A DNA stretch of 64,000 nt from Ktedonobacteraceae bacterium. GTDB lineage: Bacteria; Chloroflexota; Ktedonobacteria; Ktedonobacterales; Ktedonobacteraceae. Under the pieces are notes generated by a model, which ran no database searches, was not told where the DNA came from, and saw only the letters and a list, made by a program, of their open reading frames with translations. The position numbers and the translations under genes are program-made. The stretch covers positions 187,736 to 251,735 of the forward strand of contig DASRBN010000037.1 of the NCBI GenBank assembly GCA_035653615.1, given 5' to 3'. This document shows, in pieces, positions 1-64,000 of this stretch (its first letter is position 1; the number at the start of each line of letters is the position of its first letter).

Positions 1-1308
1 ATATTCCGCCAACTGGGCGTCATTCGTGTAGCTTCCTTAGAGGATTTGCTTATCACTGCCGGACTTTTGGGATATAGCCGCCCAATCTCTGGCCGGCGCA
101 TGGGACTGGTGACGCCATCGGGTGGGGCCTGCGATATCCTGGCCGACCGTGCCGGAGAAGAGGGCATCCAACTACCGGACTTCGCCCCTACAACGGTGCA
201 GCGGCTGCGCCAGGTTTTGCCGGAGTTCTCGACCATCCACAATCCCCTGGACGTTACCGGCTATATCGTTGTTGACCGTACCTTGCAGCAACAGGCTCTC
301 AAAGTAGTGATCGAAGATCCTCACCTTGACTTCATCGTCTACCTGTCCGAGCCACCGCGCGTGGAACCTCCACCATCCCAGCTTGAATCGTACCTGGAAC
401 AATACAAAGCGCTGGGCGAGCTGACCCGCCGGTCGCGCATCCCCATCATCGTGATGAGCAATACCAGTATCGACCTGCCGCCATTTAGCCGTTTCATCGC
501 TGATACCGCGGACATCCATTTTGCCGGCGGTATGGAACACGGCATGACCGCGCTGGGTAAAGCCCTGTGGTGGTACGAAACACGCCAGCAGGCATCTATA
601 CAACCTCAAGAACAGCAAGATGTCTTATCTCCTCTTCCTTTGCCTGCGGTGCCCTCGGGTAACTGGTCCGAGTTCGCCGCCCGTCAATTCTTGCAAGCGC
701 AAGGCATTCCCGTTGTGCCTGGTACGCTGGCAAACGACGCTGAGGAAGCAGTGCGGGTTGCACAAAGCTATGGATTTCCGGTAGCATTGAAAATCCAGGC
801 TCCTGATATCCAGCACAAAACCGATCTAGGTGGTGTCCTGCTCAATCTTGCGAACGAAACGCAGGTGCGCGAGGGCTTTGCGGCAATTATGAACTCTGCT
901 GCTCGCTACAGCAAAGCAATCGAAGGTATACTCGTTAGCCCCATGCGCCCGGCAGGAATAGAGTTGCTCGTTGGCATCCTGCATGATCCGCTATGGGGGC
1001 AGGTGCTGGCTACCGGCCTGGGTGGTATCTGGGCCGAGATTTTCAAGGATACGAGCGTGCGCGTTCTGCCCGTCTCAAAAAGCGAAATCCGGCGCATGCT
1101 ATTCGAGCTGCGCGGTGCGCCCTTGCTGCAAGGCACACGAGGACAACCACCCGTCAACATCGAGAAGCTGGTCGATATCATTTTCCGCATTACGCAGATT
1201 GCACAGAGATTAGAGGGAAAATTGGAAGCGTTGGAGATCAATCCACTGCTGCTTTACGGGGAGAATATCGAGGCGGTGGATGTGCTGCTGACGTGGCAGG
1301 CGAAGTAA
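1..1308 (+). CDS. Acyl-CoA synthetase (ADP-forming), C-terminal part, 5' end outside window
   Basis: The reading frame is open from base 1, so the gene starts upstream; the first codons already read as protein of this family. The visible part holds the succinyl-CoA-ligase-like domain (GRRMGLVTPSGG onward, about residues 20-170) and then an ATP-grasp domain (about residues 215-435) with the motif DIQHKTDLGGV, the family's nucleotide-binding region. Known role of the family: interconversion of acyl-CoA plus ADP and Pi with free acid plus ATP, or the reverse acid activation, in the cytoplasm. The substrate cannot be told from this fragment; acetate or another short acid is usual. The gene is followed by about 200 bp without a gene. 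Confidence 0.88.
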   Translation: MFRQLGVIRVASLEDLLITAGLLGYSRPISGRRMGLVTPSGGACDILADRAGEEGIQLPDFAPTTVQRLRQVLPEFSTIHNPLDVTGYIVVDRTLQQQALKVVIEDPHLDFIVYLSEPPRVEPPPSQLESYLEQYKALGELTRRSRIPIIVMSNTSIDLPPFSRFIADTADIHFAGGMEHGMTALGKALWWYETRQQASIQPQEQQDVLSPLPLPAVPSGNWSEFAARQFLQAQGIPVVPGTLANDAEEAVRVAQSYGFPVALKIQAPDIQHKTDLGGVLLNLANETQVREGFAAIMNSAARYSKAIEGILVSPMRPAGIELLVGILHDPLWGQVLATGLGGIWAEIFKDTSVRVLPVSKSEIRRMLFELRGAPLLQGTRGQPPVNIEKLVDIIFRITQIAQRLEGKLEALEINPLLLYGENIEAVDVLLTWQAK

Positions 1309-1508
1309 AAAAGCTCATAATCGCAGACATCGCAGGCTCAAACTGTAACCGGCCTCACAAGAAAAATGTGAGACATATCACAAAAATTGCAAAGAATCTC
1401 TGCTACAGTAGTACTGGATGTATCCTTATAGGTATTACCATTGAAAAAATCTTTATGCTTAAGTCCTTTTACTATGTCTGATCACATCAAACAGAGGAAA
1501 TACTCTTA

Positions 1509-2708
1509 ATGAAAACAACTCCATCATCTTTTCGACGCTCATTCCTGGGTATCGGCCTTCTTGTATTGCTCTTCCTTATTCCTGCGCTCGCGGCTTGTAG
1601 TGGCAATGCTGGCAAGGGCAGTACGCCAGCCTCAAAGGGTACCACTAATGGCACCGGGAGTACGACTTCCACTCCAACACCCGCTGTTCTCCTGGGTGTG
1701 CAGGCATGTCCTGGCGCCACCAAAAATCCTGCTTACTGGAATCCCTTTATCCTGGCACAGAGTGGCACGTACAAAGTAGAAAGCGTCAATTGTGCTAACC
1801 TGATGGGAACTCCTACGCTTCAGGCCCTGGTAACGGTACGGCATAGCAACGATGGCTCTATGCTGGATGTCTACGTGTTTAATAATATCAGCAGTTCCAG
1901 TCCCACGCGCGTCTTTCAGTTGCTGGGACTCGTCCAGGGCAAGGCGAAGATCAGCGGTTATAACACCGTGCTGACCGCGTCCGCGGACGAGCTTTCCGCG
2001 CTGAACACAGGCAAACCGGTTTCCCAGATGACGGCGGACCTCTTCCGGGAATTCAAATGGTCCGACACGGCGGGCACGCTGGTGCAGATTGCCTTCCCCG
2101 GCATCTTCCCCGACCTGACACGCTACCAGGCAGAGAACGATCAGGAGCAGGTCAATCAGGGCCAGCAACCCTGGAAACTCAGTCCCACGATGGTTGCCAG
2201 CGCCCTGGCTACCACTCTGCTCAACTGGCCCACAAGCTCCTCAACCACTCTGCTCAGCGGAGGCGGCGCTCGTGATGTTGACGCCGTTGTGCGTGTCACG
2301 AACAGCATTGGCGGCGAAAGCATCACCGTGACGCTTTCGCGCCTGGAGGAGAACACAAACGGGGGCATCTGGGAAGCAACCTCGGCGGCAGTCGATGGTT
2401 TGTCTATCACCGGCCCGGCTCCGCTGTCTGTTCTTAGCAATCCAACGGTCGTGAAAGGTACGGGCAATGCCTTCGAGGGACAGATCGGCCAGATAAAGGT
2501 ACTGGATCACCTCTACAATTCCCTCGGACAGGCTACAGCGACGGGAGCGATAGGGAATGGGGCGACGACCTTTTCGAGCAACCTCTCCTACCAGTCCACC
2601 TTCCCTGCCGGTGTTCAAGAGGGAGTGCTTGTCCTCTCGACCTTTAGCGCGAAGAACGGCGTGTTGACGGCGGTAATGGAAAAAGTGCTGATCAAGGGCG
2701 TAGACTAG
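1509..2708 (+). CDS. Putative lipoprotein of unknown function
   Basis: ATG at 1509 follows a purine-rich ribosome site (GAGGAAA). The N-terminus is a type II signal peptide: basic start, hydrophobic stretch, then a lipobox ending in AAC at about residue 30, followed by a Gly/Ser/Thr-rich linker. The 399-residue protein should be anchored to the outer face of the membrane. The mature part has no motif I recognise; it looks like a beta-rich extracellular domain with many Ser/Thr residues. It is convergent with the next lipoprotein gene, whose stop lies only 10 bp away on the other strand. Confidence 0.75.
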   Translation: MKTTPSSFRRSFLGIGLLVLLFLIPALAACSGNAGKGSTPASKGTTNGTGSTTSTPTPAVLLGVQACPGATKNPAYWNPFILAQSGTYKVESVNCANLMGTPTLQALVTVRHSNDGSMLDVYVFNNISSSSPTRVFQLLGLVQGKAKISGYNTVLTASADELSALNTGKPVSQMTADLFREFKWSDTAGTLVQIAFPGIFPDLTRYQAENDQEQVNQGQQPWKLSPTMVASALATTLLNWPTSSSTTLLSGGGARDVDAVVRVTNSIGGESITVTLSRLEENTNGGIWEATSAAVDGLSITGPAPLSVLSNPTVVKGTGNAFEGQIGQIKVLDHLYNSLGQATATGAIGNGATTFSSNLSYQSTFPAGVQEGVLVLSTFSAKNGVLTAVMEKVLIKGVD

Positions 2709-2718
2709 AGAGCATTGA

Positions 2719-3492
2719 CTAGCTCACCATGTCTTCGGTGAACCAGATCCAACCGTTCGGGTCCACGTAGACACCGATGCCGATGCGGTGCAGCGTCGTG
2801 CTGAAGAGGTGGATGCGGTGCCAGCCATCCGGGGGTTCGTGGGCCATGCTTTCCTGTACGGAGTAGACTCCCGCCCAGGGAGTCGGGTATGGCCCGGCCT
2901 CGCCGATGTTCTCGCCGCAGTCATTCAGGCCGGCGAAGCCCTCATTGGCGATGCGCTGGTACTGCGTCATACCATCGGGACAGGTGTGGCTGAAGCCGCA
3001 GTGATACATGTTCCAGCTGTGCAGCAACGCGCCGGATGCCAGGGTGTTATTCCAGGCGAACGGGGGCAGGCCACAGGCGGCACGATCACTATTGATCAAT
3101 TGGAAGAGCTGCCAGGTGAGTTGCTGCGCTTCACTGGAGGTAGGCGCGGGACCGTAGGGAGCGTCCAGTGAGCCATTCGCCGGCGGCACGTGCGTGGTAT
3201 CGTTGCTGTAGGTGATGCAGTTCGATGGCGGTGGTGGAGTAGGCCCGCCCGGTGTAACAGTAGGGTGAGGAGTATTTATAGTGGGCTGTACATGCGGCGT
3301 GGGAGCCGTCTTCTGACTGGGGATGGAGAACTGGGGCGGTGTTGGTGTAGGCAAAGACTGCACACCGGTCTGGCTGATCGAATAACTGGTGAAATTGCTC
3401 GACGACGAGGATTGATAGACGACCTGAGATCCGCATGCCGCCAGCAATACCATCAACGCGAGGCATAATAGACTCCACCAGATTTTCTTCAC
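2719..3492 (-). CDS. CAP/SCP-domain lipoprotein
   Basis: GTG start at 3492. A lipobox (LLAAC, about residue 20) is followed by a long Pro/Thr/Ser-rich linker (about residues 40-110). The C-terminal 130 residues form a CAP (SCP/PR-1) domain: LINSDRAACGLPPFAWN, HSWNMYHCGFSH, a GENIG motif, and the terminal strands ending in WIWFTEDMV. The two histidines and the Glu of GENIG match the usual CAP cavity residues. The family is extracellular; bacterial members are poorly characterised and often occur in sporulating or filamentous Gram-positives. It faces the lipoprotein gene ending at 2708. Function beyond the fold is not inferable. Confidence 0.85.
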   Translation of the reverse strand: MKKIWWSLLCLALMVLLAACGSQVVYQSSSSSNFTSYSISQTGVQSLPTPTPPQFSIPSQKTAPTPHVQPTINTPHPTVTPGGPTPPPPSNCITYSNDTTHVPPANGSLDAPYGPAPTSSEAQQLTWQLFQLINSDRAACGLPPFAWNNTLASGALLHSWNMYHCGFSHTCPDGMTQYQRIANEGFAGLNDCGENIGEAGPYPTPWAGVYSVQESMAHEPPDGWHRIHLFSTTLHRIGIGVYVDPNGWIWFTEDMVS

Positions 3493-3683
3493 GCTACGGC
3501 GCCTTTCCAGTTCAGATACAAACTCCTCCGTTACTTACTGTCTTTACAGAGTGTAGCATGTTCTGACAAGATACAATGTTTGAGTAGCATGAATCTGGTA
3601 CTTTTGTGGGAGAATCCGGTTGATTTTTATTGGAGCGGAGCTGCCGCGTCTCCGCTCCCGCCCTTACTGGCCTGAGCCGTTTT

Positions 3684-4385
3684 TTATGCCGCCCCAGGAG
3701 GGCTGGCGAAGCCAGAACGCTTGCACAGCAGATCGGCATTGCGGCGCAGGCGGTCGATGATATTGCGGCGCAGGCGATAAATTTCCTCGATATCGTTGAA
3801 CTCCTGGCCGCAGAACTGGACGATCTCCCTGGGCTTGAGGCCACAGTGATAGAGCAGGTAGGCCACGCGTCGCTGGCGCTCATCCGGGAGCAGGTAGCGA
3901 ATGGTCTGCCAGAGCTCACCGGTTTCATACTCGTCTTCGCATGAAAGCGTTCCCGGTTCATCGCCATCAGGTAACCCAACAATACTTGATCGCGCGTAGG
4001 TGCGCAGCGTATCCACGATTACCGCGTGCAGGCTGACGCGCAGGTACTTCAACGCGGCGCCCAGAGCAGGAAAAGCGATTTGCTGCCTATCGGTCGTGGC
4101 TTGCCAGAAGCGCGCAAAGCCCTGCGCGACATAGTTTTCGTCGCTTTCAAGACGATACGCGACCCGTCGTAAAGGGTGGCAATACAGCCACTGGTACATT
4201 AACTGTGCGAAGCACTGCTGCAGACCTTCCCATGCCAGGCTATCCCGTTGCATCAGTGCGCGATGGAACAGGGCCAGGCTGTAGTCACCGTTGGATGGCT
4301 CTCCGCGCTTATAACTTTGTAGCTCCCTGATGCATCCTTCTATCAGTGTGCGTGTATCCATATCATGTAGTGCGTCTGAAAACAT
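3684..4385 (-). CDS. Sigma-70-family RNA polymerase sigma factor-like protein
   Basis: 233 residues; ATG at 4385 sits 6 nt after an AGGAGAG ribosome site. Residues 60-130 resemble sigma region 2 (YVAQGFARFWQATTDRQ, then a helix with LKYLRVSLHAVIVDTLR). Residues 165-220 resemble a region 4-like helix-turn-helix (LLPDERQRRVAYLLYHCGLKPREIV...). The match to standard ECF sigma factors is weak, but the order and length fit. It lies 140 bp downstream of, and on the same strand as, the large STAND regulator. No anti-sigma gene is adjacent. It could instead be a sigma-like transcription regulator. Confidence 0.65.
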   Translation of the reverse strand: MFSDALHDMDTRTLIEGCIRELQSYKRGEPSNGDYSLALFHRALMQRDSLAWEGLQQCFAQLMYQWLYCHPLRRVAYRLESDENYVAQGFARFWQATTDRQQIAFPALGAALKYLRVSLHAVIVDTLRTYARSSIVGLPDGDEPGTLSCEDEYETGELWQTIRYLLPDERQRRVAYLLYHCGLKPREIVQFCGQEFNDIEEIYRLRRNIIDRLRRNADLLCKRSGFASPPGAA

Positions 4386-4525
4386 ATTCGTCTCTCCTCG
4401 TTCGACTCCGTGGCAATCACTTTTAACCCTGCGCTAAGTGTAGCAGGCATCGAACAAGGAATATATCGTATTTATACGTCTATTTTTGGATACGTCTGTA
4501 CGTAATCGAGTACGTAATCGGGGGA

Positions 4526-7500
4526 TCAGCAGAGGTCATGTTCTTCCACATAGCGAGTGGCTGCAATGCGCGAAGCGATGGTGCTTGTTTCTCCACCTGC
4601 GGAGACCTGCGTCCTGCTGACCGAAATCTTGCTGTAGGCGCGGGTAAGATAGGTGTTGACGGTGCGCGGGCTGATTTGCAGCCTGCTGGCTATCTCGCGG
4701 TAGGTCAACCCCTCGGCGATCATGCAGAGCATCTGAACTTCGCGATGGGTAAGTCCATCGGGATATTTGGGCGGTGGAGGCGTGCCCACGACCGGCTGCA
4801 GGCGGGGAGCGACCAGCACCTGGGCGGGCGTCAACTGGCGCCCCTCGCTCCTGGCGGCAGCGAAGGCTCTTTTACCCAGTTGATGTTGCGCGTTCTCCAG
4901 CAGGCGAGTATATTCATCTCGTTCGGCGGGAAGCATTCCGGTTGAAATATCCATCCATTTCTCTACGGCTCCAAGCAGGCGCGCGACTTGCGCGGGTTGC
5001 CCCTCTGCTCCGGCAACCAGGGCCAGGCCGTAGAGGTTCCAGCCAATGCGCTCCTTGCTGTCCAACTCTATAGCATGAGAGAGCGCTTCACGATACCAGA
5101 CTAAGGCCTGGGGGAAATTGCCCTGGCGAATGGCCGTGTATCCCAATGTATTGAGTACCTTATTGATAAGCAATTGATCGCCCAACTCGCGAGCAAGTTT
5201 GAGAGCATCCAGAGCATTACTGGCCAATGTTGGTTCTCCTTGCAAGGCGGAGAAGTAATCGAGATTATTCAGCGTGATCGCCATCAAATGTTTATCATTG
5301 AGCTCCCTGGCGAAGGAGAGGCTTTCACGGTTATAGGCGATGGCCTGCACGATGTCCGATTGGCGGGCAGCAATTTCACCCAGCGTACCTGAGATATAGG
5401 CGGCAAGGGAGCGGTCTCCCAACTTCTTCGCCAATGCCAGTCCCTCGGTGGCAGCATCGATGGCCTTCTTGAGGTATCCATCCTGCACATAATGCTGAGC
5501 TACCCTGCGCAACACATACGCCAGTTCCCACGGCAGGTGCTGATTGCGGCACAATTGCTCGCTTTCTTCAAGTAGGGCATGGGCAATTGCGAGAGTGCCT
5601 GGTACATGCATGAGCAGCCCTGACGTACTCAGAGCCAGGGCCAGGGTTCCGTGGTCAGCAATGGTCCGGCTCAGCTTTGCCGTCTGCTCTAAAAGGTTGC
5701 GTGCCTCATCATTATCATCCTGGTAATAAGCCAGGTCACCTGCTGCATAAAGCGCGCGGGCTCGCGCTGTCAAGGTTGAGGCGGCAGTGAGTTCGCTATC
5801 ACTGATGGGGTCATCGAGTTTGACGAGAGAATAAGACGATCCGCCGGTGGCCGATAAATCGGCGGTGGGCGCGGTGAACCGGCCCCTACGCGGCGGAGCC
5901 GTAGGGTTTAATCCGGTATCTGAAGCGGGGCTTAGGGATAAGACTGTTTGTAGCCAGCGCCGGCCCTCGCTCCAATAGCCATACAGGCGCCAGAAGCGGC
6001 CCAACGCGGCGCAGAAACGCAGCGCCAGCCCTTCCTCTTTATTAGTAATGAACCAGTCAAGGGTCGCGCGCAGATTTTCCACCTCCCGCTCTAATTTCTC
6101 CAGCCAGCTCGCCTGTTGCTCGTCTTTCAAATGCGGCTCGGCCTCTTCAACTAACCGCAAATAATATGCGGCATGGGCTCGGCGTGTCGCTTCATATTCA
6201 CCGTTCTCTTTGAGCCGTTCCAGGGCATAGTCGCGAATTGTCTCCAGCAGGTACAGGCGGCCCTCACCTTTCTGCTCTGTAGGCCGCAAGAGGCTCTTAT
6301 TGAGTAGGGATTCTACGTGCTTCCAGATATCTAATGATTCCCCATCCAACGCCTCACACACCGCTTCCACCGCTTCCAGGGCGCAGCTGCCCGCGAAAAC
6401 AGAAAAGCGGCGGAAAAGACGCTGTTCGCTAGCGCTAAGGGAGTGATAACTCCAGCCAATCGTGTTTTGTAACGAATGCTGGCGATCGCTGCTATCCTTC
6501 TCCACATCAACCAGGATATGATCTATCGTGGTGCGTGGATGCTGCTTCAGGCGCTCCAGGAGTCCCTGGGGTGATAGTGAGCCGATGCGCGCTGCCGCCA
6601 ATTCAATGGCCAGCGGCAACTTATCCAGGCGCTCACAAATTTCAATAATCGCGGGTCGATTCGCAGCGGTGATCTCAAATGTGCTGCGCGCGGCCCGCGC
6701 TCGTTGTCCGAAAAGTGCGACTGCCGCATTCTGTGCCAGCGTATCCAGTTCCAGCAGCACAAACCGCGCTTCATCGTCGCGTTGAGCAAGTCCCGGCAGG
6801 CGCGTGCGGCTGGTGACGATCATTTTAAGATAGGGACAGGCCGCCAGGAGTTCAACAAGCTGGTCTGATGCTTCCAGTACCTGTTCGAAGTTGTCGAGGA
6901 GCAGGAGAAACCGCTTCTGCTTTAATGCTGCTTTGATGCGCTCGAGTAAAGGCGTATCGCTGTGTTCGCGAATGCCGAGTTCCCTGGCAATAGCCGGCAC
7001 GGCCAGCAGCGGGTCATGAATGGCGGTAAGCGCAACAAAGCAGGTGCCATCCACAAAGTGTTCTCGCGTCTCCATCGCGGCGTGCAGCGCGAGGTGCGTT
7101 TTGCCGATACCGCCAGGGCCTGTAAGCGTTATAAGCCTGGTACGCGGCCCCCGCAGTAGCGCGCTTACTTTCGCGAGTGGGATGTCCCGCCCGACCAGCG
7201 ACCTGGCCGGTTCGGGTACGTTCCACATTGGCTCGGACAGTTCGATGGTTCCCGGATCGGCAGGAGTCAGCCAGACCCGCTCTATGGTTGCGATAATCTG
7301 GTTATAGAGCGAGGGTTCTCGTGCCTGGCGAGCATCGATAACTATGCCCGGCTCCCCGTAGTTTTCAGGCAGGCAATCCTCAAGTGACTCACCCTCGATC
7401 CATACTTCGCATACCGGGCGTTTGAAATGCCTGGCCAGGTTGCGCGAATGCCGGACATGCGTCGATCCCTTACTATGTGGCGAAACAATGACCAGCACGA

Positions 7501-7915
7501 GTTGAACGGCGCGAATCGCCTCTTCCAGGATACCACTTTTATGATGCGCCGATTGCCGTTTGACCAGCCCGCTGCTCCACACCGTGATGTCGCGCATCGC
7601 CAGTTCCTGCTTGAGTGAGACGACAAATTTGCGTTCAGCATCCGCGTAAGCCGATGAAAGAAAGACAACCCGCGCTCCACCTGCTGCCAGCGAAGATGCA
7701 CTCGTATCATCGAACCCCAGCTCGGTCGCCGTCTTATTGAAAACGCGGCAAAGCTTCTGACGATAGTACAGACCGGGAATCACAATCCCACGTTCCCACC
7801 GGCTCACCGTCTCAAATGTCGTGCCCACTTCCTCTGCCAGTTGAGCCTGCGTCCATCCTTTTTCCAGGCGTGCGCGTATCAGCCGTTCATTCGGTACATG
7901 CTCTTGATAGTCCAT
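4526..7915 (-). CDS. XRE-TIR-NB-ARC-TPR-LuxR multidomain STAND regulator
   Basis: 1129 residues. In order: XRE-type helix-turn-helix (residues 10-60, with WTQAQLAEEVGTTFETVSRWE); a TIR-like fold (82-215, starting ARVVFLSSAYADAERKFV); an NB-ARC ATPase (about 238-480) with Walker A GPGGIGKT at 266-273 and Walker B LLLLDNFEQ; helical TPR-type repeats (about 600-1000, repeated LGDRSLAAYISGTLGEIA-like units); and a C-terminal LuxR/GerE helix-turn-helix (LTHREVQMLCMIAEG onward). STAND proteins act as signal-gated ATP-dependent switches; two DNA-binding ends suggest a transcription regulator. The usual TIR catalytic Glu position reads HSRNLA, so NADase activity looks unlikely. A dispersed repeat lies in frame near residue 680. 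Confidence 0.9.
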   Translation of the reverse strand: MDYQEHVPNERLIRARLEKGWTQAQLAEEVGTTFETVSRWERGIVIPGLYYRQKLCRVFNKTATELGFDDTSASSLAAGGARVVFLSSAYADAERKFVVSLKQELAMRDITVWSSGLVKRQSAHHKSGILEEAIRAVQLVLVIVSPHSKGSTHVRHSRNLARHFKRPVCEVWIEGESLEDCLPENYGEPGIVIDARQAREPSLYNQIIATIERVWLTPADPGTIELSEPMWNVPEPARSLVGRDIPLAKVSALLRGPRTRLITLTGPGGIGKTHLALHAAMETREHFVDGTCFVALTAIHDPLLAVPAIARELGIREHSDTPLLERIKAALKQKRFLLLLDNFEQVLEASDQLVELLAACPYLKMIVTSRTRLPGLAQRDDEARFVLLELDTLAQNAAVALFGQRARAARSTFEITAANRPAIIEICERLDKLPLAIELAAARIGSLSPQGLLERLKQHPRTTIDHILVDVEKDSSDRQHSLQNTIGWSYHSLSASEQRLFRRFSVFAGSCALEAVEAVCEALDGESLDIWKHVESLLNKSLLRPTEQKGEGRLYLLETIRDYALERLKENGEYEATRRAHAAYYLRLVEEAEPHLKDEQQASWLEKLEREVENLRATLDWFITNKEEGLALRFCAALGRFWRLYGYWSEGRRWLQTVLSLSPASDTGLNPTAPPRRGRFTAPTADLSATGGSSYSLVKLDDPISDSELTAASTLTARARALYAAGDLAYYQDDNDEARNLLEQTAKLSRTIADHGTLALALSTSGLLMHVPGTLAIAHALLEESEQLCRNQHLPWELAYVLRRVAQHYVQDGYLKKAIDAATEGLALAKKLGDRSLAAYISGTLGEIAARQSDIVQAIAYNRESLSFARELNDKHLMAITLNNLDYFSALQGEPTLASNALDALKLARELGDQLLINKVLNTLGYTAIRQGNFPQALVWYREALSHAIELDSKERIGWNLYGLALVAGAEGQPAQVARLLGAVEKWMDISTGMLPAERDEYTRLLENAQHQLGKRAFAAARSEGRQLTPAQVLVAPRLQPVVGTPPPPKYPDGLTHREVQMLCMIAEGLTYREIASRLQISPRTVNTYLTRAYSKISVSRTQVSAGGETSTIASRIAATRYVEEHDLC
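5849..5889 (-). repeat. Dispersed repeat family A, copy inside the STAND coding region
   Basis: 41-bp copy, reverse orientation, of the element also found at 9513, 23739 and 53398 (consensus begins GTAGGGGCCGATTGATCGCG and ends CCGATTGATCGGCC). It is read in frame by the regulator gene and encodes GRFTAPTADLSA, a linker between the NB-ARC/helical part and the TPR part. Confidence 0.8.
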
Positions 7916-8312
7916 AGGATTTCCCCCTTCTTGCCTTCCCTATTCCACAGGGGCACCCGTCCCTTGACCCCGGCACATCACTACAAGCCGGGTGAGCGGT
8001 CTACCGAATCCATCTGAAAGCCATATGGGAAAAACACACGCTACCAGCGTTCAGACTTACGGATGAAGGTATGGTCATTCACTTATGAATATCGCTTGTA
8101 CCTTCAACGCTTTATATGTGATATGCTTGAGCATATCAAAAGTATTTGCATCAAGAAGTATACAAGCTGCACAGTACAAGATTTCGCGGAACTTGTCAAG
8201 AACATGTCAAACCATGTCCTGTAAACAAGCACCGCCCGGCCTGGAGGGCCAGTGCCCGGTGCCTGTCCTCTTCAGGGCCAGTAAATAAAAAGAAACAGGA
8301 GAACGTAGAGCA
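7916..8312. other. Divergent intergenic region with 18-bp palindrome
   Basis: About 400 bp between the divergent regulator and Ig-like protein genes. It contains a perfect palindrome at 8120-8137 (GATATGCT-TG-AGCATATC), a plausible operator for a dimeric regulator such as the XRE-domain protein next to it. A GC-rich stretch at 8230-8285 repeats the motif GGGCCAGT. A ribosome site (CAGGAGAA) precedes the ATG at 8313. No gene is seen. Confidence 0.4.
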
Positions 8313-9452
8313 ATGGATAGCCTTAGCAAGGAGGAACGTTTTGCCTATGTAGAACCTTCTCCGCAGCCTCCAGCCTTGAGCGAGAGCCTGCTTGATTTTG
8401 GCTCTCTACTCCAGGGAAGTTCAAAGACGCTCCAACAAGTAATTACCAATACCACCACAAAGCCCATGATCTGGCTGGCCGAGGCTAGCGGTGCCGCGTG
8501 GTTGATACTGGAGCCAGATCATGGCGTCCTCCAACCAGGAGAGCGGCAATCCATTCGTATCACCGCCAATGCCCGCTTCCTTACCCCTGGAGGGCATACC
8601 GTTACACTCACATTTTCTTCGGAAGGAGACAACAGTTCCATGAGCAGTAGCATGACAGGCAAGGTTTCAGTCGCCAAAGACGAAAACGCAGCGCAGGCCT
8701 CTCCCACAGTGGCACCACTTCCCTTGCAAGTGGGGCTCAACTTCGGTGGCTTGACTCCGGACAGCACCAAAACCTTGATGCTGGCGATTAACAACCCCGA
8801 TGATCGCCAGGTAAAATGGGATGTTCAAATCGGGGTAGGTAAATCAGGACTGGGCATGAGGAAGAAGATAGAACACAGGATCAGCGCGTCCAGTGTTGAG
8901 GAGGCATTCGATATCAATGCGGCTCACGGGGTGACGGTTAGCGCAAGCAGTGGCCTTCTTCCACCGCATAAGTCGACGTATATCGATGTCACGGTCAATA
9001 CGGCGCAGTTAGCTGTGGGCTATTCCTATATGACCGATCTGACCCTGACCTCGAGTATTGATGGCGCTTCGACATCTATAGAGGTTCCCATCGACTTCTA
9101 CGTCAGTTACGTCTATTACGATGATGGTGGCCCAAAACCCCCACCATTCGTCCCGCCAAACATCATCATTACCATTGAGCCAGGTCAGGATCATGGACAA
9201 TCCGCCCTGACCATCCCCAACGACAATAACAAAAGAATTGATTGGGAGATCGTTTCTGATGCAGCCTGGTTAGTGCCGGACCTGCTTTCTGGCACCATCG
9301 AGCCACGCCAGGTCGCTTCCGTGAAGTTGGTCGCGGACAGGAAACGGCTGGCCGCGGACTACTCTACCGACCTGCATCTCACGCTCAATTGGCATCCCAC
9401 CAATGGCCACGCTACAGCGTTGATGATCCCCGTCACCGTAGAACCGCTATAG
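8313..9452 (+). CDS. Protein with three Ig-like (BACON/Hydin-type) repeats
   Basis: 379 residues. Three related beta-sandwich units are visible: about 25-110 (LDFGSLLQGSSKTLQQVITN ... AWLILEPDHGVLQPGE), about 135-260 (LNFGGLTPDSTKTLMLAINN ... GLLPPHKSTYIDVTVN) and about 285-375 (IEPGQDHGQSALTIPN ... AWLVPDLLSGTIEPRQ). The pattern 'hydrophobic-FG, N, then W-L-x-P-x-x-G-x-L-x-P' is typical of BACON and ASPM/SPD-2/Hydin domains, which bind carbohydrate or protein. No signal peptide or membrane segment is visible, so the protein appears cytoplasmic or is exported by another route. Ktedonobacterial genomes often fuse such repeats to regulators; here they stand alone. Confidence 0.7.
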   Translation: MDSLSKEERFAYVEPSPQPPALSESLLDFGSLLQGSSKTLQQVITNTTTKPMIWLAEASGAAWLILEPDHGVLQPGERQSIRITANARFLTPGGHTVTLTFSSEGDNSSMSSSMTGKVSVAKDENAAQASPTVAPLPLQVGLNFGGLTPDSTKTLMLAINNPDDRQVKWDVQIGVGKSGLGMRKKIEHRISASSVEEAFDINAAHGVTVSASSGLLPPHKSTYIDVTVNTAQLAVGYSYMTDLTLTSSIDGASTSIEVPIDFYVSYVYYDDGGPKPPPFVPPNIIITIEPGQDHGQSALTIPNDNNKRIDWEIVSDAAWLVPDLLSGTIEPRQVASVKLVADRKRLAADYSTDLHLTLNWHPTNGHATALMIPVTVEPL

Positions 9453-9512
9453 ACCGATCCATTCCTGATAATCCGGCAACCGGTCGATCAATCGCCCCCG
9501 CGCCGCAGGCGC

Positions 9513-9553
9513 GTAGGGGCCGATTGATCGCGCCCAGCGCCGATTCATCGGCC
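9513..9553 (+). repeat. Dispersed repeat family A
   Basis: 41-bp copy of the GTAGGGGCCGATTGATCGCG element, directly after the Ig-like protein gene. The two GCCGAT(T/C)(G/C)ATCGGC-like parts can form a short hairpin. Confidence 0.8.
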
Positions 9554-9723
9554 TCGTGTCCATTGCCGATTATTTTGTCAAACACCATAAATGCATGCGC
9601 TACCGGCACGAGTTAGATAATACAAATACTTCTCCACAAGAGGCGACGCACCGGGCGAATTGTAGCTCATCCAGGTGGAAAAAGGAATCCAAACATGAAT
9701 ACGGAAATAGTGCCAGCTTGTGA

Positions 9724-9984
9724 ACGATTACGCCATACGTTATTACCAACTGGACGATTTATGACCAGGGAATAACAGCCGCACCGGATGGCTCATTCTG
9801 GTTTACTGAGAACGGAGCTAATAGAATTGGCCATATGACCGATGGAATTATTCGGGAATTTATTCTCCCTACACCATTGAGCTACCCGATCACTATTGTT
9901 GCCGCGGTAGATGGTTCGGCGTGGTTTACTGAGTGCAGCGAAGAATCTCTCACCCACTTATGGGGAATCACCCTTGACTTTTAA
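9724..9984 (+). pseudogene. Fragment of a virginiamycin B lyase (Vgb)-like beta-propeller gene
   Basis: An open frame without a good start codon encodes two consecutive blades of the Vgb/streptogramin-lyase type: ITAAPDGSFWFTENGANRIG and, later, VAAVDGSAWFTE. Such blades normally occur six or seven times. After the second blade the sequence runs into CAGCGAAGAATCTC, a piece of dispersed repeat family B, and stops at 9984. Upstream the frame is closed by a stop at 9721. I read this as a decayed remnant cut at a repeat. Confidence 0.65.
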
Positions 9985-10123
9985 CAAGCGAGCGGTTATA
10001 CTTATTTACGTAGCTCGCTTGCTTCATTGCGCTGCCCCTGCTACAGCAAAAAACTCCGCTCCGTCGACCTTCGTATGTTTTATCCGTCCGCTCCATTTCC
10101 CCACCCAGGAGGTTAGTCCCCCG

Positions 10124-10651
10124 ATGAAAGATCTTAACGATCTCAATCCACCCGATTTCACTGCTCCCAACTTCTCCGTGCCCGATCTCAGCATGACCGA
10201 TCTGGCCATGCCGGATTTCAGTGTGCCGGACGTACGACGCCCCGATCCTTCACTGCCGGACCTCACCATGCCCCTGGTCCCGCGAGACCTTGATCGGCCC
10301 GCCGTCGATGAACCCGACCCGGCCTCACCCGATTTGACCATGCCGGATATTCCAGGCGCCCTCGACACCATTCCCGGTGGACTCGTTTTACCCAACGTTG
10401 ACAGCCATCATGCGCCGGGCGCGTACCCGCCTGCCATGCCGCCACGTTCGGAGGTGATCATGGACGAACGACCGGGAGAGCTTGCCGGCCCGGCGCTCGC
10501 GACCCTGCTACATAGTCCAGATATGCAGCAATTACCGCCGGACCTCACTCCTGAATCGCTCTATACGCGTGCGCAGGACATGACCTCGCGACTCAGGCGG
10601 CTGGGCAGGTTGGAACTGGGCCTGGAAGATGAAGAGAGGAAACAGCTATGA
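10124..10651 (+). CDS. Proline/aspartate repeat protein at the head of the phage-like cluster
   Basis: The frame is open from 9911, but the ATG at 10124 follows an AGGAGG ribosome site and is the likely start (175 residues). Residues 8-70 are a degenerate repeat of about five residues with the pattern P-D-(F/L)-(S/T)-(M/V) (for example VPDLSMTDLAMPDFSVPD). The C-terminal 60 residues are helical and charged. The stop overlaps the next start by 4 nt, so it is translationally coupled to the capsid gene. I do not recognise a family. Position next to the prohead protease suggests a virion or portal-associated tail piece, but this is only context. Confidence 0.6.
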   Translation: MKDLNDLNPPDFTAPNFSVPDLSMTDLAMPDFSVPDVRRPDPSLPDLTMPLVPRDLDRPAVDEPDPASPDLTMPDIPGALDTIPGGLVLPNVDSHHAPGAYPPAMPPRSEVIMDERPGELAGPALATLLHSPDMQQLPPDLTPESLYTRAQDMTSRLRRLGRLELGLEDEERKQL

Positions 10652-12750
10652 ATGGCCTGGCCGTTTCTCCCGAACCTTCTGTACAGGCTATTCGCGTGGA
10701 AGGCCACATCTGCGAAGGGCAGCAATTCGACCAGGGGAACAAGCGTCGCGATGTGCGCGTGACCATCATTCGAGGCGGTGCCAGCATCAATGGCTATTAC
10801 TACAATGAGGATGCCCTGCGCGCGATTGCCAATCTGGTGGAAGACGCCCAGGCCTACGTCGATCATGCCGGTGCCGGTACTGATAGCCAGGTGCGTTCGG
10901 TACGTGACATGGTCGGTTTTTACACCTCCCCGGTCTACATCCCTCCCGATGGCTCTGCGCGGCATGGCCGCGTCGATGCGACGCTCCACATTTTAGAGTC
11001 CGCCGACTGGTTGTGGAGCATGGTACGCGAGGCCTGTTCGTTGGGGCATCCCGAACTTATCGGCCTCTCGATTGACATCTACGGTACCTGGCAGTTTCGT
11101 AACGGCCAGCAGGAGGCAGGCATCTCTGCCTCCTCAAAGCTGGCAGCACAGCCGTTGAAAGAGGTCACGCGCGTGCTGTCTCTCAATTCCTGCGATATTG
11201 TGACCCGCCCCAGCGCTGGAGGGGCTTTCCAGCACATATTACAGAGTATAACTACACCGTCTACCTCACAACCTGTTACCTCTGAAGGAGCCATTCTCAT
11301 GAACGAACTACAGGACATCACTGCTACTGTAGCACCAGACAACGCGATAGGCACACAGAATACAGACCGCTCTATCGCATCCTCAACCGGCGTGCAGCCG
11401 GATACCTCCTCGTCCAATTCCATCGAACACACACAAGCCGTCGATTCCGGTGTCGCGGAACACGTTCTGGAGCAACAGTCTCGTTCCTTGCTCGAAGAAC
11501 TCCGCCTGGAGCGCGCGCAACTGGCACTGGAAAGGCGCCTTCTTGAATCCATCCTTCCCGAGCCGGTCAAAGCGCAGATTCGCTCGCGCTACGCGGGCCG
11601 CATCTTTGAGATGGCCGAATTGGAGCGCGACCTGTCGCTGAATCGCCAGATGATTGCCGAGCTTGCCGCATCAGGCCTGATTCGCGGCCACAATTACGAA
11701 AAGCCTGAAATTGGCAGCCAGATAACCGAGGCCGAAAAGATTCAGGCCGCTTTTGACCGCATGTTTGACCTGGATATCGACCCGAAATTTGGTAATATCC
11801 GCCCATTCGCCAGCATTCGCGAAGCCTATGCGCGTGTGACCGGCGATGCCAGCATCGCCTGCTTCAGCGACCGCTCGCAGCTCGGCCAGATTCAGATATC
11901 TGAGAGCGCCCCCATCATGCGCATCTCAGAAGCCGACACCACCACCGCCTCATTCTCCTACCTGCTCGGCACCTCCATGAACAAGCGCCTGCTCAAAGAT
12001 TACCAGGCCTGGCCCGCCGAATGGCAGCGATTCGTCACTATTACACCGATCAAGGACTTCAAGCAGCAGACCCGCGTGCGGCTGGGTGCCTTCGGTTCGC
12101 TTTCGACCGTTGCCGAAGATACGCCCTATACCACCATCTCACTGACCGACTCCGCCGCCACCTACGTCCCCACCAAACGTGGCAACCTGGTGACGGTCTC
12201 GCGCGAGGCCATTATCAACGATGACCTGTTCGCCATCAAGCAGATTCCCACGAAGCTGGCGGTAGCGGCGGCCTACACGCTGGCAGAATTTGTATATGCT
12301 TTCCTCTCGGCCAACCCGACCATCTATGATGGCAGCGCCCTTTTCACCTCCGGCGCTCCCCATAACAATCTGGGTTCCTCAGCGCTTTCGACCTCTGCCA
12401 TGCAGTCCGGCGTCACGGCCATGCGCGAGCAGACGAACTTCGCCGGCAAGCGCCTGGGATTGCGCCCCAGTTTCCTGATCGTCCCTCCCGAACTGGAATG
12501 GACGGCCATGGTTGCCACCAAATCGGCAGGCGTTCCGGGCAGCAACAACAACGACATCAACCCCATGATGGGCTATGTCACCCCTATCATCAGCCCGCAG
12601 CTTACGAACACCTCGCAATGGTTCTTCGCCGCCGACCCCCGTGTAGTCGACACCATCGAAATCGGTTTTGTGGGCGGCCAGGTCAACCCCGCGCTCTTCG
12701 TGCAAGATATGCCCCTCTATGGGCTGAATTTCACGCAGGACGTCATCTCT
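10648..12750 (+). CDS. Prohead protease / major capsid protein fusion, exon 1
   Basis: Residues 15-200 resemble a phage prohead protease (GGASINGYYYNEDALR, AYVDHAG, GLSIDIYG; then LSLNSCDIVTRPSAGG). About 265-335 is a charged coiled coil, probably the scaffold. About 370-701 is a Mu gpT-like major capsid domain (NLVTVSREAIINDDLFAIKQ, SALFTSGAPHNNLG, then RPSFLIVPPELE). The fused protease-scaffold-capsid layout is known in some tailed phages. The frame would stop at a TAA at 12751-12753, but that stop lies in a group I intron. Splicing adds 21 codons from exon 2, giving 722 residues. Start ATG at 10648 overlaps the upstream stop by 4 nt. Confidence 0.85.
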
Positions 12751-12989
12751 TAACGTCAGGAGCTTCGGAGAGTAATCTCCGTCGAAGAACCGCTCTGAAT
12801 TCGGTGAAAGCCCCAACTGAAATAAGTGGGTGACGCCGGGCCAAGGCAGCTCATCAAGAGCTATCCGGGTGTAACGACTAAGCGAGCGGCCCCTCGCAAG
12901 AGGGTGATGCCATAGTCTGACCTCTACAGGAATGTAGAGAGGTCCGCAGAAATGACGGACCCCACTCGCAAGAGTGAGTAACAACAGTG
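12751..12989 (+). ncRNA. Group I self-splicing intron in the capsid gene
   Basis: 239 nt without an ORF. The core helices can be paired by eye. P1: exon CTCT with GGAG (12759-12762), splice-site U opposite G. P2: hairpin 12763-12787. P3: CCGCTC 12790-12795 with GAGCGG 12884-12889. P4: CGGTG 12802-12806 with CGCCG 12834-12838. P6: AGCTC/GAGCT hairpin. P7: GACTA 12876-12880 with TAGTC 12913-12917. P8: CCCTC-GCAA-GAGGG 12891-12904. P9: hairpin at 12920-12943, then a CACTC-GCAA-GAGTG hairpin. The last base is G (12989). Exon joining keeps the frame, between codons 701 and 702. Confidence 0.88.
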
Positions 12990-13055
12990 TACAAAGTGCG
13001 GCACGAATATGGCGGGGCGGTCGTAGATTTCCGCGGCCTCTACCGGGGCATCTAG
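12990..13055 (+). CDS. Major capsid protein, exon 2 (C-terminal 21 codons)
   Basis: Directly after the intron's terminal G the sequence reads YKVRHEYGGAVVDFRGLYRG and stops with TAG at 13053. This tail matches what one expects at the end of Mu-like major head proteins (a K-R-H-x-F/Y-G ... D-x-R-G-L/A-Y pattern), which exon 1 lacks. The next gene starts 12 nt later, with a GAGGTGG ribosome site inside that gap, so the operon spacing also supports this as the true 3' end. Confidence 0.82.
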   Translation, partial: YKVRHEYGGAVVDFRGLYRGI

Positions 13056-13067
13056 TAGAGGTGGAAT

Positions 13068-13919
13068 ATGACCGGTTACATAGGCAACGACGGCTCGGCA
13101 CTGGCCGGGGGACTCAATCCCTCCGGCCAGGTGCAGGGGCTATCCGTTGATACTACGGGCAAGCTCAACGTCAATGCGTCGGTATCCAGCGGGCCGACGA
13201 ACATCACACAGATCAATGGTTCTCCGGTGGGCCGCACAAATGGCCTGCCGGTGAGCGGCGATAATGGTTCCTCCGTCGTGGTTTTGCCGCTTGAGGCCTT
13301 GAATAATCTGCTCAAGGCCAGCCTGTATGGCAAAGTCACCAACCCCGGCGATACGCCCATTTTGCTCGACTCGTCGGGTCGCTTGCAGACGGCGAACTAT
13401 ATCAATGGGCAGGCCGTGGGCGTCGCAACCCCTTATCCAAGCGCCGACCAGTCCCGCTACGCCGCCGTGCAGGACAAGGCTTTTATCGCCAACTATGGCC
13501 GCCTGTCGGTCGCAACCCAGACTACCAGCGGCTATCCACTGTCGATCTTCAACCCCGCCGCCAGCGGTAAAGATATCGTCATCTACAGCATACGTGTGGA
13601 GTTGAACGGTGCCGCCGGAGAATTTCGCCTGGCACTGACAACCTCAGACCCGGCCTATCCCAACGCGGCAACATTGATCAATCTGAAAGCAGGCAGCGCC
13701 ACCACCAGCGTTGCCAGTGTCACCTATGATACTGCCGTTCACGTGATGCCCACCACCTACCTGGACGACGCGCAGATTCAGAACAACACGCCATTTGAGT
13801 TCATCCCCGCCGGCTCGGGGATCTACCTGCCAAAGGGATCCGCTAATGGCCTCACGGTCTGGAGCGCGCCAGGCGGCAGTGGCACATCTATCGTAGCCCT
13901 GCGCTACTTTGAGTATTAA
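13068..13919 (+). CDS. Phage-like structural protein, unknown
   Basis: 283 residues, ATG at 13068 with GAGGTGG just upstream. The N-terminal 90 residues are Gly/Ser/Asn-rich and repetitive; the C-terminal half is beta-rich with GKDIVIYSIRVELNGAAGEF and ends in SIVALRYFEY. No signal peptide or membrane segment. Composition and place directly after the capsid gene fit a head decoration or fibre-type virion protein; no family could be named. Confidence 0.6.
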   Translation: MTGYIGNDGSALAGGLNPSGQVQGLSVDTTGKLNVNASVSSGPTNITQINGSPVGRTNGLPVSGDNGSSVVVLPLEALNNLLKASLYGKVTNPGDTPILLDSSGRLQTANYINGQAVGVATPYPSADQSRYAAVQDKAFIANYGRLSVATQTTSGYPLSIFNPAASGKDIVIYSIRVELNGAAGEFRLALTTSDPAYPNAATLINLKAGSATTSVASVTYDTAVHVMPTTYLDDAQIQNNTPFEFIPAGSGIYLPKGSANGLTVWSAPGGSGTSIVALRYFEY

Positions 13920-13948
13920 CGTTTGCGACAACAGAAAGGAAAAAAGAC

Positions 13949-14239
13949 ATGTTAGACCTCGCGGAACTTACATGGGGCCGCTATAACTCCGGGCAGATTG
14001 CCCCCGCGGGCAGCTACCTCAACCTTCGCACGCTCTGCATTTTTCAGCAGGCATCCGATGGCACCATGCCTGCTGATGGCACCTTCTTCCGTGTTGACCC
14101 ATCCGGCACGCAGACCTTTGCCAATATCGCCACCACCGTCAACAGCGTGCTTGGCACCAGCTATACCGCCGCCAGCTTCCATGCCTGCGCGGGTGGCGAT
14201 AATGAGACTTCGCCCGGGCAGGCCAGCGACGACGCGTAG
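13949..14239 (+). CDS. Small phage-cluster protein, unknown
   Basis: 96 residues, ATG at 13949 preceded by GAAAGGAAAA. Soluble, with no recognised motif. It starts 29 nt after the previous stop and ends 23 nt before the next start, so it is part of the same operon. It contains only two cysteines and a Gly/Ala/Thr-rich C-terminus. Codon use resembles its neighbours. Confidence 0.5.
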   Translation: MLDLAELTWGRYNSGQIAPAGSYLNLRTLCIFQQASDGTMPADGTFFRVDPSGTQTFANIATTVNSVLGTSYTAASFHACAGGDNETSPGQASDDA

Positions 14240-14262
14240 TCGATAGGGAACAGGAGCTTCTC

Positions 14263-14856
14263 GTGATCATCAAACGTGGCATCATCCAGGCGTTCTCCGC
14301 CAGTACCTATACCGCCTCGGTACTGCTGTTCGAAGCGACCTCCACATTCCTCACCGGCGTTCCCATATCCAATGCCATCGATGGCACCTCCGGGCTGGCC
14401 GGTGCGCTATGCGCTGTCCTCTTCTTCGACGAACAGAATCCGCAGGACGCTGTGGTGATTGCCACGTTTCCTAATGGCGGTTCTGGCCTGCCATCACCGT
14501 CGCCCGGCAGAGTCGTATTCGTCCCTGGCTACCGCCAGATCAACGCCGCTGTTATTGCCGCCAATACAACCCAGACCTTTACGCTGACAGGCGGCAGCAG
14601 CGGCATCCCATCCGGCGCCCTCGGTGTCATCTACAAAGCCTACTTCACCAGCCCCACCGTTGGTGCATCCATTCAATTGCTGCCACACGGGGCATCCGAT
14701 CACAATGCCTATGCCGCGATTGGCAATATCCAGGTAGCCAATCAATATGCCAATGGCGGCGGACTGCTGCAGGTCGATACCAACGGCCAGATCGACATCA
14801 CCGCGAACCAGGGAGCCGCCACCGTTACCTTATACACGCATGGTTATGTGATGTGA
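14263..14856 (+). CDS. Phage-like virion or tail protein, unknown
   Basis: GTG start at 14263 with AGGAGC 8 nt upstream; 197 residues. The first 90 residues begin KRGIIQAFSASTYTASVLLF and alternate polar and hydrophobic residues like an OB-fold, as in baseplate hub or spike proteins. The second half is a Gly/Ala/Thr-rich beta segment ending in TLYTHGYVM. Assignment rests on composition and position only. Confidence 0.5.
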   Translation: MIIKRGIIQAFSASTYTASVLLFEATSTFLTGVPISNAIDGTSGLAGALCAVLFFDEQNPQDAVVIATFPNGGSGLPSPSPGRVVFVPGYRQINAAVIAANTTQTFTLTGGSSGIPSGALGVIYKAYFTSPTVGASIQLLPHGASDHNAYAAIGNIQVANQYANGGGLLQVDTNGQIDITANQGAATVTLYTHGYVM

Positions 14857-14863
14857 CCAGTTT

Positions 14864-15064
14864 GGCCGATGATGAATTTTTACCAGCAAAATCGGTAAGC
14901 ACCCCTCAGGGCATGTCATTCTGAGTGAAACGAAGAATCCGTGTCCAGCGCGCCGGAGCTTCTTCCCCGTTCGCTCCGCTCAGGGCTTCGGCTTCTCTCG
15001 CTCAGCATGACACGAGCGGGGCGGCTCGGATGACCGTTTTGGTTGGTTAAATCCATCATCGGCC
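14864..15064. mobile_element. MITE-like element with ~33-bp terminal inverted repeats
   Basis: The gap between two phage-cluster genes is bounded by imperfect inverted repeats. Left: GGCCGATGATGAATTT at 14864-14879, continuing TTACCAGCAAAATCGGT. Right, as the complement of 15032-15064: GGCCGATGATGGATTT, continuing AACCAACCAAAACGGT. Inside lies a family B repeat (14909-14940, ATTCTGAGTGAAACGAAGAATC) and a related inverted partner (CTCGCTCAGCATGACA). There is no ORF and no clear target-site duplication. It looks like a non-autonomous insertion of about 200 bp. Confidence 0.55.
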
Positions 15065-15121
15065 CCATAGTCCTGCTCATTCGTCAAAAATCAATACACT
15101 TCATCCAGGGAGCATACCACA

Positions 15122-16294
15122 ATGCTGCTTTCCGACATCGAAACCGCCGTTCGCCAGGACCTCTTCGACCCCGCAGGCGGCCCGAACCAGCGCTGGCAGA
15201 ACTCCGACATCGACCGCGCCATCGATAAGGCCGTCGACCGTTACAGCCAGTACTACCCCAATATTGCCTTCGCCGATTTGCATACGCAGCCTTTTCAGCG
15301 CACCTATCCCTATCCCCAGTCCTGGAACTCCTCGTATCCCGTCTGGTGGATCGAGCGCATCCTGTATCCCTTGCAGGTCTATGGCAGCTACTTCGCGCCC
15401 CCACCTGCCGGTATGACCGCTTCCGCCGTCGCCGGTAGCGGGCTGGGTATTGGCAGCTACTCCTACACCGTCACCTTTCTTTCGCAGGGCGGCGAAACCA
15501 CTCCCTCGCCGCTCGCCAGCGTCACCACCACTAGCGGCAATCAGCAGGTCAATCTCGCCTCCATTCCTCTGGGTCCTGCCAACACCTCCACGCCCGGCGT
15601 CGCCACCAATATCGTCATTGGCCGCAACCTCTATCGCTCCCTCGCCGGCGGCCTCGTCCTCTACCTGCTCGCGACACTACCCGATAACACCACTACCACC
15701 TATACCGATGCCGCGCCCGATAGTGCTCTTGCAGACAAACCCTCGCCGCCTGCCGTCAATACCAGCGGCGTTATGCTCTGGCCGCCATTCGAGCGTGATT
15801 TTGCTGAATACTCCAACATCTTCGACAGCACCGCCGCGCTCGCTGCCGGCGGCAATCTCGGCGCGCAGGGCAACATCGGTAGTGGCAGCAGCCCGGAGAG
15901 TTCCATTGCCCCCAGCTTTACCCTCAAGCTCTCCTCCGCTGAACTCCCACAGGATGCCACTTCCGTCATTCGCGTCTTCTATGCCACCAAACACCAGCTC
16001 GATGCCAGCGGCTCGACCATCCCCGAAGTCCACCGCGACATCATCGTTCTCGGCGCCTCCGCCTATGCTATGGAAGCCTACCAGGTTCCCACCAACGACA
16101 ACTTCGATTTCCAGGATGGCGCATTGCGTGACCGTGTCGATGATACCCAGATTCCAACGGCCTGGCTCACCGCCGCTCAATCCAAAATGCAGCAATTCGA
16201 AGCTCGCCTGCAAGAGATCAAGAACCAGCGCGACTTCACAGTCAGCAGTCGCGTACACTGGGGAGATATTGCCGCCCGTTATGAACGCCTCTAA
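15122..16294 (+). CDS. Phage head-tail adaptor-like protein with inserted beta domain
   Basis: 390 residues, ATG at 15122 after CAGGGAGC. The N-terminus (LLSDIETAVRQDLFDPAGG ... WQNSDIDRAIDKAVDRYSQY) is helical and resembles phage adaptor/connector proteins that start with a 'helix, W-x-D-xx-I-xx-A-I' pattern. About residues 85-215 form a Thr/Ser-rich fibronectin-like insert (GSYSYTVTFLSQGGETTPSP). The C-terminus is helical again (PEVHRDIIVLGASAYAMEAYQ; then AAQSKMQQFEARLQEIKNQ). The outer helical parts would bind the head-tail ring, and the insert would be surface-exposed. Moderately sure of the phage link, less of the exact role. Confidence 0.6.
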   Translation: MLLSDIETAVRQDLFDPAGGPNQRWQNSDIDRAIDKAVDRYSQYYPNIAFADLHTQPFQRTYPYPQSWNSSYPVWWIERILYPLQVYGSYFAPPPAGMTASAVAGSGLGIGSYSYTVTFLSQGGETTPSPLASVTTTSGNQQVNLASIPLGPANTSTPGVATNIVIGRNLYRSLAGGLVLYLLATLPDNTTTTYTDAAPDSALADKPSPPAVNTSGVMLWPPFERDFAEYSNIFDSTAALAAGGNLGAQGNIGSGSSPESSIAPSFTLKLSSAELPQDATSVIRVFYATKHQLDASGSTIPEVHRDIIVLGASAYAMEAYQVPTNDNFDFQDGALRDRVDDTQIPTAWLTAAQSKMQQFEARLQEIKNQRDFTVSSRVHWGDIAARYERL

Positions 16295-16304
16295 TCGCTC
16301 GTCC

Positions 16305-16329
16305 CGTAGGGGCCAGGTTGATCGCGCCC
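16305..16329 (+). repeat. Dispersed repeat family A, partial copy
   Basis: A 25-bp copy of the 5' half (GTAGGGGCC, an AG insertion, then GTTGATCGCGCCC) lies between the adaptor-like gene and the next small gene, just upstream of its ribosome site. Confidence 0.55.
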
Positions 16330-16350
16330 CAGTCGTACAAAGGAGCACCC

Positions 16351-16713
16351 ATGCTGAATTTCATCTCCATCTTAAACCTCTGCGTCACCTTTGGACTGAC
16401 CGCGGGTGGCATCGTCGCGTTCCGCCATGGTTTCAACCGCGCCGCCAACGAGATTCAAGACCGTGTTATCAAAGCCTTGCAGAGCGAAATCGGTTCGCTG
16501 CAAGATCGCATCGTCGCCCTGGAAAAAGAGAACACCCGCTTGAGCCATGTTATCATGACCATTCGCGCGGCCTTGAAGCGGCGCGGACTGCACATCACCA
16601 TTGATGGCGACCTCGTCAGCATCCATGACCGCTCCGGCAACCTGACGCAGACATCGCGTATTCGCGGCAGCCAGCCTCCCTCTGGCGGCGATGATCCCGA
16701 TATGGAGGCCTGA
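16351..16713 (+). CDS. Small membrane protein with coiled coil (phage cluster)
   Basis: 120 residues from ATG 16351, chosen over an upstream in-frame start because AAGGAGC lies 8 nt before it. One hydrophobic N-terminal segment (residues 3-26) is followed by a coiled coil (about 35-75, IQDRVIKALQSEIGSLQDRI) and a polar tail. The topology resembles small phage lysis accessory or spanin-like proteins, but nothing more specific can be claimed. The stop overlaps no gene; the next start is 4 nt downstream, so translation is probably coupled. Confidence 0.55.
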   Translation: MLNFISILNLCVTFGLTAGGIVAFRHGFNRAANEIQDRVIKALQSEIGSLQDRIVALEKENTRLSHVIMTIRAALKRRGLHITIDGDLVSIHDRSGNLTQTSRIRGSQPPSGGDDPDMEA

Positions 16714-16717
16714 AACC

Positions 16718-17158
16718 ATGCCCACCATTGGTCAGGACTGTGAAATCATCCTCGACGGCACCGGCTACTTCATCAAACCCGGCACCTACAAGATGAAGCA
16801 GCCGCGCGTGCGTAAAGCCACCGTGCGCGCCGACGGGGGCGAATCCTACGTCGATCTGGGACCCGGCAAGCGCGTCTGGAGCATGATCATCCTTTGCTTG
16901 AACGACCTGGTCAAGTACGACGGCACCCCAACCGGCATTTCTGGGCAGCAATATCGTGATGCCCTGCGTTCCAGCTATCTCAACTCCACCGGCACCATTC
17001 TCCAATTCACCGATCCCCTCAATAGTACTGCCATCGCAACCCACTTCGATAGTTACGCCGAACAGGTCTACGATCTGCATATCCAGCAAGTCTCCCTCTC
17101 CACCGGCGGCGCGCCCGCGCTCTCCTACGAGGTAGCAATAGAGCTGGTCGAGGCGTAG
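16718..17158 (+). CDS. Phage tail-like protein, unknown
   Basis: 146 residues from ATG 16718; an upstream ATG at 16691 would overlap the previous gene by 23 nt and lacks a ribosome site. Begins MPTIGQDCEIILDGTGYFIK and is beta-rich, with a soluble globular look and the end segment ALSYEVAIELVEA. This pattern is common in minor tail and tail-tube proteins. It is the last gene of the phage-like operon: a 200-bp gap and membrane proteins of other character follow. Confidence 0.5.
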   Translation: MPTIGQDCEIILDGTGYFIKPGTYKMKQPRVRKATVRADGGESYVDLGPGKRVWSMIILCLNDLVKYDGTPTGISGQQYRDALRSSYLNSTGTILQFTDPLNSTAIATHFDSYAEQVYDLHIQQVSLSTGGAPALSYEVAIELVEA

Positions 17159-17359
17159 AAACCAGGGCGATTGCAAGGGTTCGTCCTGACTTCTGGGGGC
17201 CACCTGGCGCGCTCTTGCGCTTGCTCTGGTACCATTTACCCCCTTGCTTGACACTAATCTCATCATCTCCTACACTTCAGGCAAGGGGATTTCAAAAGGC
17301 GACCGGGTGTGTCGCTTCCGTATCTTTTTTGCCAATCGTACTGAATGAGGGACATTCGC

Positions 17360-18145
17360 ATGCAAAGTTGGTCGAGTCTGACAACAGGTTTCGCTACTCT
17401 CGCAAACAGTGGCCTGGCCCGTGTATTTGATAACCACAGCATACTGGCGGATTCTGGAACGAATGCCGGTAGTTTTTCACCGCTTGTAGTGGGAATAGCC
17501 CTGCTGCTTATCCTGGCGATCATTGGCGCCGGAATAGTCTATGTCAGGCGTAAACAGAGCGCATCCTGGGAAGAACCCGTCAACCAGGGAAGTGCTGCCT
17601 TTTCCGGCGCGCATCTACCCTATGGTCAAAACTATGGAAATACTCTGGGAAGCGCGCAGCAAGAATCCTGGCCGTGGGCAAAAAAAGCGGAGCTACCGGC
17701 CGGCTATAACCCCACGACTCCTATTCCCGAAATGCTCAGAACGCCGTCCCTCCCTGACACACCCGTGCCTGCAATGCCAGCAATACCGGTCTACAATGCC
17801 GTTCCCACAATACCTGTACAGGAAATGCCGGACATTCGTAGGAGCGACCACGAGCGCGATCAATCGGCCCTCTACCGGTCATCCGCTGGCCTAAACCCAC
17901 TCGAGGAGCAGACTTCCGGCGTGAGATCGTCCTCTGATCAGCTTATAGGCGTGAGGTTGTCCACCGACCAGGCTCCGGTGACCCCTCTTCCTCAAGTACC
18001 GGTAACTCCATCGACCCCAACGCAGAATGCTGTACAGCAGGCATCAATGCCTGTGTTGGATGCGGAATTAGAGGCCATCATGCGGCAGGTCCAGGTGGGT
18101 TTGTTTGCTCTACCAAAGCAGCACAGAAGACAAGAAGATCTGTAG
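17360..18145 (+). CDS. Single-pass membrane protein with low-complexity tail
   Basis: 261 residues from ATG 17360, preferred over ATG 17345 because GAGGG lies 7 nt before it. One membrane helix (about residues 35-60, VVGIALLLILAIIGAGIVYV) precedes a basic stop-transfer segment. The remaining 200 residues are Pro/Ser/Gln/Thr-rich and probably disordered and cytoplasmic. Bases 17855-17875 match a reverse copy of repeat family A and encode RDQSALY. No enzyme motif is seen. The following gene has a similar build, so the two may act together at the membrane. Confidence 0.6.
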   Translation: MQSWSSLTTGFATLANSGLARVFDNHSILADSGTNAGSFSPLVVGIALLLILAIIGAGIVYVRRKQSASWEEPVNQGSAAFSGAHLPYGQNYGNTLGSAQQESWPWAKKAELPAGYNPTTPIPEMLRTPSLPDTPVPAMPAIPVYNAVPTIPVQEMPDIRRSDHERDQSALYRSSAGLNPLEEQTSGVRSSSDQLIGVRLSTDQAPVTPLPQVPVTPSTPTQNAVQQASMPVLDAELEAIMRQVQVGLFALPKQHRRQEDL

Positions 18146-18167
18146 GGGCGTACCCTTGTGGTCGCCC
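18142..18167 (+). repeat. Dispersed repeat family C (GTAGGGGCG-acccttgtggtc)
   Basis: The sequence GTAGGGGCGTACCCTTGTGG followed by TCGCCC recurs at 31914 with two changes. Here it supplies the TAG stop codon of the upstream membrane protein gene. Confidence 0.6.
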
Positions 18168-18234
18168 TTAAGAAAAAACACTTTGAGGTCGCCCGGAGCG
18201 CCTGAACCAAATCCATACGAGGAGTGCTAATGCT

Positions 18235-19548
18235 ATGCACGGAGTCCCCTCTTCTTCGCGTACCAGAATTGCCATGGTAGCGCTTTCTTTGCTGTTGCTG
18301 CTTGTTTCAATCGCCGGCGTTGTCCTGGTAACCCGGCAAGCCAATGCCATGGGCGCTTATTCAACGGGGTCATCATCAAACAACGTGTACGCTCCTTTCC
18401 TCAATGCTACTGGAACAGTAGTATCTACGGACACGCCCTCGCCAACACCAACTTCAACTAATACCCCATCTCCAACAGCGACAGACACTCCCACTCCGAC
18501 CGATACCCCCTCACCGACGCCAACGAATACCCCATCTCCTACTCCGACGCCGACCAAAACTCCATCACCAACACCAACGAAGGCTCCCTCGCCGACGCCG
18601 ACCGGCACTCCCTCGTCTTCTCCGACTGCCACGGCAACCCCCAGGGCAACTGCAACTGCGCACGCGACACCTGGAGCAACCGCGACAACCAGGGCAACTG
18701 CCACGGTGAACGCCGGCCAGGGGAACGGCCAAAACTCGACACCAACCAGTATCTCAACGACCACGTCTACTTCTACCGGCGATAACCAGAATGATGTGTC
18801 CTCAAGTGCGCAGGACCCTGCATCTCATCTCGTTGATGTATTTGCGGGTATTGTATGTACTGTGGCCTTTCTCTTCCTGCTGTTTCTTGGCTGGCGGCAA
18901 CTGCGCAAGCACTTACTGCCGCCGGCGCCCGCGAAGTTGCCTCCCAGCGGCGCTCCTCCCTGGAGTCGCGAACGACCAATTTCTCCCTGGGAACAGGCGA
19001 AAAACGTCCAGGGAGCCACTCAAGGCCCCACCGTCCCTCATCAGTATACGGGACTTGTGAATCCACCAGTAATGCCGGCTACGCATACTTCCCAGGGATG
19101 GTCTGCTCCCCAGCCGGAGAATCCTTACCCCGGTTATCCTGGCTACCCTGGCCACCCTGGCTATAACTCGCCGCAGTTCTCCTCTGGCAGCAAAGTGCCT
19201 CATGTGTATCCAGAAACTCCTACGGCGACTGTGAGCCAGGCTTCCTCCAGTGGCAGCTTTTTGCCGGTAATCGATCAGGGTTCCTTGCCCGTCACCGGTG
19301 AATTTCCCTCGCTATCGCGTGCAACCGGCCCGGAAAAAGCGGTCCGTCTCAAACGCTCGACACGCCTGGTACCGATAGACAACCATCAGACCAGTGGCGC
19401 GCTGTCCGTTATCCCATCGGCCTCAAATAGGCAACAGGCCGGTCGTATCGACGATCAGGTCCTCGACCTCAACGACCCTTACCTGCAAGAAATGATCCGG
19501 CAGTACAGCGATAAAGGCAAGGCCATGAGGCAGCAACCAGGTCAGTAG
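18235..19548 (+). CDS. Two-helix membrane protein with Pro/Thr-rich repeat stalk
   Basis: 437 residues. Helix 1 (about residues 10-34, [18 protein letters not shown]) is followed by an extracytoplasmic Ser/Thr/Pro/Ala stalk of about 110 residues built from the period TPSPTPT-x-T. Helix 2 (about 205-225, [16 protein letters not shown]) is followed by a cytoplasmic Pro/Gly/Tyr-rich tail that includes [12 protein letters not shown]. The stalk has the composition of O-glycosylated cell-wall-spanning linkers. No catalytic domain is present. The codons of the stalk are near-repetitive DNA (18430-18620), which could slip. Confidence 0.6.
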
Positions 19549-19706
19549 GGATAGCGCCTGTTCGCGCCGGGTTGGTAGGCTGGTGGGGACAAATGCCTGC
19601 CCTGTAATCCGGCGCAATTGCCGCAAAGCGTCAGGTATGGTACCATGTTGTAGGGACAGTATCTTGTGCCTGTCCTGCAACCCTCATTGCAATCACTAAA
19701 AGGAGC

Positions 19707-20855
19707 ATGTGTATTCCTATGCCTGGCGAGAGTCAATCACAGCATTTGCGTACCGTCTGGTGGGAAGAGGACGCGGATGGCGAAGCAGTTTGTATGATCG
19801 ATCAATCGCTGCTGCCGCAGCAGGCAGTCATTCTCAGGCTGGCACATGAAGAGCAGGTTGCTGAGGCTATTAAGACATTAAAGGTGCGTGGCGCCCCCGC
19901 AATCGGTGTAGCCGCCGCCTTTGGCATTGCCCTTTCCCTCTATCGCTTGCTGCGCGAGCAAGGTGAAGACCTGGCACAATTTGAAGTGAGGGCGCACCTG
20001 CAAGGCGCCGGTGAGATGCTGCGCCGCACCCGTCCCACTGCCGTCAACCTTGCCTGGGCCATTGACCGCATGCTGCGTCGAGCAAATAGTGCGATGAATG
20101 AGAGTATTGCTCCTCGCGAACTGGCGCAGTTATTGCGCGACGAAGCTCAGGCCATCGCCGATGAAGATTTCGACGCCTGCATGAAAATGGGATATTATGG
20201 AGCGGAACTCATAGCCGATGGCGATACCCTGTTGACACACTGTAACGCCGGTTCGCTCGCGACTGCCGGGTGGGGAACTGCTCTGGCACCCATGTATGTA
20301 GCGCATCACTCCGGTAAAAAAATACACGTCTTCGTTGATGAAACGCGGCCTGTGCTGCAGGGGGCGCGCCTCACAGCCTGGGAATTGCAACAGGAGGGCA
20401 TTCCCCTGACATTGATTACCGATAACATGGCCGGGCATTTCATGCGCACCGCCGGAATCAAAGCGGTCTTCGTCGGGGCTGACCGCATTGCCGCCAATGG
20501 CGATGTCGCCAACAAAATAGGCACGTACAGCGTCGCGGTGCTGGCGAAAGCTCATTCCATCCCATTCTATGTGCTGGCGCCGCGTTCGACCATCGACCTG
20601 AGCCTTGCATCCGGTGAAGAGATTCCCATCGAGCAGCGCAATCCCGAAGAAGTCACGAGTATACGGGGAACTATGATCGCGCCGCCTGGCATACACGCGG
20701 CCAATCCCGCATTTGATGTCACACCGCATACCTACGTGACGGCCATTATCACCGAAGCTGGAATTGCGCGACCGCCATATGAGGCATCGCTGCGCCAGCT
20801 CTGTTCCGGCTATCATAACATTGATAATCCTGGTAGTGACGCCACGCCAGTTTAA
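19707..20855 (+). CDS. mtnA: S-methyl-5-thioribose-1-phosphate isomerase
   Basis: 382 residues, near the usual length of about 350-370. Isomerises methylthioribose-1-phosphate to methylthioribulose-1-phosphate in methionine salvage. Diagnostic motifs: KVRGAPAIGVAAAFG, RPTAVNLAWA, the catalytic-Cys segment THCNAGSLAT, and GADRIAANGDVANKIGTY with the catalytic Asp. The first ATG (19707) is only 2 nt from AGGAG; ATG 19719 lies 13 nt from it, so the exact start is open. The gene opens a SAM-cycle block with ahcY and metK. Paralogues acting on ribose-1,5-bisphosphate exist, but the motifs fit MtnA. Confidence 0.9.
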   Translation: MCIPMPGESQSQHLRTVWWEEDADGEAVCMIDQSLLPQQAVILRLAHEEQVAEAIKTLKVRGAPAIGVAAAFGIALSLYRLLREQGEDLAQFEVRAHLQGAGEMLRRTRPTAVNLAWAIDRMLRRANSAMNESIAPRELAQLLRDEAQAIADEDFDACMKMGYYGAELIADGDTLLTHCNAGSLATAGWGTALAPMYVAHHSGKKIHVFVDETRPVLQGARLTAWELQQEGIPLTLITDNMAGHFMRTAGIKAVFVGADRIAANGDVANKIGTYSVAVLAKAHSIPFYVLAPRSTIDLSLASGEEIPIEQRNPEEVTSIRGTMIAPPGIHAANPAFDVTPHTYVTAIITEAGIARPPYEASLRQLCSGYHNIDNPGSDATPV

Positions 20856-20915
20856 ATAGCTTCTGATCGAGCCTGCAGGCTCGCATTTCAAAGTATCGAA
20901 AGGGAGGACGGAGGA

Positions 20916-21851
20916 GTGTCCATTCTAGTTGTTGGTTCGGTCGCTCTGGATACGGTCGAAACGCCATTTGCCAGGGTCGAAGAAACGCTTGGCGGAGCTG
21001 CATCCTATTTTACCACAGCAGCTTCGCTGTATAACCAGGTCAACCTGGTGGCAATAGTGGGGAGTGATTTTCCGCAAGAACACATCGATTTCTGGCATAC
21101 GCGCCCGGTGAGCCTGGCAGGTCTCCAGGTGAAAGAGGGAAGAACCTTCCGCTGGACCGCGCGCTATCATATGGATATGAATACACGCGATACGCTCGAC
21201 ACGCAGCTAGGCGTCTATGAAGGGTTCCATCCCATTATTCCAGAAGAGTACCGCCGCAGCGAACTGCTGTTCCTGGCCAATATCCAGCCGGAATTGCAGC
21301 TGGAAGTGCTGGAGCAGGTTCTCCAACCACGCCTCACGGTGCTTGATACTATGGAACTATGGATCATGACCGCGCACCAGCAGCTTAGCGAAGTCATCAA
21401 GCGGGTGGATATCCTTTTGATGAGCGAGGAAGAAATACGGCAGTATACGCAATGTCCCAGCATTGTTACAGGCGTGCGGCAACTCCTGAAAATGGGTCTG
21501 AAGTACGTGGTGGTGAAGCAGGGTAGTTATGGAGCACGGCTTTTTGGCGCTGATGGCACCTTTTTCAGCGCCCCTACCTATCCCCTGGAAGAGGTCATCG
21601 ACCCGACCGGCGCGGGCGATGCATTTGCCGGTGGCTTCCTTGGCTATCTTTCGCTTGTAGAGCCACAGCCTGATGGTAGTTATGCCGTCGCCGATTTAAA
21701 ACGCGCCGTCGTCCACGGCAACATCATCGGCTCCTACGTCTGTGAAGATTTCAGCATGCAACGCTTGCGCGCCCTGGCTATGGATGACATTGCCGAACGC
21801 TACCGCGCGCTTGTCATGTGCTCGCACTTCGACCCCAATTGGAAGCCGTAG
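20916..21851 (+). CDS. PfkB-family sugar/nucleoside kinase
   Basis: 311 residues, GTG start at 20916 after GGGAGGACGGAGGA. Ribokinase fold: the N-terminal GSVALDTVETP and a GGAASYFTTAASL glycine pair, and the C-terminal DPTGAGDAFAGGFLGYL motif with the catalytic Asp and the anion hole. The small lid domain at residues 75-110 is unusually rich in aromatic residues. Substrate is not given by the motifs. Lying between mtnA and ahcY, it could phosphorylate adenosine released by AhcY, or methylthioribose; this is an inference from neighbours only. Confidence 0.8.
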   Translation: MSILVVGSVALDTVETPFARVEETLGGAASYFTTAASLYNQVNLVAIVGSDFPQEHIDFWHTRPVSLAGLQVKEGRTFRWTARYHMDMNTRDTLDTQLGVYEGFHPIIPEEYRRSELLFLANIQPELQLEVLEQVLQPRLTVLDTMELWIMTAHQQLSEVIKRVDILLMSEEEIRQYTQCPSIVTGVRQLLKMGLKYVVVKQGSYGARLFGADGTFFSAPTYPLEEVIDPTGAGDAFAGGFLGYLSLVEPQPDGSYAVADLKRAVVHGNIIGSYVCEDFSMQRLRALAMDDIAERYRALVMCSHFDPNWKP

Positions 21852-21882
21852 GACCCTGATGATTCTTCAGAAGTTCGACGGA

Positions 21883-21944
21883 GATTCTTCGCTTCGCTCA
21901 GAATGACATGCCAGGGCATGTCATTCTGAGCGAAGCGAAGAATC
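21883..21944. repeat. Perfect 30-bp inverted repeat, dispersed family B
   Basis: GATTCTTCGCTTCGCTCAGA continuing ATGACATGCC is followed after 2 nt by its exact reverse complement. Single arms recur at 14909-14940 and, shortened, near 9937 and 35157. As RNA it would form one long hairpin between the PfkB gene and ahcY, able to block read-through or protect the upstream mRNA end. Confidence 0.8.
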
Positions 21945-21981
21945 CCCCGCTCTCATATGTAAATGAGGCGGCACCCGCTAA

Positions 21982-23328
<1,347 letters not shown>

Positions 23329-23400
23329 TAGGGACAGCGGCTGGCCCTGCCCTGATCCGGGTCCCAGGGCAGGAACCAGCCACTTTCCCTGCGTGAAAAC

Positions 23401-23430
23401 TTGACATTCTGCTTCCTCCCTCGTTATACT
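23401..23430 (+). promoter_or_regulatory. Sigma-70-type promoter of the metK riboswitch leader
   Basis: TTGACA at 23401-23406 and TATACT at 23425-23430 with an 18-nt spacer. It lies 80 bp upstream of the SAM aptamer, in the right place and direction. Confidence 0.75.
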
Positions 23431-23510
23431 TTAGAAGTAAAGAAATCCTTCGTGGATGCCGCGAACGTAAACAAAGAAATATCGAGGATACACTTCAATG
23501 TATCCTTGAA

Positions 23511-23622
23511 GCTCTCATCAAGAGAGGTGGAGGGAAACGGCCCGATGAAGCCCGGCAACCCGCCTGCCTGGTCGCAGGAAGGGTGCCAATTCCGGCGGAA
23601 CGCAATCCGCGAGATGAGGGGC
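23511..23622 (+). promoter_or_regulatory. SAM-I (S-box) riboswitch
   Basis: P1 pairs CTCTCATC (23512-23519) with GATGAGGG (23613-23620). The core elements are in order: AGAGAGGTGGAGGGA, CGGCCCGATGAAGCCCGGCAACC, a variable P3 arm, GGTGCCAATTCC, then the P4 hairpin GCGGAACGCAATCCGC. The 3' strand of P1 (ATGAGGGG) can instead pair with ACCCCTGCAT of the terminator, giving the classic switch: SAM bound means P1 forms, the terminator forms and metK is off. Confidence 0.92.
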
Positions 23623-23639
23623 ATATGCAACAAAGCTAA

Positions 23640-23666
23640 AACCCCTGCATTTCAGGGGTTTTTTTC
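23640..23666 (+). terminator. Riboswitch-controlled intrinsic terminator
   Basis: AACCCCTG-CATT-TCAGGGGTT hairpin followed by seven T. It lies 18 nt after the SAM aptamer and is its expression platform. Confidence 0.9.
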
Positions 23667-23738
23667 ATACTCTGATCGTTTCCACAAAATAAGCCTGGTT
23701 GACATAAAATATAATGAATGAAGTCTGCTGAATGAAAT

Positions 23739-23779
23739 GTAGGGGCCGATTGATCGTGCCCACCGCCGATTGATCGGCC
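23739..23779 (+). repeat. Dispersed repeat family A
   Basis: 41-bp copy between the riboswitch terminator and metK. Its end directly abuts the metK ribosome site AAAGGAGA, so it is part of the 5' leader of the read-through mRNA and could fold back near the start. Confidence 0.8.
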
Positions 23780-23791
23780 AAAGGAGAACAA

Positions 23792-25078
23792 ATGAGCAAT
23801 TTTATGAAAAGTCCGAAATCGTTTTTCACGAGCGAATCGGTCACTGAGGGGCACCCCGACAAGCTCTGCGACCAGATTTCGGATGCCGTCCTCGATGCAA
23901 TTCTGGCCCAGGACCCCATGGCCCGTGTCGCCTGCGAAACTGCTACCACCACAGGTCTCGTGCTTGTCGCCGGTGAAATCACCACCACCGCCTGGATCGA
24001 CATGCCAGCCGTCGTGCGCAAAACGATTGAGCAGGTTGGCTATGTCAGCGCCGATTATGGCTTTGACTATCGCACGTGTGGAGTTGTTACCTCTATCGGC
24101 AAGCAGTCGCCAGATATTGATCTGGGAGTCAGCCGCTCAATGGAGGCCAAAACGGGCATCGCTGTCCTGAGCGATAGCGAATTGGAGAGCATCGGCGCGG
24201 GCGACCAGGGCATGATGATCGGTTTCGCCTGCAACGAGACCCCGGAGTACATGCCCATGCCTATCAGCCTGGCCCACAAACTCACCCGCCAGCTCTCGCG
24301 CGTGCGTCGCAAATCGTGGGAGGGCACCGGCCCCATGGCCTATCTACGGCCCGACGGGAAAAGCCAGGTCACCATTCAGTACGAATATGGTCGCCCCGTT
24401 CGCGTCGATACTGTCGTCGTCTCTACTCAGCACGCGGATTACGTCGATAAGGACCAGATTCGCTCCGATGTCATCGACTATATTATCAAGCCGACCATTC
24501 CCGCGCACTTACTTGATAGCAACACCAAATTTTTTGTCAATCCCACAGGCCGTTTCGTCACCGGTGGTCCCATGGGCGATGCCGGATTAACCGGGCGCAA
24601 AATCATCGTTGATACCTATGGCGGCATGGCGCGGCATGGTGGTGGCGCCTTTAGCGGCAAGGACCCGACCAAAGTTGATCGGTCAGCATCCTACGCGGTA
24701 CGTCACATCGCCAAAAATGTCGTCGCCGCCGGGCTTGCGGATCGCGTGGAATTGCAGGTCGCCTATGCCATCGGCGTAGCTCGCCCGCTTTCGCTCTTTA
24801 TCGACACATTCGGCACCGGCAAGGTTTCGGACGAAGAAATCGTGCGCCTCATCAATGAACACTTTGATCTACGGCCCGCCGGTATCATTCAATCCTTGAA
24901 CCTGCGCCGGCCCATTTACCAGCCTACCGCGGCATTCGGCCACTTCGGTCGTACAGACCTCGATCTTCCCTGGGAAGCTCTCGACAAGGTTCCTATGCTG
25001 CGCAAAGGCGTGGGCGCCAGCGTAGAAACCAGTGACCAGGCCGCGATGACAGAAGGGGAAATGATGGATGTCGATTGA
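23792..25078 (+). CDS. metK: S-adenosylmethionine synthetase
   Basis: 428 residues. Makes SAM from methionine and ATP in the cytoplasm. Signatures: [20 protein letters not shown] at residues 12-31, [12 protein letters not shown], and [19 protein letters not shown], which cover the methionine, metal and ATP sites. Start ATG 23792 follows AAAGGAGAACAA. Expression is controlled by the SAM-I riboswitch upstream. The last 11 nt overlap the start of map, so the two are probably translated as a coupled pair. It is slightly longer than typical bacterial MetK (about 385-400), mainly at the ends. Confidence 0.97.
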
Positions 25079-25814
25079 ATCAGAACAGGATTTACAGGCC
25101 CTTTTACGTATCGGAAAAATCGTTGGCCTCACCTTACAGGAGATGCAAAAAAGCGTTCGACCGGGAATAACCACCGGCGAGCTTGACCAGATTGGAGCGG
25201 CCTTCCTTAAAAGCCACGGTGCCCGTTCCGCCCCACCAATGGTCTATGGCTTTCCGGGCACCGCCTGCATCTCACTGAACGATGAAGCAGCCCACGGTAT
25301 TCCGGGTGATCGGGTTGTTGAAGCGGGCGACCTCGTAAAGATTGATGTCACTGCTGAACTGGATGGCTATTACGCCGATGCAGCGGTCACCGTCGCAGTT
25401 CCCCCGGTATCACCGCTCAAGAGCCGTTTAGTTGCCTGCGCGAAAGCCGCGCTTGATAAAGGCATTCTCGCGGCCCAGGCTGGTAAGCCGATCAACGCCA
25501 TCGGTCGCACCGTCGAACTGGAAGTCCAGCATCGCAAGTTCTCCGTCATACGCGAACTCTGCGGGCATGGCGTCGGCAGAACCATTCACGAGGAGCCGCG
25601 CGTCATTCCAAGCTACTACTCTCCACAGTTTTCGCAGCGCCTGACCGAAGGCCTCGTACTCGCCATCGAGCCACACATCTCCGCCAAAGCCGCGCGTATT
25701 CAGGACTCGGTGGACGGCTGGACGCTGAAGACCAACAACGGCACGCCCGTCGCGAACTATGAACATACTGTCGTAGTCACAAAAGGCAAGCCGCTCGTGG
25801 TTACAGCTATCTAA
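25068..25814 (+). CDS. map: Methionine aminopeptidase, type I
   Basis: 248 residues, the normal size. Removes the N-terminal methionine from nascent proteins. Metal ligands and pocket can be seen: [11 protein letters not shown] (substrate His), [16 protein letters not shown] (two Asp), [13 protein letters not shown] (His), AIEPHIS (Glu) and NYEHTVVVT (Glu). No zinc-finger extension at the N-terminus. Start overlaps the metK stop by 11 nt, so it shares the riboswitch-controlled mRNA, which would tie methionine removal to SAM supply. Confidence 0.95.
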
Positions 25815-25999
25815 TGCGGATTACAAGAGGCACAAGCACCGGTGAAATCGCTTGTGTCTCTTTTTATTTGCTTTCCATTTCTCAAAAGGTATCTTCTGAC
25901 CTCTCCAGGGTGCAAATCTTGTCATAAACACGTATAATAAAGCCAGCAGATACGAATCGTCTAACTAGCTCATGTGCCAGATAGAAGGAGCATAACGCC

Positions 26000-27148
26000 A
26001 TGGACTTCACGCTCAATGAAGAGCAATTGGCAATTCGCGATACCTGTCGCGAGTTCGCGCAACAAGAGATCAAACCGCGCGCGGAAGAAATGGACCGCAC
26101 CGGCGCGTTCCCCTACGACATTATTCGCCAGATGGGACAGTTAGGGCTGCTAGGACTGCCGTTCCCCGAAGAATATGGTGGCGCGGGCGCTGATTTCCTC
26201 TCCTACTGCCTCGCTATCGAGGAAATCTCGCGCGGGGATGTTTCGGTCGGCATTACCATGGAGGCTCATACCTCGCTGGGTTCGACCCCTTTTTACCTGT
26301 TCGGCACCGAAGAACAGAAGCAGCGGTACCTGGTACCACTGGCCCGCGGCGAAAAGCTCTGGGCCTTCGGTCTCACCGAGCCAGAAGCAGGCTCCGATTC
26401 GGGTGGCACGCAGACACGGGCCGTCCTGCGCGATGGGAACTGGCATATCAATGGTGCCAAAGCCTTTATCACCAATGCCGGGACAGATATGACGGGCGGC
26501 GTCACCATCACGGCCGTCACCGGTACGCGCCCCGACGGTCGCAAAGAGATCACCAACTTTATCATACCCAAAGGTACGCCTGGCTACATCATTGGCCAGC
26601 CCTACAAAAAAATGGGTTGGAAAGCCTCTGATACACGCCCACTCACCTTCGAAGATTGCGTCGTACCTGAAGAAAACATGCTGGGCCAGCGTGGAGAAGG
26701 CTTCAAGCACTTCATGCATATCCTCGATGCCGGGCGTATCGCCATTGCCGCGCTCTCGGTGGGTCTCGCCCAGGCCTGCCTCGATGAAGCGCTGAGCTAT
26801 GCTAAAGTACGCAAGCAGTTTGGCAAACCCATCAGTTCATTCCAGGCTATCCAGTTTAAACTCGCCGATATGGATACAGAAATAGAACTCGCTCGTTTAA
26901 TGTACTATAAGGCCGCGTGGTTGCATATGCAGGGCAAACCTTTCCGGCGAGAAGCAGCGATAGCCAAACTCTTCGCCTCGGAAACGGCCAAGCGCGCCGC
27001 GGACCAGGCGGTGCAAATTCATGGCGGCTACGGCTTCATGGATGAATTTCCGGTCTCGCGCTACTGGCGCAGCGTCAAAATCAACGAAATTGGTGAAGGC
27101 ACCAGCGAGGTGCAGCGTATGGTGATCGCGAAACACCTGGGCATCTAA
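26000..27148 (+). CDS. Acyl-CoA dehydrogenase
   Basis: 382 residues, the canonical length. FAD-dependent oxidation of acyl-CoA to enoyl-CoA in fatty-acid or branched-chain amino-acid breakdown. Motifs: GLPFPEEYGGAGAD, AFGLTEPEAGSDSGG, ITNAGTDMTGG, QFGKPISSFQ, QIHGGYGFMDEFPVSRYWR and, near the C-terminus, NEIGEGTSEVQRMVIAKHL with the catalytic Glu in the short-chain position. ATG 26000 has AGAAGGAGC upstream. Chain-length specificity is not resolved. Confidence 0.93.
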   Translation: MDFTLNEEQLAIRDTCREFAQQEIKPRAEEMDRTGAFPYDIIRQMGQLGLLGLPFPEEYGGAGADFLSYCLAIEEISRGDVSVGITMEAHTSLGSTPFYLFGTEEQKQRYLVPLARGEKLWAFGLTEPEAGSDSGGTQTRAVLRDGNWHINGAKAFITNAGTDMTGGVTITAVTGTRPDGRKEITNFIIPKGTPGYIIGQPYKKMGWKASDTRPLTFEDCVVPEENMLGQRGEGFKHFMHILDAGRIAIAALSVGLAQACLDEALSYAKVRKQFGKPISSFQAIQFKLADMDTEIELARLMYYKAAWLHMQGKPFRREAAIAKLFASETAKRAADQAVQIHGGYGFMDEFPVSRYWRSVKINEIGEGTSEVQRMVIAKHLGI

Positions 27149-27242
27149 CAATCTTCTATAGGGAGAGTGCCTGGTGCCTATCCTCGTTGGGGTCGCAGGA
27201 TTTCCCTGGCCGTTCGTCAAAATTCATGAGAGGAGAGACAAT

Positions 27243-27845
27243 ATGGATATCACTCCTGGATCGGCAGTTCCAGGCCATGTTCACAGTGAGAGGCGTACCC
27301 CCTTGCTTGAGGGGATGCACCTCAAGTTCCCCACGTTCAAACACCACCATCCGGCTGTCATCAATGTGAATGAGGTCGTCGATGAACAGTTAACGGCGGG
27401 GCAGAAGATCGCTGACACTGTGGCCTCAACCGTTGGCAGCTGGCGCTTTATCATAATTCAAAGCTGTATCCTGGCCATCTGGCTGGCTTTGAACATCACC
27501 GGAATAGTCTATCGTTGGGATCCCTATCCTTTCATACTCTTGAACCTGGCTCTATCGTTTCAAGCCGCATACGCAGCTCCGTTTGTGATGATGTCTCAGA
27601 ATCGCCAGGCTGAAAAAGATCGCCTGACCGCCCAAAACGACTACATTTGTGATACTAAAGGCGAAGAAGAAATCCGTCATATCATGGAGCATCTGGATCA
27701 CCAGGATGATTTGATCCTCCAGATTGTGAAACGCCTGGAAGAGCAGCATATGGAGATGCGGGAGCAGCTGGCTCGCCTGGATCCGGCCCTGGTGAAACGC
27801 CTGGCAACTGAGGTGCAGCAGGTTATAAAAGAGCAAGAAGGGTAA
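27243..27845 (+). CDS. DUF1003-family membrane protein
   Basis: 200 residues from ATG 27243 (AGAGGAGAGA upstream), preferred over an earlier in-frame GTG at 27174. Two membrane helices at about residues 68-90 (FIIIQSCILAIWLALNI) and 100-120, with the family pattern around 'FILLNLALSFQAAYAAPFVMMSQNRQ' split here by a short loop, then a charged helix with EKDRLTAQNDY. The tail (about 155-195) is a coiled coil. DUF1003 proteins are inner-membrane proteins of unknown function. A hairpin follows 8 nt after the stop. Confidence 0.85.
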   Translation: MDITPGSAVPGHVHSERRTPLLEGMHLKFPTFKHHHPAVINVNEVVDEQLTAGQKIADTVASTVGSWRFIIIQSCILAIWLALNITGIVYRWDPYPFILLNLALSFQAAYAAPFVMMSQNRQAEKDRLTAQNDYICDTKGEEEIRHIMEHLDHQDDLILQIVKRLEEQHMEMREQLARLDPALVKRLATEVQQVIKEQEG

Positions 27846-27852
27846 TAAAAAG

Positions 27853-27870
27853 GGGCGCTTCTTAGCGCCC
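27853..27870. terminator. Bidirectional hairpin terminator
   Basis: GGGCGC-TTCTTA-GCGCCC between convergent genes. The minus-strand reading is followed by CTTTTTATT, so it best serves the minus-strand anti-sigma gene's neighbour, the DUF1003 mRNA being stopped more weakly. Confidence 0.7.
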
Positions 27871-27877
27871 TAAAAAC

Positions 27878-29713
27878 TTACTTTTCCCAGTTAAAGGCCA
27901 GCAGCGTAGTGGAAGTATTGGGGCTGCTAGTAGCAGGTGTTACAGTATCATTGCCGGTCGTCCAGGTCGCTGTATTGCCGTTGACCGCAACGAAATTGGC
28001 CCCGTTCAGCGCCTGTCCGACTATCACATCGGACGATGTTTGCACATCATACATCTTATAGCCATCGTTATCCTGCCATAAGACGAAATTATTGCCCGCC
28101 TGCAATGTAGAAGATTGCCCGGCCGTACCTAATGATACCGGTATGTTTGCGGAAACGCCATCCAGCGGAATCATCAACACTGTACCCTGTACAAAGCTAT
28201 CCAGGGGTTCAGCGTAAACACTGGTATCGATCTTTGGCACCGCGGCAAGATTGAGAGGAGTCGCTGTTATGGGAGCGACTTGCCCTGGATTCGTCACGCT
28301 GGCAGTATTCAGCAGGAATAAGGTGTTATCTACCACTTGCGGACTGAAAGATAGGCCATCTGAACGGTAGAGGCCTACGGTCGGCACAGTATTTTCCCCT
28401 ACTCTGCCCGGAGATCGCGGTTGAGTATCCAGCGCTTGCTGTATCCAGATATTACTATGCAGATTGCCGTCCTCAGAAAGCCATTCCTCAGACCAGAAAA
28501 TTTGACTGCCATCGCTATTCGCCGTTGGTGAGGTAAGTATTTCACCGGCAGGCGCTGTTGCAATTACTTGCATGGAAGCCGTGACATCATTCGCGTCCAA
28601 CTCGAAGCGCAGGAGATGGGATGTACCGGCGTTATCGATCATTGCCACGAGCAAACTGTTCTGAATGAACCACACACCCTGCACCGGCGAGGAAGCCAGT
28701 AGAGGAGCTGCACTACGATTGAACACACCTTTTATCAAGGACGCAGGTGAGGCGGAATTGCCTGTACTCCCCTGGGATGAAGGAACTGGCCCGCTGGATT
28801 TTACTTTTGCCGTAATGTTCTGCGGAGTAAGAGCAAGATAGTGCAGGCTCCAGGCATGGAGATTGCGGGAAAGACTCGCGTTGGGTAGATGCCCCTTGAA
28901 AGCCGATTTGAGATCATCATATTGCAGCCAGACCAGCCAATCATTATTGGCCCCCAACACTATCAGCGGATTTGTACTCGCATTCGCGAGCAGATTCGTA
29001 CTCTGCATCGTCGTGCGATCTAACTTTTCCAGCATCCACTCATTCGTTGCATCATTACTATACGCCGTGTAGTAGATGTCGTTGCCAACAGCTGTTGCGC
29101 TGACGACATTCTGATAAACGGTGCTGGTCGTGTATCTAAGAGTCGTGAGTTCACTTTGCTGGACGATACTCTGGCTGGACTTGCTGCCAACGGTATTGAC
29201 GGTAGTGGCTACCTGAGAATTACTATGGGCCAGCAGGAGCAGCGAGGTTATACCGCCCATCATGAAAAGCATCAGAAACATGGCGGCAATGCCCAGGACC
29301 GCGAACTGGTTCACCCGCATATGACGAGGCCTGCTTTTCGCGCGAATAATCGGCAGCGGGCCTGTTTCTGCGCTCGAAAATGCGCTGATAGATTCTGGAA
29401 CGCGAGAAGCTCGGGATTGTTCTTGAAGATAAGGTCTCAGAAATTCAGGGGCGGGGATTGTTCCAGGCGCGGACCGTTGCATATACCGCAGTTGCTCTTT
29501 TGCTAGTGCGCGCATGATGTTGCCATGCATCTCAGGCGGCGTCTCTATCACCGGCAAAGAACGCACTTGCTCGCCGACGAAACTGAAGCGAGCAAGCGCC
29601 TCGCGGCAGGATGCGCAGTATTCCAGATGCACATCCAATTCAAGAGTATCTACATCCTCTTTTTTTAAGTCACGATACGCGGCAAGCATTGCCTGCGCCT
29701 GAATACAGTTCAC
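27878..29713 (-). CDS. Membrane-anchored anti-sigma factor with large sensor domain
   Basis: GTG start at 29713 overlaps the sigma-factor stop by 4 nt. Residues 1-45 form a zinc-finger anti-sigma domain (Cys3, then HLEYCASCREAL with His and two Cys). A membrane helix sits at about 140-163 (AVLGIAAMFLMLFMMGGIT). The C-terminal 440 residues are outside the membrane and carry repeated beta-blade-like segments with 'W(L/M)' and 'D/N-G' turns, as in WD40/TolB-type propellers. The layout fits control of the partner sigma factor by an envelope signal. Confidence 0.82.
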   Translation of the reverse strand: MNCIQAQAMLAAYRDLKKEDVDTLELDVHLEYCASCREALARFSFVGEQVRSLPVIETPPEMHGNIMRALAKEQLRYMQRSAPGTIPAPEFLRPYLQEQSRASRVPESISAFSSAETGPLPIIRAKSRPRHMRVNQFAVLGIAAMFLMLFMMGGITSLLLLAHSNSQVATTVNTVGSKSSQSIVQQSELTTLRYTTSTVYQNVVSATAVGNDIYYTAYSNDATNEWMLEKLDRTTMQSTNLLANASTNPLIVLGANNDWLVWLQYDDLKSAFKGHLPNASLSRNLHAWSLHYLALTPQNITAKVKSSGPVPSSQGSTGNSASPASLIKGVFNRSAAPLLASSPVQGVWFIQNSLLVAMIDNAGTSHLLRFELDANDVTASMQVIATAPAGEILTSPTANSDGSQIFWSEEWLSEDGNLHSNIWIQQALDTQPRSPGRVGENTVPTVGLYRSDGLSFSPQVVDNTLFLLNTASVTNPGQVAPITATPLNLAAVPKIDTSVYAEPLDSFVQGTVLMIPLDGVSANIPVSLGTAGQSSTLQAGNNFVLWQDNDGYKMYDVQTSSDVIVGQALNGANFVAVNGNTATWTTGNDTVTPATSSPNTSTTLLAFNWEK

Positions 29714-30540
29714 TCGTCACCCACCTCTTGTTGATGTAACGTAATAAAGCGTTCCCGTGCCCGCATTAAGCGCATTTTTACGGCTGAGGCGCTGATGCCC
29801 AGCACCTCCGCGATCTCCGCACAAGACAATCCATCATGTTCGTAGAGCCAGAGGCAGACGGCATATTTAGGTGGCAATTGCTTAAAGATGCGTTCGACGA
29901 TTTCGCGGTCCGCGACGCGATTCTCAAATCGCCCGCCATCGTAGCCTCCACGCTCATAGAATGAACTGATGGAGTTGCTGCGAGCCTCACCCGCGCCATC
30001 CTCGTTGTTGCTGGTGAAACTCTCCGACGCGACGCCTCCAGAGTCGGAGAGGACGCCTGCGCCGATGCCACGGTCTTCGTTGAACAATGAGAGTGGTAAC
30101 CAGGAGATCAGACGCCGCCGGCGCAACGTATCTGTCGTTGTGTTGGCCGCGATGCGATACAGCCAGGCCGATAATGCCCCTGGCTGCACCACCGTTCCTC
30201 CCAGCAGTGCCTTATATGCCTTTACAAACACGTCCTGTGCAAGATCATACGCCTGTTCGCGATTGCCGATCAGATGGTAGATGAAATTTGTGATAGGCCC
30301 TTGAAAACGAAGGAAAATCGCCTCAAAGTCTGCTACATCTACTCGCTGCGCCTGTTCCTGCGGTACTGCTACAGACTGCGCCTCCAGCGAGTCGGTTGCT
30401 CGCTCATCCCCGCTAACTGACACTTCCGCCGGCCCATTCTCCTCGTCCTGCAAAGGGACGGTAGGACGAGCCTGAGGTTCATCATTCAGCAGTGAACGCA
30501 ATCTGCTATTCGAGTTGTAGAGACGGATAGAAGTGTCCAT
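29710..30540 (-). CDS. ECF-type RNA polymerase sigma factor
   Basis: 276 residues, longer than typical ECF factors because of an N-terminal 70-residue low-complexity extension and an insert between the two domains (about 165-210). Region 2: FEAIFLRFQGPITNFIYHLI, EQAYDLAQDVFVKAYKAL, LSAWLYRIAANTTTDTLRRRR. Region 4: LPPKYAVCLWLYEHDGLSCA followed by EIAEVLGISASAVKMRLMRA. Partner anti-sigma gene overlaps by 4 nt downstream, so they are co-translated and probably autoregulated. Confidence 0.92.
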   Translation of the reverse strand: MDTSIRLYNSNSRLRSLLNDEPQARPTVPLQDEENGPAEVSVSGDERATDSLEAQSVAVPQEQAQRVDVADFEAIFLRFQGPITNFIYHLIGNREQAYDLAQDVFVKAYKALLGGTVVQPGALSAWLYRIAANTTTDTLRRRRLISWLPLSLFNEDRGIGAGVLSDSGGVASESFTSNNEDGAGEARSNSISSFYERGGYDGGRFENRVADREIVERIFKQLPPKYAVCLWLYEHDGLSCAEIAEVLGISASAVKMRLMRARERFITLHQQEVGDE

Positions 30541-30677
30541 TGGTTACATCAACCTTATCTGCTTTTCATAGATGAGTCAAAGAATAAACATTCCTCGTAC
30601 AAGGATATTTTCAATAATATTTCCTTATGTAGCATAACATATTTGTACAGCAAATACTGTGGTATAGCCGACATTTG

Positions 30678-31871
30678 TCAGGAGTATTTACCTACTTCCG
30701 TTAAACCACTCCCCGTAAAGAAAAGGACGGTTTCATTCCCAGGTTCTAAAAAGTGCGCGGCAATCAGTCTGTGGTAGGCCGCGATAGTCGCGGCGGCCTC
30801 GAGTGAGATTAATATACCTTCGCGTCGAGCGGCATAGCGCGCCATCTCCATCATAGATTCATCGCTGACCGCGATTGCCGTTCCACCACTTTCACGTACC
30901 GCTGAAAGAATCAAGCGATCCCCGATAGCCGAAGGCACGCGCAGACCTGCCGCCTGTGTCTGCGCCTCATCTGCTGGCCATGCACCGGCTTCATCCTGGC
31001 CATTCTGGAAAGCGCGCACCAGTGGAGCGCACCCCTCTGCCTGCACAATAATCATCTTCGGCATGCGCGCTTCTTTCAACCAGCCCAGGGTACGCAATTC
31101 GGCAAACGCTTTCCACATGCCGACGATACCCGTGCCACCGCCCGCCGGGTAGATGATTGCCTCGGGCAATCGCCAACCAAGCTGCTCCGCCAGTTCCAGC
31201 CCCATGGTTTTCTTCCCCTCGGCACGATAGGGCTCTCGCAGCGTCGCGACGTTAAACCAGCCGCGTTGCCGTGCAACTTCGGCAGCAAGACGACCCGCGT
31301 CACTGATCAGACCAGGTATAAGCTGTACCTCGGCACCATACAGGCTTGCCTGCTCTATACACGATTCGGGAGCATCTTCTGGTGCAGTCACATATGCCGG
31401 AAGACCACCACGCGCTGCATACGCGGCCATCGCGGCCCCAGCATTTCCAGCGGTCGGTGTTACCACGCCGCTCACTCCCAATTCAAGAGCACGTGAAACA
31501 GCGGCAGACATACCCCGTGCCTTAAAACTCCCTGTTGGATTCTGTCCCTCATCCTTGATCAGGATGCGAGCTTCCCGCTCTATACCTTCCGGCGCCAGTC
31601 GAGGAGCCTTCAGTAGCGGCGTCATTCCCTCGCCCAATGTTAAGACATGCCGCTCTTCACGCACCGGCAACAGCTCATGGTAGCGCCACATTGTCGCATC
31701 GCGTGATGCTATTTCGACGGGCGAGAGGTCACGCTCGACAGCCGCCAGGTCATAGCGTGCCAGCAGTGGCCGCGCGCAACAGGGACTCACAGTATGTAGC
31801 TGGTCCGCATTGTATTCAAGATGACACAGGCTGCACTCTAAATGAGTGAGATAGCTGAAACGGGAGTTCAT
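30678..31871 (-). CDS. thrC: Threonine synthase (PLP-dependent)
   Basis: 397 residues. Converts O-phosphohomoserine to threonine. The N-terminus carries a zinc-ribbon-like Cys set (CSLCHLEYNADQLHTVSPCC). The PLP lysine lies in NPTGSFKARG, and TPTAGNAGAAMAAYAA and the glycine loop YPAGGGTGIVGMWKAF bind the phosphate. The ribbon-bearing class is common in Gram-positive bacteria and archaea. The fold is shared with other PLP lyases such as cysteate synthase, so substrate is probable rather than certain. Monocistronic; divergent from holB. Confidence 0.85.
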   Translation of the reverse strand: MNSRFSYLTHLECSLCHLEYNADQLHTVSPCCARPLLARYDLAAVERDLSPVEIASRDATMWRYHELLPVREERHVLTLGEGMTPLLKAPRLAPEGIEREARILIKDEGQNPTGSFKARGMSAAVSRALELGVSGVVTPTAGNAGAAMAAYAARGGLPAYVTAPEDAPESCIEQASLYGAEVQLIPGLISDAGRLAAEVARQRGWFNVATLREPYRAEGKKTMGLELAEQLGWRLPEAIIYPAGGGTGIVGMWKAFAELRTLGWLKEARMPKMIIVQAEGCAPLVRAFQNGQDEAGAWPADEAQTQAAGLRVPSAIGDRLILSAVRESGGTAIAVSDESMMEMARYAARREGILISLEAAATIAAYHRLIAAHFLEPGNETVLFFTGSGLTEVGKYS

Positions 31872-31913
31872 ATAGATAGTATATCATCGTTGTAGGGGGC
31901 ATTCAAAACTCTT

Positions 31914-31937
31914 GTAGGGGCGCACCCTTGTGGTCAC
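31914..31937 (+). repeat. Dispersed repeat family C
   Basis: GTAGGGGCGCACCCTTGTGG followed by TCAC, a near copy of 18142-18167, in the divergent gap upstream of holB. Confidence 0.55.
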
Positions 31938-32011
31938 CTTCAAGCTGCTTATGGGTAATCAACGGCTTCACCAGTCTTGCCATTACAGCCTGTTTCTGCT
32001 ACCATGACGCT

Positions 32012-33043
32012 ATGAATGAAGCAGCACAGCCGCCAGCATCATCCGATTGGAATATCGTCGGCCACGAGCATTCCATCAACACCCTGCGCCGCACGTTGGC
32101 CGCGCAGCGGGTGCGTCATGCCTATCTGTTTACCGGTCCCGAACATATCGGCAAAACACTGCTCGCGTGTCGATTCGCCCAGACGCTCTTATGCACTGGC
32201 GGGCCTGATCCCACTATTGCGCCGCAAAATCCCTGCAACACTTGCCTTTCCTGTCGCAAGGTCATGCACGGCAACCATCCCGACGTACACTACATCTCGC
32301 GGCCGCCGGGCAGACAATTCATCCTCATTGAGCAGGTACGCGCGTTGCAAAGCGATTCGGCTCGCAGGACATTAGAGGGACGGCGCAACATCTTTATCAT
32401 TGAAGGCATGCACGAAATGAATCTAGATGCCGCCAACTGCCTCTTGAAAACCCTCGAAGAGCCTGAACCCGATGTCGTCCTGTTGCTCACCGCGCCAGAT
32501 CCCGGCCTGTTACTCCCAACCATCCTCTCGCGGGTGCAGCAAGTTCCCATGCATTTGCTGACCACCTCGCAGATCAAAACCGCTTTAGAGCAACAATGGC
32601 AGGTCGAATCGGATGAAGCCACTTTAATCGCAGCCCTCGCTGCCGGGCGCATGGGATGGGCGATACAGGCGATAGAAGATGAAGACATGCTGGCGGAACG
32701 TAAGACGCAGCTGGATACCCTGGCAACACTGCCTACTTTAAGCAAGGTGAAACGTTTTGACCTGGCCCAGCGCCTCAGCGCCGACAGCGACAAGCTGCGT
32801 GGTATACTTGAGTTGTGGTTGCTGTGGTGGCGTGATATGGTATTAGCGGCGAACAATAGCCTTGACCTGGTCGTCAACATAGATATGCGTAACCAGCTAC
32901 AGAAGCAGGCCGCGAAAATTGGCGCATCCGAGGCTCAACGCATGGTGCGCGCTATCCTGCGTACCGCCGAGGCGCTCGATCAAAACGTCAATGCCCGTGT
33001 CGCACTCGAAGTGTTGATGCTGGATATACCCACTATCAGATAG
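32012..33043 (+). CDS. holB: DNA polymerase III delta' subunit (clamp loader)
   Basis: 343 residues from ATG 32012; a longer frame begins at 31928 but would include repeat-derived sequence. Part of the clamp loader that places the beta clamp on primed DNA. Visible: IVGHEHSINTLRRTLAAQR, P-loop-like GPEHIGKTLLA, a Cys4 zinc module (CNTCLSCRKVMHGNH preceded by LLC), FIIEGMHEMNLDAANCLLKT and LEEPEPDVVLLLTA. The P-loop reads GPEHIGKT, as expected for a delta' that retains the general shape; the SRC motif reads ILSRVQQ. Confidence 0.9.
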   Translation: MNEAAQPPASSDWNIVGHEHSINTLRRTLAAQRVRHAYLFTGPEHIGKTLLACRFAQTLLCTGGPDPTIAPQNPCNTCLSCRKVMHGNHPDVHYISRPPGRQFILIEQVRALQSDSARRTLEGRRNIFIIEGMHEMNLDAANCLLKTLEEPEPDVVLLLTAPDPGLLLPTILSRVQQVPMHLLTTSQIKTALEQQWQVESDEATLIAALAAGRMGWAIQAIEDEDMLAERKTQLDTLATLPTLSKVKRFDLAQRLSADSDKLRGILELWLLWWRDMVLAANNSLDLVVNIDMRNQLQKQAAKIGASEAQRMVRAILRTAEALDQNVNARVALEVLMLDIPTIR

Positions 33044-33064
33044 AATCGGAAGGGAGACCTCAAG

Positions 33065-33277
33065 ATGGCTGTACGAACCTTTACAGCGGTTATTCACAAA
33101 GAGGGGGACATATATGTTGCAGAATGTCCAGAAGTGGGAACTGTTAGTCAAGGATATTCTATTGAAGAGGCTGTCGCTAATCTAAAGGAAGCTACCGAAC
33201 TCTACCTGCAAGAGGCATCATTGCCTGATACTGGTCGACCACTAATAACGACTTTCGAGGCGACATATGCCGCCTAA
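33065..33277 (+). CDS. hicB: HicB-family antitoxin, orphaned
   Basis: 70 residues: FTAVIHKEGDIYVAECPEVG, then SIEEAVANLKEATELYLQE, the HicB-like partial RNase H fold. There is no C-terminal DNA-binding domain, as in short HicB forms. In an intact system HicB neutralises the mRNA interferase HicA. Here the overlapping hicA frame is broken (see the next entry), so this copy is probably a leftover or acts on a HicA encoded elsewhere. Located 21 nt after holB. Confidence 0.85.
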   Translation: MAVRTFTAVIHKEGDIYVAECPEVGTVSQGYSIEEAVANLKEATELYLQEASLPDTGRPLITTFEATYAA

Positions 33278-33320
33278 ATTACCTGTAATCTCAGGTAGGG
33301 AGACGATTCGAGAGTGTTGA
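33267..33320 (+). pseudogene. hicA: hicA toxin remnant
   Basis: Overlapping the hicB end, an ATG frame reads MPPKLPVISGRETIREC and then stops. This is the well-known HicA N-terminus (M-P-x-K-L-P-x-x-S-G-x-E-x-I), but the rest, including the G-S-H-x catalytic histidine segment, is missing. The following 50 bp are AT-rich and non-coding. Confidence 0.8.
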
Positions 33321-33371
33321 AGAATTTTTAGAGTATTTATAACTGTTGATCTTTGATCAAAGGAGTTCTCG

Positions 33372-34169
33372 ATGCGAACCGATTTCCAGGAACTGCTCAT
33401 TCAGCAGGATGGCGGCGTCCTCACCATTACCATGAATCGACCGCAGGTACTCAACGCCTTCGATGAAATCATGCTGGCCGAATTGACCGAAGCTATCGAA
33501 GCTGCCGCACAGGACGAAAACGTGCGCTGCGTCGTTCTCACCGGCGCGGGTAGAGCATTCGGCTCGGGGCAAGACCTGAGAAGTCTCACTGAACGGCGTT
33601 CCGGCGATGAATCGATGAAGGTCAGCGAACACCTGCAAAAATATCATCGCGTCGTCCTCGCCATACGCAGTATGCCCAAGCCCGTCATCGCCGCCGTCCA
33701 GGGAGTCGCCGCCGGTATATCCTGCAATATCGCGCTTGCCTGCGACCTGCGTATCGCCGCCGACAACGCCCGTTTTATCGAAGCTTTCGCTCGCATTGCC
33801 CTTGTTCCTGATGGCGGCGGCGCATTTTTCCTGACGCGCCTGGTCGGAACCGGTAAGGCCATGGAGATGTCAATGCTGGCCGACGAGGTGAGCGGCCCGG
33901 AGGCCGAGCGCATTGGCCTGGTCAATAAATGCGTCCCACTGGCGGAGTTCGAAGAGGCCACCAAAGCGCTTGCTCAACGCCTGGCAAATGGGCCAACCAC
34001 TGCTTACGGCTTGATTAAAAAACTTATCTATACGTCGGCAGAAGTTGACCTGCAAACATCGCTCAAGCTCGAAGGTGAGCTACAGGATATCGCCTTCGAA
34101 ACGCAGGATCACCGCAATGCCGTGCAAGCCTTCCTGCAAAAACGCAAGCCAGAATATACCGGGAGGTAG
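33372..34169 (+). CDS. Enoyl-CoA hydratase/isomerase family protein
   Basis: 265 residues, crotonase fold: LTITMNRPQVLNAFDEIMLAEL, VRCVVLTGAGRAFGSGQDLRSL (oxyanion-hole strand), PVIAAVQGVAAGISCNIALAC (second oxyanion glycine) and FARIALVPDGGGAFFLTRLVG. One of the two catalytic Glu positions of true hydratases reads IALVPD, with Asp in the place favoured by PaaG-type isomerases. So ring 1,2-epoxyphenylacetyl-CoA isomerase or a related activity is possible. Ends 5 nt before the next gene. Confidence 0.88.
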   Translation: MRTDFQELLIQQDGGVLTITMNRPQVLNAFDEIMLAELTEAIEAAAQDENVRCVVLTGAGRAFGSGQDLRSLTERRSGDESMKVSEHLQKYHRVVLAIRSMPKPVIAAVQGVAAGISCNIALACDLRIAADNARFIEAFARIALVPDGGGAFFLTRLVGTGKAMEMSMLADEVSGPEAERIGLVNKCVPLAEFEEATKALAQRLANGPTTAYGLIKKLIYTSAEVDLQTSLKLEGELQDIAFETQDHRNAVQAFLQKRKPEYTGR

Positions 34170-34174
34170 GACGG

Positions 34175-35083
34175 GTGCGCATCGACACCCTGACCTACAA
34201 TAACATACATACTCAGGGAGCGCGGCGACGAGACTGGCTGCGGCAGCACAGTCCGCAACATCTCGAACAATCCGCCGCGCTCATGCTTCACGCGCTTCAA
34301 TTGCGTCCACCCGGCACCTCTCCCAGTACGCTTGTCCTGGGGGCCGGAGCCTGCACAGAGGTTCCCCTGGCCGATCTGGCCCGTAACTCCGATGAAGTTG
34401 TGCTCGCTGATCTCGATCTTGCGTCCATGCAGCAAGCCAGGGATGACCTATCATCCCCCCTATTACACAGGCGCGTTCGCCTGCTGCAATGCGATATCAG
34501 CGGCGGTGTGAGCGACAACCTGGATCGTTTGATCAAACAGCAGCCCTGGGAGAAATTTGTATCGCAAGGCGCGAAGGCCGTTTTCGATGTTGCTGCTCAA
34601 TGCCTGGATCAGTGCCCCATCCCCGATCCACCGGAGATCACCGGCCTGGGTGCGGGCGAATTTGGCATAGTAATCAGCTCGCTCATCCTGACGCAACTTT
34701 TCAGCTATCCGCTCCTCGATATGCTTGACCACATACAACGCCTTGCTCCAACCATCCTGGAGGAACAGGAGCGCCACCGCCGCTACCAGGACGTGGCCCA
34801 ATCTTTTCGCGTGCGAGTCATCCAGGCGCACCTGCACCTGGTGCGCGAATTGCTGGATACCGGTGGCCTTGCCTGCCTGCTCACTGATATACGCGGCTTC
34901 GTATTTGAACGCGACATTGAGCATCGTCGCACCATCCCTCTCGTTCCCCGTGCTCTCCCAGACCTGGTGTGCGAAAACTTCTCGGTGCTGCAAGAGGCGC
35001 ATTGGCAATGGGTGAGCGACCTGCCGGAAAAGGGCAAGTTGGGGCGCGGGTATGAGGTGGTAGGATATGTTTTAAACTCGTAA
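34175..35083 (+). CDS. SAM-dependent methyltransferase-like protein
   Basis: 302 residues; GTG start 34175 with GGGAGG 10 nt upstream. A Rossmann motif I is visible (TLVLGAGACTEVPLADLA), then EVVLADLDLASMQQARDDL, where the acidic residue would bind the SAM ribose. The segment GEFGIVISSLILTQLF is in the place of motif IV. No substrate-recognition domain is known to me. It directly follows the enoyl-CoA hydratase gene (5 nt), so both are probably one transcript. Confidence 0.6.
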   Translation: MRIDTLTYNNIHTQGARRRDWLRQHSPQHLEQSAALMLHALQLRPPGTSPSTLVLGAGACTEVPLADLARNSDEVVLADLDLASMQQARDDLSSPLLHRRVRLLQCDISGGVSDNLDRLIKQQPWEKFVSQGAKAVFDVAAQCLDQCPIPDPPEITGLGAGEFGIVISSLILTQLFSYPLLDMLDHIQRLAPTILEEQERHRRYQDVAQSFRVRVIQAHLHLVRELLDTGGLACLLTDIRGFVFERDIEHRRTIPLVPRALPDLVCENFSVLQEAHWQWVSDLPEKGKLGRGYEVVGYVLNS

Positions 35084-35156
35084 CTGTAATTATTTCGCCA
35101 TATTTCTTTTCTGGTGATTTTCTATTCCAGGACAAAGAGAGGCTACTTTCTCAGGT

Positions 35157-35195
35157 GGGCGCGAGATTCTGAGCGCAGCGAAGAATCTCGCGCCC
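35157..35195. repeat. Inverted repeat containing family B core
   Basis: GGGCGCGAGATTCT and its exact complement AGAATCTCGCGCCC around an 11-nt loop holding GAGCGCAGCGA, the family B core. Lies after the methyltransferase gene and may end its mRNA. Confidence 0.7.
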
Positions 35196-35223
35196 AGCCT
35201 CTACAATCGCCAGTTCTTTTTCC

Positions 35224-35252
35224 TTGACAACTCTCTTTCCACAACATATACT
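35224..35252 (+). promoter_or_regulatory. Sigma-70-type promoter of the alaS T-box leader
   Basis: TTGACA at 35224-35229, 17-nt spacer, TATACT at 35247-35252. The predicted transcript starts just before T-box stem I. Confidence 0.8.
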
Positions 35253-35261
35253 TGACATATC

Positions 35262-35675
35262 GCATACTAGCAGTCGCTGCGAGGGACGAATACACGTTGG
35301 TGAAAGTGACAGCGAACCGGGGATGGTGAAAGCCCGGCAGCTTGCACCTCGTGGAAAGCCACCCTCTGATCCAGTGTACAGAGTCCACCGGATCGCGGCG
35401 CGGAACGAACGCTACTCGACATAATAATGAAAAATAGGTAGCCAGTAATTCTTGCCGGAAGCCCTCCGTTATCACAGGGCAGGGCATCGAACATGCCTCA
35501 TTTTTGCCAGGAAGCCTTGTAGAAAACAAACTGGCAGAATGCATATGTTCCGTGCCTGTTAGAGTGGGAAACATGCGCTTATTCGCTTGAAGGCGCATTT
35601 CCAAACAGGGTGGTACCACGGGCTATATACGCAAAGATCAGGCCCGCCCCGACAGTAGTTCGGGGCGGGCTTTTT
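35262..35675 (+). promoter_or_regulatory. T-box leader (alanine-tRNA sensing)
   Basis: Stem I features: GTGACAGCGAACCGGGGATG, then GTGAAAGCCCGG distal-loop-like segments. A likely specifier loop GAACGCTAC puts GCT, an alanine codon, at 35411-35413. The hallmark T-box AGGGTGGTACCACGGG is at 35607-35622; its TGGT can pair with the ACCA end of a tRNA with discriminator A, as tRNA-Ala has. The leader ends in an intrinsic terminator. Uncharged tRNA-Ala should stabilise the antiterminator and turn on alaS. Confidence 0.9.
35642..35675 (+). terminator. T-box-controlled intrinsic terminator
   Basis: GCCCGCCCCGA and its complement around a short loop (CAGTAGT), followed by TTTTTG. Competes with the T-box antiterminator upstream of alaS. 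Confidence 0.9.
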
Positions 35676-35750
35676 GTTTGTATGAGGCCTGCAACGCTCG
35701 TGCCGTCATAGCGACGAAGAAGACTCTCAGACAAAAAGGAGTGGAAAGAC

Positions 35751-37580
35751 ATGGCAATCAACAATGTAAGCAACACAGTAGGCAGAAGCAGTATGAGCGG
35801 AGAACAACTGCGTCAATCATTCTTGAGCTTCTTCGCCGAGCGCGGGCATACCATCATTCCCTCGGCCCCCCTCGTGCCTGAGAACGATCCAACCGCCCTC
35901 TTCATTAGCGCGGGTATGCAGCCGCTCGTCCCATATCTGCTGGGTGAGAGCCATCCCGGTGGGAAACGGCTGGCAAATGTACAAAAGTGCCTGCGCACCG
36001 ATGATATCGAAGAAGTTGGTGATATCAGCCACAACACCTTCTTTGAGATGCTCGGCTTCTGGTCTCTCGGCGACTACTGGAAGCAGGACTCGCAGCGCTG
36101 GACGCTTGAATGGTTCACCCAGGTGCTGGGACTGGAGCAAGAACGCATCTCGGTCACGGTCTTCGCGGGTGATAACGATGCTCCCCGCGATGATGAGGCG
36201 GCGCGCGTCTGGCTGGAACTCGGCATTCCGCAGGAGCGCATCTACTACCTGCCAAAAAAGGACAACTGGTGGGGGCCTGCCGGTACGACCGGCCCCTGCG
36301 GCCCCGATTCCGAGCTCTTCTATGATACCGGCCTTCCAAAGCATGGCCCCGACTGCCGTCCCGGCTGTAGTTGCGGCAAATATATCGAGATCGGCAACAA
36401 CGTCTTCTTGCAATATAACAAGACGGCGCAGGGTACCTTTGAACCGCTCAAGCAGCGTAACATCGATGTAGGTCTGGGATTGGAGCGCACGCTTTGCGTC
36501 GTACTTGGAACCGAGGATGTCTACTCGACCGATCTCTTCAGCACCATTGTGCAGCGCATCCATGAACTGCGAACTCGCCAGGGAAGTAAGATAGCGCTGC
36601 CACCTGAGCAAGAGCAGCGGCTGGTACGCATTATCGCCGATCACCTGCGAGCGGCGACATTTCTGATTGCCGATGGCGTGACGCCCAGCAACGTCGAACA
36701 GGGCTACATTTGCCGCCGCCTGATTCGTCGTGCGGTGCGTTGCGGTCACGAACTCGGCATATCCGGCGCGTTCATAGCTGAAGTTGCGCAGGCAGTAATC
36801 GACCGCTATGGAGCGGTCTATCCAGAACTGGATCAACACCGGACAACCATCGCCGGCGAGTTAACACGCGAGGAGGAGCGCTTTGGAAGGACGCTGGCAC
36901 GCGGCCTGCGTGAATTCGAGAAAATCGAGCAGGGATTGCACAGGCAGGGCCAGACGGTTGTACCCGGAGAGGCTGTCTTCCGCCTTTTTGATACCTTCGG
37001 CTTCCCACCGACCTTGACGGCAGAGTTGGCTCAGGAGCGTGGGCTAACTGCCGACCTTGAGGGCTTCGACACGCTTTTCAAGCGACACCAGGAGCGTTCG
37101 CGCCAGGCCAATACGGAAAAGTTCAAGGGCGGGCTGGCCGACCATAGCGAGCGCACCACGCAATTACATACCGCGACGCACCTGCTCCATCAAGCGTTGC
37201 GCGACGTGCTGGGAACGCATGTGCATCAGATGGGCAGCAATATCACGCCTCAACGCCTGCGCTTCGATTTCTCGCATCCTACAAAATTGACTCCCGCCGA
37301 GATCAAGCGCGTAGAAGATCGTGTCAACCAGCAAATTCAACGCGATTTGCCGGTTACTATGGAGGTGATGCCGCTGCAACAGGCGCTCGATCAAGGCGCG
37401 CTAGCTTTCTTCGGCGAGCGCTACGGCGACCTGGTCAAGGTCTATAAAATTGGCGATTACTCCATGGAGGTCTGTGGAGGCCCGCACGTTCAGCATACCG
37501 GCACAATGGGGCACTTCCGCGTACTCAAAGCCGAGAATATCGGTCAAGGTGTGCAGCGTATTCGTGCCGTCCTCGAGTAA
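35751..37580 (+). CDS. alaS: Alanyl-tRNA synthetase, short form without C-Ala domain
   Basis: 609 residues against about 870-890 for the standard enzyme. Residues 12-440 are the class II catalytic and tRNA-binding core (FISAGMQPLVPYLLG, KCLRTDDIEEVG, FFEMLGFWSLGDYW, VGLGLERTLCVVLG, RRLIRRAVRCG). The editing domain is present (TATHLLHQALRD; CGGPHVQHTGTMG, zinc residues). The beta-barrel linker between the two is shortened, and the C-Ala/DHHA1 region is absent; the protein ends just after RIRAVLE. ATG 35751 follows AAAAGGAG. Controlled by the T-box. The short form may be a second AlaRS or the sole one. Confidence 0.9.
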   Translation: MAINNVSNTVGRSSMSGEQLRQSFLSFFAERGHTIIPSAPLVPENDPTALFISAGMQPLVPYLLGESHPGGKRLANVQKCLRTDDIEEVGDISHNTFFEMLGFWSLGDYWKQDSQRWTLEWFTQVLGLEQERISVTVFAGDNDAPRDDEAARVWLELGIPQERIYYLPKKDNWWGPAGTTGPCGPDSELFYDTGLPKHGPDCRPGCSCGKYIEIGNNVFLQYNKTAQGTFEPLKQRNIDVGLGLERTLCVVLGTEDVYSTDLFSTIVQRIHELRTRQGSKIALPPEQEQRLVRIIADHLRAATFLIADGVTPSNVEQGYICRRLIRRAVRCGHELGISGAFIAEVAQAVIDRYGAVYPELDQHRTTIAGELTREEERFGRTLARGLREFEKIEQGLHRQGQTVVPGEAVFRLFDTFGFPPTLTAELAQERGLTADLEGFDTLFKRHQERSRQANTEKFKGGLADHSERTTQLHTATHLLHQALRDVLGTHVHQMGSNITPQRLRFDFSHPTKLTPAEIKRVEDRVNQQIQRDLPVTMEVMPLQQALDQGALAFFGERYGDLVKVYKIGDYSMEVCGGPHVQHTGTMGHFRVLKAENIGQGVQRIRAVLE

Positions 37581-37589
37581 AGCAGGGAC

Positions 37590-37889
37590 TTAGTGTATCC
37601 GGTCAAATTGCAAGTGCCCAGGAATGTGTACTTGCAATTTGACCGGGTGATTCATTTCCTCAACTTCTGAGGAAGCTGCTTCCGGCATAGCTTCTCGTCC
37701 CGCGATAATGTGTTTCAAGCGTGGCTTCGCAATGGCAACATAATCGCTCGTCTTCAGCACCATTGAGCGATCCAGGCGGGCTGCATTGAAGTAGATTTCG
37801 TCGTTTTCGAGCAGGGAGGGATCGACGACCAGTTCCAGATCCGGGTTGAAGGAGAATGGCAAAATTGTGCCAGTTTCAGGAAGAGTATA
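37590..37889 (-). pseudogene. Truncated YbaK-family aminoacyl-tRNA deacylase
   Basis: An open frame with no start codon encodes only the C-terminal half of a YbaK/ProX-type deacylase: TGTILPFSFNPDLELVVDPS, then ENDEIYFNAARLDRSMVLKT and YVAIAKPRLKHI. A stop (37890-37892) closes the frame upstream. The N-terminal catalytic part is missing. The C-terminal tail runs into the palindrome at 37599-37646. The family clears mischarged tRNA; being next to alaS may be chance. Confidence 0.7.
37599..37646. repeat. 17-bp perfect inverted repeat after alaS
   Basis: CCGGTCAAATTGCAAGT, 14-nt loop, then its exact complement. No T-run follows on either strand, so a standard intrinsic terminator is unlikely; a mobile-element end or an mRNA 3' stabiliser is possible. 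Confidence 0.75.
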
Positions 37890-37925
37890 TCACGAACCGG
37901 GAAATAAATCGTCACAGATGAGCAA

Positions 37926-38579
37926 TCAGTCCTCGAGTTCCTGCACGTTTGTATGAATGATGAGCAGCATCCCTTGCTCTAAAGATACCTCGGCCTTCTC
38001 TGCCGTCAAGACATTGCTCACGCCTCGTGGCCTGCCAAAATGAAGCGTCTCGCCATGCAAGGGATAATAAAGGCCATTGGTTCGCACGCCATGAGCCTCA
38101 CCCGTTAGAGGGATTAGTGAGAGAAGGTCACCACTATTGCCCTCAATCGCAGAGCTTCCAGGCCCGCGCAGTAACCAGCACACCATCGGCCCATCCACAA
38201 TCCGTATCGGAACGTTCTCATACGCGGCTAACAACATCATATTTGCCACCGTATGATCAAAGCGTGCGCCACCCAGAGCTCCCAGTAAGGTAATACTGGT
38301 TGCTCCATGCTCTATCGCGGTATCGATGGCTAGCTCTGTATCGGTCTCGTCTTTTTCAACGGGCGCCTGGATGATCTGACTGCCTCGCTCTTGCAATTCC
38401 TGCAAGGGTAAAGCTCCCAGCGAGTCGAAATCACCAACGACTATCGCGGGATGAATACCATAGTGTAACGCGGTCGCGGCCCCACTATCCGCGGCGAGCA
38501 CGAGATCTGCTGAGGCGATGGCCGCCTCTATCGCTTTTCCCGCTCGCAGCGTTCCCCCCGCAAAGATCACGGCATGCAT
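37926..38579 (-). CDS. thiN: Thiamine pyrophosphokinase
   Basis: 217 residues, normal size. Transfers pyrophosphate from ATP to thiamine to make thiamine diphosphate. Visible: VLAADSGAATALHYGIHPAI, VVGDFDSL (conserved Asp pair), KDETDTELAID and GALGGARFDHTVANMMLL, the diagnostic D-x-D-S and G-R-x-D-H motifs. The C-terminal beta domain ends in GMLLIIHT. ATG at 38579. No TPP riboswitch is seen upstream. Confidence 0.93.
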   Translation of the reverse strand: MHAVIFAGGTLRAGKAIEAAIASADLVLAADSGAATALHYGIHPAIVVGDFDSLGALPLQELQERGSQIIQAPVEKDETDTELAIDTAIEHGATSITLLGALGGARFDHTVANMMLLAAYENVPIRIVDGPMVCWLLRGPGSSAIEGNSGDLLSLIPLTGEAHGVRTNGLYYPLHGETLHFGRPRGVSNVLTAEKAEVSLEQGMLLIIHTNVQELED

Positions 38580-38696
38580 TTTGGCATCCTTTCGGCTATT
38601 TTCGTGCCTATATCTTCTAATAATACGTTATAGTATGCAGTGGCAAGAAGCCTGCTCATGCTCTACGAAATAACTTAGAGGTAATATATCAACAGT

Positions 38697-40052
38697 ATGC
38701 TTTCTCGGAATAAAACGAACCAGCCCCAATCCTGGGGTCGCTATCCAAAGATTGAATCGAGTGAAGTCAAGACCATTTACTGGCGCAACGAACTGCCCGA
38801 CCTGGCGGAGTTTCACGAACCTGTGTTGCCATATGCCTATGGTCGCAGCTACGGCGATAGCTGCCTCAATGAAGGCGGCGTCTCTATCGATGTCAGCCAC
38901 CTGCAGCGTTTTATCTCTTTCGACGAGGACAAGGGCTTGTTGTGCTGTGAAGCAGGGGTATCGCTTGCGCAAGTCCTCGATGTCATGGTTCCACGCGGCT
39001 GGTTTTTGCCCGTCTCACCTGGCACCAAGTTTGTCTCCGTCGGCGGGGCCATTGCCAACGACATTCACGGCAAAAACCATCATCGTGCCGGCACCTTCGG
39101 CTGCCATGTCACACGTTTTGAATTACTGCGCTCCAACGGCCAGCGCCTTATCTGTTCTCCAGACGAAAATCGTGAGCTTTTCCAGGCTACCATCGGCGGC
39201 CTCGGCCTCACCGGCATCATCTTATGGGCCGAAATTCAGTTAAAGCCCATCGTCAACCCATACATCGACATGGACCATATCCGTTTTACCTCGCTGGACG
39301 AATTTTTCGCCATCTCTGCTGAATCCGACCAGGATTACGAGTACACCATGTCCTGGGTCGATATCCTGATCGGTGGTGATAACCTGTGCCGGGGCATCTT
39401 TATGCGCGGCAACCACAATGCATCTCGCGAACTGGCCGCGAAGCCGCCAAAAAAGCGCTTGCCGCTGGCACTACCATTTAATTTCCCATCCTTCGTCTTG
39501 AACACGCTCACCGTCAAATCGTTCAATGAACTCTATTATCATGTCCAACGAAGTAAGAAGGTCCACAAAACCATCCCCTATGACCCGTTTTTCTACCCGC
39601 TCGACTCGATTCACGAGTGGAACCGCATGTATGGCAAGCGCGGCTTCTTGCAATACCAGTTCGTCGTCCCGTTTGCCGTCGCGCACGATGCGATGCGAGA
39701 AATCCTTGCTCGCATCCGGCATTCAGGCGAAGGCTCATTCCTGACCGTACTCAAAAAATTCGGCGATATAGAATCTCCCGGCATGCTCTCCTTCCCCCGG
39801 CCAGGGTTGACGCTGGCCCTGGATTTTGCCTATGGCGGCCAGAAGACGCTGCGACTGCTCGATGATCTCGACGCAATCGTGCGCCAGAGCGGCGGAGCGG
39901 TTTATCCGGCCAAAGACGCGCGTATGAGCGCCGAGAGCTTCCAGACCTTTTTCCCACGTTGGGGAGAATTTTCACAGTATGTTGATCCCCACTTCTCCTC
40001 CAGCTTCTGGCGGCGGGTGAGTTCTTCGAAGAAATTGGCGATGGTGAAATAG
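38697..40052 (+). CDS. FAD-linked oxidoreductase, DprE1-like
   Basis: 451 residues. N-terminal PCMH-type FAD domain (about 35-200: YAYGRSYGDSCLNEGG, GWFLPVSPGTKFVSVGGAIA, ANDIHGKNHH with the FAD-loop His, ATIGGLGLTGIIL). The C-terminal substrate domain carries YDPFFYPLDSIHEWNRMYG. DprE1 oxidises decaprenylphosphoryl-ribose at C2' as the first half of epimerisation to the arabinose donor. The next gene, 2 nt away, is the matching reductase, which supports this role. The polyprenyl substrate and final sugar in this organism are unknown. Confidence 0.82.
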   Translation: MLSRNKTNQPQSWGRYPKIESSEVKTIYWRNELPDLAEFHEPVLPYAYGRSYGDSCLNEGGVSIDVSHLQRFISFDEDKGLLCCEAGVSLAQVLDVMVPRGWFLPVSPGTKFVSVGGAIANDIHGKNHHRAGTFGCHVTRFELLRSNGQRLICSPDENRELFQATIGGLGLTGIILWAEIQLKPIVNPYIDMDHIRFTSLDEFFAISAESDQDYEYTMSWVDILIGGDNLCRGIFMRGNHNASRELAAKPPKKRLPLALPFNFPSFVLNTLTVKSFNELYYHVQRSKKVHKTIPYDPFFYPLDSIHEWNRMYGKRGFLQYQFVVPFAVAHDAMREILARIRHSGEGSFLTVLKKFGDIESPGMLSFPRPGLTLALDFAYGGQKTLRLLDDLDAIVRQSGGAVYPAKDARMSAESFQTFFPRWGEFSQYVDPHFSSSFWRRVSSSKKLAMVK

Positions 40053-40053
40053 C

Positions 40054-40788
40054 ATGAGAATCATGATTGTAGGGGCAACATCGGCGATTGCCCATGAGAC
40101 GGCAAAGTGCTTTGCCAGGGACGGCGCCGAGTTTTTTCTAGTCGCGCGCAACGCCGAAAAGCTGCAAGATGTAAGTAACGACCTCAAAGTGCGCGGCGCA
40201 AAACGTGTAGAAACTTTCCTGCTGGATGTCAACGACCTCGAACGCCACGAAGAACTCGTTGACTCCGCCGTCCTTGCCCTCGACGGCCTGGATGCGGTAT
40301 TGATTTCGCACGGCACGCTGGGAAATCAGCAGAAGTGCGAACACAGCGTCTCAGAAACATTGAAGGAATTTACCACCAATTGCACCAGCGTCATCTCCCT
40401 GTTGACACTGCTGGCCAACTATTTTGAACAGCAGAAACGTGGTTGTATCGCCGTCGTCTCCTCAGTTGCCGGTGATCGTGGCCGCAAGAGCAATTACGTC
40501 TATGGCTCCACCAAGGCAGCGGTGACTGCTTTTCTCTCCGGGTTACGCGGTCGTCTCTCCAACTCCGGCGTGACCGTGATCACAGTGAAACCGGGATTGG
40601 TCGATACGCCCATGACTGCCTCCTTGAGAAAGGGCCTGCTTTTCGCCAGCCCGCGTAAAGTAGGCGAGGGCATTTATCAAGCCATCCAGAAAAAGAGAGA
40701 GGTAGTCTATCTCCCCTGGTTCTGGCGCTATATCATGCTAATTGTGAAGGTGATTCCTGAGCCGGTATTTAAGAGACTTTCATTCTGA
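40054..40788 (+). CDS. Short-chain dehydrogenase, DprE2-like
   Basis: 244 residues, starting 2 nt after the dprE1-like stop. NAD(P) site: MIVGATSAIAHETAKCFARD (residues 4-23, G-x-x-S/A-x-I pattern). Catalytic residues: SSVAGDRGRKSNYVYGSTKAA, with Ser, Tyr and Lys in the SDR spacing. The C-terminal end is hydrophobic, as in membrane-associated DprE2. Would reduce the 2'-keto intermediate to the arabino sugar. Its last 20 bp overlap the convergent glycosidase gene. Confidence 0.82.
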   Translation: MRIMIVGATSAIAHETAKCFARDGAEFFLVARNAEKLQDVSNDLKVRGAKRVETFLLDVNDLERHEELVDSAVLALDGLDAVLISHGTLGNQQKCEHSVSETLKEFTTNCTSVISLLTLLANYFEQQKRGCIAVVSSVAGDRGRKSNYVYGSTKAAVTAFLSGLRGRLSNSGVTVITVKPGLVDTPMTASLRKGLLFASPRKVGEGIYQAIQKKREVVYLPWFWRYIMLIVKVIPEPVFKRLSF

Positions 40789-41611
40789 CAATAATCACAA
40801 TGGGCAACATCGCGCTCGAATCAATCGCTACGTGCTGCTTCCCCGCGTTCACATACAATCCAGTAGAGGCTCCGCCATCGAGATTGAGTGCATTGTAAAT
40901 CGAGAGGTCTGAGCCGACGAGTTGATCGGCAAGCTCGTCCAGTGAGAACACCTGGCCGGGACTGACAATGAACAGCAATCGGCCCTGTTTATCCGTTGCG
41001 ACAACGCTGCGCGGCGTCATCGCTGCATCAGCATTAAACTGCGTGCGCTTGCCGTCCAGGACAAGCATAGGGGATGATTGTGTAGCCTGCTGCAACTGTT
41101 CGCTGTCCGGATCATATGGTTGCTGGTGCAGCGAACGCAGACTGATGGTTCCCTGCGCGTTTACGGAAAGCATACCGCCGAAACCCACGTAAGATTGTCC
41201 AAAGACATGCCCGTTTGAAACAACCAGCGCTGTCGCGTGATCTTGCGTATCGAAGTACCCCCCATTGATGATCGCTGTTGCCTTTTCCTGCTGCATCCAT
41301 TGGCTCAGCAGCAGCGGTCGATTGGGCGAGTAACCGACGCTCAAACTAATAGCGTGAGGATCAAAACGCACAATCGTAACGGTATCATCATCGCCCCCCG
41401 GACTCTTCCAGTCTTCATAACGCACCTGCACACCCTGCCCGGCATTATTCCACACATTCAATGCCGTAGCCGTCGCCTGCGCGGATGAGGTCACCGGCGT
41501 TCCATTAACAGTGACGGATGGAACGCCGCACGCAATGAGGGGTAGCAAAAGCAGACCGAGAAGCAAACAGAGTTTGATATATGGGCGTTTAAGCGGCATC
41601 ACCTTTTCCAT
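40769..41611 (-). CDS. Phosphodiester glycosidase-family lipoprotein (NAGPA-like)
   Basis: 280 residues. Signal peptide with lipobox LLPLIAC at about residue 28. The mature domain fits the NAGPA/phosphodiester glycosidase family: AIINGGYFDTQDHATALVVS, GFGGMLSV, PRSVVATDKQGRLLFIVSPG, and LNLDGGASTGLYVNAGK near the end (Asp-Gly-Gly active-site segment). Such enzymes cleave sugar-phosphodiester bonds in wall polymers outside the cell. The 5' end overlaps gatD by 13 nt, so it is probably co-transcribed with the murT-gatD genes. Confidence 0.85.
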   Translation of the reverse strand: MEKVMPLKRPYIKLCLLLGLLLLPLIACGVPSVTVNGTPVTSSAQATATALNVWNNAGQGVQVRYEDWKSPGGDDDTVTIVRFDPHAISLSVGYSPNRPLLLSQWMQQEKATAIINGGYFDTQDHATALVVSNGHVFGQSYVGFGGMLSVNAQGTISLRSLHQQPYDPDSEQLQQATQSSPMLVLDGKRTQFNADAAMTPRSVVATDKQGRLLFIVSPGQVFSLDELADQLVGSDLSIYNALNLDGGASTGLYVNAGKQHVAIDSSAMLPIVIIVRMKVS

Positions 41612-42402
41612 GGAGTGGCTTCAATCGCGGACATTGTGCCCTTGAACTGCATCGCCAGTTTCAACGCGGCATCGTGGGCGGCATTTTCTACCTCATCGTC
41701 CAGGGGAGCCAGTTCGACCTTCCCATAGCGCCGTTCCAGGGCCAGTTCGATCAGGAAATCGGTGAACCAGGGGTTTTTGGGCAGCACCGGCCCATGCAGG
41801 TAGGTGCCAAACACATTTTTATAGACTGCCCCCTCGAAGCCGTCCTTGCCGTTGTTGCCCCAACCGACAATCACCTTCCCAAGTGGCTTCACGTTGGAGC
41901 CAAGATAGGTACGCCCGCTGTGGTTTTCATAGCCTACCAGCACCTTCTTACCTATATGCCCCAGTTCGCATTCCATTGCCATATGCGTCATAAAACGCGT
42001 ATCGCCGGCTTCGGTATAGAAGTCGAGCAGGCCAACTCCCTTGAGTTCTGGCCCGGAAAATGGCTTGTAATAATGCCCGAGTAGTTGAAAACCCGCGCAT
42101 ACACTGAGAAAAACAGTATTTGATTCCGCGGCCTCACGCAAAGAAGGAGCCTTGGCCTGAATATCGCGCGAGGCCAGTTCCATCTCGCGGTCGGCTCCTC
42201 CATGGAACAGAATCAGGTCATATTGAGTAAAATCGGGCGTTTGTTTCACGAAAATTGGCTCGACCTCTGTCCGGATGCCGCGCCATTGACAACGTTTCTC
42301 GATTGAGAAAAGATTGCCGCGGTCGGCAGCGACACTCATCAGCGTTGGATAAAGGTGGCCGATCTTCAAAACCATGCCGGTATCCTGTATGTGCTCGCTC
42401 AT
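41599..42402 (-). CDS. gatD: Lipid II isoglutaminyl synthase, glutaminase subunit
   Basis: 267 residues. Glutaminase partner of MurT; feeds ammonia to amidate D-Glu of lipid II. Visible: LYPTLMSVAADRGNLFSIEK, DLILFHGGADREMEL, nucleophile Cys in VFLSVCAGFQLLGHYYK, VGYENHSGRTYLG, and GTYLHGPVLPKNPWFTDFLI with the catalytic His. Separated from murT by about 300 bp, unlike the tight murT-gatD pairs of many Firmicutes. Overlaps the next gene by 13 nt. Confidence 0.92.
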   Translation of the reverse strand: MSEHIQDTGMVLKIGHLYPTLMSVAADRGNLFSIEKRCQWRGIRTEVEPIFVKQTPDFTQYDLILFHGGADREMELASRDIQAKAPSLREAAESNTVFLSVCAGFQLLGHYYKPFSGPELKGVGLLDFYTEAGDTRFMTHMAMECELGHIGKKVLVGYENHSGRTYLGSNVKPLGKVIVGWGNNGKDGFEGAVYKNVFGTYLHGPVLPKNPWFTDFLIELALERRYGKVELAPLDDEVENAAHDAALKLAMQFKGTMSAIEATPWKR

Positions 42403-42634
42403 TACAAATTCATCCCTCTCAGAAAAATCTGAATCAAATCCCTCGCAAGTGCCCCAAATTTCGCCTGTTTCGACATATCACGCTTGTATAAAACGAAATA
42501 GCCTGGCATTTCATCACGGAAGTTGCTGACCGGGGTAGTATCGCCTATCTTGCTTTTCAGACCACGTCCATAGGAAATGAAAACTCAACAACCAGTCATT
42601 TTACAACTTTATAGATAGTCCATGCGTATTAACC

Positions 42635-42695
42635 AGAGGAGCAGTTAACGAATGACTTCCCCCACTCTCTCCAAACCAGCGTTAACTGCTCTTCT
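42635..42695. repeat. Inverted repeat between murT and gatD
   Basis: AGAGGAGCAGTTAACG at 42635-42650 and CGTTAACTGCTCTTCT at 42680-42695 pair over 16 bp with one mismatch around a 29-nt loop. The hairpin lies at the murT stop codon and could weaken read-through into gatD or stabilise the murT mRNA. Confidence 0.65.
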
Positions 42696-42699
42696 CCCA

Positions 42700-44208
42700 T
42701 TACTCTTCCCAGAAATGCTTCACCCACCCCCGCTTCTGCATGATGCGGCGAAATTCGTGCGTGGGCGTGTAGCTGCACAGGATATAGAGCGTTCCACCAG
42801 GGCCGGCGTTCTTGAGGGCCGCGTCCAGGGCAGCTTCGCGGTCAACAATCATTTGTATCTTCTCTACCGGCACGTCGGCGTATTTCAGTCGCATCGCCAG
42901 TTCCTCCGGCTTGTTGCCGCTGCACACCACATCGACAATAGACGGCGCGATTTCTTCGATATCTACATCCCATAGCCAGGAAAAGTCTTCACCATCCACA
43001 AGTGTATGACTTGCGGCAAGCAAGAGATGTTTTTGACCGGGATGCTGGGCTATCAGGCGCAGCATCAGGTTGAAGGAAGTCGGATTTTTCACAAAGGATA
43101 GGTAGATGGTCGCGTCTCCTGCCTGAATCTTTTCCAGGCGACCAAAAGCGGGCCGGATGGTCGCCAGCGCCGCCGGCATCTTCTCTTTGTCCAGGCCGGT
43201 GGCCAGTGATGCTCCGATAGCAGCTGCCGCGTTATAGACATTATGTAGCCCTGGCAGCGGTATATCCAGTGTCATGGGTCCCTGGGGAGTGCGCAGTTCT
43301 ACGTGTGTCGGTCCCTGACCATCCGCGGCCAGCTTCACCGAAGTGGCTGCGATATCCAGTTTGGGCAGCGTGTAGCCGCAATTGGGGCAGCGGTAAATAC
43401 CCAGGTGCGACATGTAGGCCACCTCGTACAGCAAATCCTCCTGGCAATGGATGCAGCGAATGACATCCGCCGATTGTTCAGGCACGGGAGTTCCAACTTC
43501 AGTCGTTTCCAGGCCAAAAAAGAGCCGCTTCGCCTTCGCATGTTGCCCGAAATTGGCGACCTGTGGATCATTCCCGTTCAACAGGATCGTAGCCGTTTCC
43601 GGCAGGTCTTCAAGCACCTTATTCAGCGCCCTGGCCACCGAGTAGATTTCACCATAACGGTCCAGTTGATCGCGAAAGATATTGGTAATGACCACCACAT
43701 CAGGCGAAATCTCGGGTACTGCCAGCGCCATCGTGCCCTCGTCGATCTCAAACAGCAAGACATCGCTATCCAGTTGTCCGAAAATGTTGGCGAAATTGAC
43801 GGCGACCGAGGTTACTCCTTGCAGCAAGTTGGAGCCGGTGCGATTATGCGAGATGCGCTTGCCATCTTGCTTTGCTATGGCCGCGGTCATGCGAGCGGTC
43901 GTGGTTTTACCGTTGCTGCCGGTAATCACAATTTTCTTCGCCGTACTTGTGCCGATAACAGATCTCAGTACATTCGGGTCGATGCGCCGCGCGATCATTC
44001 CTGGTAGGCTTGTTCCGCCACCAATACGCAGCAGTCGTCCCGTTGCCCCTGCCAGCTTTCCCGCCGAAATAGCTAGAGAAAGACGCGCTCTACCCAGAGG
44101 TGTAATAGCTTTTTTGCTCCCGGAAGAGATGTTCTGGGATAGAATTTCACCTTGAACTACTACCTCATCAAGCTTGTTCTCAGAGGTATCTACATGTTCT
44201 TTTACCAT
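42700..44208 (-). CDS. murT: Lipid II isoglutaminyl synthase, Mur ligase-like subunit
   Basis: 502 residues. ATP-binding: IVITGSNGKTTTARMTAAIA (P-loop, about residue 95). Substrate-domain motifs: DEGTMALAVPEI, NIFRDQLDRYGEI. A Cys4 zinc module typical of MurT follows (CIHCQEDLLYEVAYMSHLG, then CPNCGY). Beyond it FVKNPTSFNLMLRLIAQ marks the DUF1727 C-terminal domain. Forms the amidating complex with GatD at the cytoplasmic face of the membrane. Presence of this pair speaks for a Gram-positive-like cell wall. N-terminal 40 residues are a low-complexity extension. Confidence 0.93.
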   Translation of the reverse strand: MVKEHVDTSENKLDEVVVQGEILSQNISSGSKKAITPLGRARLSLAISAGKLAGATGRLLRIGGGTSLPGMIARRIDPNVLRSVIGTSTAKKIVITGSNGKTTTARMTAAIAKQDGKRISHNRTGSNLLQGVTSVAVNFANIFGQLDSDVLLFEIDEGTMALAVPEISPDVVVITNIFRDQLDRYGEIYSVARALNKVLEDLPETATILLNGNDPQVANFGQHAKAKRLFFGLETTEVGTPVPEQSADVIRCIHCQEDLLYEVAYMSHLGIYRCPNCGYTLPKLDIAATSVKLAADGQGPTHVELRTPQGPMTLDIPLPGLHNVYNAAAAIGASLATGLDKEKMPAALATIRPAFGRLEKIQAGDATIYLSFVKNPTSFNLMLRLIAQHPGQKHLLLAASHTLVDGEDFSWLWDVDIEEIAPSIVDVVCSGNKPEELAMRLKYADVPVEKIQMIVDREAALDAALKNAGPGGTLYILCSYTPTHEFRRIMQKRGWVKHFWEE

Positions 44209-44501
44209 AAGACCTCGCCAATTCAGTTCATTTCAATGCCGCATGCAGTATAGCAAAACAGAAAAGATGCGGCAAGTGTTGCGCTTGACTCCTGGCTCTA
44301 TCTCCGCCCGCTTGTAATAAAATTAGTACTTTCAGGCTATATTTCATCGTGCTTCAGGACATTTCAAAAATTATTTGATATGATCTGCATGTTCCCATTC
44401 ATCTGTGCAGAGGCATACATATATGCCTCTGCTTACTTGTGCCATTGAGGAACATACTGGTAGAAGCATACAAGTTGCTTATCAATTCGAAAGGACATAA
44501 A

Positions 44502-45167
44502 TTGCAAGTACGTCAGTACATAAGTACGTCAGTACAACAGTTACACGTAAAGCGTTTTGTAGGTAAGTTCACGATAGTTTTCATGGCTTTGCTAAGCCTG
44601 TGCGCAGTGTTCGGTCTGAACGTTCCGGGCGCGCAAGCCAAAGACAGGACTGCCTGTTCGGGAAGTGATCAGGCATATACTGTTGCCGGCGGGGATACAC
44701 TCAGTGAAATCGCCAGCCGCTATGGTACGAGCTGGTCGACCCTTGCATCCTACAACAGTATCGCCGATCCCAACCTGATCTTCGTCAATCAGGTGGTCTG
44801 TATTCCTGCAGGTGGTTCTGGAAGTGTAAGCCAGCCACAATCGACCACCCCCTCAAATAGCTCACAGCCACAGGCACCACAGGGTGGGAGCGTTGCAAGT
44901 ATGATTGACCAGGTTTTTGGACCGTATGCAGCAGCTGCGATGAATGTTGCAATGTGTGAGTCCGGTTTGAATCCCGGCGCCACGAATCCGATATCCATCG
45001 CTGGTAGCCACGCGGCCGGAGTCTTCCAGATACTCTATCCGAGCACCTGGGACGGAACTTCGGAAGCGGCCAGTTCTCCTTACGATGCCTGGTCTAACAT
45101 CGTCGCGGCATATGAAATATTTGCGCGCGATGGCTATAGCTGGCGCGAGTGGACATGCCAGCCTTGA
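44502..45167 (+). CDS. Secreted LysM protein with lysozyme-like (transglycosylase) domain
   Basis: The frame is open from a GTG at 44439, but a TTG at 44502 has AAGGA 6 nt upstream and gives a clean signal peptide (FTIVFMALLSLCAVFGLNVP, cleavage after AQA). Then a LysM repeat (AYTVAGGDTLSEIASRYGTS ... NQVVCIPAG), a Gln/Ser/Pro linker, and a C-terminal domain of about 75 residues (AAMNVAMCESGLNPGATNP, AAGVFQILYPSTWDG, PYDAWSNIVAAYEIF, WREWTC) of the resuscitation-promoting/transglycosylase type, with Glu in CESG as the likely catalytic acid. Cuts or remodels peptidoglycan outside the cell. Confidence 0.85.
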   Translation: MQVRQYISTSVQQLHVKRFVGKFTIVFMALLSLCAVFGLNVPGAQAKDRTACSGSDQAYTVAGGDTLSEIASRYGTSWSTLASYNSIADPNLIFVNQVVCIPAGGSGSVSQPQSTTPSNSSQPQAPQGGSVASMIDQVFGPYAAAAMNVAMCESGLNPGATNPISIAGSHAAGVFQILYPSTWDGTSEAASSPYDAWSNIVAAYEIFARDGYSWREWTCQP

Positions 45168-45238
45168 TCATGTAGAGCGCTGGCGGGAGAAAGTAGTATA
45201 TCTGCAACTTGCGTGCCTACCGGGTAAAAAAACAAAAA

Positions 45239-45308
45239 GTCAGGTTTGCAAGCCTGACAAGGCAGAGAGAAAGCCCGGAGTACTCAATACTCCAGGCTTT
45301 CTCTCTGC
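45239..45308. terminator. Double hairpin between convergent genes
   Basis: Hairpin 1 GTCAGGTTTGCAAGCCTGAC (45239-45258), hairpin 2 with perfect 14-bp arms GCAGAGAGAAAGCC/GGCTTTCTCTCTGC (45262-45308). It sits between the LysM protein gene and the facing carboxypeptidase gene, a fitting place for a bidirectional terminator, though T-runs are poor. Confidence 0.65.
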
Positions 45309-45314
45309 TCAAGG

Positions 45315-47009
45315 CTACCTGGTCTGGCATACATGAGATGTCAGATCGCACTGAATAACAGCGTGCTGGAACTGCTGGCTGGTACTGGGTCCGCTAGAGA
45401 GCGTAGGGAGCCTTACCGGATAACCAAAGCTGCCCAGGCCGCCGTGTTTATCGAAATAGTCCATAATCAGGCCGGAGATACTGTAGCCGGTATAGATGTA
45501 GTAGCGGCCGTGGTCGGCGGTTGGTATGGTATTCGTCTGCTTGTCACGCGCGAAGTAGTTCCACAGATTATCGTAGGGAATGGGATTGCTCGGTGAGTCC
45601 AGGTCGTGAGGCGAAATCCACTTGAATGAATCGAGGCCCCAGTTCATCAAGTCGCGCATATCCGTCCACCAATCAACAGTATGCATCACGACTCCAATCA
45701 GGTGGTGATGATTGCGGGTAACCGACATCACCTGAATGAAATCAGATTGCCCATCATAGCCCGTTTTTCCGCCATCGGTGCCTGGATACCACCACAGGAA
45801 CTGGTTTTCATTGAGCAGTAGCCGCACCGGATGATTTCCTCCCTGTGGAATCTGATGCACCGTCTCACCGCTCATCTTATGCAAGACCGGCAAACTCATG
45901 CTGTATTTGCCTAGAATTGCCAGGTCATGGGCGCACGAATACTGACCCGCTTGCAATAGCCCGTGTGGATTCATAAAGTGCGTGTCGTTCATGCCGAGCT
46001 GGTGCGCTTTCTGATTCATCTCGGCGACAAAATTTTGCACATTACCCGCGAGCGCATCGGCTATCACAATCGCGGCGTCGTTGCCAGAAACGAAAAGCAG
46101 GCCATAAAGTATGTCGCGTAGTGTATACGTTTCCCCTTTTTTCACGCCGAACAGGGCGCTATCGGCGCTCAACTTGCTGATATCGCGTTCCATAGCGGCG
46201 TTGATAGTGATTTTCTGATCAAGATTGCCGTGTTCGATGGCAAGGGAGGCTGTCATCAATTTCGTTGTACTCAGCATGGGCAGGTGCGTGAAAGGGTTGT
46301 AGGCGTACAGCGTGACGCCTGTATCCGCGTCAAGCAGATACGCGGATTGCGCGAAGACAGGCGGGGCAGGATGATCAGTATCCTGCGGCATAATGACGAG
46401 TTCATGCGCGTTCAATGGTACCTGCGATACACCCGTAATAGACTGGCCATTTCCATTCTGCGCGTTATTCTGGTTCACGCCTGTAGAAGAGTGGCTGGCG
46501 TTGACAAGTACCGGTGTGAGAATGAGTACAATTAAAGCCAGTACTCCAATAATTATGGCGGCAGGATTATGACGTAGCGCGTAGACCTGGTCAAGATACG
46601 AGTGTTGAAAGCGAAACCGGCGTGGAGCTGCTCTTTGAATCTTCGTATACCTGGCCGGTGAATATGTCGCTTGCCGGCCAGGAGAGGATGCAGAATCAGG
46701 AACCTGCACCTGCCTGGGAGCTATCATACGTTTTTCTGTTGAAGGCTCAGCGATGCCTCTATCTTCGCTGAGCCTCTTTTTACGAGATGCCGTCCCTTGT
46801 GTCGTCTGATGAAGCTGATCAGTCTGCTGCTGATCAAGGTAGCGGGTGGCCCGTCTAATTCTGGGAATTTCGGGATGCTCATCGGCATAATAGTCTATTG
46901 CCGGTCGTTTGGGGATGACAACGCGCCTGCGATGAGAAGCAGGATACATGTTTTCCAAAGGCTCACGTTCTTCGTCATCCTGTTCTTGTGGAGGTGGTTT
47001 ATATGGCAA
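45315..47009 (-). CDS. D-alanyl-D-alanine carboxypeptidase (PBP5/DacA-like), type II membrane protein
   Basis: 564 residues. About 150 residues of charged, disordered cytoplasmic tail, one membrane helix (about 152-172, AAIIIGVLALIVLILTPVLV), then a serine peptidase S11 domain with all three motifs: STTK (in LPMLSTTKLMTAS), SGN (in LFVSGNDAAIVIAD) and KTG (in GGKTGYDGQSDF). Beyond it about 90 residues unlike standard PBP5, including LGSFGYP, which resembles LGFP/cell-wall-anchor repeats. Trims the stem peptide of peptidoglycan outside the membrane. The cytoplasmic extension is unusual for this family. Confidence 0.9.
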   Translation of the reverse strand: MPYKPPPQEQDDEEREPLENMYPASHRRRVVIPKRPAIDYYADEHPEIPRIRRATRYLDQQQTDQLHQTTQGTASRKKRLSEDRGIAEPSTEKRMIAPRQVQVPDSASSPGRQATYSPARYTKIQRAAPRRFRFQHSYLDQVYALRHNPAAIIIGVLALIVLILTPVLVNASHSSTGVNQNNAQNGNGQSITGVSQVPLNAHELVIMPQDTDHPAPPVFAQSAYLLDADTGVTLYAYNPFTHLPMLSTTKLMTASLAIEHGNLDQKITINAAMERDISKLSADSALFGVKKGETYTLRDILYGLLFVSGNDAAIVIADALAGNVQNFVAEMNQKAHQLGMNDTHFMNPHGLLQAGQYSCAHDLAILGKYSMSLPVLHKMSGETVHQIPQGGNHPVRLLLNENQFLWWYPGTDGGKTGYDGQSDFIQVMSVTRNHHHLIGVVMHTVDWWTDMRDLMNWGLDSFKWISPHDLDSPSNPIPYDNLWNYFARDKQTNTIPTADHGRYYIYTGYSISGLIMDYFDKHGGLGSFGYPVRLPTLSSGPSTSQQFQHAVIQCDLTSHVCQTR

Positions 47010-47105
47010 GGCTATTATCTCCGTCTAGCCAGATATTCACTACGGTCAGAGATCTGCTCCTGATTCAAACACTAATCCCAGATGAGCAGGTTATACTGAC
47101 TCATC

Positions 47106-47147
47106 GAATAAAATGCCTGGATTAAACCGGGTCCAGGCATTTTATTC
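47106..47147. terminator. Bidirectional intrinsic terminator
   Basis: GAATAAAATGCCTGGA and its complement around a 10-nt loop. Each strand ends its arm with a T-rich run (ATTTTATTC). It separates the coiled-coil protein gene from the carboxypeptidase gene downstream on the same strand. Confidence 0.85.
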
Positions 47148-47163
47148 TTAGCGAGAAAGATGA

Positions 47164-47685
47164 TTAATCCTGGTTGGATGTAGGGATAAGCCTGTTGAGC
47201 AAGAGCAAGATCTGATCAAACTTCTTATCTTGCTCCTCAAACCTGCTATTCATAGTCTGCTCAAGCGACCCAATGCGGCCGTCGAGTGCCTCGACCTTGA
47301 GTTCAAGCGACCCAATGCGGCCGTCGAGCGCCTCGACGTTGTGTTCGAGGGTACCGATGCGCGTGTCGAGTGCCTCGACGTTGTGTTCGAGGGTGCCAAT
47401 GTTGCCCTCAAGTCCACTCACCCTCTGTTCAAGCGCCTCGAATCGCCTGTTGACCCCTTGTTCGAAGGTATGGAGATGGTTGTCTAAGGTAAGAACATGA
47501 TCGTCTAAGGCATGGACGTGGCCGCTAAGGTCAGCAAGCTTCAACTTGACTTCCCGTAAGTCCTCCTCTTGCTTGATCGCCATCCCCAGCAATATTGTTT
47601 CGTGATGGTAAATATCCCAGATGCCCCGGTTTAAGACTGTAACTGTTTGCTCTAACATGGAAATTCTTTCCTCTTGAGCCGGCAT
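47164..47685 (-). CDS. Coiled-coil protein with 14-residue repeats
   Basis: 173 residues, almost entirely coiled coil. The middle carries near-identical 14-residue units of two heptads (IGTLEHNVEALDTR, IGTLEHNVEALDGR, IGSLELKVEALDGR, IGSLEQ...), and the DNA is a 42-bp tandem repeat at about 47270-47400. Neither signal peptide nor membrane segment. Architecture resembles the DUF1640-like and tail-fibre trimer stalks, but no enzymatic domain is present. Repeat number may vary between strains through slippage. Confidence 0.7.
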   Translation of the reverse strand: MPAQEERISMLEQTVTVLNRGIWDIYHHETILLGMAIKQEEDLREVKLKLADLSGHVHALDDHVLTLDNHLHTFEQGVNRRFEALEQRVSGLEGNIGTLEHNVEALDTRIGTLEHNVEALDGRIGSLELKVEALDGRIGSLEQTMNSRFEEQDKKFDQILLLLNRLIPTSNQD

Positions 47686-47960
47686 AGACCCATCCTTTCT
47701 GGTCTAACAAGCCGTACCTCTGGGGGAATTATAACACAACTCCGCTAGCCAGAGGAACGTCTATTATTTCAAATACGTCTTGCAGCGCTAAAAGCGGAAA
47801 GAAAATCGGGGGCAATTTTTGGTCCCCTCATTGAGTTGGTCAACTATTACGACGGGATGTTGTGTTCTATAGCGTTTTTGCCCTTGACGATCATCGTTTC
47901 GCGTGCTACTCTGCCAACATCGGTTAACCTCAAGATTGCAGGGAGCAAGGAGTTTGCATC

Positions 47961-48782
47961 ATGCATCTAAGAACGGCAGTGATTCAACTGAACTCGCGGG
48001 ATAATCCTGCTGAGAACCTGGCCAACGTAGAGCGTTTCCTCGATCAAGCTGCTGGCATGGGCGCTCAATTCGCCGGCCTCCCCGAATACTGGTCCTATCT
48101 CGGCCCCTACTCTGGCTTTGATGGAGTCGCGCAGAGCATCCCCGGCCCCTTTATCGAACGCCTGCAGGAGAAGGCGCGCAGGCATAAGATGATTGTGCAT
48201 GGCGGCAGCATTGTCGAGCGTCACCCCGAAATTGCCGGCAAGTTTTACAACACGTCGGTGTTGATCGACCGCGATGGCGAAATTATTGCTCGCTATCGCA
48301 AAATCCATCTTTTTGATGTCAATCTGACCAATGGCGAGAAGCATTACGAATCCGAGCGCATCGTGCCTGGGAACGAAATCGTCACCGCGAAGATCGATGG
48401 CATCACCTTTGGGCTGGCTATCTGTTACGACCTGCGTTTCCCCGAACTCACGCGCTTGCTGGCGCTGCGTGGCGCGCAGATTCTGATGATGCCTGCCGGT
48501 TTTACCCTGCATACCGGTCGGGATCATTGGGAGGTCTTGTTGCGCGCCCGTGCCATCGAAAATCTCTGCTATGTAGTTGCCCCGGCACAGGTTGGCACTT
48601 ATCCTCCCAACAAGCAGTGTTTCGGACGTTCGATGATTGTAGACCCGTGGGGCCTGGTGCTGGCACAGGCGCAGGACACGCCGGGAGTCATCATGGCCGA
48701 TCTCGATCTGACGCGCATCGACCATGCTCGTGCGCAGATTCCTTGCCTCGAAAATCGTAGACCCGAAGCGTATTCCTGGTAA
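47961..48782 (+). CDS. Carbon-nitrogen hydrolase (nitrilase superfamily, Nit1-type)
   Basis: 273 residues, the usual size. Triad visible: Glu in AGLPEYWSYLG, Lys in ARYRKIHLFDVNL, Cys in LAICYDLRFPELTRLLALRG. The RKIHLFDV and CYDLRFPEL signatures are typical of the Nit1 branch, whose members hydrolyse deaminated glutathione or omega-amides. Cytoplasmic. Start ATG 47961 follows AGGGAGCAAGGAG. Lies 130 bp before the glutamine synthetase-like gene on the same strand, so both may handle amides, but no shared pathway is proven. Confidence 0.9.
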   Translation: MHLRTAVIQLNSRDNPAENLANVERFLDQAAGMGAQFAGLPEYWSYLGPYSGFDGVAQSIPGPFIERLQEKARRHKMIVHGGSIVERHPEIAGKFYNTSVLIDRDGEIIARYRKIHLFDVNLTNGEKHYESERIVPGNEIVTAKIDGITFGLAICYDLRFPELTRLLALRGAQILMMPAGFTLHTGRDHWEVLLRARAIENLCYVVAPAQVGTYPPNKQCFGRSMIVDPWGLVLAQAQDTPGVIMADLDLTRIDHARAQIPCLENRRPEAYSW

Positions 48783-48799
48783 TTGAAAGCGAAAGGAAC

Positions 48800-48886
48800 A
48801 ACACCCGTGTTGCGTCCAGTAGGGACAGGAACAAGTCCCTGTCCGCTGCCGGTGATTGCGAACGAAAAAGGTAACACCCGTGTTGC
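48800..48886 (+). promoter_or_regulatory. Twin AACACCCGTGTTGC boxes upstream of the GS-like gene
   Basis: Two identical 14-bp boxes at 48800-48813 and 48873-48886, each holding the palindrome AACAC-CC-GTGTT. They lie 73 bp apart between the amidase and the GS-like gene, with AGGGACAGG...CCTGTCC repeat sequence between them. Candidate operators, or remnants of a local duplication; GCGAACG/GCGAAAG also repeats before each box. Confidence 0.4.
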
Positions 48887-48915
48887 TCCGAGTAAAAGAA
48901 AGGATGAACAGGCTC

Positions 48916-50301
48916 ATGGACATTGCTGAGGCCAAAAAATTTCTTGACGACAACAAGATCGAGTACGTCAAAATTGGCACGCCCGATATCGAGGGCGTCT
49001 TTCGTGGCAAGCGTGTCGCGGTGAAGCACTTCTTGAACTCGTTGGAGGAGGGGTTCGCGCAGTGCGACGTGATCTTTGGCTGGGATATCGCGGAAACGGT
49101 GCTGCCCAACCTCAAAGTAAGCAACTGGGAGCGAGGCTTCGCCGATATTGTCATGAAGCCTGATCTCTCTACGCTTGTTCTTGTGCCGTGGGAAGAGAAT
49201 GTGGCCTCCTGTATTTGTGATATATGGACTGAGCATGGCGAGCCCGTCACCGTTTCCCCCCGTTATGTCCTCAATACTGTGCTAGAGCGAGCGCGTGCGA
49301 TGGGCTACGAAGCTATGGCGGCTTCTGAATTGGAGTTTCGCTTCTTCCGTGAAAACCAGATGTCGCTACGTGAGAAGGATTTCGGCCCCAACCTGACTCC
49401 GCTAAATCCGGGCTTCAACTGCTACTCGATCAGTCAATCGAGCGCCGACGATCAACTGCTGGGGCGTATTGCGCGCATGATGAACGCGCACGGCGTTGAG
49501 ATTGAAGGCTACAACCGTGAGCATGGCCCCGGTATGTATGAGATGAACATTCGCTATGCCAATGCGCTCATGGCCGGCGACCGGACGATGCTCTTCAAGA
49601 CCGGTGTCAAGGAAATCTGCTATCAGATGGGCTATAGCGCCACATTCATGGCGAAGTGGAACGACCAGGAAGACGGCAGCAGCGGCCATTCGCACATGAG
49701 CCTGTGGGATCGCAACCTGGAACGCAACCTCTTCTGGGATGAAAGTGCCGAGGGACACATGTCTGCGACCATGCGGCAGTTCCTGGCCGGGGTGCTGGAA
49801 AAACTACCGGAACTCATGGCCCTCTACGCGCCTATCATCAACTCCTATAAACGCTACGTCGAGGGAACCTGGGCGCCCTTGAACACGACCTGGGGCATGG
49901 ACAACCGCACCTGTTCGATTCGTATCATCAATAACGGCTCGCGCGCAATCCGTATCGAGAATCGCGTGCCGGGCGCGGATGCCAACTTCTACCTTGTCTT
50001 CGCCGCCATGCTTGCCAGTGGACTCGACGGCATTGAGCGCAAATTAGAACTGCCGGAGCGTCTCGACGGCAATGCCTATGATGAAGCCACCGTTGCCAGG
50101 GCCATCGAGAGAGGCCATATTCGCCCGCTGGCCCGCAATCTCGCGGCGGCCACAGACCTGCTGGAGAACAGCGCGTTTGCCCGCGAGGCCCTGGGAGAGG
50201 AATTCGTCGAGCATTTTGTGGCAACACGCCGCTGGGAAGTCAAAGAGTACGAAAAGGCCGTCACCAACTGGGATCGCCGTCGCTACTTTGAATTGATCTG
50301 A
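48916..50301 (+). CDS. Glutamine synthetase-family ligase (gamma-glutamylation type)
   Basis: 461 residues from ATG 48916; ATG 48904 is 12 nt upstream but has no ribosome site at proper spacing. GS fold with the N-terminal beta-grasp (IEYVKIGTPDIEGVFRGKR), active-site Glu in AASELEFRFF, YEMNIRYANALMAGD, the ATP-loop SSGHSHMSLWDR and RIENRVPGADANFYL. The adenylylation Tyr segment of GlnA I-beta is absent. The sequence is close to the GlnA-like gamma-glutamylpolyamine/ethanolamine synthetase group rather than ammonia-assimilating GlnA; substrate is not settled. Confidence 0.82.
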   Translation: MDIAEAKKFLDDNKIEYVKIGTPDIEGVFRGKRVAVKHFLNSLEEGFAQCDVIFGWDIAETVLPNLKVSNWERGFADIVMKPDLSTLVLVPWEENVASCICDIWTEHGEPVTVSPRYVLNTVLERARAMGYEAMAASELEFRFFRENQMSLREKDFGPNLTPLNPGFNCYSISQSSADDQLLGRIARMMNAHGVEIEGYNREHGPGMYEMNIRYANALMAGDRTMLFKTGVKEICYQMGYSATFMAKWNDQEDGSSGHSHMSLWDRNLERNLFWDESAEGHMSATMRQFLAGVLEKLPELMALYAPIINSYKRYVEGTWAPLNTTWGMDNRTCSIRIINNGSRAIRIENRVPGADANFYLVFAAMLASGLDGIERKLELPERLDGNAYDEATVARAIERGHIRPLARNLAAATDLLENSAFAREALGEEFVEHFVATRRWEVKEYEKAVTNWDRRRYFELI

Positions 50302-51998
50302 TCCTGGTGGTCAGGCTCCTCAAGCCAGCCATGCTCTTCGCGGAAATTCAGTCCCTGCTGCACAGCCTCTTCCGCTGTTAAATAAGGAAGGAGTTGCCCT
50401 TGCAGGGGCTGTTTCGCTTTATAGCGGCGCAGGTTTTCCTGCGCGCGCTCGGTCATCATGCGCAGTGCTACTACCGGGTCGTTCAGCGTTTCGTTCAAAT
50501 AGTTCCAGATGCGCTGCCCCTGTTCGATTTCCTCCGGCGCATGTTGCTGGTGAGTGAGCAGGCGCGAAAGAGTAAAAAGATCATCCTCGCTGACCAGCCC
50601 AAGGTGTTCGCCCATCAGCATCAAGCGCAAATCGAGCGCCAGGCCCGCGTTGAGTGTTGCGACATTCATCTCGGTATCATCACGCATGCCGCGATTATTC
50701 AGATTGGCAGAGCCGGCGGTCGTCCATATATCGTCGATGATAGCAACCTTGGCGTGAACATAGATAGGCCGGTAATGTATACCGTCCTCGCGCTGTGCGT
50801 ATGTCCCCAGGCAGAAGGCTTGCAGGCGCCCTTGAGCCGCGGCTTCGGGAGCCTCGGACCTGAGTCGCACCAGACCGGCATCCGTGAAGGCGCGACCGAG
50901 ATTGGGATGATCTGGCAGAATGATAGCCACGCTGGCGCCGCGTCGCAATGCCGCGCCTATCTCCACGATAATGCGCTCCATCTCAGGACTTTCGGTGCCC
51001 AGGAGAGGAAGATCGATGCCGGTATAGGCGCGTATCCAGAAATACTGGTTTTCCAGGTAGATGAAGTGCTGCGCGTTGCTCAACGCATTGGCGTACATCT
51101 GCGCAATTCCCTGAATGCCGGGATCGGGGTCAAAATTATAGGTATGTTCAGGAATGGTACGCGCCAGCTGCACAATGATCGTGCTTTTCAAAGGAGCAGC
51201 AGGTGGATGTTCGGGTATGAGCAAGGAGTCGTCCCAGTGACGGCGCTGTACTACATCGTTCCAGCGCTCGCGGATATTGCGCTCAACATCCCCGGCGGCC
51301 GGTCCTTCGATGATGGCATGTACGTCGTGCCATGGGTGTGGGCTGGTATTCTCGTGTGTGCGACGCAAAGGAGAGGCAAAAGAATGTATGGGCATATCCC
51401 AGCGGTCATAATCTCCATCCAGCTCGATCAAAAGGTCAATGCCACCTACGAATGCAATGTCGCCATCCACAACCGTCACCTTCTGGTGCAGCGACTCGAC
51501 CGGATGGTGTAACAGACCGCGCGAACTGTTATCAAGGATACAGGTCACGCCAACCTGTGTGAGTTGCTCATGAGCGGTTTTTGGATCGTAGTGCGCGGAA
51601 ACGATAGGAAGTTCGATACAATCCCACAGCAGCGCCCTCACATCGACACCCTTGCTGACCGCATAGCCAAGCACTGCCTGTACGGAAAGGTCGTGAGTCT
51701 GCCAGAACGCGATATCGGCCTCTTGCAGCCCTTCTGCCCGCAGCCAGGCCAGCAATGCTTCCTGCTCCGGGCTGCCATCAGGTCCGGCGCGGTGATCTTT
51801 GCCTCGCACAAGCTCCATCAGAGGCGTCATGCCCCAGTTACCGAGATAAATATAGTTGCGCGCCTTGAGGAAATGGAGGCACATCGTAAGCATCGTTGCA
51901 CGTCCATCAACAATATAGGTCACGCGTGAATCGGTGCGTACCGGAAAGTCACTCTCCGCCCACCAGTTGGCCGTCAATTGCTCTTCGGGGGTTGGCAT
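50283..51998 (-). CDS. Phospholipase D-like protein
   Basis: 571 residues, two HKD motifs: HQKVTVVDGDIAFVGGIDL (about residue 175) and HAKVAIIDDIWTTAGSANLN (about 430), the second followed by NRGMRDDTEMNVA. The pair would form one active site, hydrolysing or transferring phosphatidyl groups. No signal peptide. It resembles the eukaryote-like PLD group rather than cardiolipin synthase, since it lacks membrane helices. The last 19 bp overlap the convergent GS-like gene. Confidence 0.88.
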   Translation of the reverse strand: MPTPEEQLTANWWAESDFPVRTDSRVTYIVDGRATMLTMCLHFLKARNYIYLGNWGMTPLMELVRGKDHRAGPDGSPEQEALLAWLRAEGLQEADIAFWQTHDLSVQAVLGYAVSKGVDVRALLWDCIELPIVSAHYDPKTAHEQLTQVGVTCILDNSSRGLLHHPVESLHQKVTVVDGDIAFVGGIDLLIELDGDYDRWDMPIHSFASPLRRTHENTSPHPWHDVHAIIEGPAAGDVERNIRERWNDVVQRRHWDDSLLIPEHPPAAPLKSTIIVQLARTIPEHTYNFDPDPGIQGIAQMYANALSNAQHFIYLENQYFWIRAYTGIDLPLLGTESPEMERIIVEIGAALRRGASVAIILPDHPNLGRAFTDAGLVRLRSEAPEAAAQGRLQAFCLGTYAQREDGIHYRPIYVHAKVAIIDDIWTTAGSANLNNRGMRDDTEMNVATLNAGLALDLRLMLMGEHLGLVSEDDLFTLSRLLTHQQHAPEEIEQGQRIWNYLNETLNDPVVALRMMTERAQENLRRYKAKQPLQGQLLPYLTAEEAVQQGLNFREEHGWLEEPDHQDQINSK

Positions 51999-52208
51999 AT
52001 ACCATCACTCCTGCTAAATACACGACTTAAGTCAAAATACGTTGTTGGCGACTTGATTGTAGCATTGCCCGCCGTGTCTGGCAAGCATTGGGCAAGAACA
52101 TATTAGCCCAACATACCTACTCTCCTGGCAATCAGGTTCAGTTTATGCTAGCATTGACGAATATTGCTATAGATACTCCCTTTTCTATCTATTCAGAACG
52201 AGGTAGAC

Positions 52209-53375
52209 ATGTATACGGCTGAACGTCAAAGAGCGCAACCCTACTTGAATCAGGTGAGTGGCCCTTTGTATGAGCAATGGTACCTTTTACATCATCGCAT
52301 GGTACGTATCGTAACAAATCATCCCGCACTGGCCAACCAGGTGCGGCACTTTCTCTATTACGCGGAACCTCTGTCGGAATTTACCTACGACAATCCGGCG
52401 GACCTTCCTATAGATATACCTGAAGACCTGCTATGGCAGGCCGGCGAGCGCCTCCATCGCCCGGTAGCATTGACCTGCTACCTGTTCGAGACACGCCCGG
52501 ATGAGCCTTTTCCGCCGCCGCCGGCGCAGCCAAAACCGGAGGATGTCCAATGGGAGGAGATTACCGGTGTGGATGGCCCATTGCGCGCCCGCTGGAAAGA
52601 AGACCTGTTCCGCTTTCGTGAATACCAGCCGTGGCCGGGCGTTTCATCCCGCATCAGTTCGGTACTGCATAAGACCGACCTGTATGCGACCATCTTTATC
52701 GAGGATGTCAGCAAGTGCGCTCCCTGGTTTATCATGCGCTTCGTCTTTTACATGGTAATTGGCGCTATGCTGGGCAATAATGGCTTCGAGGTCGTTCACG
52801 CGGGCGCGGTCGCCCTGGACGAGGATGGCATCCTGATCGTTGGATCGCCCGCCAGTGGCAAAAGCACACTGGTGCTCGGTTGTATGCAGCTTGGTATGCA
52901 CCTGCTGGCCGATGATGTCCTCTTTCTGGGCAAAGACGATGGCATTGTCAAAGTCTATGCCTTTCCTGAAGACATCGGCATCCGCAAGGGTACCATCGAA
53001 ATGCTGGGAAACTACGAGTTTATCCAGGCCATTTCTCACGATGAACGGCAGAAACGCTTCGTGGATGTGCAGCGTTTCTTTCAGGGTCAATATAAAGGTT
53101 CATGCCCTGTACGCTTGATCGTCTTTCTCAATAAGAAGCAGAGAGAGGAGCAGTTTCGTGCCGAACCGCTCTCGGCGGCGCAGGCCGTAAGCGTACTCAT
53201 GCAGGAATTCATTTCGCACGAGCAGGCCAAAGAGGGCGAAGCAGACTTTATGTTCGACATCTTCAGCGATACAGCGGCCCAGGCTCCTGCCTATCGCCTC
53301 TTCCTCAGCCCAGATGTGCATGAGAATGCGCGGCAGGTGCGAGATTTATTAGAAAGACACATCGTGAATCGGTAA
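52209..53375 (+). CDS. HPr kinase-like P-loop protein
   Basis: 388 residues. The C-terminal half has the HprK fold: NNGFEVVHAGAVALDEDGIL, Walker A VGSPASGKSTLVLG, then HLLADDVLFLGKDDGIVKVY, where the acidic pair matches the HprK signature, and FPEDIGIRKG. The N-terminal 170 residues are not the usual HprK N-domain. Stand-alone HprK-like proteins of this build are common in peptide-modification loci and in Actinobacteria and Chloroflexota, with unknown targets. ATG 52209 has GAGGTAG upstream. No HPr gene is near. The peptide locus begins 130 bp further on the other strand, so a link is possible but unproven. Confidence 0.7.
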   Translation: MYTAERQRAQPYLNQVSGPLYEQWYLLHHRMVRIVTNHPALANQVRHFLYYAEPLSEFTYDNPADLPIDIPEDLLWQAGERLHRPVALTCYLFETRPDEPFPPPPAQPKPEDVQWEEITGVDGPLRARWKEDLFRFREYQPWPGVSSRISSVLHKTDLYATIFIEDVSKCAPWFIMRFVFYMVIGAMLGNNGFEVVHAGAVALDEDGILIVGSPASGKSTLVLGCMQLGMHLLADDVLFLGKDDGIVKVYAFPEDIGIRKGTIEMLGNYEFIQAISHDERQKRFVDVQRFFQGQYKGSCPVRLIVFLNKKQREEQFRAEPLSAAQAVSVLMQEFISHEQAKEGEADFMFDIFSDTAAQAPAYRLFLSPDVHENARQVRDLLERHIVNR

Positions 53376-53397
53376 TACATACCGGCGAGTGAGTCCC

Positions 53398-53438
53398 GTA
53401 GGGGCCGATTGATCGCGCCCACCGCCGATTGATCGGCC
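53398..53438 (+). repeat. Dispersed repeat family A
   Basis: Full 41-bp copy (GTAGGGGCCGATTGATCGCG...) between the HprK-like gene and the convergent ABC ATPase gene. Confidence 0.8.
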
Positions 53439-53504
53439 CGCGTGCATTCCCACCGTATTGCGGTCAAGTGCATCATCTGGCCCTTACCTCACGCACCGGT
53501 ATGT

Positions 53505-54224
53505 TCAAGAATCCGCGTGACTCAACTGTTCCAGGTGAATGCGACGATTGGCAGTTTCGGCGATCTGTGGATCATGCGTTACCATAATCAACGTCTGGTT
53601 GCCTAGCCGCTGCTGCTCTCGCAATACCTCCAATACTTCCAGGCCTGTATTGGGGTCCAGGTTGCCGGTTGGTTCATCGGCCAGCAGCACGGTGGGACGA
53701 TTGATCAGGGCGCGGGCGATGGCAACGCGCTGTTGCTCACCACCCGAGAGTCGGGCTGGTGGATGGCCCGTGCGGTCGGCCAATCCCACACTCTCCAACA
53801 ATTCGCGGGCGCGCTGGCGCAGATCAAAGTCCAGTTTGCGCCGGTAGGGCAGCAAGGGCGCCATCACATTCTCCAGGGCGGTCAGGTTGGGCAAGAGATA
53901 AAAGAGCTGGAAGACGAAGCCGATCTTCTGGCGCCGGAAATCGGACGCGGCAGGCCCCTGTAATTTGTGGACGGCAATACCATCGAGCCAGATTTCCCCT
54001 GAGTCAGGACTATCCAGCGCACCCAGCAGTGCCAGCAGCGTCGTTTTGCCCGAACCTGACGGCCCGGTAATAGCCACGAACTCGCCACGCTGCACCTGCA
54101 AATTCACATCGCGCAATATCGTGAGCTTGCCGTTGGGCAAGGCATAGGATTTGGTCAATTTTTCAACCGTCAGCACCGGTTCAGGTTGTTCTGCCTGTTC
54201 CTCATGTGCTATATCTTGTTCCAT
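53505..54224 (-). CDS. ABC transporter ATPase, LolD/MacB type
   Basis: 239 residues. Walker A GPSGSGKTTLLALLGALD (about 56-63 for the loop), Q-loop FVFQLFYLLPNLTALENVMA, signature LSGGEQQRVAIARAL, Walker B VLLADEPTGNLD, switch His in VTHDP. The 'TGNLD' and 'RLGNQTLIMVTHD' features mark the MacB/LolD/FtsE branch, whose partners are FtsX-fold permeases. This ATPase lies 158 bp downstream of one giant permease and is the only ATPase near either, so it probably serves both. Confidence 0.92.
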   Translation of the reverse strand: MEQDIAHEEQAEQPEPVLTVEKLTKSYALPNGKLTILRDVNLQVQRGEFVAITGPSGSGKTTLLALLGALDSPDSGEIWLDGIAVHKLQGPAASDFRRQKIGFVFQLFYLLPNLTALENVMAPLLPYRRKLDFDLRQRARELLESVGLADRTGHPPARLSGGEQQRVAIARALINRPTVLLADEPTGNLDPNTGLEVLEVLREQQRLGNQTLIMVTHDPQIAETANRRIHLEQLSHADS

Positions 54225-54382
54225 TGAAGAAAATCTCCTCTACATAACAGAATACATTCTCGTTAATTAACGACGCAGAAATCGTGATTGTATTGCAGAG
54301 AGATCTTCATGATACACAAAAATTGTATCTGCACTGCATTTGTGCCTTGTTGTCGTGAAAGCGGGCAAAGAATAGCATAGAG

Positions 54383-57130
54383 CTACTCCGCCCGCATGAT
54401 TTCCACCAATTGCACGCGCGTGATTAACCGCAGCGCGGGAATAGCCGCCAGGCTCGCAATCAGTGCCATCAACAGGATCGTGCCGAGGCCAACCAGAAGC
54501 AAGCTGCCCAGACTATGTATACCATGCTGCGATAGGAGCAGAGCCGCCCCTGCTATAGTGCCAGGAATAGTTCCTAGAAGCGCCAGCATCAGTCCTTCCT
54601 GTACAAACAGGCGCTGTACGTGGATGATACGCCAGCCGGTCGCCAGCAACAGGCCAATCTCGCGATAGCGTTCACGCAAGTGCAGCAACAAAAGGTCAGA
54701 GACGCTGAGAAACGTCAACACCAGCGCGAACAGAGCGCCGGCCAGTTGGGGGACAGCCGTTTGCAGCAAAATATAGCCGCCCAGCAAGGTTCCCTGTAAT
54801 GACTGCTGGAATGCCAGCAAGCTATCAAACATCACGACAAGCAATGCTGCCGAAAGAAAAAGGCTGATCCATGTTACCAGCGAGCGAGCGCGCATGCGCT
54901 TCAGATTGAGCAATGCCATCGCTGTCAGGCTGGCAAGAGCTGCCGAACGCCGTGTTGTAGCATCATCCGTTCGTCCTTCAGCAGTCGTGCCAGCCCGTAG
55001 CAATTCAGCAGGCCGCATGTGCCAGATGCGCCAGAGAGGAGCAAGTGAGCTGAGCAGGGCCAGGCATAGCACGACTGGTAGCGTCAGGGCCACAATTGGC
55101 CAGGGTGGATCGGCGCCGATGAGATGTATAATGAGTAGTGCTATGCCCATACCCCCCACCCCTCCACCTATCGCCAGGAGCAAGGCCTGGGTCAGAAAGA
55201 GCCGGGCGGGCTGCCAGGGACGCCAGCCCAACGCGCTGAGAATAGCCAGGTCGCGTCGCTGCGTTGTCAATAGCGAGGACAGGGTGACGATGAGATAGCC
55301 CAGGCAGACGACCAGCAGGGCGCTCAGCAGCACCAGCTGCATCTGGCCAATCTGTCCCAGGTAGACGAGCGAGACTCCCAGGGCAATCCAGCGTTCCTCC
55401 ACCCAGCCGAGCGGAGCGATAGTGCGCGTGGAGCCATCCTGGCCTGGATGCAGACCGGGTACATAGACCAGGGTGGGAGCTGGAGACGATCCTAGCGTGA
55501 CCAGCGCCCACAAGCCGGTACGCTGCTCAATCAGTTGCGCTACTCGCTCGACGCGCTTCCAACTGGCATCATTGGGAGCCGTTACGCCGGAGACGCGCAC
55601 CCGGATGACACTGATCAGGTGATCGTTGCCGGTCAGTTGGGTAGCCGCGCGCAGAGTCGTAAGGGTCAGCGGCGGCTGGATCAGCATGCCTGCCGGGTTG
55701 GTAGTAGGTAGCAGTGTGGTAGGAGTGACAGGATGGCCCAGCGCGTCATAGCGCAGCACCACTGGAGGGGACGTATAGGTAGTTTCTGGGAGCCAGTTGA
55801 GCTGGTTGCTGAACTGGGAATTGATCGCATCAGCATTGAATTCGCCTACTGGATTAGCCAGTCCTCCCAATACAGGCGGTTCACCGGGCTGGGGATGACT
55901 ATTCACAAGGGGCTGGAGCGAACGAAAAAAAACCTCGGGTCCCTGCTGATCATCAGGATTTCCCGGGTAGCCTGGGTCAAATGGCAAGGCGCTGAGAGCG
56001 GCTTTGGCACTTTGTGTGCTGCTCGGTACCAGTGCATAGGCCGGTTTGCCATTGGGACCGGTGACCTGCTGGTAGGTGAGCCCCGATGGCGTATAAAGAA
56101 GCGTTACGGCGGTGCCGCTGCCACTTACCCTCTCATTCCCATACTTGATGGGCTGCCAGGACCGGCCATTCCAGATGAGTTTGGCATCAGAGAAGCGTTG
56201 TGGATCATTCTCCACAATGGGAACATTCTGGCTAAAGAGGGCTTGTTGGCCGGGCAACCGCGCAAGGTAGGAAAATCCGCCCGCTTGCAGCACCTGTGTA
56301 GGGGAAAGCTGGCGCGCGGTCACCTGGCTAAAGGTTGCATGTAAGGTAATCTGCCCGGTAGCCAGATTCTGATGAAACAGCAGCGGTATTTCGTCTGCCG
56401 CACCGGCAATAGGAAGAATGACATGCTTAAGTCCTTCTTGTGGTTGCAACATGCGGCCACTGACAATGTTGCGGTCCAGATGCACCAGTTGATCCTCTGC
56501 CATCGGGTCGATTGCGGCCATGAGAAAGGTACCCGTATCAATGGATGGGAATTGGAAAGCACTCGGTTTACTACCAATATCTGGCCCGCATCCTCCCAGC
56601 AGCACATGTTGTTGCAGCAGGTCTGGCAGCGCAGGATCACCCGCAACGTTACAAGAAGAAGCCATATCAAAGATGTAGCTGACCTGCCGTTCGACGATCT
56701 GGCGTTGCCCATTGAAGGCGGACAGCGTCCAATCAATGCGGTAGTAACCAGGAGGCAGAGGAATGGATGTGAACTGGAGTCTTGGCGGGGGAAGCTGCGC
56801 GTAGCCGATGAAAGCAATGGGGGCCGCGACCTCGACGCCTGGAATGGCTTGAACCTGGGCATATTGTTGCAAACTGATGCCGCCATCGTAGCCTTCCAAT
56901 GTATCAGCAGGAATGCTGGATCCCTGTGGTGAGTGGGCTGTAGGGGGTAATACGACCAGGTCATAAGTGGGTTGCCAGTTCTGGTTAATGATCTGATTGG
57001 CATGCAGGGCCGTGGTCTGGGTGGTGGCGCTGAGCAGGATGAGGGCGCAAGCAGCCAGCAAGAATCCACTGCTGGCCAGCAGGCTCTGGCTGCGCCTGCG
57101 ACTTAGTGAAAAAAATACGTGCTGCCACAT
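54383..57130 (-). CDS. Giant FtsX-type ABC permease A
   Basis: 915 residues. One N-terminal helix (about 14-34, LASSGFLLAACALILLSATT), a 550-residue extracytoplasmic domain starting TYDLVVLPPTAHSP, then FtsX block 1 (about 590-735: three helices with RRDLAILSALGWRPWQPARL between the first two and MRPAELLRAG at the end) and FtsX block 2 (about 765-915: YREIGLLLATGWRIIHVQRL, ending VQLVEIMRAE). The duplicated FtsX block is typical of MacB-type mechanotransmission permeases; the huge outer domain is not. About 55 % similar by eye to permease B. Downstream of peptide 1. Confidence 0.85.
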   Translation of the reverse strand: MWQHVFFSLSRRRSQSLLASSGFLLAACALILLSATTQTTALHANQIINQNWQPTYDLVVLPPTAHSPQGSSIPADTLEGYDGGISLQQYAQVQAIPGVEVAAPIAFIGYAQLPPPRLQFTSIPLPPGYYRIDWTLSAFNGQRQIVERQVSYIFDMASSCNVAGDPALPDLLQQHVLLGGCGPDIGSKPSAFQFPSIDTGTFLMAAIDPMAEDQLVHLDRNIVSGRMLQPQEGLKHVILPIAGAADEIPLLFHQNLATGQITLHATFSQVTARQLSPTQVLQAGGFSYLARLPGQQALFSQNVPIVENDPQRFSDAKLIWNGRSWQPIKYGNERVSGSGTAVTLLYTPSGLTYQQVTGPNGKPAYALVPSSTQSAKAALSALPFDPGYPGNPDDQQGPEVFFRSLQPLVNSHPQPGEPPVLGGLANPVGEFNADAINSQFSNQLNWLPETTYTSPPVVLRYDALGHPVTPTTLLPTTNPAGMLIQPPLTLTTLRAATQLTGNDHLISVIRVRVSGVTAPNDASWKRVERVAQLIEQRTGLWALVTLGSSPAPTLVYVPGLHPGQDGSTRTIAPLGWVEERWIALGVSLVYLGQIGQMQLVLLSALLVVCLGYLIVTLSSLLTTQRRDLAILSALGWRPWQPARLFLTQALLLAIGGGVGGMGIALLIIHLIGADPPWPIVALTLPVVLCLALLSSLAPLWRIWHMRPAELLRAGTTAEGRTDDATTRRSAALASLTAMALLNLKRMRARSLVTWISLFLSAALLVVMFDSLLAFQQSLQGTLLGGYILLQTAVPQLAGALFALVLTFLSVSDLLLLHLRERYREIGLLLATGWRIIHVQRLFVQEGLMLALLGTIPGTIAGAALLLSQHGIHSLGSLLLVGLGTILLMALIASLAAIPALRLITRVQLVEIMRAE

Positions 57131-57240
57131 AGGTGGGTCCTTTCAAGGATGCTTCCTAAAAAATTATAGCTCAATTATTCTACCCCAATATGGCTGTGAC
57201 AGAGAAAGTGATTATGAGAGTGCAATTTACCACTGGATAC

Positions 57241-57287
57241 AAAGTACGATGGCTGGGTAGCATAGTGTTATCCAGCCATCGTACTTT
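57241..57287. terminator. Strong hairpin between peptide 1 and permease A
   Basis: AAAGTACGATGGCTGG and its complement around a 15-nt loop; on the plus strand followed by TTTTTC. The minus-strand transcript of the peptide gene would meet it 117 nt after the stop codon. It could trim or attenuate the mRNA so that peptide is made in excess over permease. Confidence 0.7.
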
Positions 57288-57403
57288 TTCTCTGTTCTAC
57301 GTTTCGTTTGTTGGGAAAAAAAGTATACAAGAGGATCCCTTAATGAGCGCATTGATCCGCTGGCAGGACTCGCTCTAGAGGATCGCGCAGCTTCCAATCA
57401 TAC

Positions 57404-57718
57404 TCAGCAATAGTTACATTGATATGTAGTACAAGCATACATGATGCTGTATTTACATGGTGGTGCGCCATAGTATTGCTTGTAGGTTACCAGATAGACA
57501 TAGCCCTGGTGATATGGATCAGGACAATCAGTAGGGTCGTATGTACATGATATTTGGGAACAGCCTGTGCAGCCTGTGTTGGGCTTTGCAGCCCTCGCCA
57601 ATTCGGGATTTAGTATGCCCAGACCTGCTACAGCGGTGCCTGCCGCTATCTGGCCTAACCACTTTAGTAGACTGCGGCGTGAACGCGGCAATTCGATATG
57701 ATGTAATGGGTTTGCCAT
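57404..57718 (-). CDS. Cys-rich secreted peptide 1 with Tat-type signal
   Basis: 104 residues. N-terminus RSRRSLLKWLGQIAAGTAVAG resembles a twin-arginine signal (R-R-x-L-L-K then a hydrophobic run), cleaved probably after ARA. The mature part of about 60 residues has 8 Cys, no Trp and many Tyr: GCTGCSQISC, then PTDCPDPYHQGYVYLVTYKQ, YYGAPPC and YACTTYQCNYC. It shares the CxxC-S/T-x-I-S-C, P-Y and Y-K-Q-Y motifs with peptide 2. The CYxPTD...YLxxY spacing recalls the methylamine dehydrogenase small subunit, but the two Trp that form its cofactor are absent. 46 nt downstream of the MauD-like gene. Confidence 0.75.
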   Translation of the reverse strand: MANPLHHIELPRSRRSLLKWLGQIAAGTAVAGLGILNPELARAAKPNTGCTGCSQISCTYDPTDCPDPYHQGYVYLVTYKQYYGAPPCKYSIMYACTTYQCNYC

Positions 57719-57764
57719 AGGTTGTTACCTCTTCTTTCTTTGTGATAAGACAAAACGGTGACAG

Positions 57765-58346
57765 CTACAGAATTTTGGTTGATCGTGATGCGAGTAAAGG
57801 AACATGAGCTTCAGCTAACAATTGGTTGAGATGTTCTCGCTCGTTCATTACCCCTTTGGTACGAATCACACCGGTCTCATCAAGAATGTAGGCAAATGGG
57901 ACACTCTTCACAAGATAGACCTCGTTTGCCAGATTTTCTTGAGGCGTCAGTATAGGTGTGGCAGCCTGGTGTTCGGCAGCATATGTCTGATTTAGCTGGC
58001 AATCAGGCGCCCCAATGATAAGTACAGCTATGTCTGGCCGCTCCTCCTTAAACCTATTGAGGGTGCCGATTACATGTTGGCAAGCACTGCACCCAGGAGA
58101 TATAAATGCCAGGACTCGCCATCTACTGTGGAAGTCCGTCAATTGCCTGGTAGCTCCGTCAAGATCACTCGCGATAAAATCTGGTGCCATTGTGCCAATA
58201 GGAAGGCCATGATGGGCAAATGTCTGAGAGATACCAGGCATTGCCAGACCTCCTTGTTGCCGTATCTGGCCTATAGCACGTAATAACAGGATCAGCAGCA
58301 CCGTTTCAAAGATCACCAGTACCCATAGTGCAATGATACTTACCAT
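57765..58346 (-). CDS. MauD-like membrane-anchored thioredoxin
   Basis: 193 residues. One N-terminal helix (ALWVLVIFETVLLILLLRAI, residues 6-25), then a redoxin domain: IGTMAPDFIASDLDG, active site FISPGCSACQHVIGTL with the CxxC pair, VPFAYILDETGVI with the cis-Pro. This is the MauD layout; MauD helps form the disulfides of the methylamine dehydrogenase light chain. Its gene opens the second unit (MauD - peptide 1 - permease A - ATPase) and is preceded by a paired-box promoter, so it is likely the oxidative folding factor of peptide 1 and 2. Confidence 0.85.
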   Translation of the reverse strand: MVSIIALWVLVIFETVLLILLLRAIGQIRQQGGLAMPGISQTFAHHGLPIGTMAPDFIASDLDGATRQLTDFHSRWRVLAFISPGCSACQHVIGTLNRFKEERPDIAVLIIGAPDCQLNQTYAAEHQAATPILTPQENLANEVYLVKSVPFAYILDETGVIRTKGVMNEREHLNQLLAEAHVPLLASRSTKIL

Positions 58347-58414
58347 CCAGATTGTCGGAATAGCGCACCTCCCTGGCTCTAGCTCTTGGCCATCTACTAA
58401 ATTCTCCTAAAACA

Positions 58415-58471
58415 AGTATAACTACTGGACGCATCAATTGCTATTGTTTCACGTTGCAATTTCGTTGCAAT
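58415..58471 (-). promoter_or_regulatory. Paired ATTGCAAC boxes and -10 element upstream of mauD-like gene
   Basis: Read on the minus strand: ATTGCAAC (58471-58464), GAA, ATTGCAAC (58460-58453), exactly 32 nt, TATACT (58420-58415), then about 70 nt to the ATG. No good -35 element is at 17 nt, as expected when an activator binds the boxes. The same arrangement lies at 62473-62529. Confidence 0.75.
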
Positions 58472-58621
58472 TATTATGCGGCATATGTGCGAAAATCGGA
58501 GTTCTATTTATTTCTCAGCTATATGTAGGTTGTACATATTCTTAAGTATCCCCTCTTTAGTCTCTTGGCTCGCTTGTAGAGTTGGTGGACAAGGGTCTAT
58601 ATGTCGAGTATAAGAATAGAG

Positions 58622-61279
58622 CTATGCTGCTCGCAAGGCCTCACTCACCGGTACGCGCTTGACGCTTCGCAAGGCCGGAAGCGTTGCCAGGGCGGCTACC
58701 AACATGAGGACAAGAATAACACTGCCTGCAAATAATGGAGTTGGCACCGTTTTCTGAGATTGGTGCTGAACTGCCAACACCCATAGGGAGATCAGCACAC
58801 CCGGTATAGCACCTAGTAGAGCCAGAATTATCCCTTCTTGTACAAAGAGACGCTGCACGAGCCCTGAACGCCAACCAATTGCCAGTAGCAAACCGATCTC
58901 TAGTCGTCTTTCTCGCACCTGTAACAACAGCAAGTCTGCTACACTCAAGAAAGTAAGCACGAGGGCAAACAGCGCACTCGTCAGTTGGGGTACTGCTGTT
59001 TGCAGTAGCACATAATCTCCTAAGAGCGTACCTTGTAATGCCTCTCGTAGCGCAAGCAGACCTGCCAGCATCACGATCAGCAGGGCTGCCGAGCAGCCAA
59101 GGCAGAGCAGGGCAATAAGCGTGCGCAAACGCGAGCGACTCAGGTTGCGCATCGCCAGGCCCATAATGGTCGGGAAAAGCCAGATCAGTCTGGCCGTGAG
59201 TAGCCTCGTATCATGTATCGTAATACTTGTCCCGGTACGCAGTACCTCAGCAGGTCGCATGTGCCAGAGTTGCCATAATGGATAGAGTATACCCATCAAT
59301 GCCAGACTAAGTACTACTGGTAAAGCCCAAGCAATAATAATCCAGGGAGGACTGGCTCCGATCAGAACTACTATCAACAATGCCAATCCCATGCCGAGGA
59401 TACCTCCAGTAGCAGCTAGAGTAAAAGCCTGTGCCAGAAAAAGAAAAATGGGTTGCCAGGGAGGCCAGCCCAGTGCAGTGAGGATAGTAAGCTCACGACG
59501 TTGGAATGTAAAAAGAGCGCTGAGGGTGATTACCTGGTAAGCAAGACATACAAGCAAAATTGTAGTCAGCAGGAGCAAGTGTGTCTCATCCAATTGTTGC
59601 AGATAAACAATGTCTGCTCCAATATCGATCCATCGTTCCTCTATCCAACCTACCGGAGCAATAGTTTGTGTAGCTCCGAACTGCCCCTGACGCACACCTG
59701 GAATATAAACAAGTACAGGCTTCGGAGTGGAACCGAGCGTTACTAATACATGTAGGCCTGTACGCTGCTCAATGAGCTGAGCCACTTGCTGGATACGTTT
59801 CCAGCTATCGGGATTGGCAGTGTTTATGCCCGAGACCCGTACTCGTATGGCGCTAATACAATCTTCGCCTTTCAGTTCTCTTGCTACTGCTAGAGTGGTT
59901 ATTGCCAGGGGAGGTTGCAGCACAAAACCAGCAGGGTTGGTAGTAGGTAACAGTGATGTAGGGGGGACAGGATGTCCCTGTGCATCGTAGCGCAGGGTTA
60001 CTAGAGGGGAAGTATAGGTATTCTCGGGTAGCCAATTGAGCGGATTGCTAAACTGAGCAGCTATATTGTTGCCGGAAAAGCTACCAATAGGGTCAAAACT
60101 GTAGAAAGCTTTGACTCCCTGTTCCTGAACGAGTGATAAAGGATTCAATGTACGGAAAGCTGCTTCAGGCCCTTGTATCCCGTGAGGTATAGCCTCGTAG
60201 GCCACGCCGGCATTACCTGCAGGCGGCGTAGCAGGTTGATATGTCAGACCTGAAGGACTGGAAGAAAAATTCAAGGCTACATCAGGAGAATTTGCCGGAT
60301 CGCTACTTTGCCAGGAGTGCCCATCCCAGACAAGTGTCGAGAAAGAGAAACGCTGTGGATCATTCTGTACAAGTGGCACATTTCCTTGATAAAGTACCTG
60401 TTGTGCGGGAAGATGTGAAAGGTAACGGCTTCCCCCTTTTGCCAGCACTGTTTGAGGTGATAGTGTGTCTGATGCAACGTGGGTGAAAATGGCATGTAAT
60501 GTGATTTGGCCTGGCATTTGCTGGTCAAGCAGCATCGGAACCTCGTAAACTGGTACCGGTTTTCCGCCAAGCCGAATTGATGGTAAACGCGGATCAACCT
60601 GTAAGGAGTCCTTCTCTGTAAGCATGCGTCCGCTAACGATGCCTTTATCGAGATTTACCAGCTGATTTTCTTCTGTCGGATCGATAGCAGCCAGGAGGAA
60701 TGTTCCGGTATCAAGTGAGAGGAAAGCAGCAGTGCCGCACTGGAATTCAATACCATTTTGAATGAGCGCCTGTTGTACATCTCCGGGTGGTACAGAGGCA
60801 CAGTTAGCCTCCAGGTCAGCGAGGGTCGTTTTATGATCTTCAATAATTTGACGTTGGCCATTAAATGCCAGCAGCGTCCAGTCAATCCTATAATAGCCCG
60901 ATGTTGGCAGAGTAGGAGTAAATTGAATTAATGGTACTGGCAACTTCGCGTATCCGATAAAGGCAATGGGAGCAGCGACTGTAACTCCTGGCAGGTTTTT
61001 AATTTGCATATATTGTTGTAGACTGATGCCGCCATCGTAACCCTCAAGCAGATCTGCCGGAATGATTTTGTTGGCAGGAACTTTCGCTTGTGGCGGCAGA
61101 ACGACAAGGTCATATGTTGGTCGCCAGTTCTGGTTAATAATCTGGCTAGCACGTATGACAGTTGTTTGGGTAGAAGCACTTAAGAGAATGAGAGAACACG
61201 CAGCCAGGAGAAAGCCACTACCGGCAAGCATACTCCGACCGGCCTGCCGCTTGAGCGTGAGAACCATTAACAACCACAT
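58622..61279 (-). CDS. Giant FtsX-type ABC permease B
   Basis: 885 residues, paralogue of permease A along its whole length: N-terminal helix (LAGSGFLLAACSLILLSAST), outer domain starting TYDLVVLPPQAKVP with the shared segments DLLEGYDGGISLQQYMQIKN, VVNPAGFVLQPPL-like and GWIEERWIDIGADIVYLQQL, then FtsX block 1 (RRELTILTALGWPPWQPIFL; MRPAEVLRTG) and block 2 (RRLEIGLLLAIGWRSGLVQR; VPVSEALRAA). GC content is visibly lower than in permease A. It follows peptide 2 by 150 bp and has no own ATPase. Confidence 0.85.
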   Translation of the reverse strand: MWLLMVLTLKRQAGRSMLAGSGFLLAACSLILLSASTQTTVIRASQIINQNWRPTYDLVVLPPQAKVPANKIIPADLLEGYDGGISLQQYMQIKNLPGVTVAAPIAFIGYAKLPVPLIQFTPTLPTSGYYRIDWTLLAFNGQRQIIEDHKTTLADLEANCASVPPGDVQQALIQNGIEFQCGTAAFLSLDTGTFLLAAIDPTEENQLVNLDKGIVSGRMLTEKDSLQVDPRLPSIRLGGKPVPVYEVPMLLDQQMPGQITLHAIFTHVASDTLSPQTVLAKGGSRYLSHLPAQQVLYQGNVPLVQNDPQRFSFSTLVWDGHSWQSSDPANSPDVALNFSSSPSGLTYQPATPPAGNAGVAYEAIPHGIQGPEAAFRTLNPLSLVQEQGVKAFYSFDPIGSFSGNNIAAQFSNPLNWLPENTYTSPLVTLRYDAQGHPVPPTSLLPTTNPAGFVLQPPLAITTLAVARELKGEDCISAIRVRVSGINTANPDSWKRIQQVAQLIEQRTGLHVLVTLGSTPKPVLVYIPGVRQGQFGATQTIAPVGWIEERWIDIGADIVYLQQLDETHLLLLTTILLVCLAYQVITLSALFTFQRRELTILTALGWPPWQPIFLFLAQAFTLAATGGILGMGLALLIVVLIGASPPWIIIAWALPVVLSLALMGILYPLWQLWHMRPAEVLRTGTSITIHDTRLLTARLIWLFPTIMGLAMRNLSRSRLRTLIALLCLGCSAALLIVMLAGLLALREALQGTLLGDYVLLQTAVPQLTSALFALVLTFLSVADLLLLQVRERRLEIGLLLAIGWRSGLVQRLFVQEGIILALLGAIPGVLISLWVLAVQHQSQKTVPTPLFAGSVILVLMLVAALATLPALRSVKRVPVSEALRAA

Positions 61280-61429
61280 GTATTACTCCTCTTATGTCCA
61301 TCCGTGCTCTTTAAGCTCCCAGGCTTCTCGGTGCTATACTTCTCGTCAGTGGCGTGGCTTTTTCCTATGTTGTTTTCATCTCCCGCTGCATCACATCTTC
61401 GGTTCCTATTTATCGACAAAGAAGCGTTG

Positions 61430-61765
61430 TTAACAGGGAGAATCACAGTTCTCTTGACAAGCATGGTAGTAACGGGTCATACAATTTGGCGCACAGCCCA
61501 CATATTGTTTGTAATAGATATCGAGGGGGCCATAGGGATTACCAACACAGCTGGAATCCAGGTAACAACTAATAACAGTACAACCGCTGCAGTCAATGCA
61601 ATTGAAAGGCTTGTTTTTAGCAAGAGCATATAGAGGAGTGACTGTACGGAAACCAATACCTGCTACTGATGCTCCAGCTGCAACCTGGCCTATCCACTTA
61701 AGGAATGTACGTCTTGAGGAAGTTGACTCATGAACTTGTTCAAGTTCATTGTGATTTTCTGCCAT
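61430..61765 (-). CDS. Cys-rich secreted peptide 2 with Tat signal
   Basis: 111 residues from ATG 61765, chosen because AAAGGAGAA lies 5 nt upstream; a longer frame starts at 61816. The signal SSRRTFLKWIGQVAAGASVA matches the Tat consensus S/T-R-R-x-F-L-K closely. The mature part has 10 Cys and no Trp: NCIDCSGCTVISCYLDSSC, NPYGPLDIYYKQYVGCAPNC, YYHACQENCDSPC. An even Cys number and two redox partner genes nearby (MauE and MauD types) point to a fully disulfide-bonded product. Function unknown; toxin, signal or carrier are all possible. Confidence 0.75.
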   Translation of the reverse strand: MAENHNELEQVHESTSSRRTFLKWIGQVAAGASVAGIGFRTVTPLYALAKNKPFNCIDCSGCTVISCYLDSSCVGNPYGPLDIYYKQYVGCAPNCMTRYYHACQENCDSPC

Positions 61766-61829
61766 CGAATTTCTCCTTTTTTCGTGACCTGATGTTAGCC
61801 TGTTTAACCGTTTCACACTACTCAGAACG

Positions 61830-62405
61830 CTATAGACTGCGCACAGAATCGATCAACACGACGGTAAGAAGAATAACCCCTACAATAAGTACGACTGGAA
61901 TTATTACACTCAAAAAAGTTCCATTCAACAAGGACGGACTACGAACGAACGTTTCTACGGTAAACAAATCAGAAGGCGTCAGCAATAACACAAGCAAGCC
62001 TGCCACAAACACTCCATTGCGTCCTACTAACCACCAGGAAATATGGTGATCGCCCAGCGCACCTGCACAGTGGCAGGAAAGATCAGAACGACCACGCACC
62101 AGGTTAATGATAATAGCCCCACTGAACACAAGAAACATGCCAAGGGCCAGAATAGTGGCAGGCAGGAGTACCAGGCCGCTAATCAGACCCAATGCAGCCA
62201 CCAGTTCAGCTAGTGGAATAGAGAATGACAATACGGTAGAGAGAGCCAACTTCGATTCCAGGAAACCGGGCAGAATTTGGTATTCCTTCATTCCTCTCTC
62301 AAAGCGAGATCGGTGCAATAATTTGCTTACGCCAACACTCAAGAGGATCAATCCTAGTAACAGGCGAATAAATAAGCGAATAGCATTGATATCCACCAGA
62401 AACAT
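61830..62405 (-). CDS. MauE-like membrane protein
   Basis: 191 residues, about four to five helices. Begins INAIRLFIRLLLGLILLSVG with VSKLLHRSRFERGMKEYQIL after it, the MauE/DoxX-type first helix. Between later helices lies RSDLSCHCAGALGDHHISWW, where the CxC pair and following G, H, S-W, then VGRNG match the MauE hallmark. MauE is needed together with MauD for maturation of the Cys-rich methylamine dehydrogenase small subunit. Here it starts the first unit (MauE - peptide 2 - permease B), 64 bp before peptide 2. Confidence 0.82.
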   Translation of the reverse strand: MFLVDINAIRLFIRLLLGLILLSVGVSKLLHRSRFERGMKEYQILPGFLESKLALSTVLSFSIPLAELVAALGLISGLVLLPATILALGMFLVFSGAIIINLVRGRSDLSCHCAGALGDHHISWWLVGRNGVFVAGLLVLLLTPSDLFTVETFVRSPSLLNGTFLSVIIPVVLIVGVILLTVVLIDSVRSL

Positions 62406-62472
62406 CCTCCTGACTCCCCGCTAATCGGATTCTCAATACGATCTCGCCGGTCTTTTAAAATTGCCATAGATA

Positions 62473-62529
62473 AGTATAGCTGCTGGTTTTATCGATTTCT
62501 ACCCCTAAGCGTTGCAATTTTGTTGCAAT
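62473..62529 (-). promoter_or_regulatory. Paired ATTGCAAC boxes and -10 element upstream of mauE-like gene
   Basis: Minus strand: ATTGCAAC (62529-62522), AAA, ATTGCAAC (62518-62511), exactly 32 nt, TATACT (62478-62473), about 68 nt to the ATG. Identical geometry to 58415-58471, although the 32-nt spacers differ in sequence. Confidence 0.75.
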
Positions 62530-62598
62530 ATATTCTACTAGCGGCAAAAGAAATTTGAGATGAAGGCACAATATTTTTGCGTTTGGATCAATTTCATA

Positions 62599-63222
62599 TC
62601 ACTTATCCTCTGGTAATTGGAGATGCTGAATCTGTTCGTGTGTAATCCCAAGCTTATGAACAATGCGAGAGATATATGATCTTACCGAGCCACAGCTTAT
62701 ACAGAGTCGCTCTGCAATCTCGAGATTGCTGTGACCTTCATGCAACAAATAGAAGACCTGCTTTTGCTGGGGAGTAAGCTTATTAAGATGAACAGGCGTG
62801 GAAGGAGCGAGGAACTTGTCGTCGTCGAGGGCCTTGAGTACTTCGAACGAAAGATAGGGCCCAAGCAAAAACATGGCTTCCTCCTTCCCTATTGCAATAG
62901 TAATAATACTTTGCATCATCTCTTGTGCCCCCTTTTCCAGAAGATACCCTCGTCCACCATGATCACGAACGGCGAGCAATATCTGTTTGTCTATTTTGTC
63001 GGCTATTACAAGATAATGATTATGCGGCAGAAGAGTAAAATCCTGAACGAGTGCTTGATGGATGATCACGAAATCGACATAGCAGGTTCCAAGATAGTTT
63101 TTCATCTCATCTTCGGTTGCTACCATATCGACACCCTCAACAATGGGAAACGTCTTGATCAGTTTCTGTAGCTGTGTACCGGTGCAATTACGAGGCACTA
63201 CAAGTAAGATGCGCAGACTCAT
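62599..63222 (-). CDS. LuxR/NarL-type regulator with degenerate receiver
   Basis: 207 residues. C-terminal GerE helix-turn-helix: LNKLTPQQKQVFYLLHEGHS, NLEIAERLCISCGSVRSYIS, RIVHKLGI. The N-terminal 120 residues keep the receiver shape (ILLVVPRN at strand 1, VDFVIIHQAL at strand 3, GGRGYLLEKGA at the end), but the phosphorylated Asp at strand 3 reads His and the acidic pair at strand 1 is absent. So control by phosphorylation is unlikely. Its stop lies 70 bp before the paired boxes that head the mauE unit; it is the best candidate to bind them. Confidence 0.8.
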   Translation of the reverse strand: MSLRILLVVPRNCTGTQLQKLIKTFPIVEGVDMVATEDEMKNYLGTCYVDFVIIHQALVQDFTLLPHNHYLVIADKIDKQILLAVRDHGGRGYLLEKGAQEMMQSIITIAIGKEEAMFLLGPYLSFEVLKALDDDKFLAPSTPVHLNKLTPQQKQVFYLLHEGHSNLEIAERLCISCGSVRSYISRIVHKLGITHEQIQHLQLPEDK

Positions 63223-63529
63223 ATACTATTGCTCCAGCCTTTTTCATCAACGGCAACAATGGCGTAAGTTCCACTATAAGGAAGTACAATGGTTTTATAG
63301 AAGTCAGCTATAAAAAATATATCCAATATGAAGCACATTCGCAAGTACTTGAGTTCTCTTTATCTTATCGAAAAGACGAACGAGGAAACTTCTGAAATTG
63401 CTCTTCCCTCTAAAAGACGCCAATCATGCCAAATGTATTGCAGGAAATACACACAATTTAGAGGAAATCGACAAAGAGGTAGCGGAATAAATAAGACGGC
63501 AATCGCCCTAAAAATAGTAACAAGAATCT
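63223..63529. other. AT-rich intergenic region, no gene seen
   Basis: About 310 bp between the regulator and the downstream ABC gene on the same strand. Markedly richer in A+T than the surroundings. It should hold the regulator's promoter, but no clear -35/-10 pair, repeat or hairpin is evident. Confidence 0.4.
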
Positions 63530-64000
63530 TTACATCCGCCCGTAACTATTATACAAATGCCAGTACACACCTCTCCTGGCCAGCAATTCATCGTGCGTCC
63601 CCTGCTCCACGATGCGCCCATCGTCAATCGTCACAATGCGGTCGGCGTTGCGGATCGTGCTGAGGCGGTGCGCGATGATGAACGTCGTGCGCCCGGCGGT
63701 CAGGCGTTTCACCGCCTGTTGAATTAAGGCCTCGGACTCGTTATCGAGCGCGGATGATGGCTCGTCCATAATCAATATCTTGGGCTGGTGCAGGAACATG
63801 CGCGCTATGGCGATGCGCTGGCGCTGGCCAACTGACAGGCTCTGCCCGCGTTCGTGCAGCGCGGTTTGAAAGCCGAGCGGTTGTGATTGAATGAAGTCTA
63901 GGATGTTGGCGTTACGCGCGGCCTCCTCCATCTCCTCCTGCGAAACCTTGCGTAGCAGTCCAAACTTCAAATTGTCTTCGATGGTGCCGCTGAAGAGCGA
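63530..64000 (-). CDS. ABC exporter ATPase domain, partial at window end
   Basis: The frame stays open to base 64000, so the N-terminus, presumably a six-helix exporter membrane domain, lies outside the window. Visible: SLFSGTIEDNLKFG at the edge, signature LSVGQRQRIAIARMFL, Walker B ILIMDEPSSALD, switch IIAHRLSTIRNADRIV, then VEQGTHDELLARRGVYWHLY. The order fits the C-terminal part of an MsbA/LmrA-like half transporter. Substrate unknown; the neighbouring peptide locus suggests, but does not show, a link. Confidence 0.9.
   Translation of the reverse strand, partial: SLFSGTIEDNLKFGLLRKVSQEEMEEAARNANILDFIQSQPLGFQTALHERGQSLSVGQRQRIAIARMFLHQPKILIMDEPSSALDNESEALIQQAVKRLTAGRTTFIIAHRLSTIRNADRIVTIDDGRIVEQGTHDELLARRGVYWHLYNSYGRM

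Follow-up and report, generated by a model that had tools for sequence, protein, structure and literature searches.

A compact group I intron divides a phage-type capsid gene of a Ktedonobacteraceae bacterium and belongs to a multi-site family with seemingly recombined modules

A capsid gene in the stretch of DNA analysed here (64,000 nucleotides (nt) from a Ktedonobacteraceae bacterium; 'the window') raises the question of where its protein ends, because the open reading frame (ORF; 10648–12753) closes at an in-frame TAA at 12751. Its product is a fusion of a head-maturation protease and a major capsid protein (PF25209 Phage_capsid_4 at 1.6e-39; PHROGs 4523 and 133); an earlier reading made from the sequence alone (the sequence-only reading) had called it a Mu-like major capsid protein, and of this the capsid part holds, whereas the protein is a protease fusion that matches the Mu gpT domain weakly (5.9e-6). 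We collected capsid-gene loci from viral contigs (30) and bacterial genomes (24). Among the roughly 53 loci that reach the C terminus, about 50 run unbroken as ...VIS-YK.RHEYGGAVVDYRGLYRGI or a close variant of it; no homologue ends at VIS, the position of the TAA. Joining 10648–12750 to 12990–13055 regains the tail YKVRHEYGGAVVDFRGLYRGI, with a predicted exon junction of ...GUCAUCUCU followed by UACAAAGUG and a joined protein of 701 + 21 = 722 residues. The uninterrupted homologues thus place the ends of an intron at 12751 and 12989, and the element that had been proposed here (239 nt, plus strand, phase 0) proves right to the base. The accompanying claim that splicing replaces the stop with a tail agrees with the same tail in about 50 homologues, although the 20-letter version then given lacked the final I. 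Because every intact homologue bears the tail, the unspliced product is probably non-functional. An AlphaFold model of an uninterrupted capsid protein (41-sequence alignment) had a mean pLDDT of 45.8, too low for judging where the tail sits in the fold.

The interrupting element has the architecture of a group I ribozyme (Table 1). Positions 12741–12939 match the Rfam model RF00028 over its full length (1–253) at 53.0 bits (E 1.3e-10 for the window), just 3 bits above the gathering score of 50, and a covariance-model search found no second match elsewhere in the 6.59-Mb genome. Free folding recovered P1, P2, P3, P4, P5, P6, P8, P9, P9.1 and P9.2 (z = −3.2 against shuffles); the P3–P8 and P4–P6 domains are present, and P7 (GACUA/UAGUC) closes the P3/P7 pseudoknot. 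P10, the pairing of the guide with the 3′ exon, amounts to about two pairs at most. The ribozyme helices take up the 239 nt, in which no homing endonuclease ORF was found, as the sequence-only reading had it. The classical group I introns of phages, subgroup IA, have P7.1 (and P7.2) between P7 and P3; these elements are missing from the window intron, in which the P7 and P3 strands are just three bases (AGC) apart.

Covariation points the same way. In an alignment of nine compact introns (A2), a 55-pair model was satisfied in 97.8% of cells, a percentage favoured by the drawing of the model from the window sequence. Both sides had changed in 32 of the 55 pairs, compared with 17.0 ± 2.3 in shuffles, and the covariation score was 0.571, whereas shuffled alignments gave 0.208 and slid structures no more than 0.086; P5 was the weakest helix. 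Free folding, the P7 pairing and covariation in relatives all agree with the P1–P9 pairings first proposed in the sequence-only reading. Neither of two outcomes that would have spoken against that reading, a missing covariance-model hit or homologues ending at the TAA, was observed. Taken together, these data establish 12751–12989 as a real, correctly placed and well-supported group I intron interrupting the capsid gene, with splicing and self-catalysis predicted.

Table 1 Parts of the split capsid gene and its intron (positions in the window)
Feature	Position	Strand	Evidence or remark
Exon 1, protease/major-capsid gene	10648..12750	+	701 codons, ends ...TQDVIS; ORF, PF25209, PHROG 4523/133, homologues
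Group I intron, no endonuclease gene	12751..12989	+	RF00028; homologue boundaries; covariation
Exon 2, YKVRHEYGGAVVDFRGLYRGI plus TAG stop	12990..13055	+	Same 21-residue tail in ~50 homologues
P1 exon side CUCU, its final U opposite G (U.G at 5′ splice site)	12747..12750	+	Sequence; rule kept in 11/11 introns
P1 internal guide GGAG	12759..12762	+	Sequence; guides vary with exon in relatives
P2 hairpin, GUAA loop	12766..12781	+	Both-side changes in 5/6 pairs
P3 5′ strand CCGCUC, pairs with 12884–12889	12790..12795	+	Pairing without exception; one compensatory pair
P4 5′ strand, pairs with 12834–12839	12801..12806	+	Both-side changes in three pairs
P5 hairpin	12812..12830	+	Weakest helix, 83% of cells paired
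P6 (12840–12842 with 12868–12870) and P6a	12840..12870	+	Both-side changes in 2/3 pairs
P7 5′ strand GACUA, guanosine-binding helix, pairs with 12913–12917	12876..12880	+	Both-side changes in 3/5 pairs
P3 3′ strand GAGCGG	12884..12889	+	Covariation alignment
P8 hairpin	12891..12904	+	Covariation alignment
P7 3′ strand UAGUC	12913..12917	+	Covariation alignment
P9 hairpin	12922..12939	+	Both-side changes in 6/7 pairs
P9.1 hairpin, CAGAAAUGA loop	12941..12961	+	Both-side changes in 5/6 pairs
P9.2 hairpin	12963..12976	+	Both-side changes in 5/5 pairs
Terminal G of intron (omega G)	12989	+	G ends all eleven introns

The window intron is of an already known kind, as phage capsid genes with group I introns have been documented before. 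The mycobacteriophages LittleE and BAKA carry introns, most likely of group I, in a capsid and a minor-tail gene, respectively, with splicing shown by RT–PCR; a 156-bp 5′ block is common to both introns, which differ elsewhere (PMC3706429). By their published description, they lie, like the window intron, in virion structural genes, have U before the 5′ splice site and end in G, and the BAKA intron (265 bp) also has no endonuclease; by contrast, both come from actinobacterial phages, and that of LittleE is longer, at about 820 bp, and includes an endonuclease. The capsid gene of the lactococcal phage Tuc2009, which infects a host of another phylum, is also described as having a group I intron (cited in PMC3706429). 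Many small endonuclease-free group I introns are reported in genes of Bastillevirinae (PMC11878797) and Jug phages (PMC12363816), which differ from the present case in genes and hosts; the excerpts of these two papers that we consulted describe the phage IA2 subgroup as heterogeneous and contain no description of module exchange of the kind presented below. A literature search turned up no publication about such introns in Ktedonobacter.

Three further introns interrupt the same capsid gene, all above the Rfam cut-off. The intron of Ktedonosporobacter rubrisoli (L040), 297 nt long, occupies the very site of the window intron (site A); the viral contig L004 has one of 296 nt four codons downstream (site B, between YKVR and HEYGG) and the viral contig L009 has one of 262 nt upstream, inside QDQP-LFGLNF (site C, after the first base of the leucine codon). 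Capsid-gene introns therefore occur in 2 of the 24 Ktedonobacteria genomes that have the gene and in two viral contigs, which speaks against the rarity in Chloroflexota that had been supposed. The idea that the introns hide in invariant sites was dropped, with conservation percentiles of 0.52, 0.80 and 0.57 for sites A, B and C.

Scanning viral contigs for two patterns, the P2 block and the P7–P3–P8 block, brought seven more compact introns to light (L095, L100, L096, L105, L106, L110 and L109). The Rfam cut-off was passed by L105 and L110; the other five were called introns from shared structure, guide and restored frame. From translations read by eye, we take the L095 and L100 exons to belong to a tail-type gene (intron between SGTTI and NA), that of L096 to have a C-terminal site (between MSL and APFNR), and those of L110 (between MSL and NNFIPQLW) and L106 (between MSLNNFIP and QLW) to represent two sites in what looks like a P22-like coat gene. 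Six further pattern matches (L085, L087, L098, L101, L104 and L107) were dropped as showing no clear intron, and L108 is a possible intron with its 3′ end not located. A BLAST search of the window intron against phages returned one 23-nt match only, and among 400 Chloroflexota genomes the exact P2 motif occurs in this genome and K. rubrisoli only. The family varies both in presence and in position, as mobile (homing) introns do: about 50 homologues of the capsid gene are empty, that gene has introns at three sites, and further introns lie in unrelated genes. Two other observations came from these surveys: positions 3472–3990 of L100 appear to hold two group I introns of different core types, separated by about ten codons of a single phage gene, and in five other Ktedonobacteria genomes (L089–L093) group I matches (intron about 1501–1704, ORF upstream) just precede an apparent 3′ half of a tRNA with a CAT anticodon (CATAACCCGGAGGTC...) and are probably tRNA-Met introns.

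The guides fit their sites. Each of the eleven introns has a guide that pairs with the final four bases of its 5′ exon, closing in U.G, and each ends in G; for the window intron, the U at the 5′ splice site and the final G had already been noted. The guide changes along with the 5′ exon (exon/guide: CUCU/GGAG in the window and L040; CCGU/GCGG in L004; CCAU/GUGG in L009, L095 and L100; GCCU/GGGC in L096 and L109; CCCU/GGGG in L105 and L110; UCCU/GGGA in L106). For the four capsid-gene introns the boundaries are fixed independently by uninterrupted homologues, whereas for the seven others, whose splice sites were partly picked by the guide and G rules, the agreement is a consistency check.

Kinship among the introns does not track the gene in which they sit, because the window intron is closer to L110 in another gene (78% identity) than to L009 in the same gene (74%). 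Since a MAFFT alignment of both intron kinds misaligns the cores, we divided the introns into P2, P3–P8 and P9–3′ modules and compared them module by module. Between the compact introns and those of K. rubrisoli and L004, P2 (z of 9–12) and P9–3′ (z of 9–20) are clearly related, whereas the cores gave z of −1.0 to 1.4 in five of six pairs and 2.6 for L009 and L004. At site A, the window and K. rubrisoli introns thus have guide, P2 and P9–3′ in common around P3–P8 cores with no detectable sequence relationship. Other combinations also occur: L117 and L112 combine the large core and the same 3′ module with a different P2, L084 and L094 have the same P2 with a different 3′ end, and L116 has the core alone in common. 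The core of L094 shows weak to moderate similarity to both kinds, and intermediate core forms may exist. About half of the large-core intron of L004 aligns at 70–74% identity with introns of phiKZ-like and other Pseudomonas, Serratia and Escherichia phages; BLAST against phages gave no such match for the compact core of the window intron. The module sharing is comparable to the 5′ block common to LittleE and BAKA. Recombination of blocks among phage introns is a simpler reading of these sequences than unusually conserved peripheral blocks.

Whether such an exchange took place at site A itself is a separate matter. We rate it somewhat more likely than not that the window and K. rubrisoli introns are two different introns separately inserted there: both cores have closer relatives at other sites (L009 and L110 for the window; L004 and L117 for K. 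rubrisoli), and, with P2 and P9 modules common to many introns, the shared periphery need not be of local origin. Set against this are the identical exon target, guide (GGAG) and phase of the two introns and their homologous P2 and P9–3′ modules. We put forward only tentatively a single insertion with later core exchange, in which the guide/P2 and P9-to-3′-end blocks would travel with at least two cores of no detectable sequence relationship, and the core at this one capsid site would have been swapped in place with guide and periphery kept, making the catalytic core the exchangeable part.

No endonuclease gene lies within any of the eleven introns, which leaves three routes by which the family would have spread: reverse splicing, a trans-acting endonuclease and an endonuclease that has since been lost. 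We regard it as an even call whether new sites were reached through an endonuclease, in trans or lost, instead of through reverse splicing. Free-standing endonucleases are numerous in phages, and transposition through endonucleases of relaxed specificity has been proposed (PMC3706429, PMC3984707); by eye, L099 also has the P2 motif ahead of an endonuclease-like ORF. Against this, besides the endonuclease-free introns themselves, none was recognised near the window intron. For reverse splicing, support in the literature is circumstantial, the best being related introns at different rDNA sites (PMC3984707).

Group I introns splice by two transesterifications, with a guanosine bound at P7. In the capsid transcript, the guide GGAG would pair with the exon CUCU, the P7-bound guanosine would attack after the U at 12750 and the freed exon would then attack after G12989, joining the exons in frame such that the conserved tail takes the place of the TAA. 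The genomic setting bears on whether this still happens. The phage-type genes common to related genomes span about 9.9–17.2 kb of the window (9911–17158) with host genes on both sides (outside them, a SAM riboswitch at 23512–23620, 77.4 bits, immediately precedes a gene for S-adenosylmethionine synthetase, its expected position). Of 47 Ktedonobacteria genomes, 24 have a capsid homologue and 25 a portal homologue, mostly as a single copy and nearly all in one family; the portal homologue of this genome is on contig 15 (L131, 9499–10902), apart from the capsid contig. Neither terminase family PF03354 nor PF03237 was found in this genome, and PF03237 is also absent from the single-contig genomes G035 and G038. 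The capsid/portal element is possibly a remnant, a satellite or a domesticated (gene-transfer-agent-like) particle, and as the cluster is short, phage-type and without a recognised terminase, expression of the capsid gene is uncertain. It is nevertheless very unlikely that the intron no longer splices and that a decaying prophage remnant yields a truncated 701-residue protein or nothing: this short cluster between host genes, with its portal gene on another contig and two terminase families absent, and the apparently frameshifted homologues in Ktedonobacter racemifer and Dictyobacter kobayashii (L049, L055), which look like decay in some lineages, would fit such a loss, but both exons are open, the tail is intact and the window intron has kept all its helices, compensatory changes included.

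We conclude that a compact, endonuclease-free group I ribozyme very probably splits this capsid gene 21 codons before its end and splices in frame, as a member of a family that spans several sites and whose modules have seemingly recombined. For annotation, the TAA ends the capsid ORF early, and standard gene prediction would overlook the intron as well as the final exon. All these introns are small and lend themselves to tests in vitro. The main interest lies in the apparent exchange of cores and the multi-site distribution: genes for phage proteins repeat the pattern seen in rDNA, with relatives at nearby sites and in unrelated capsid genes, guides fitted to their sites and interchangeable cores.
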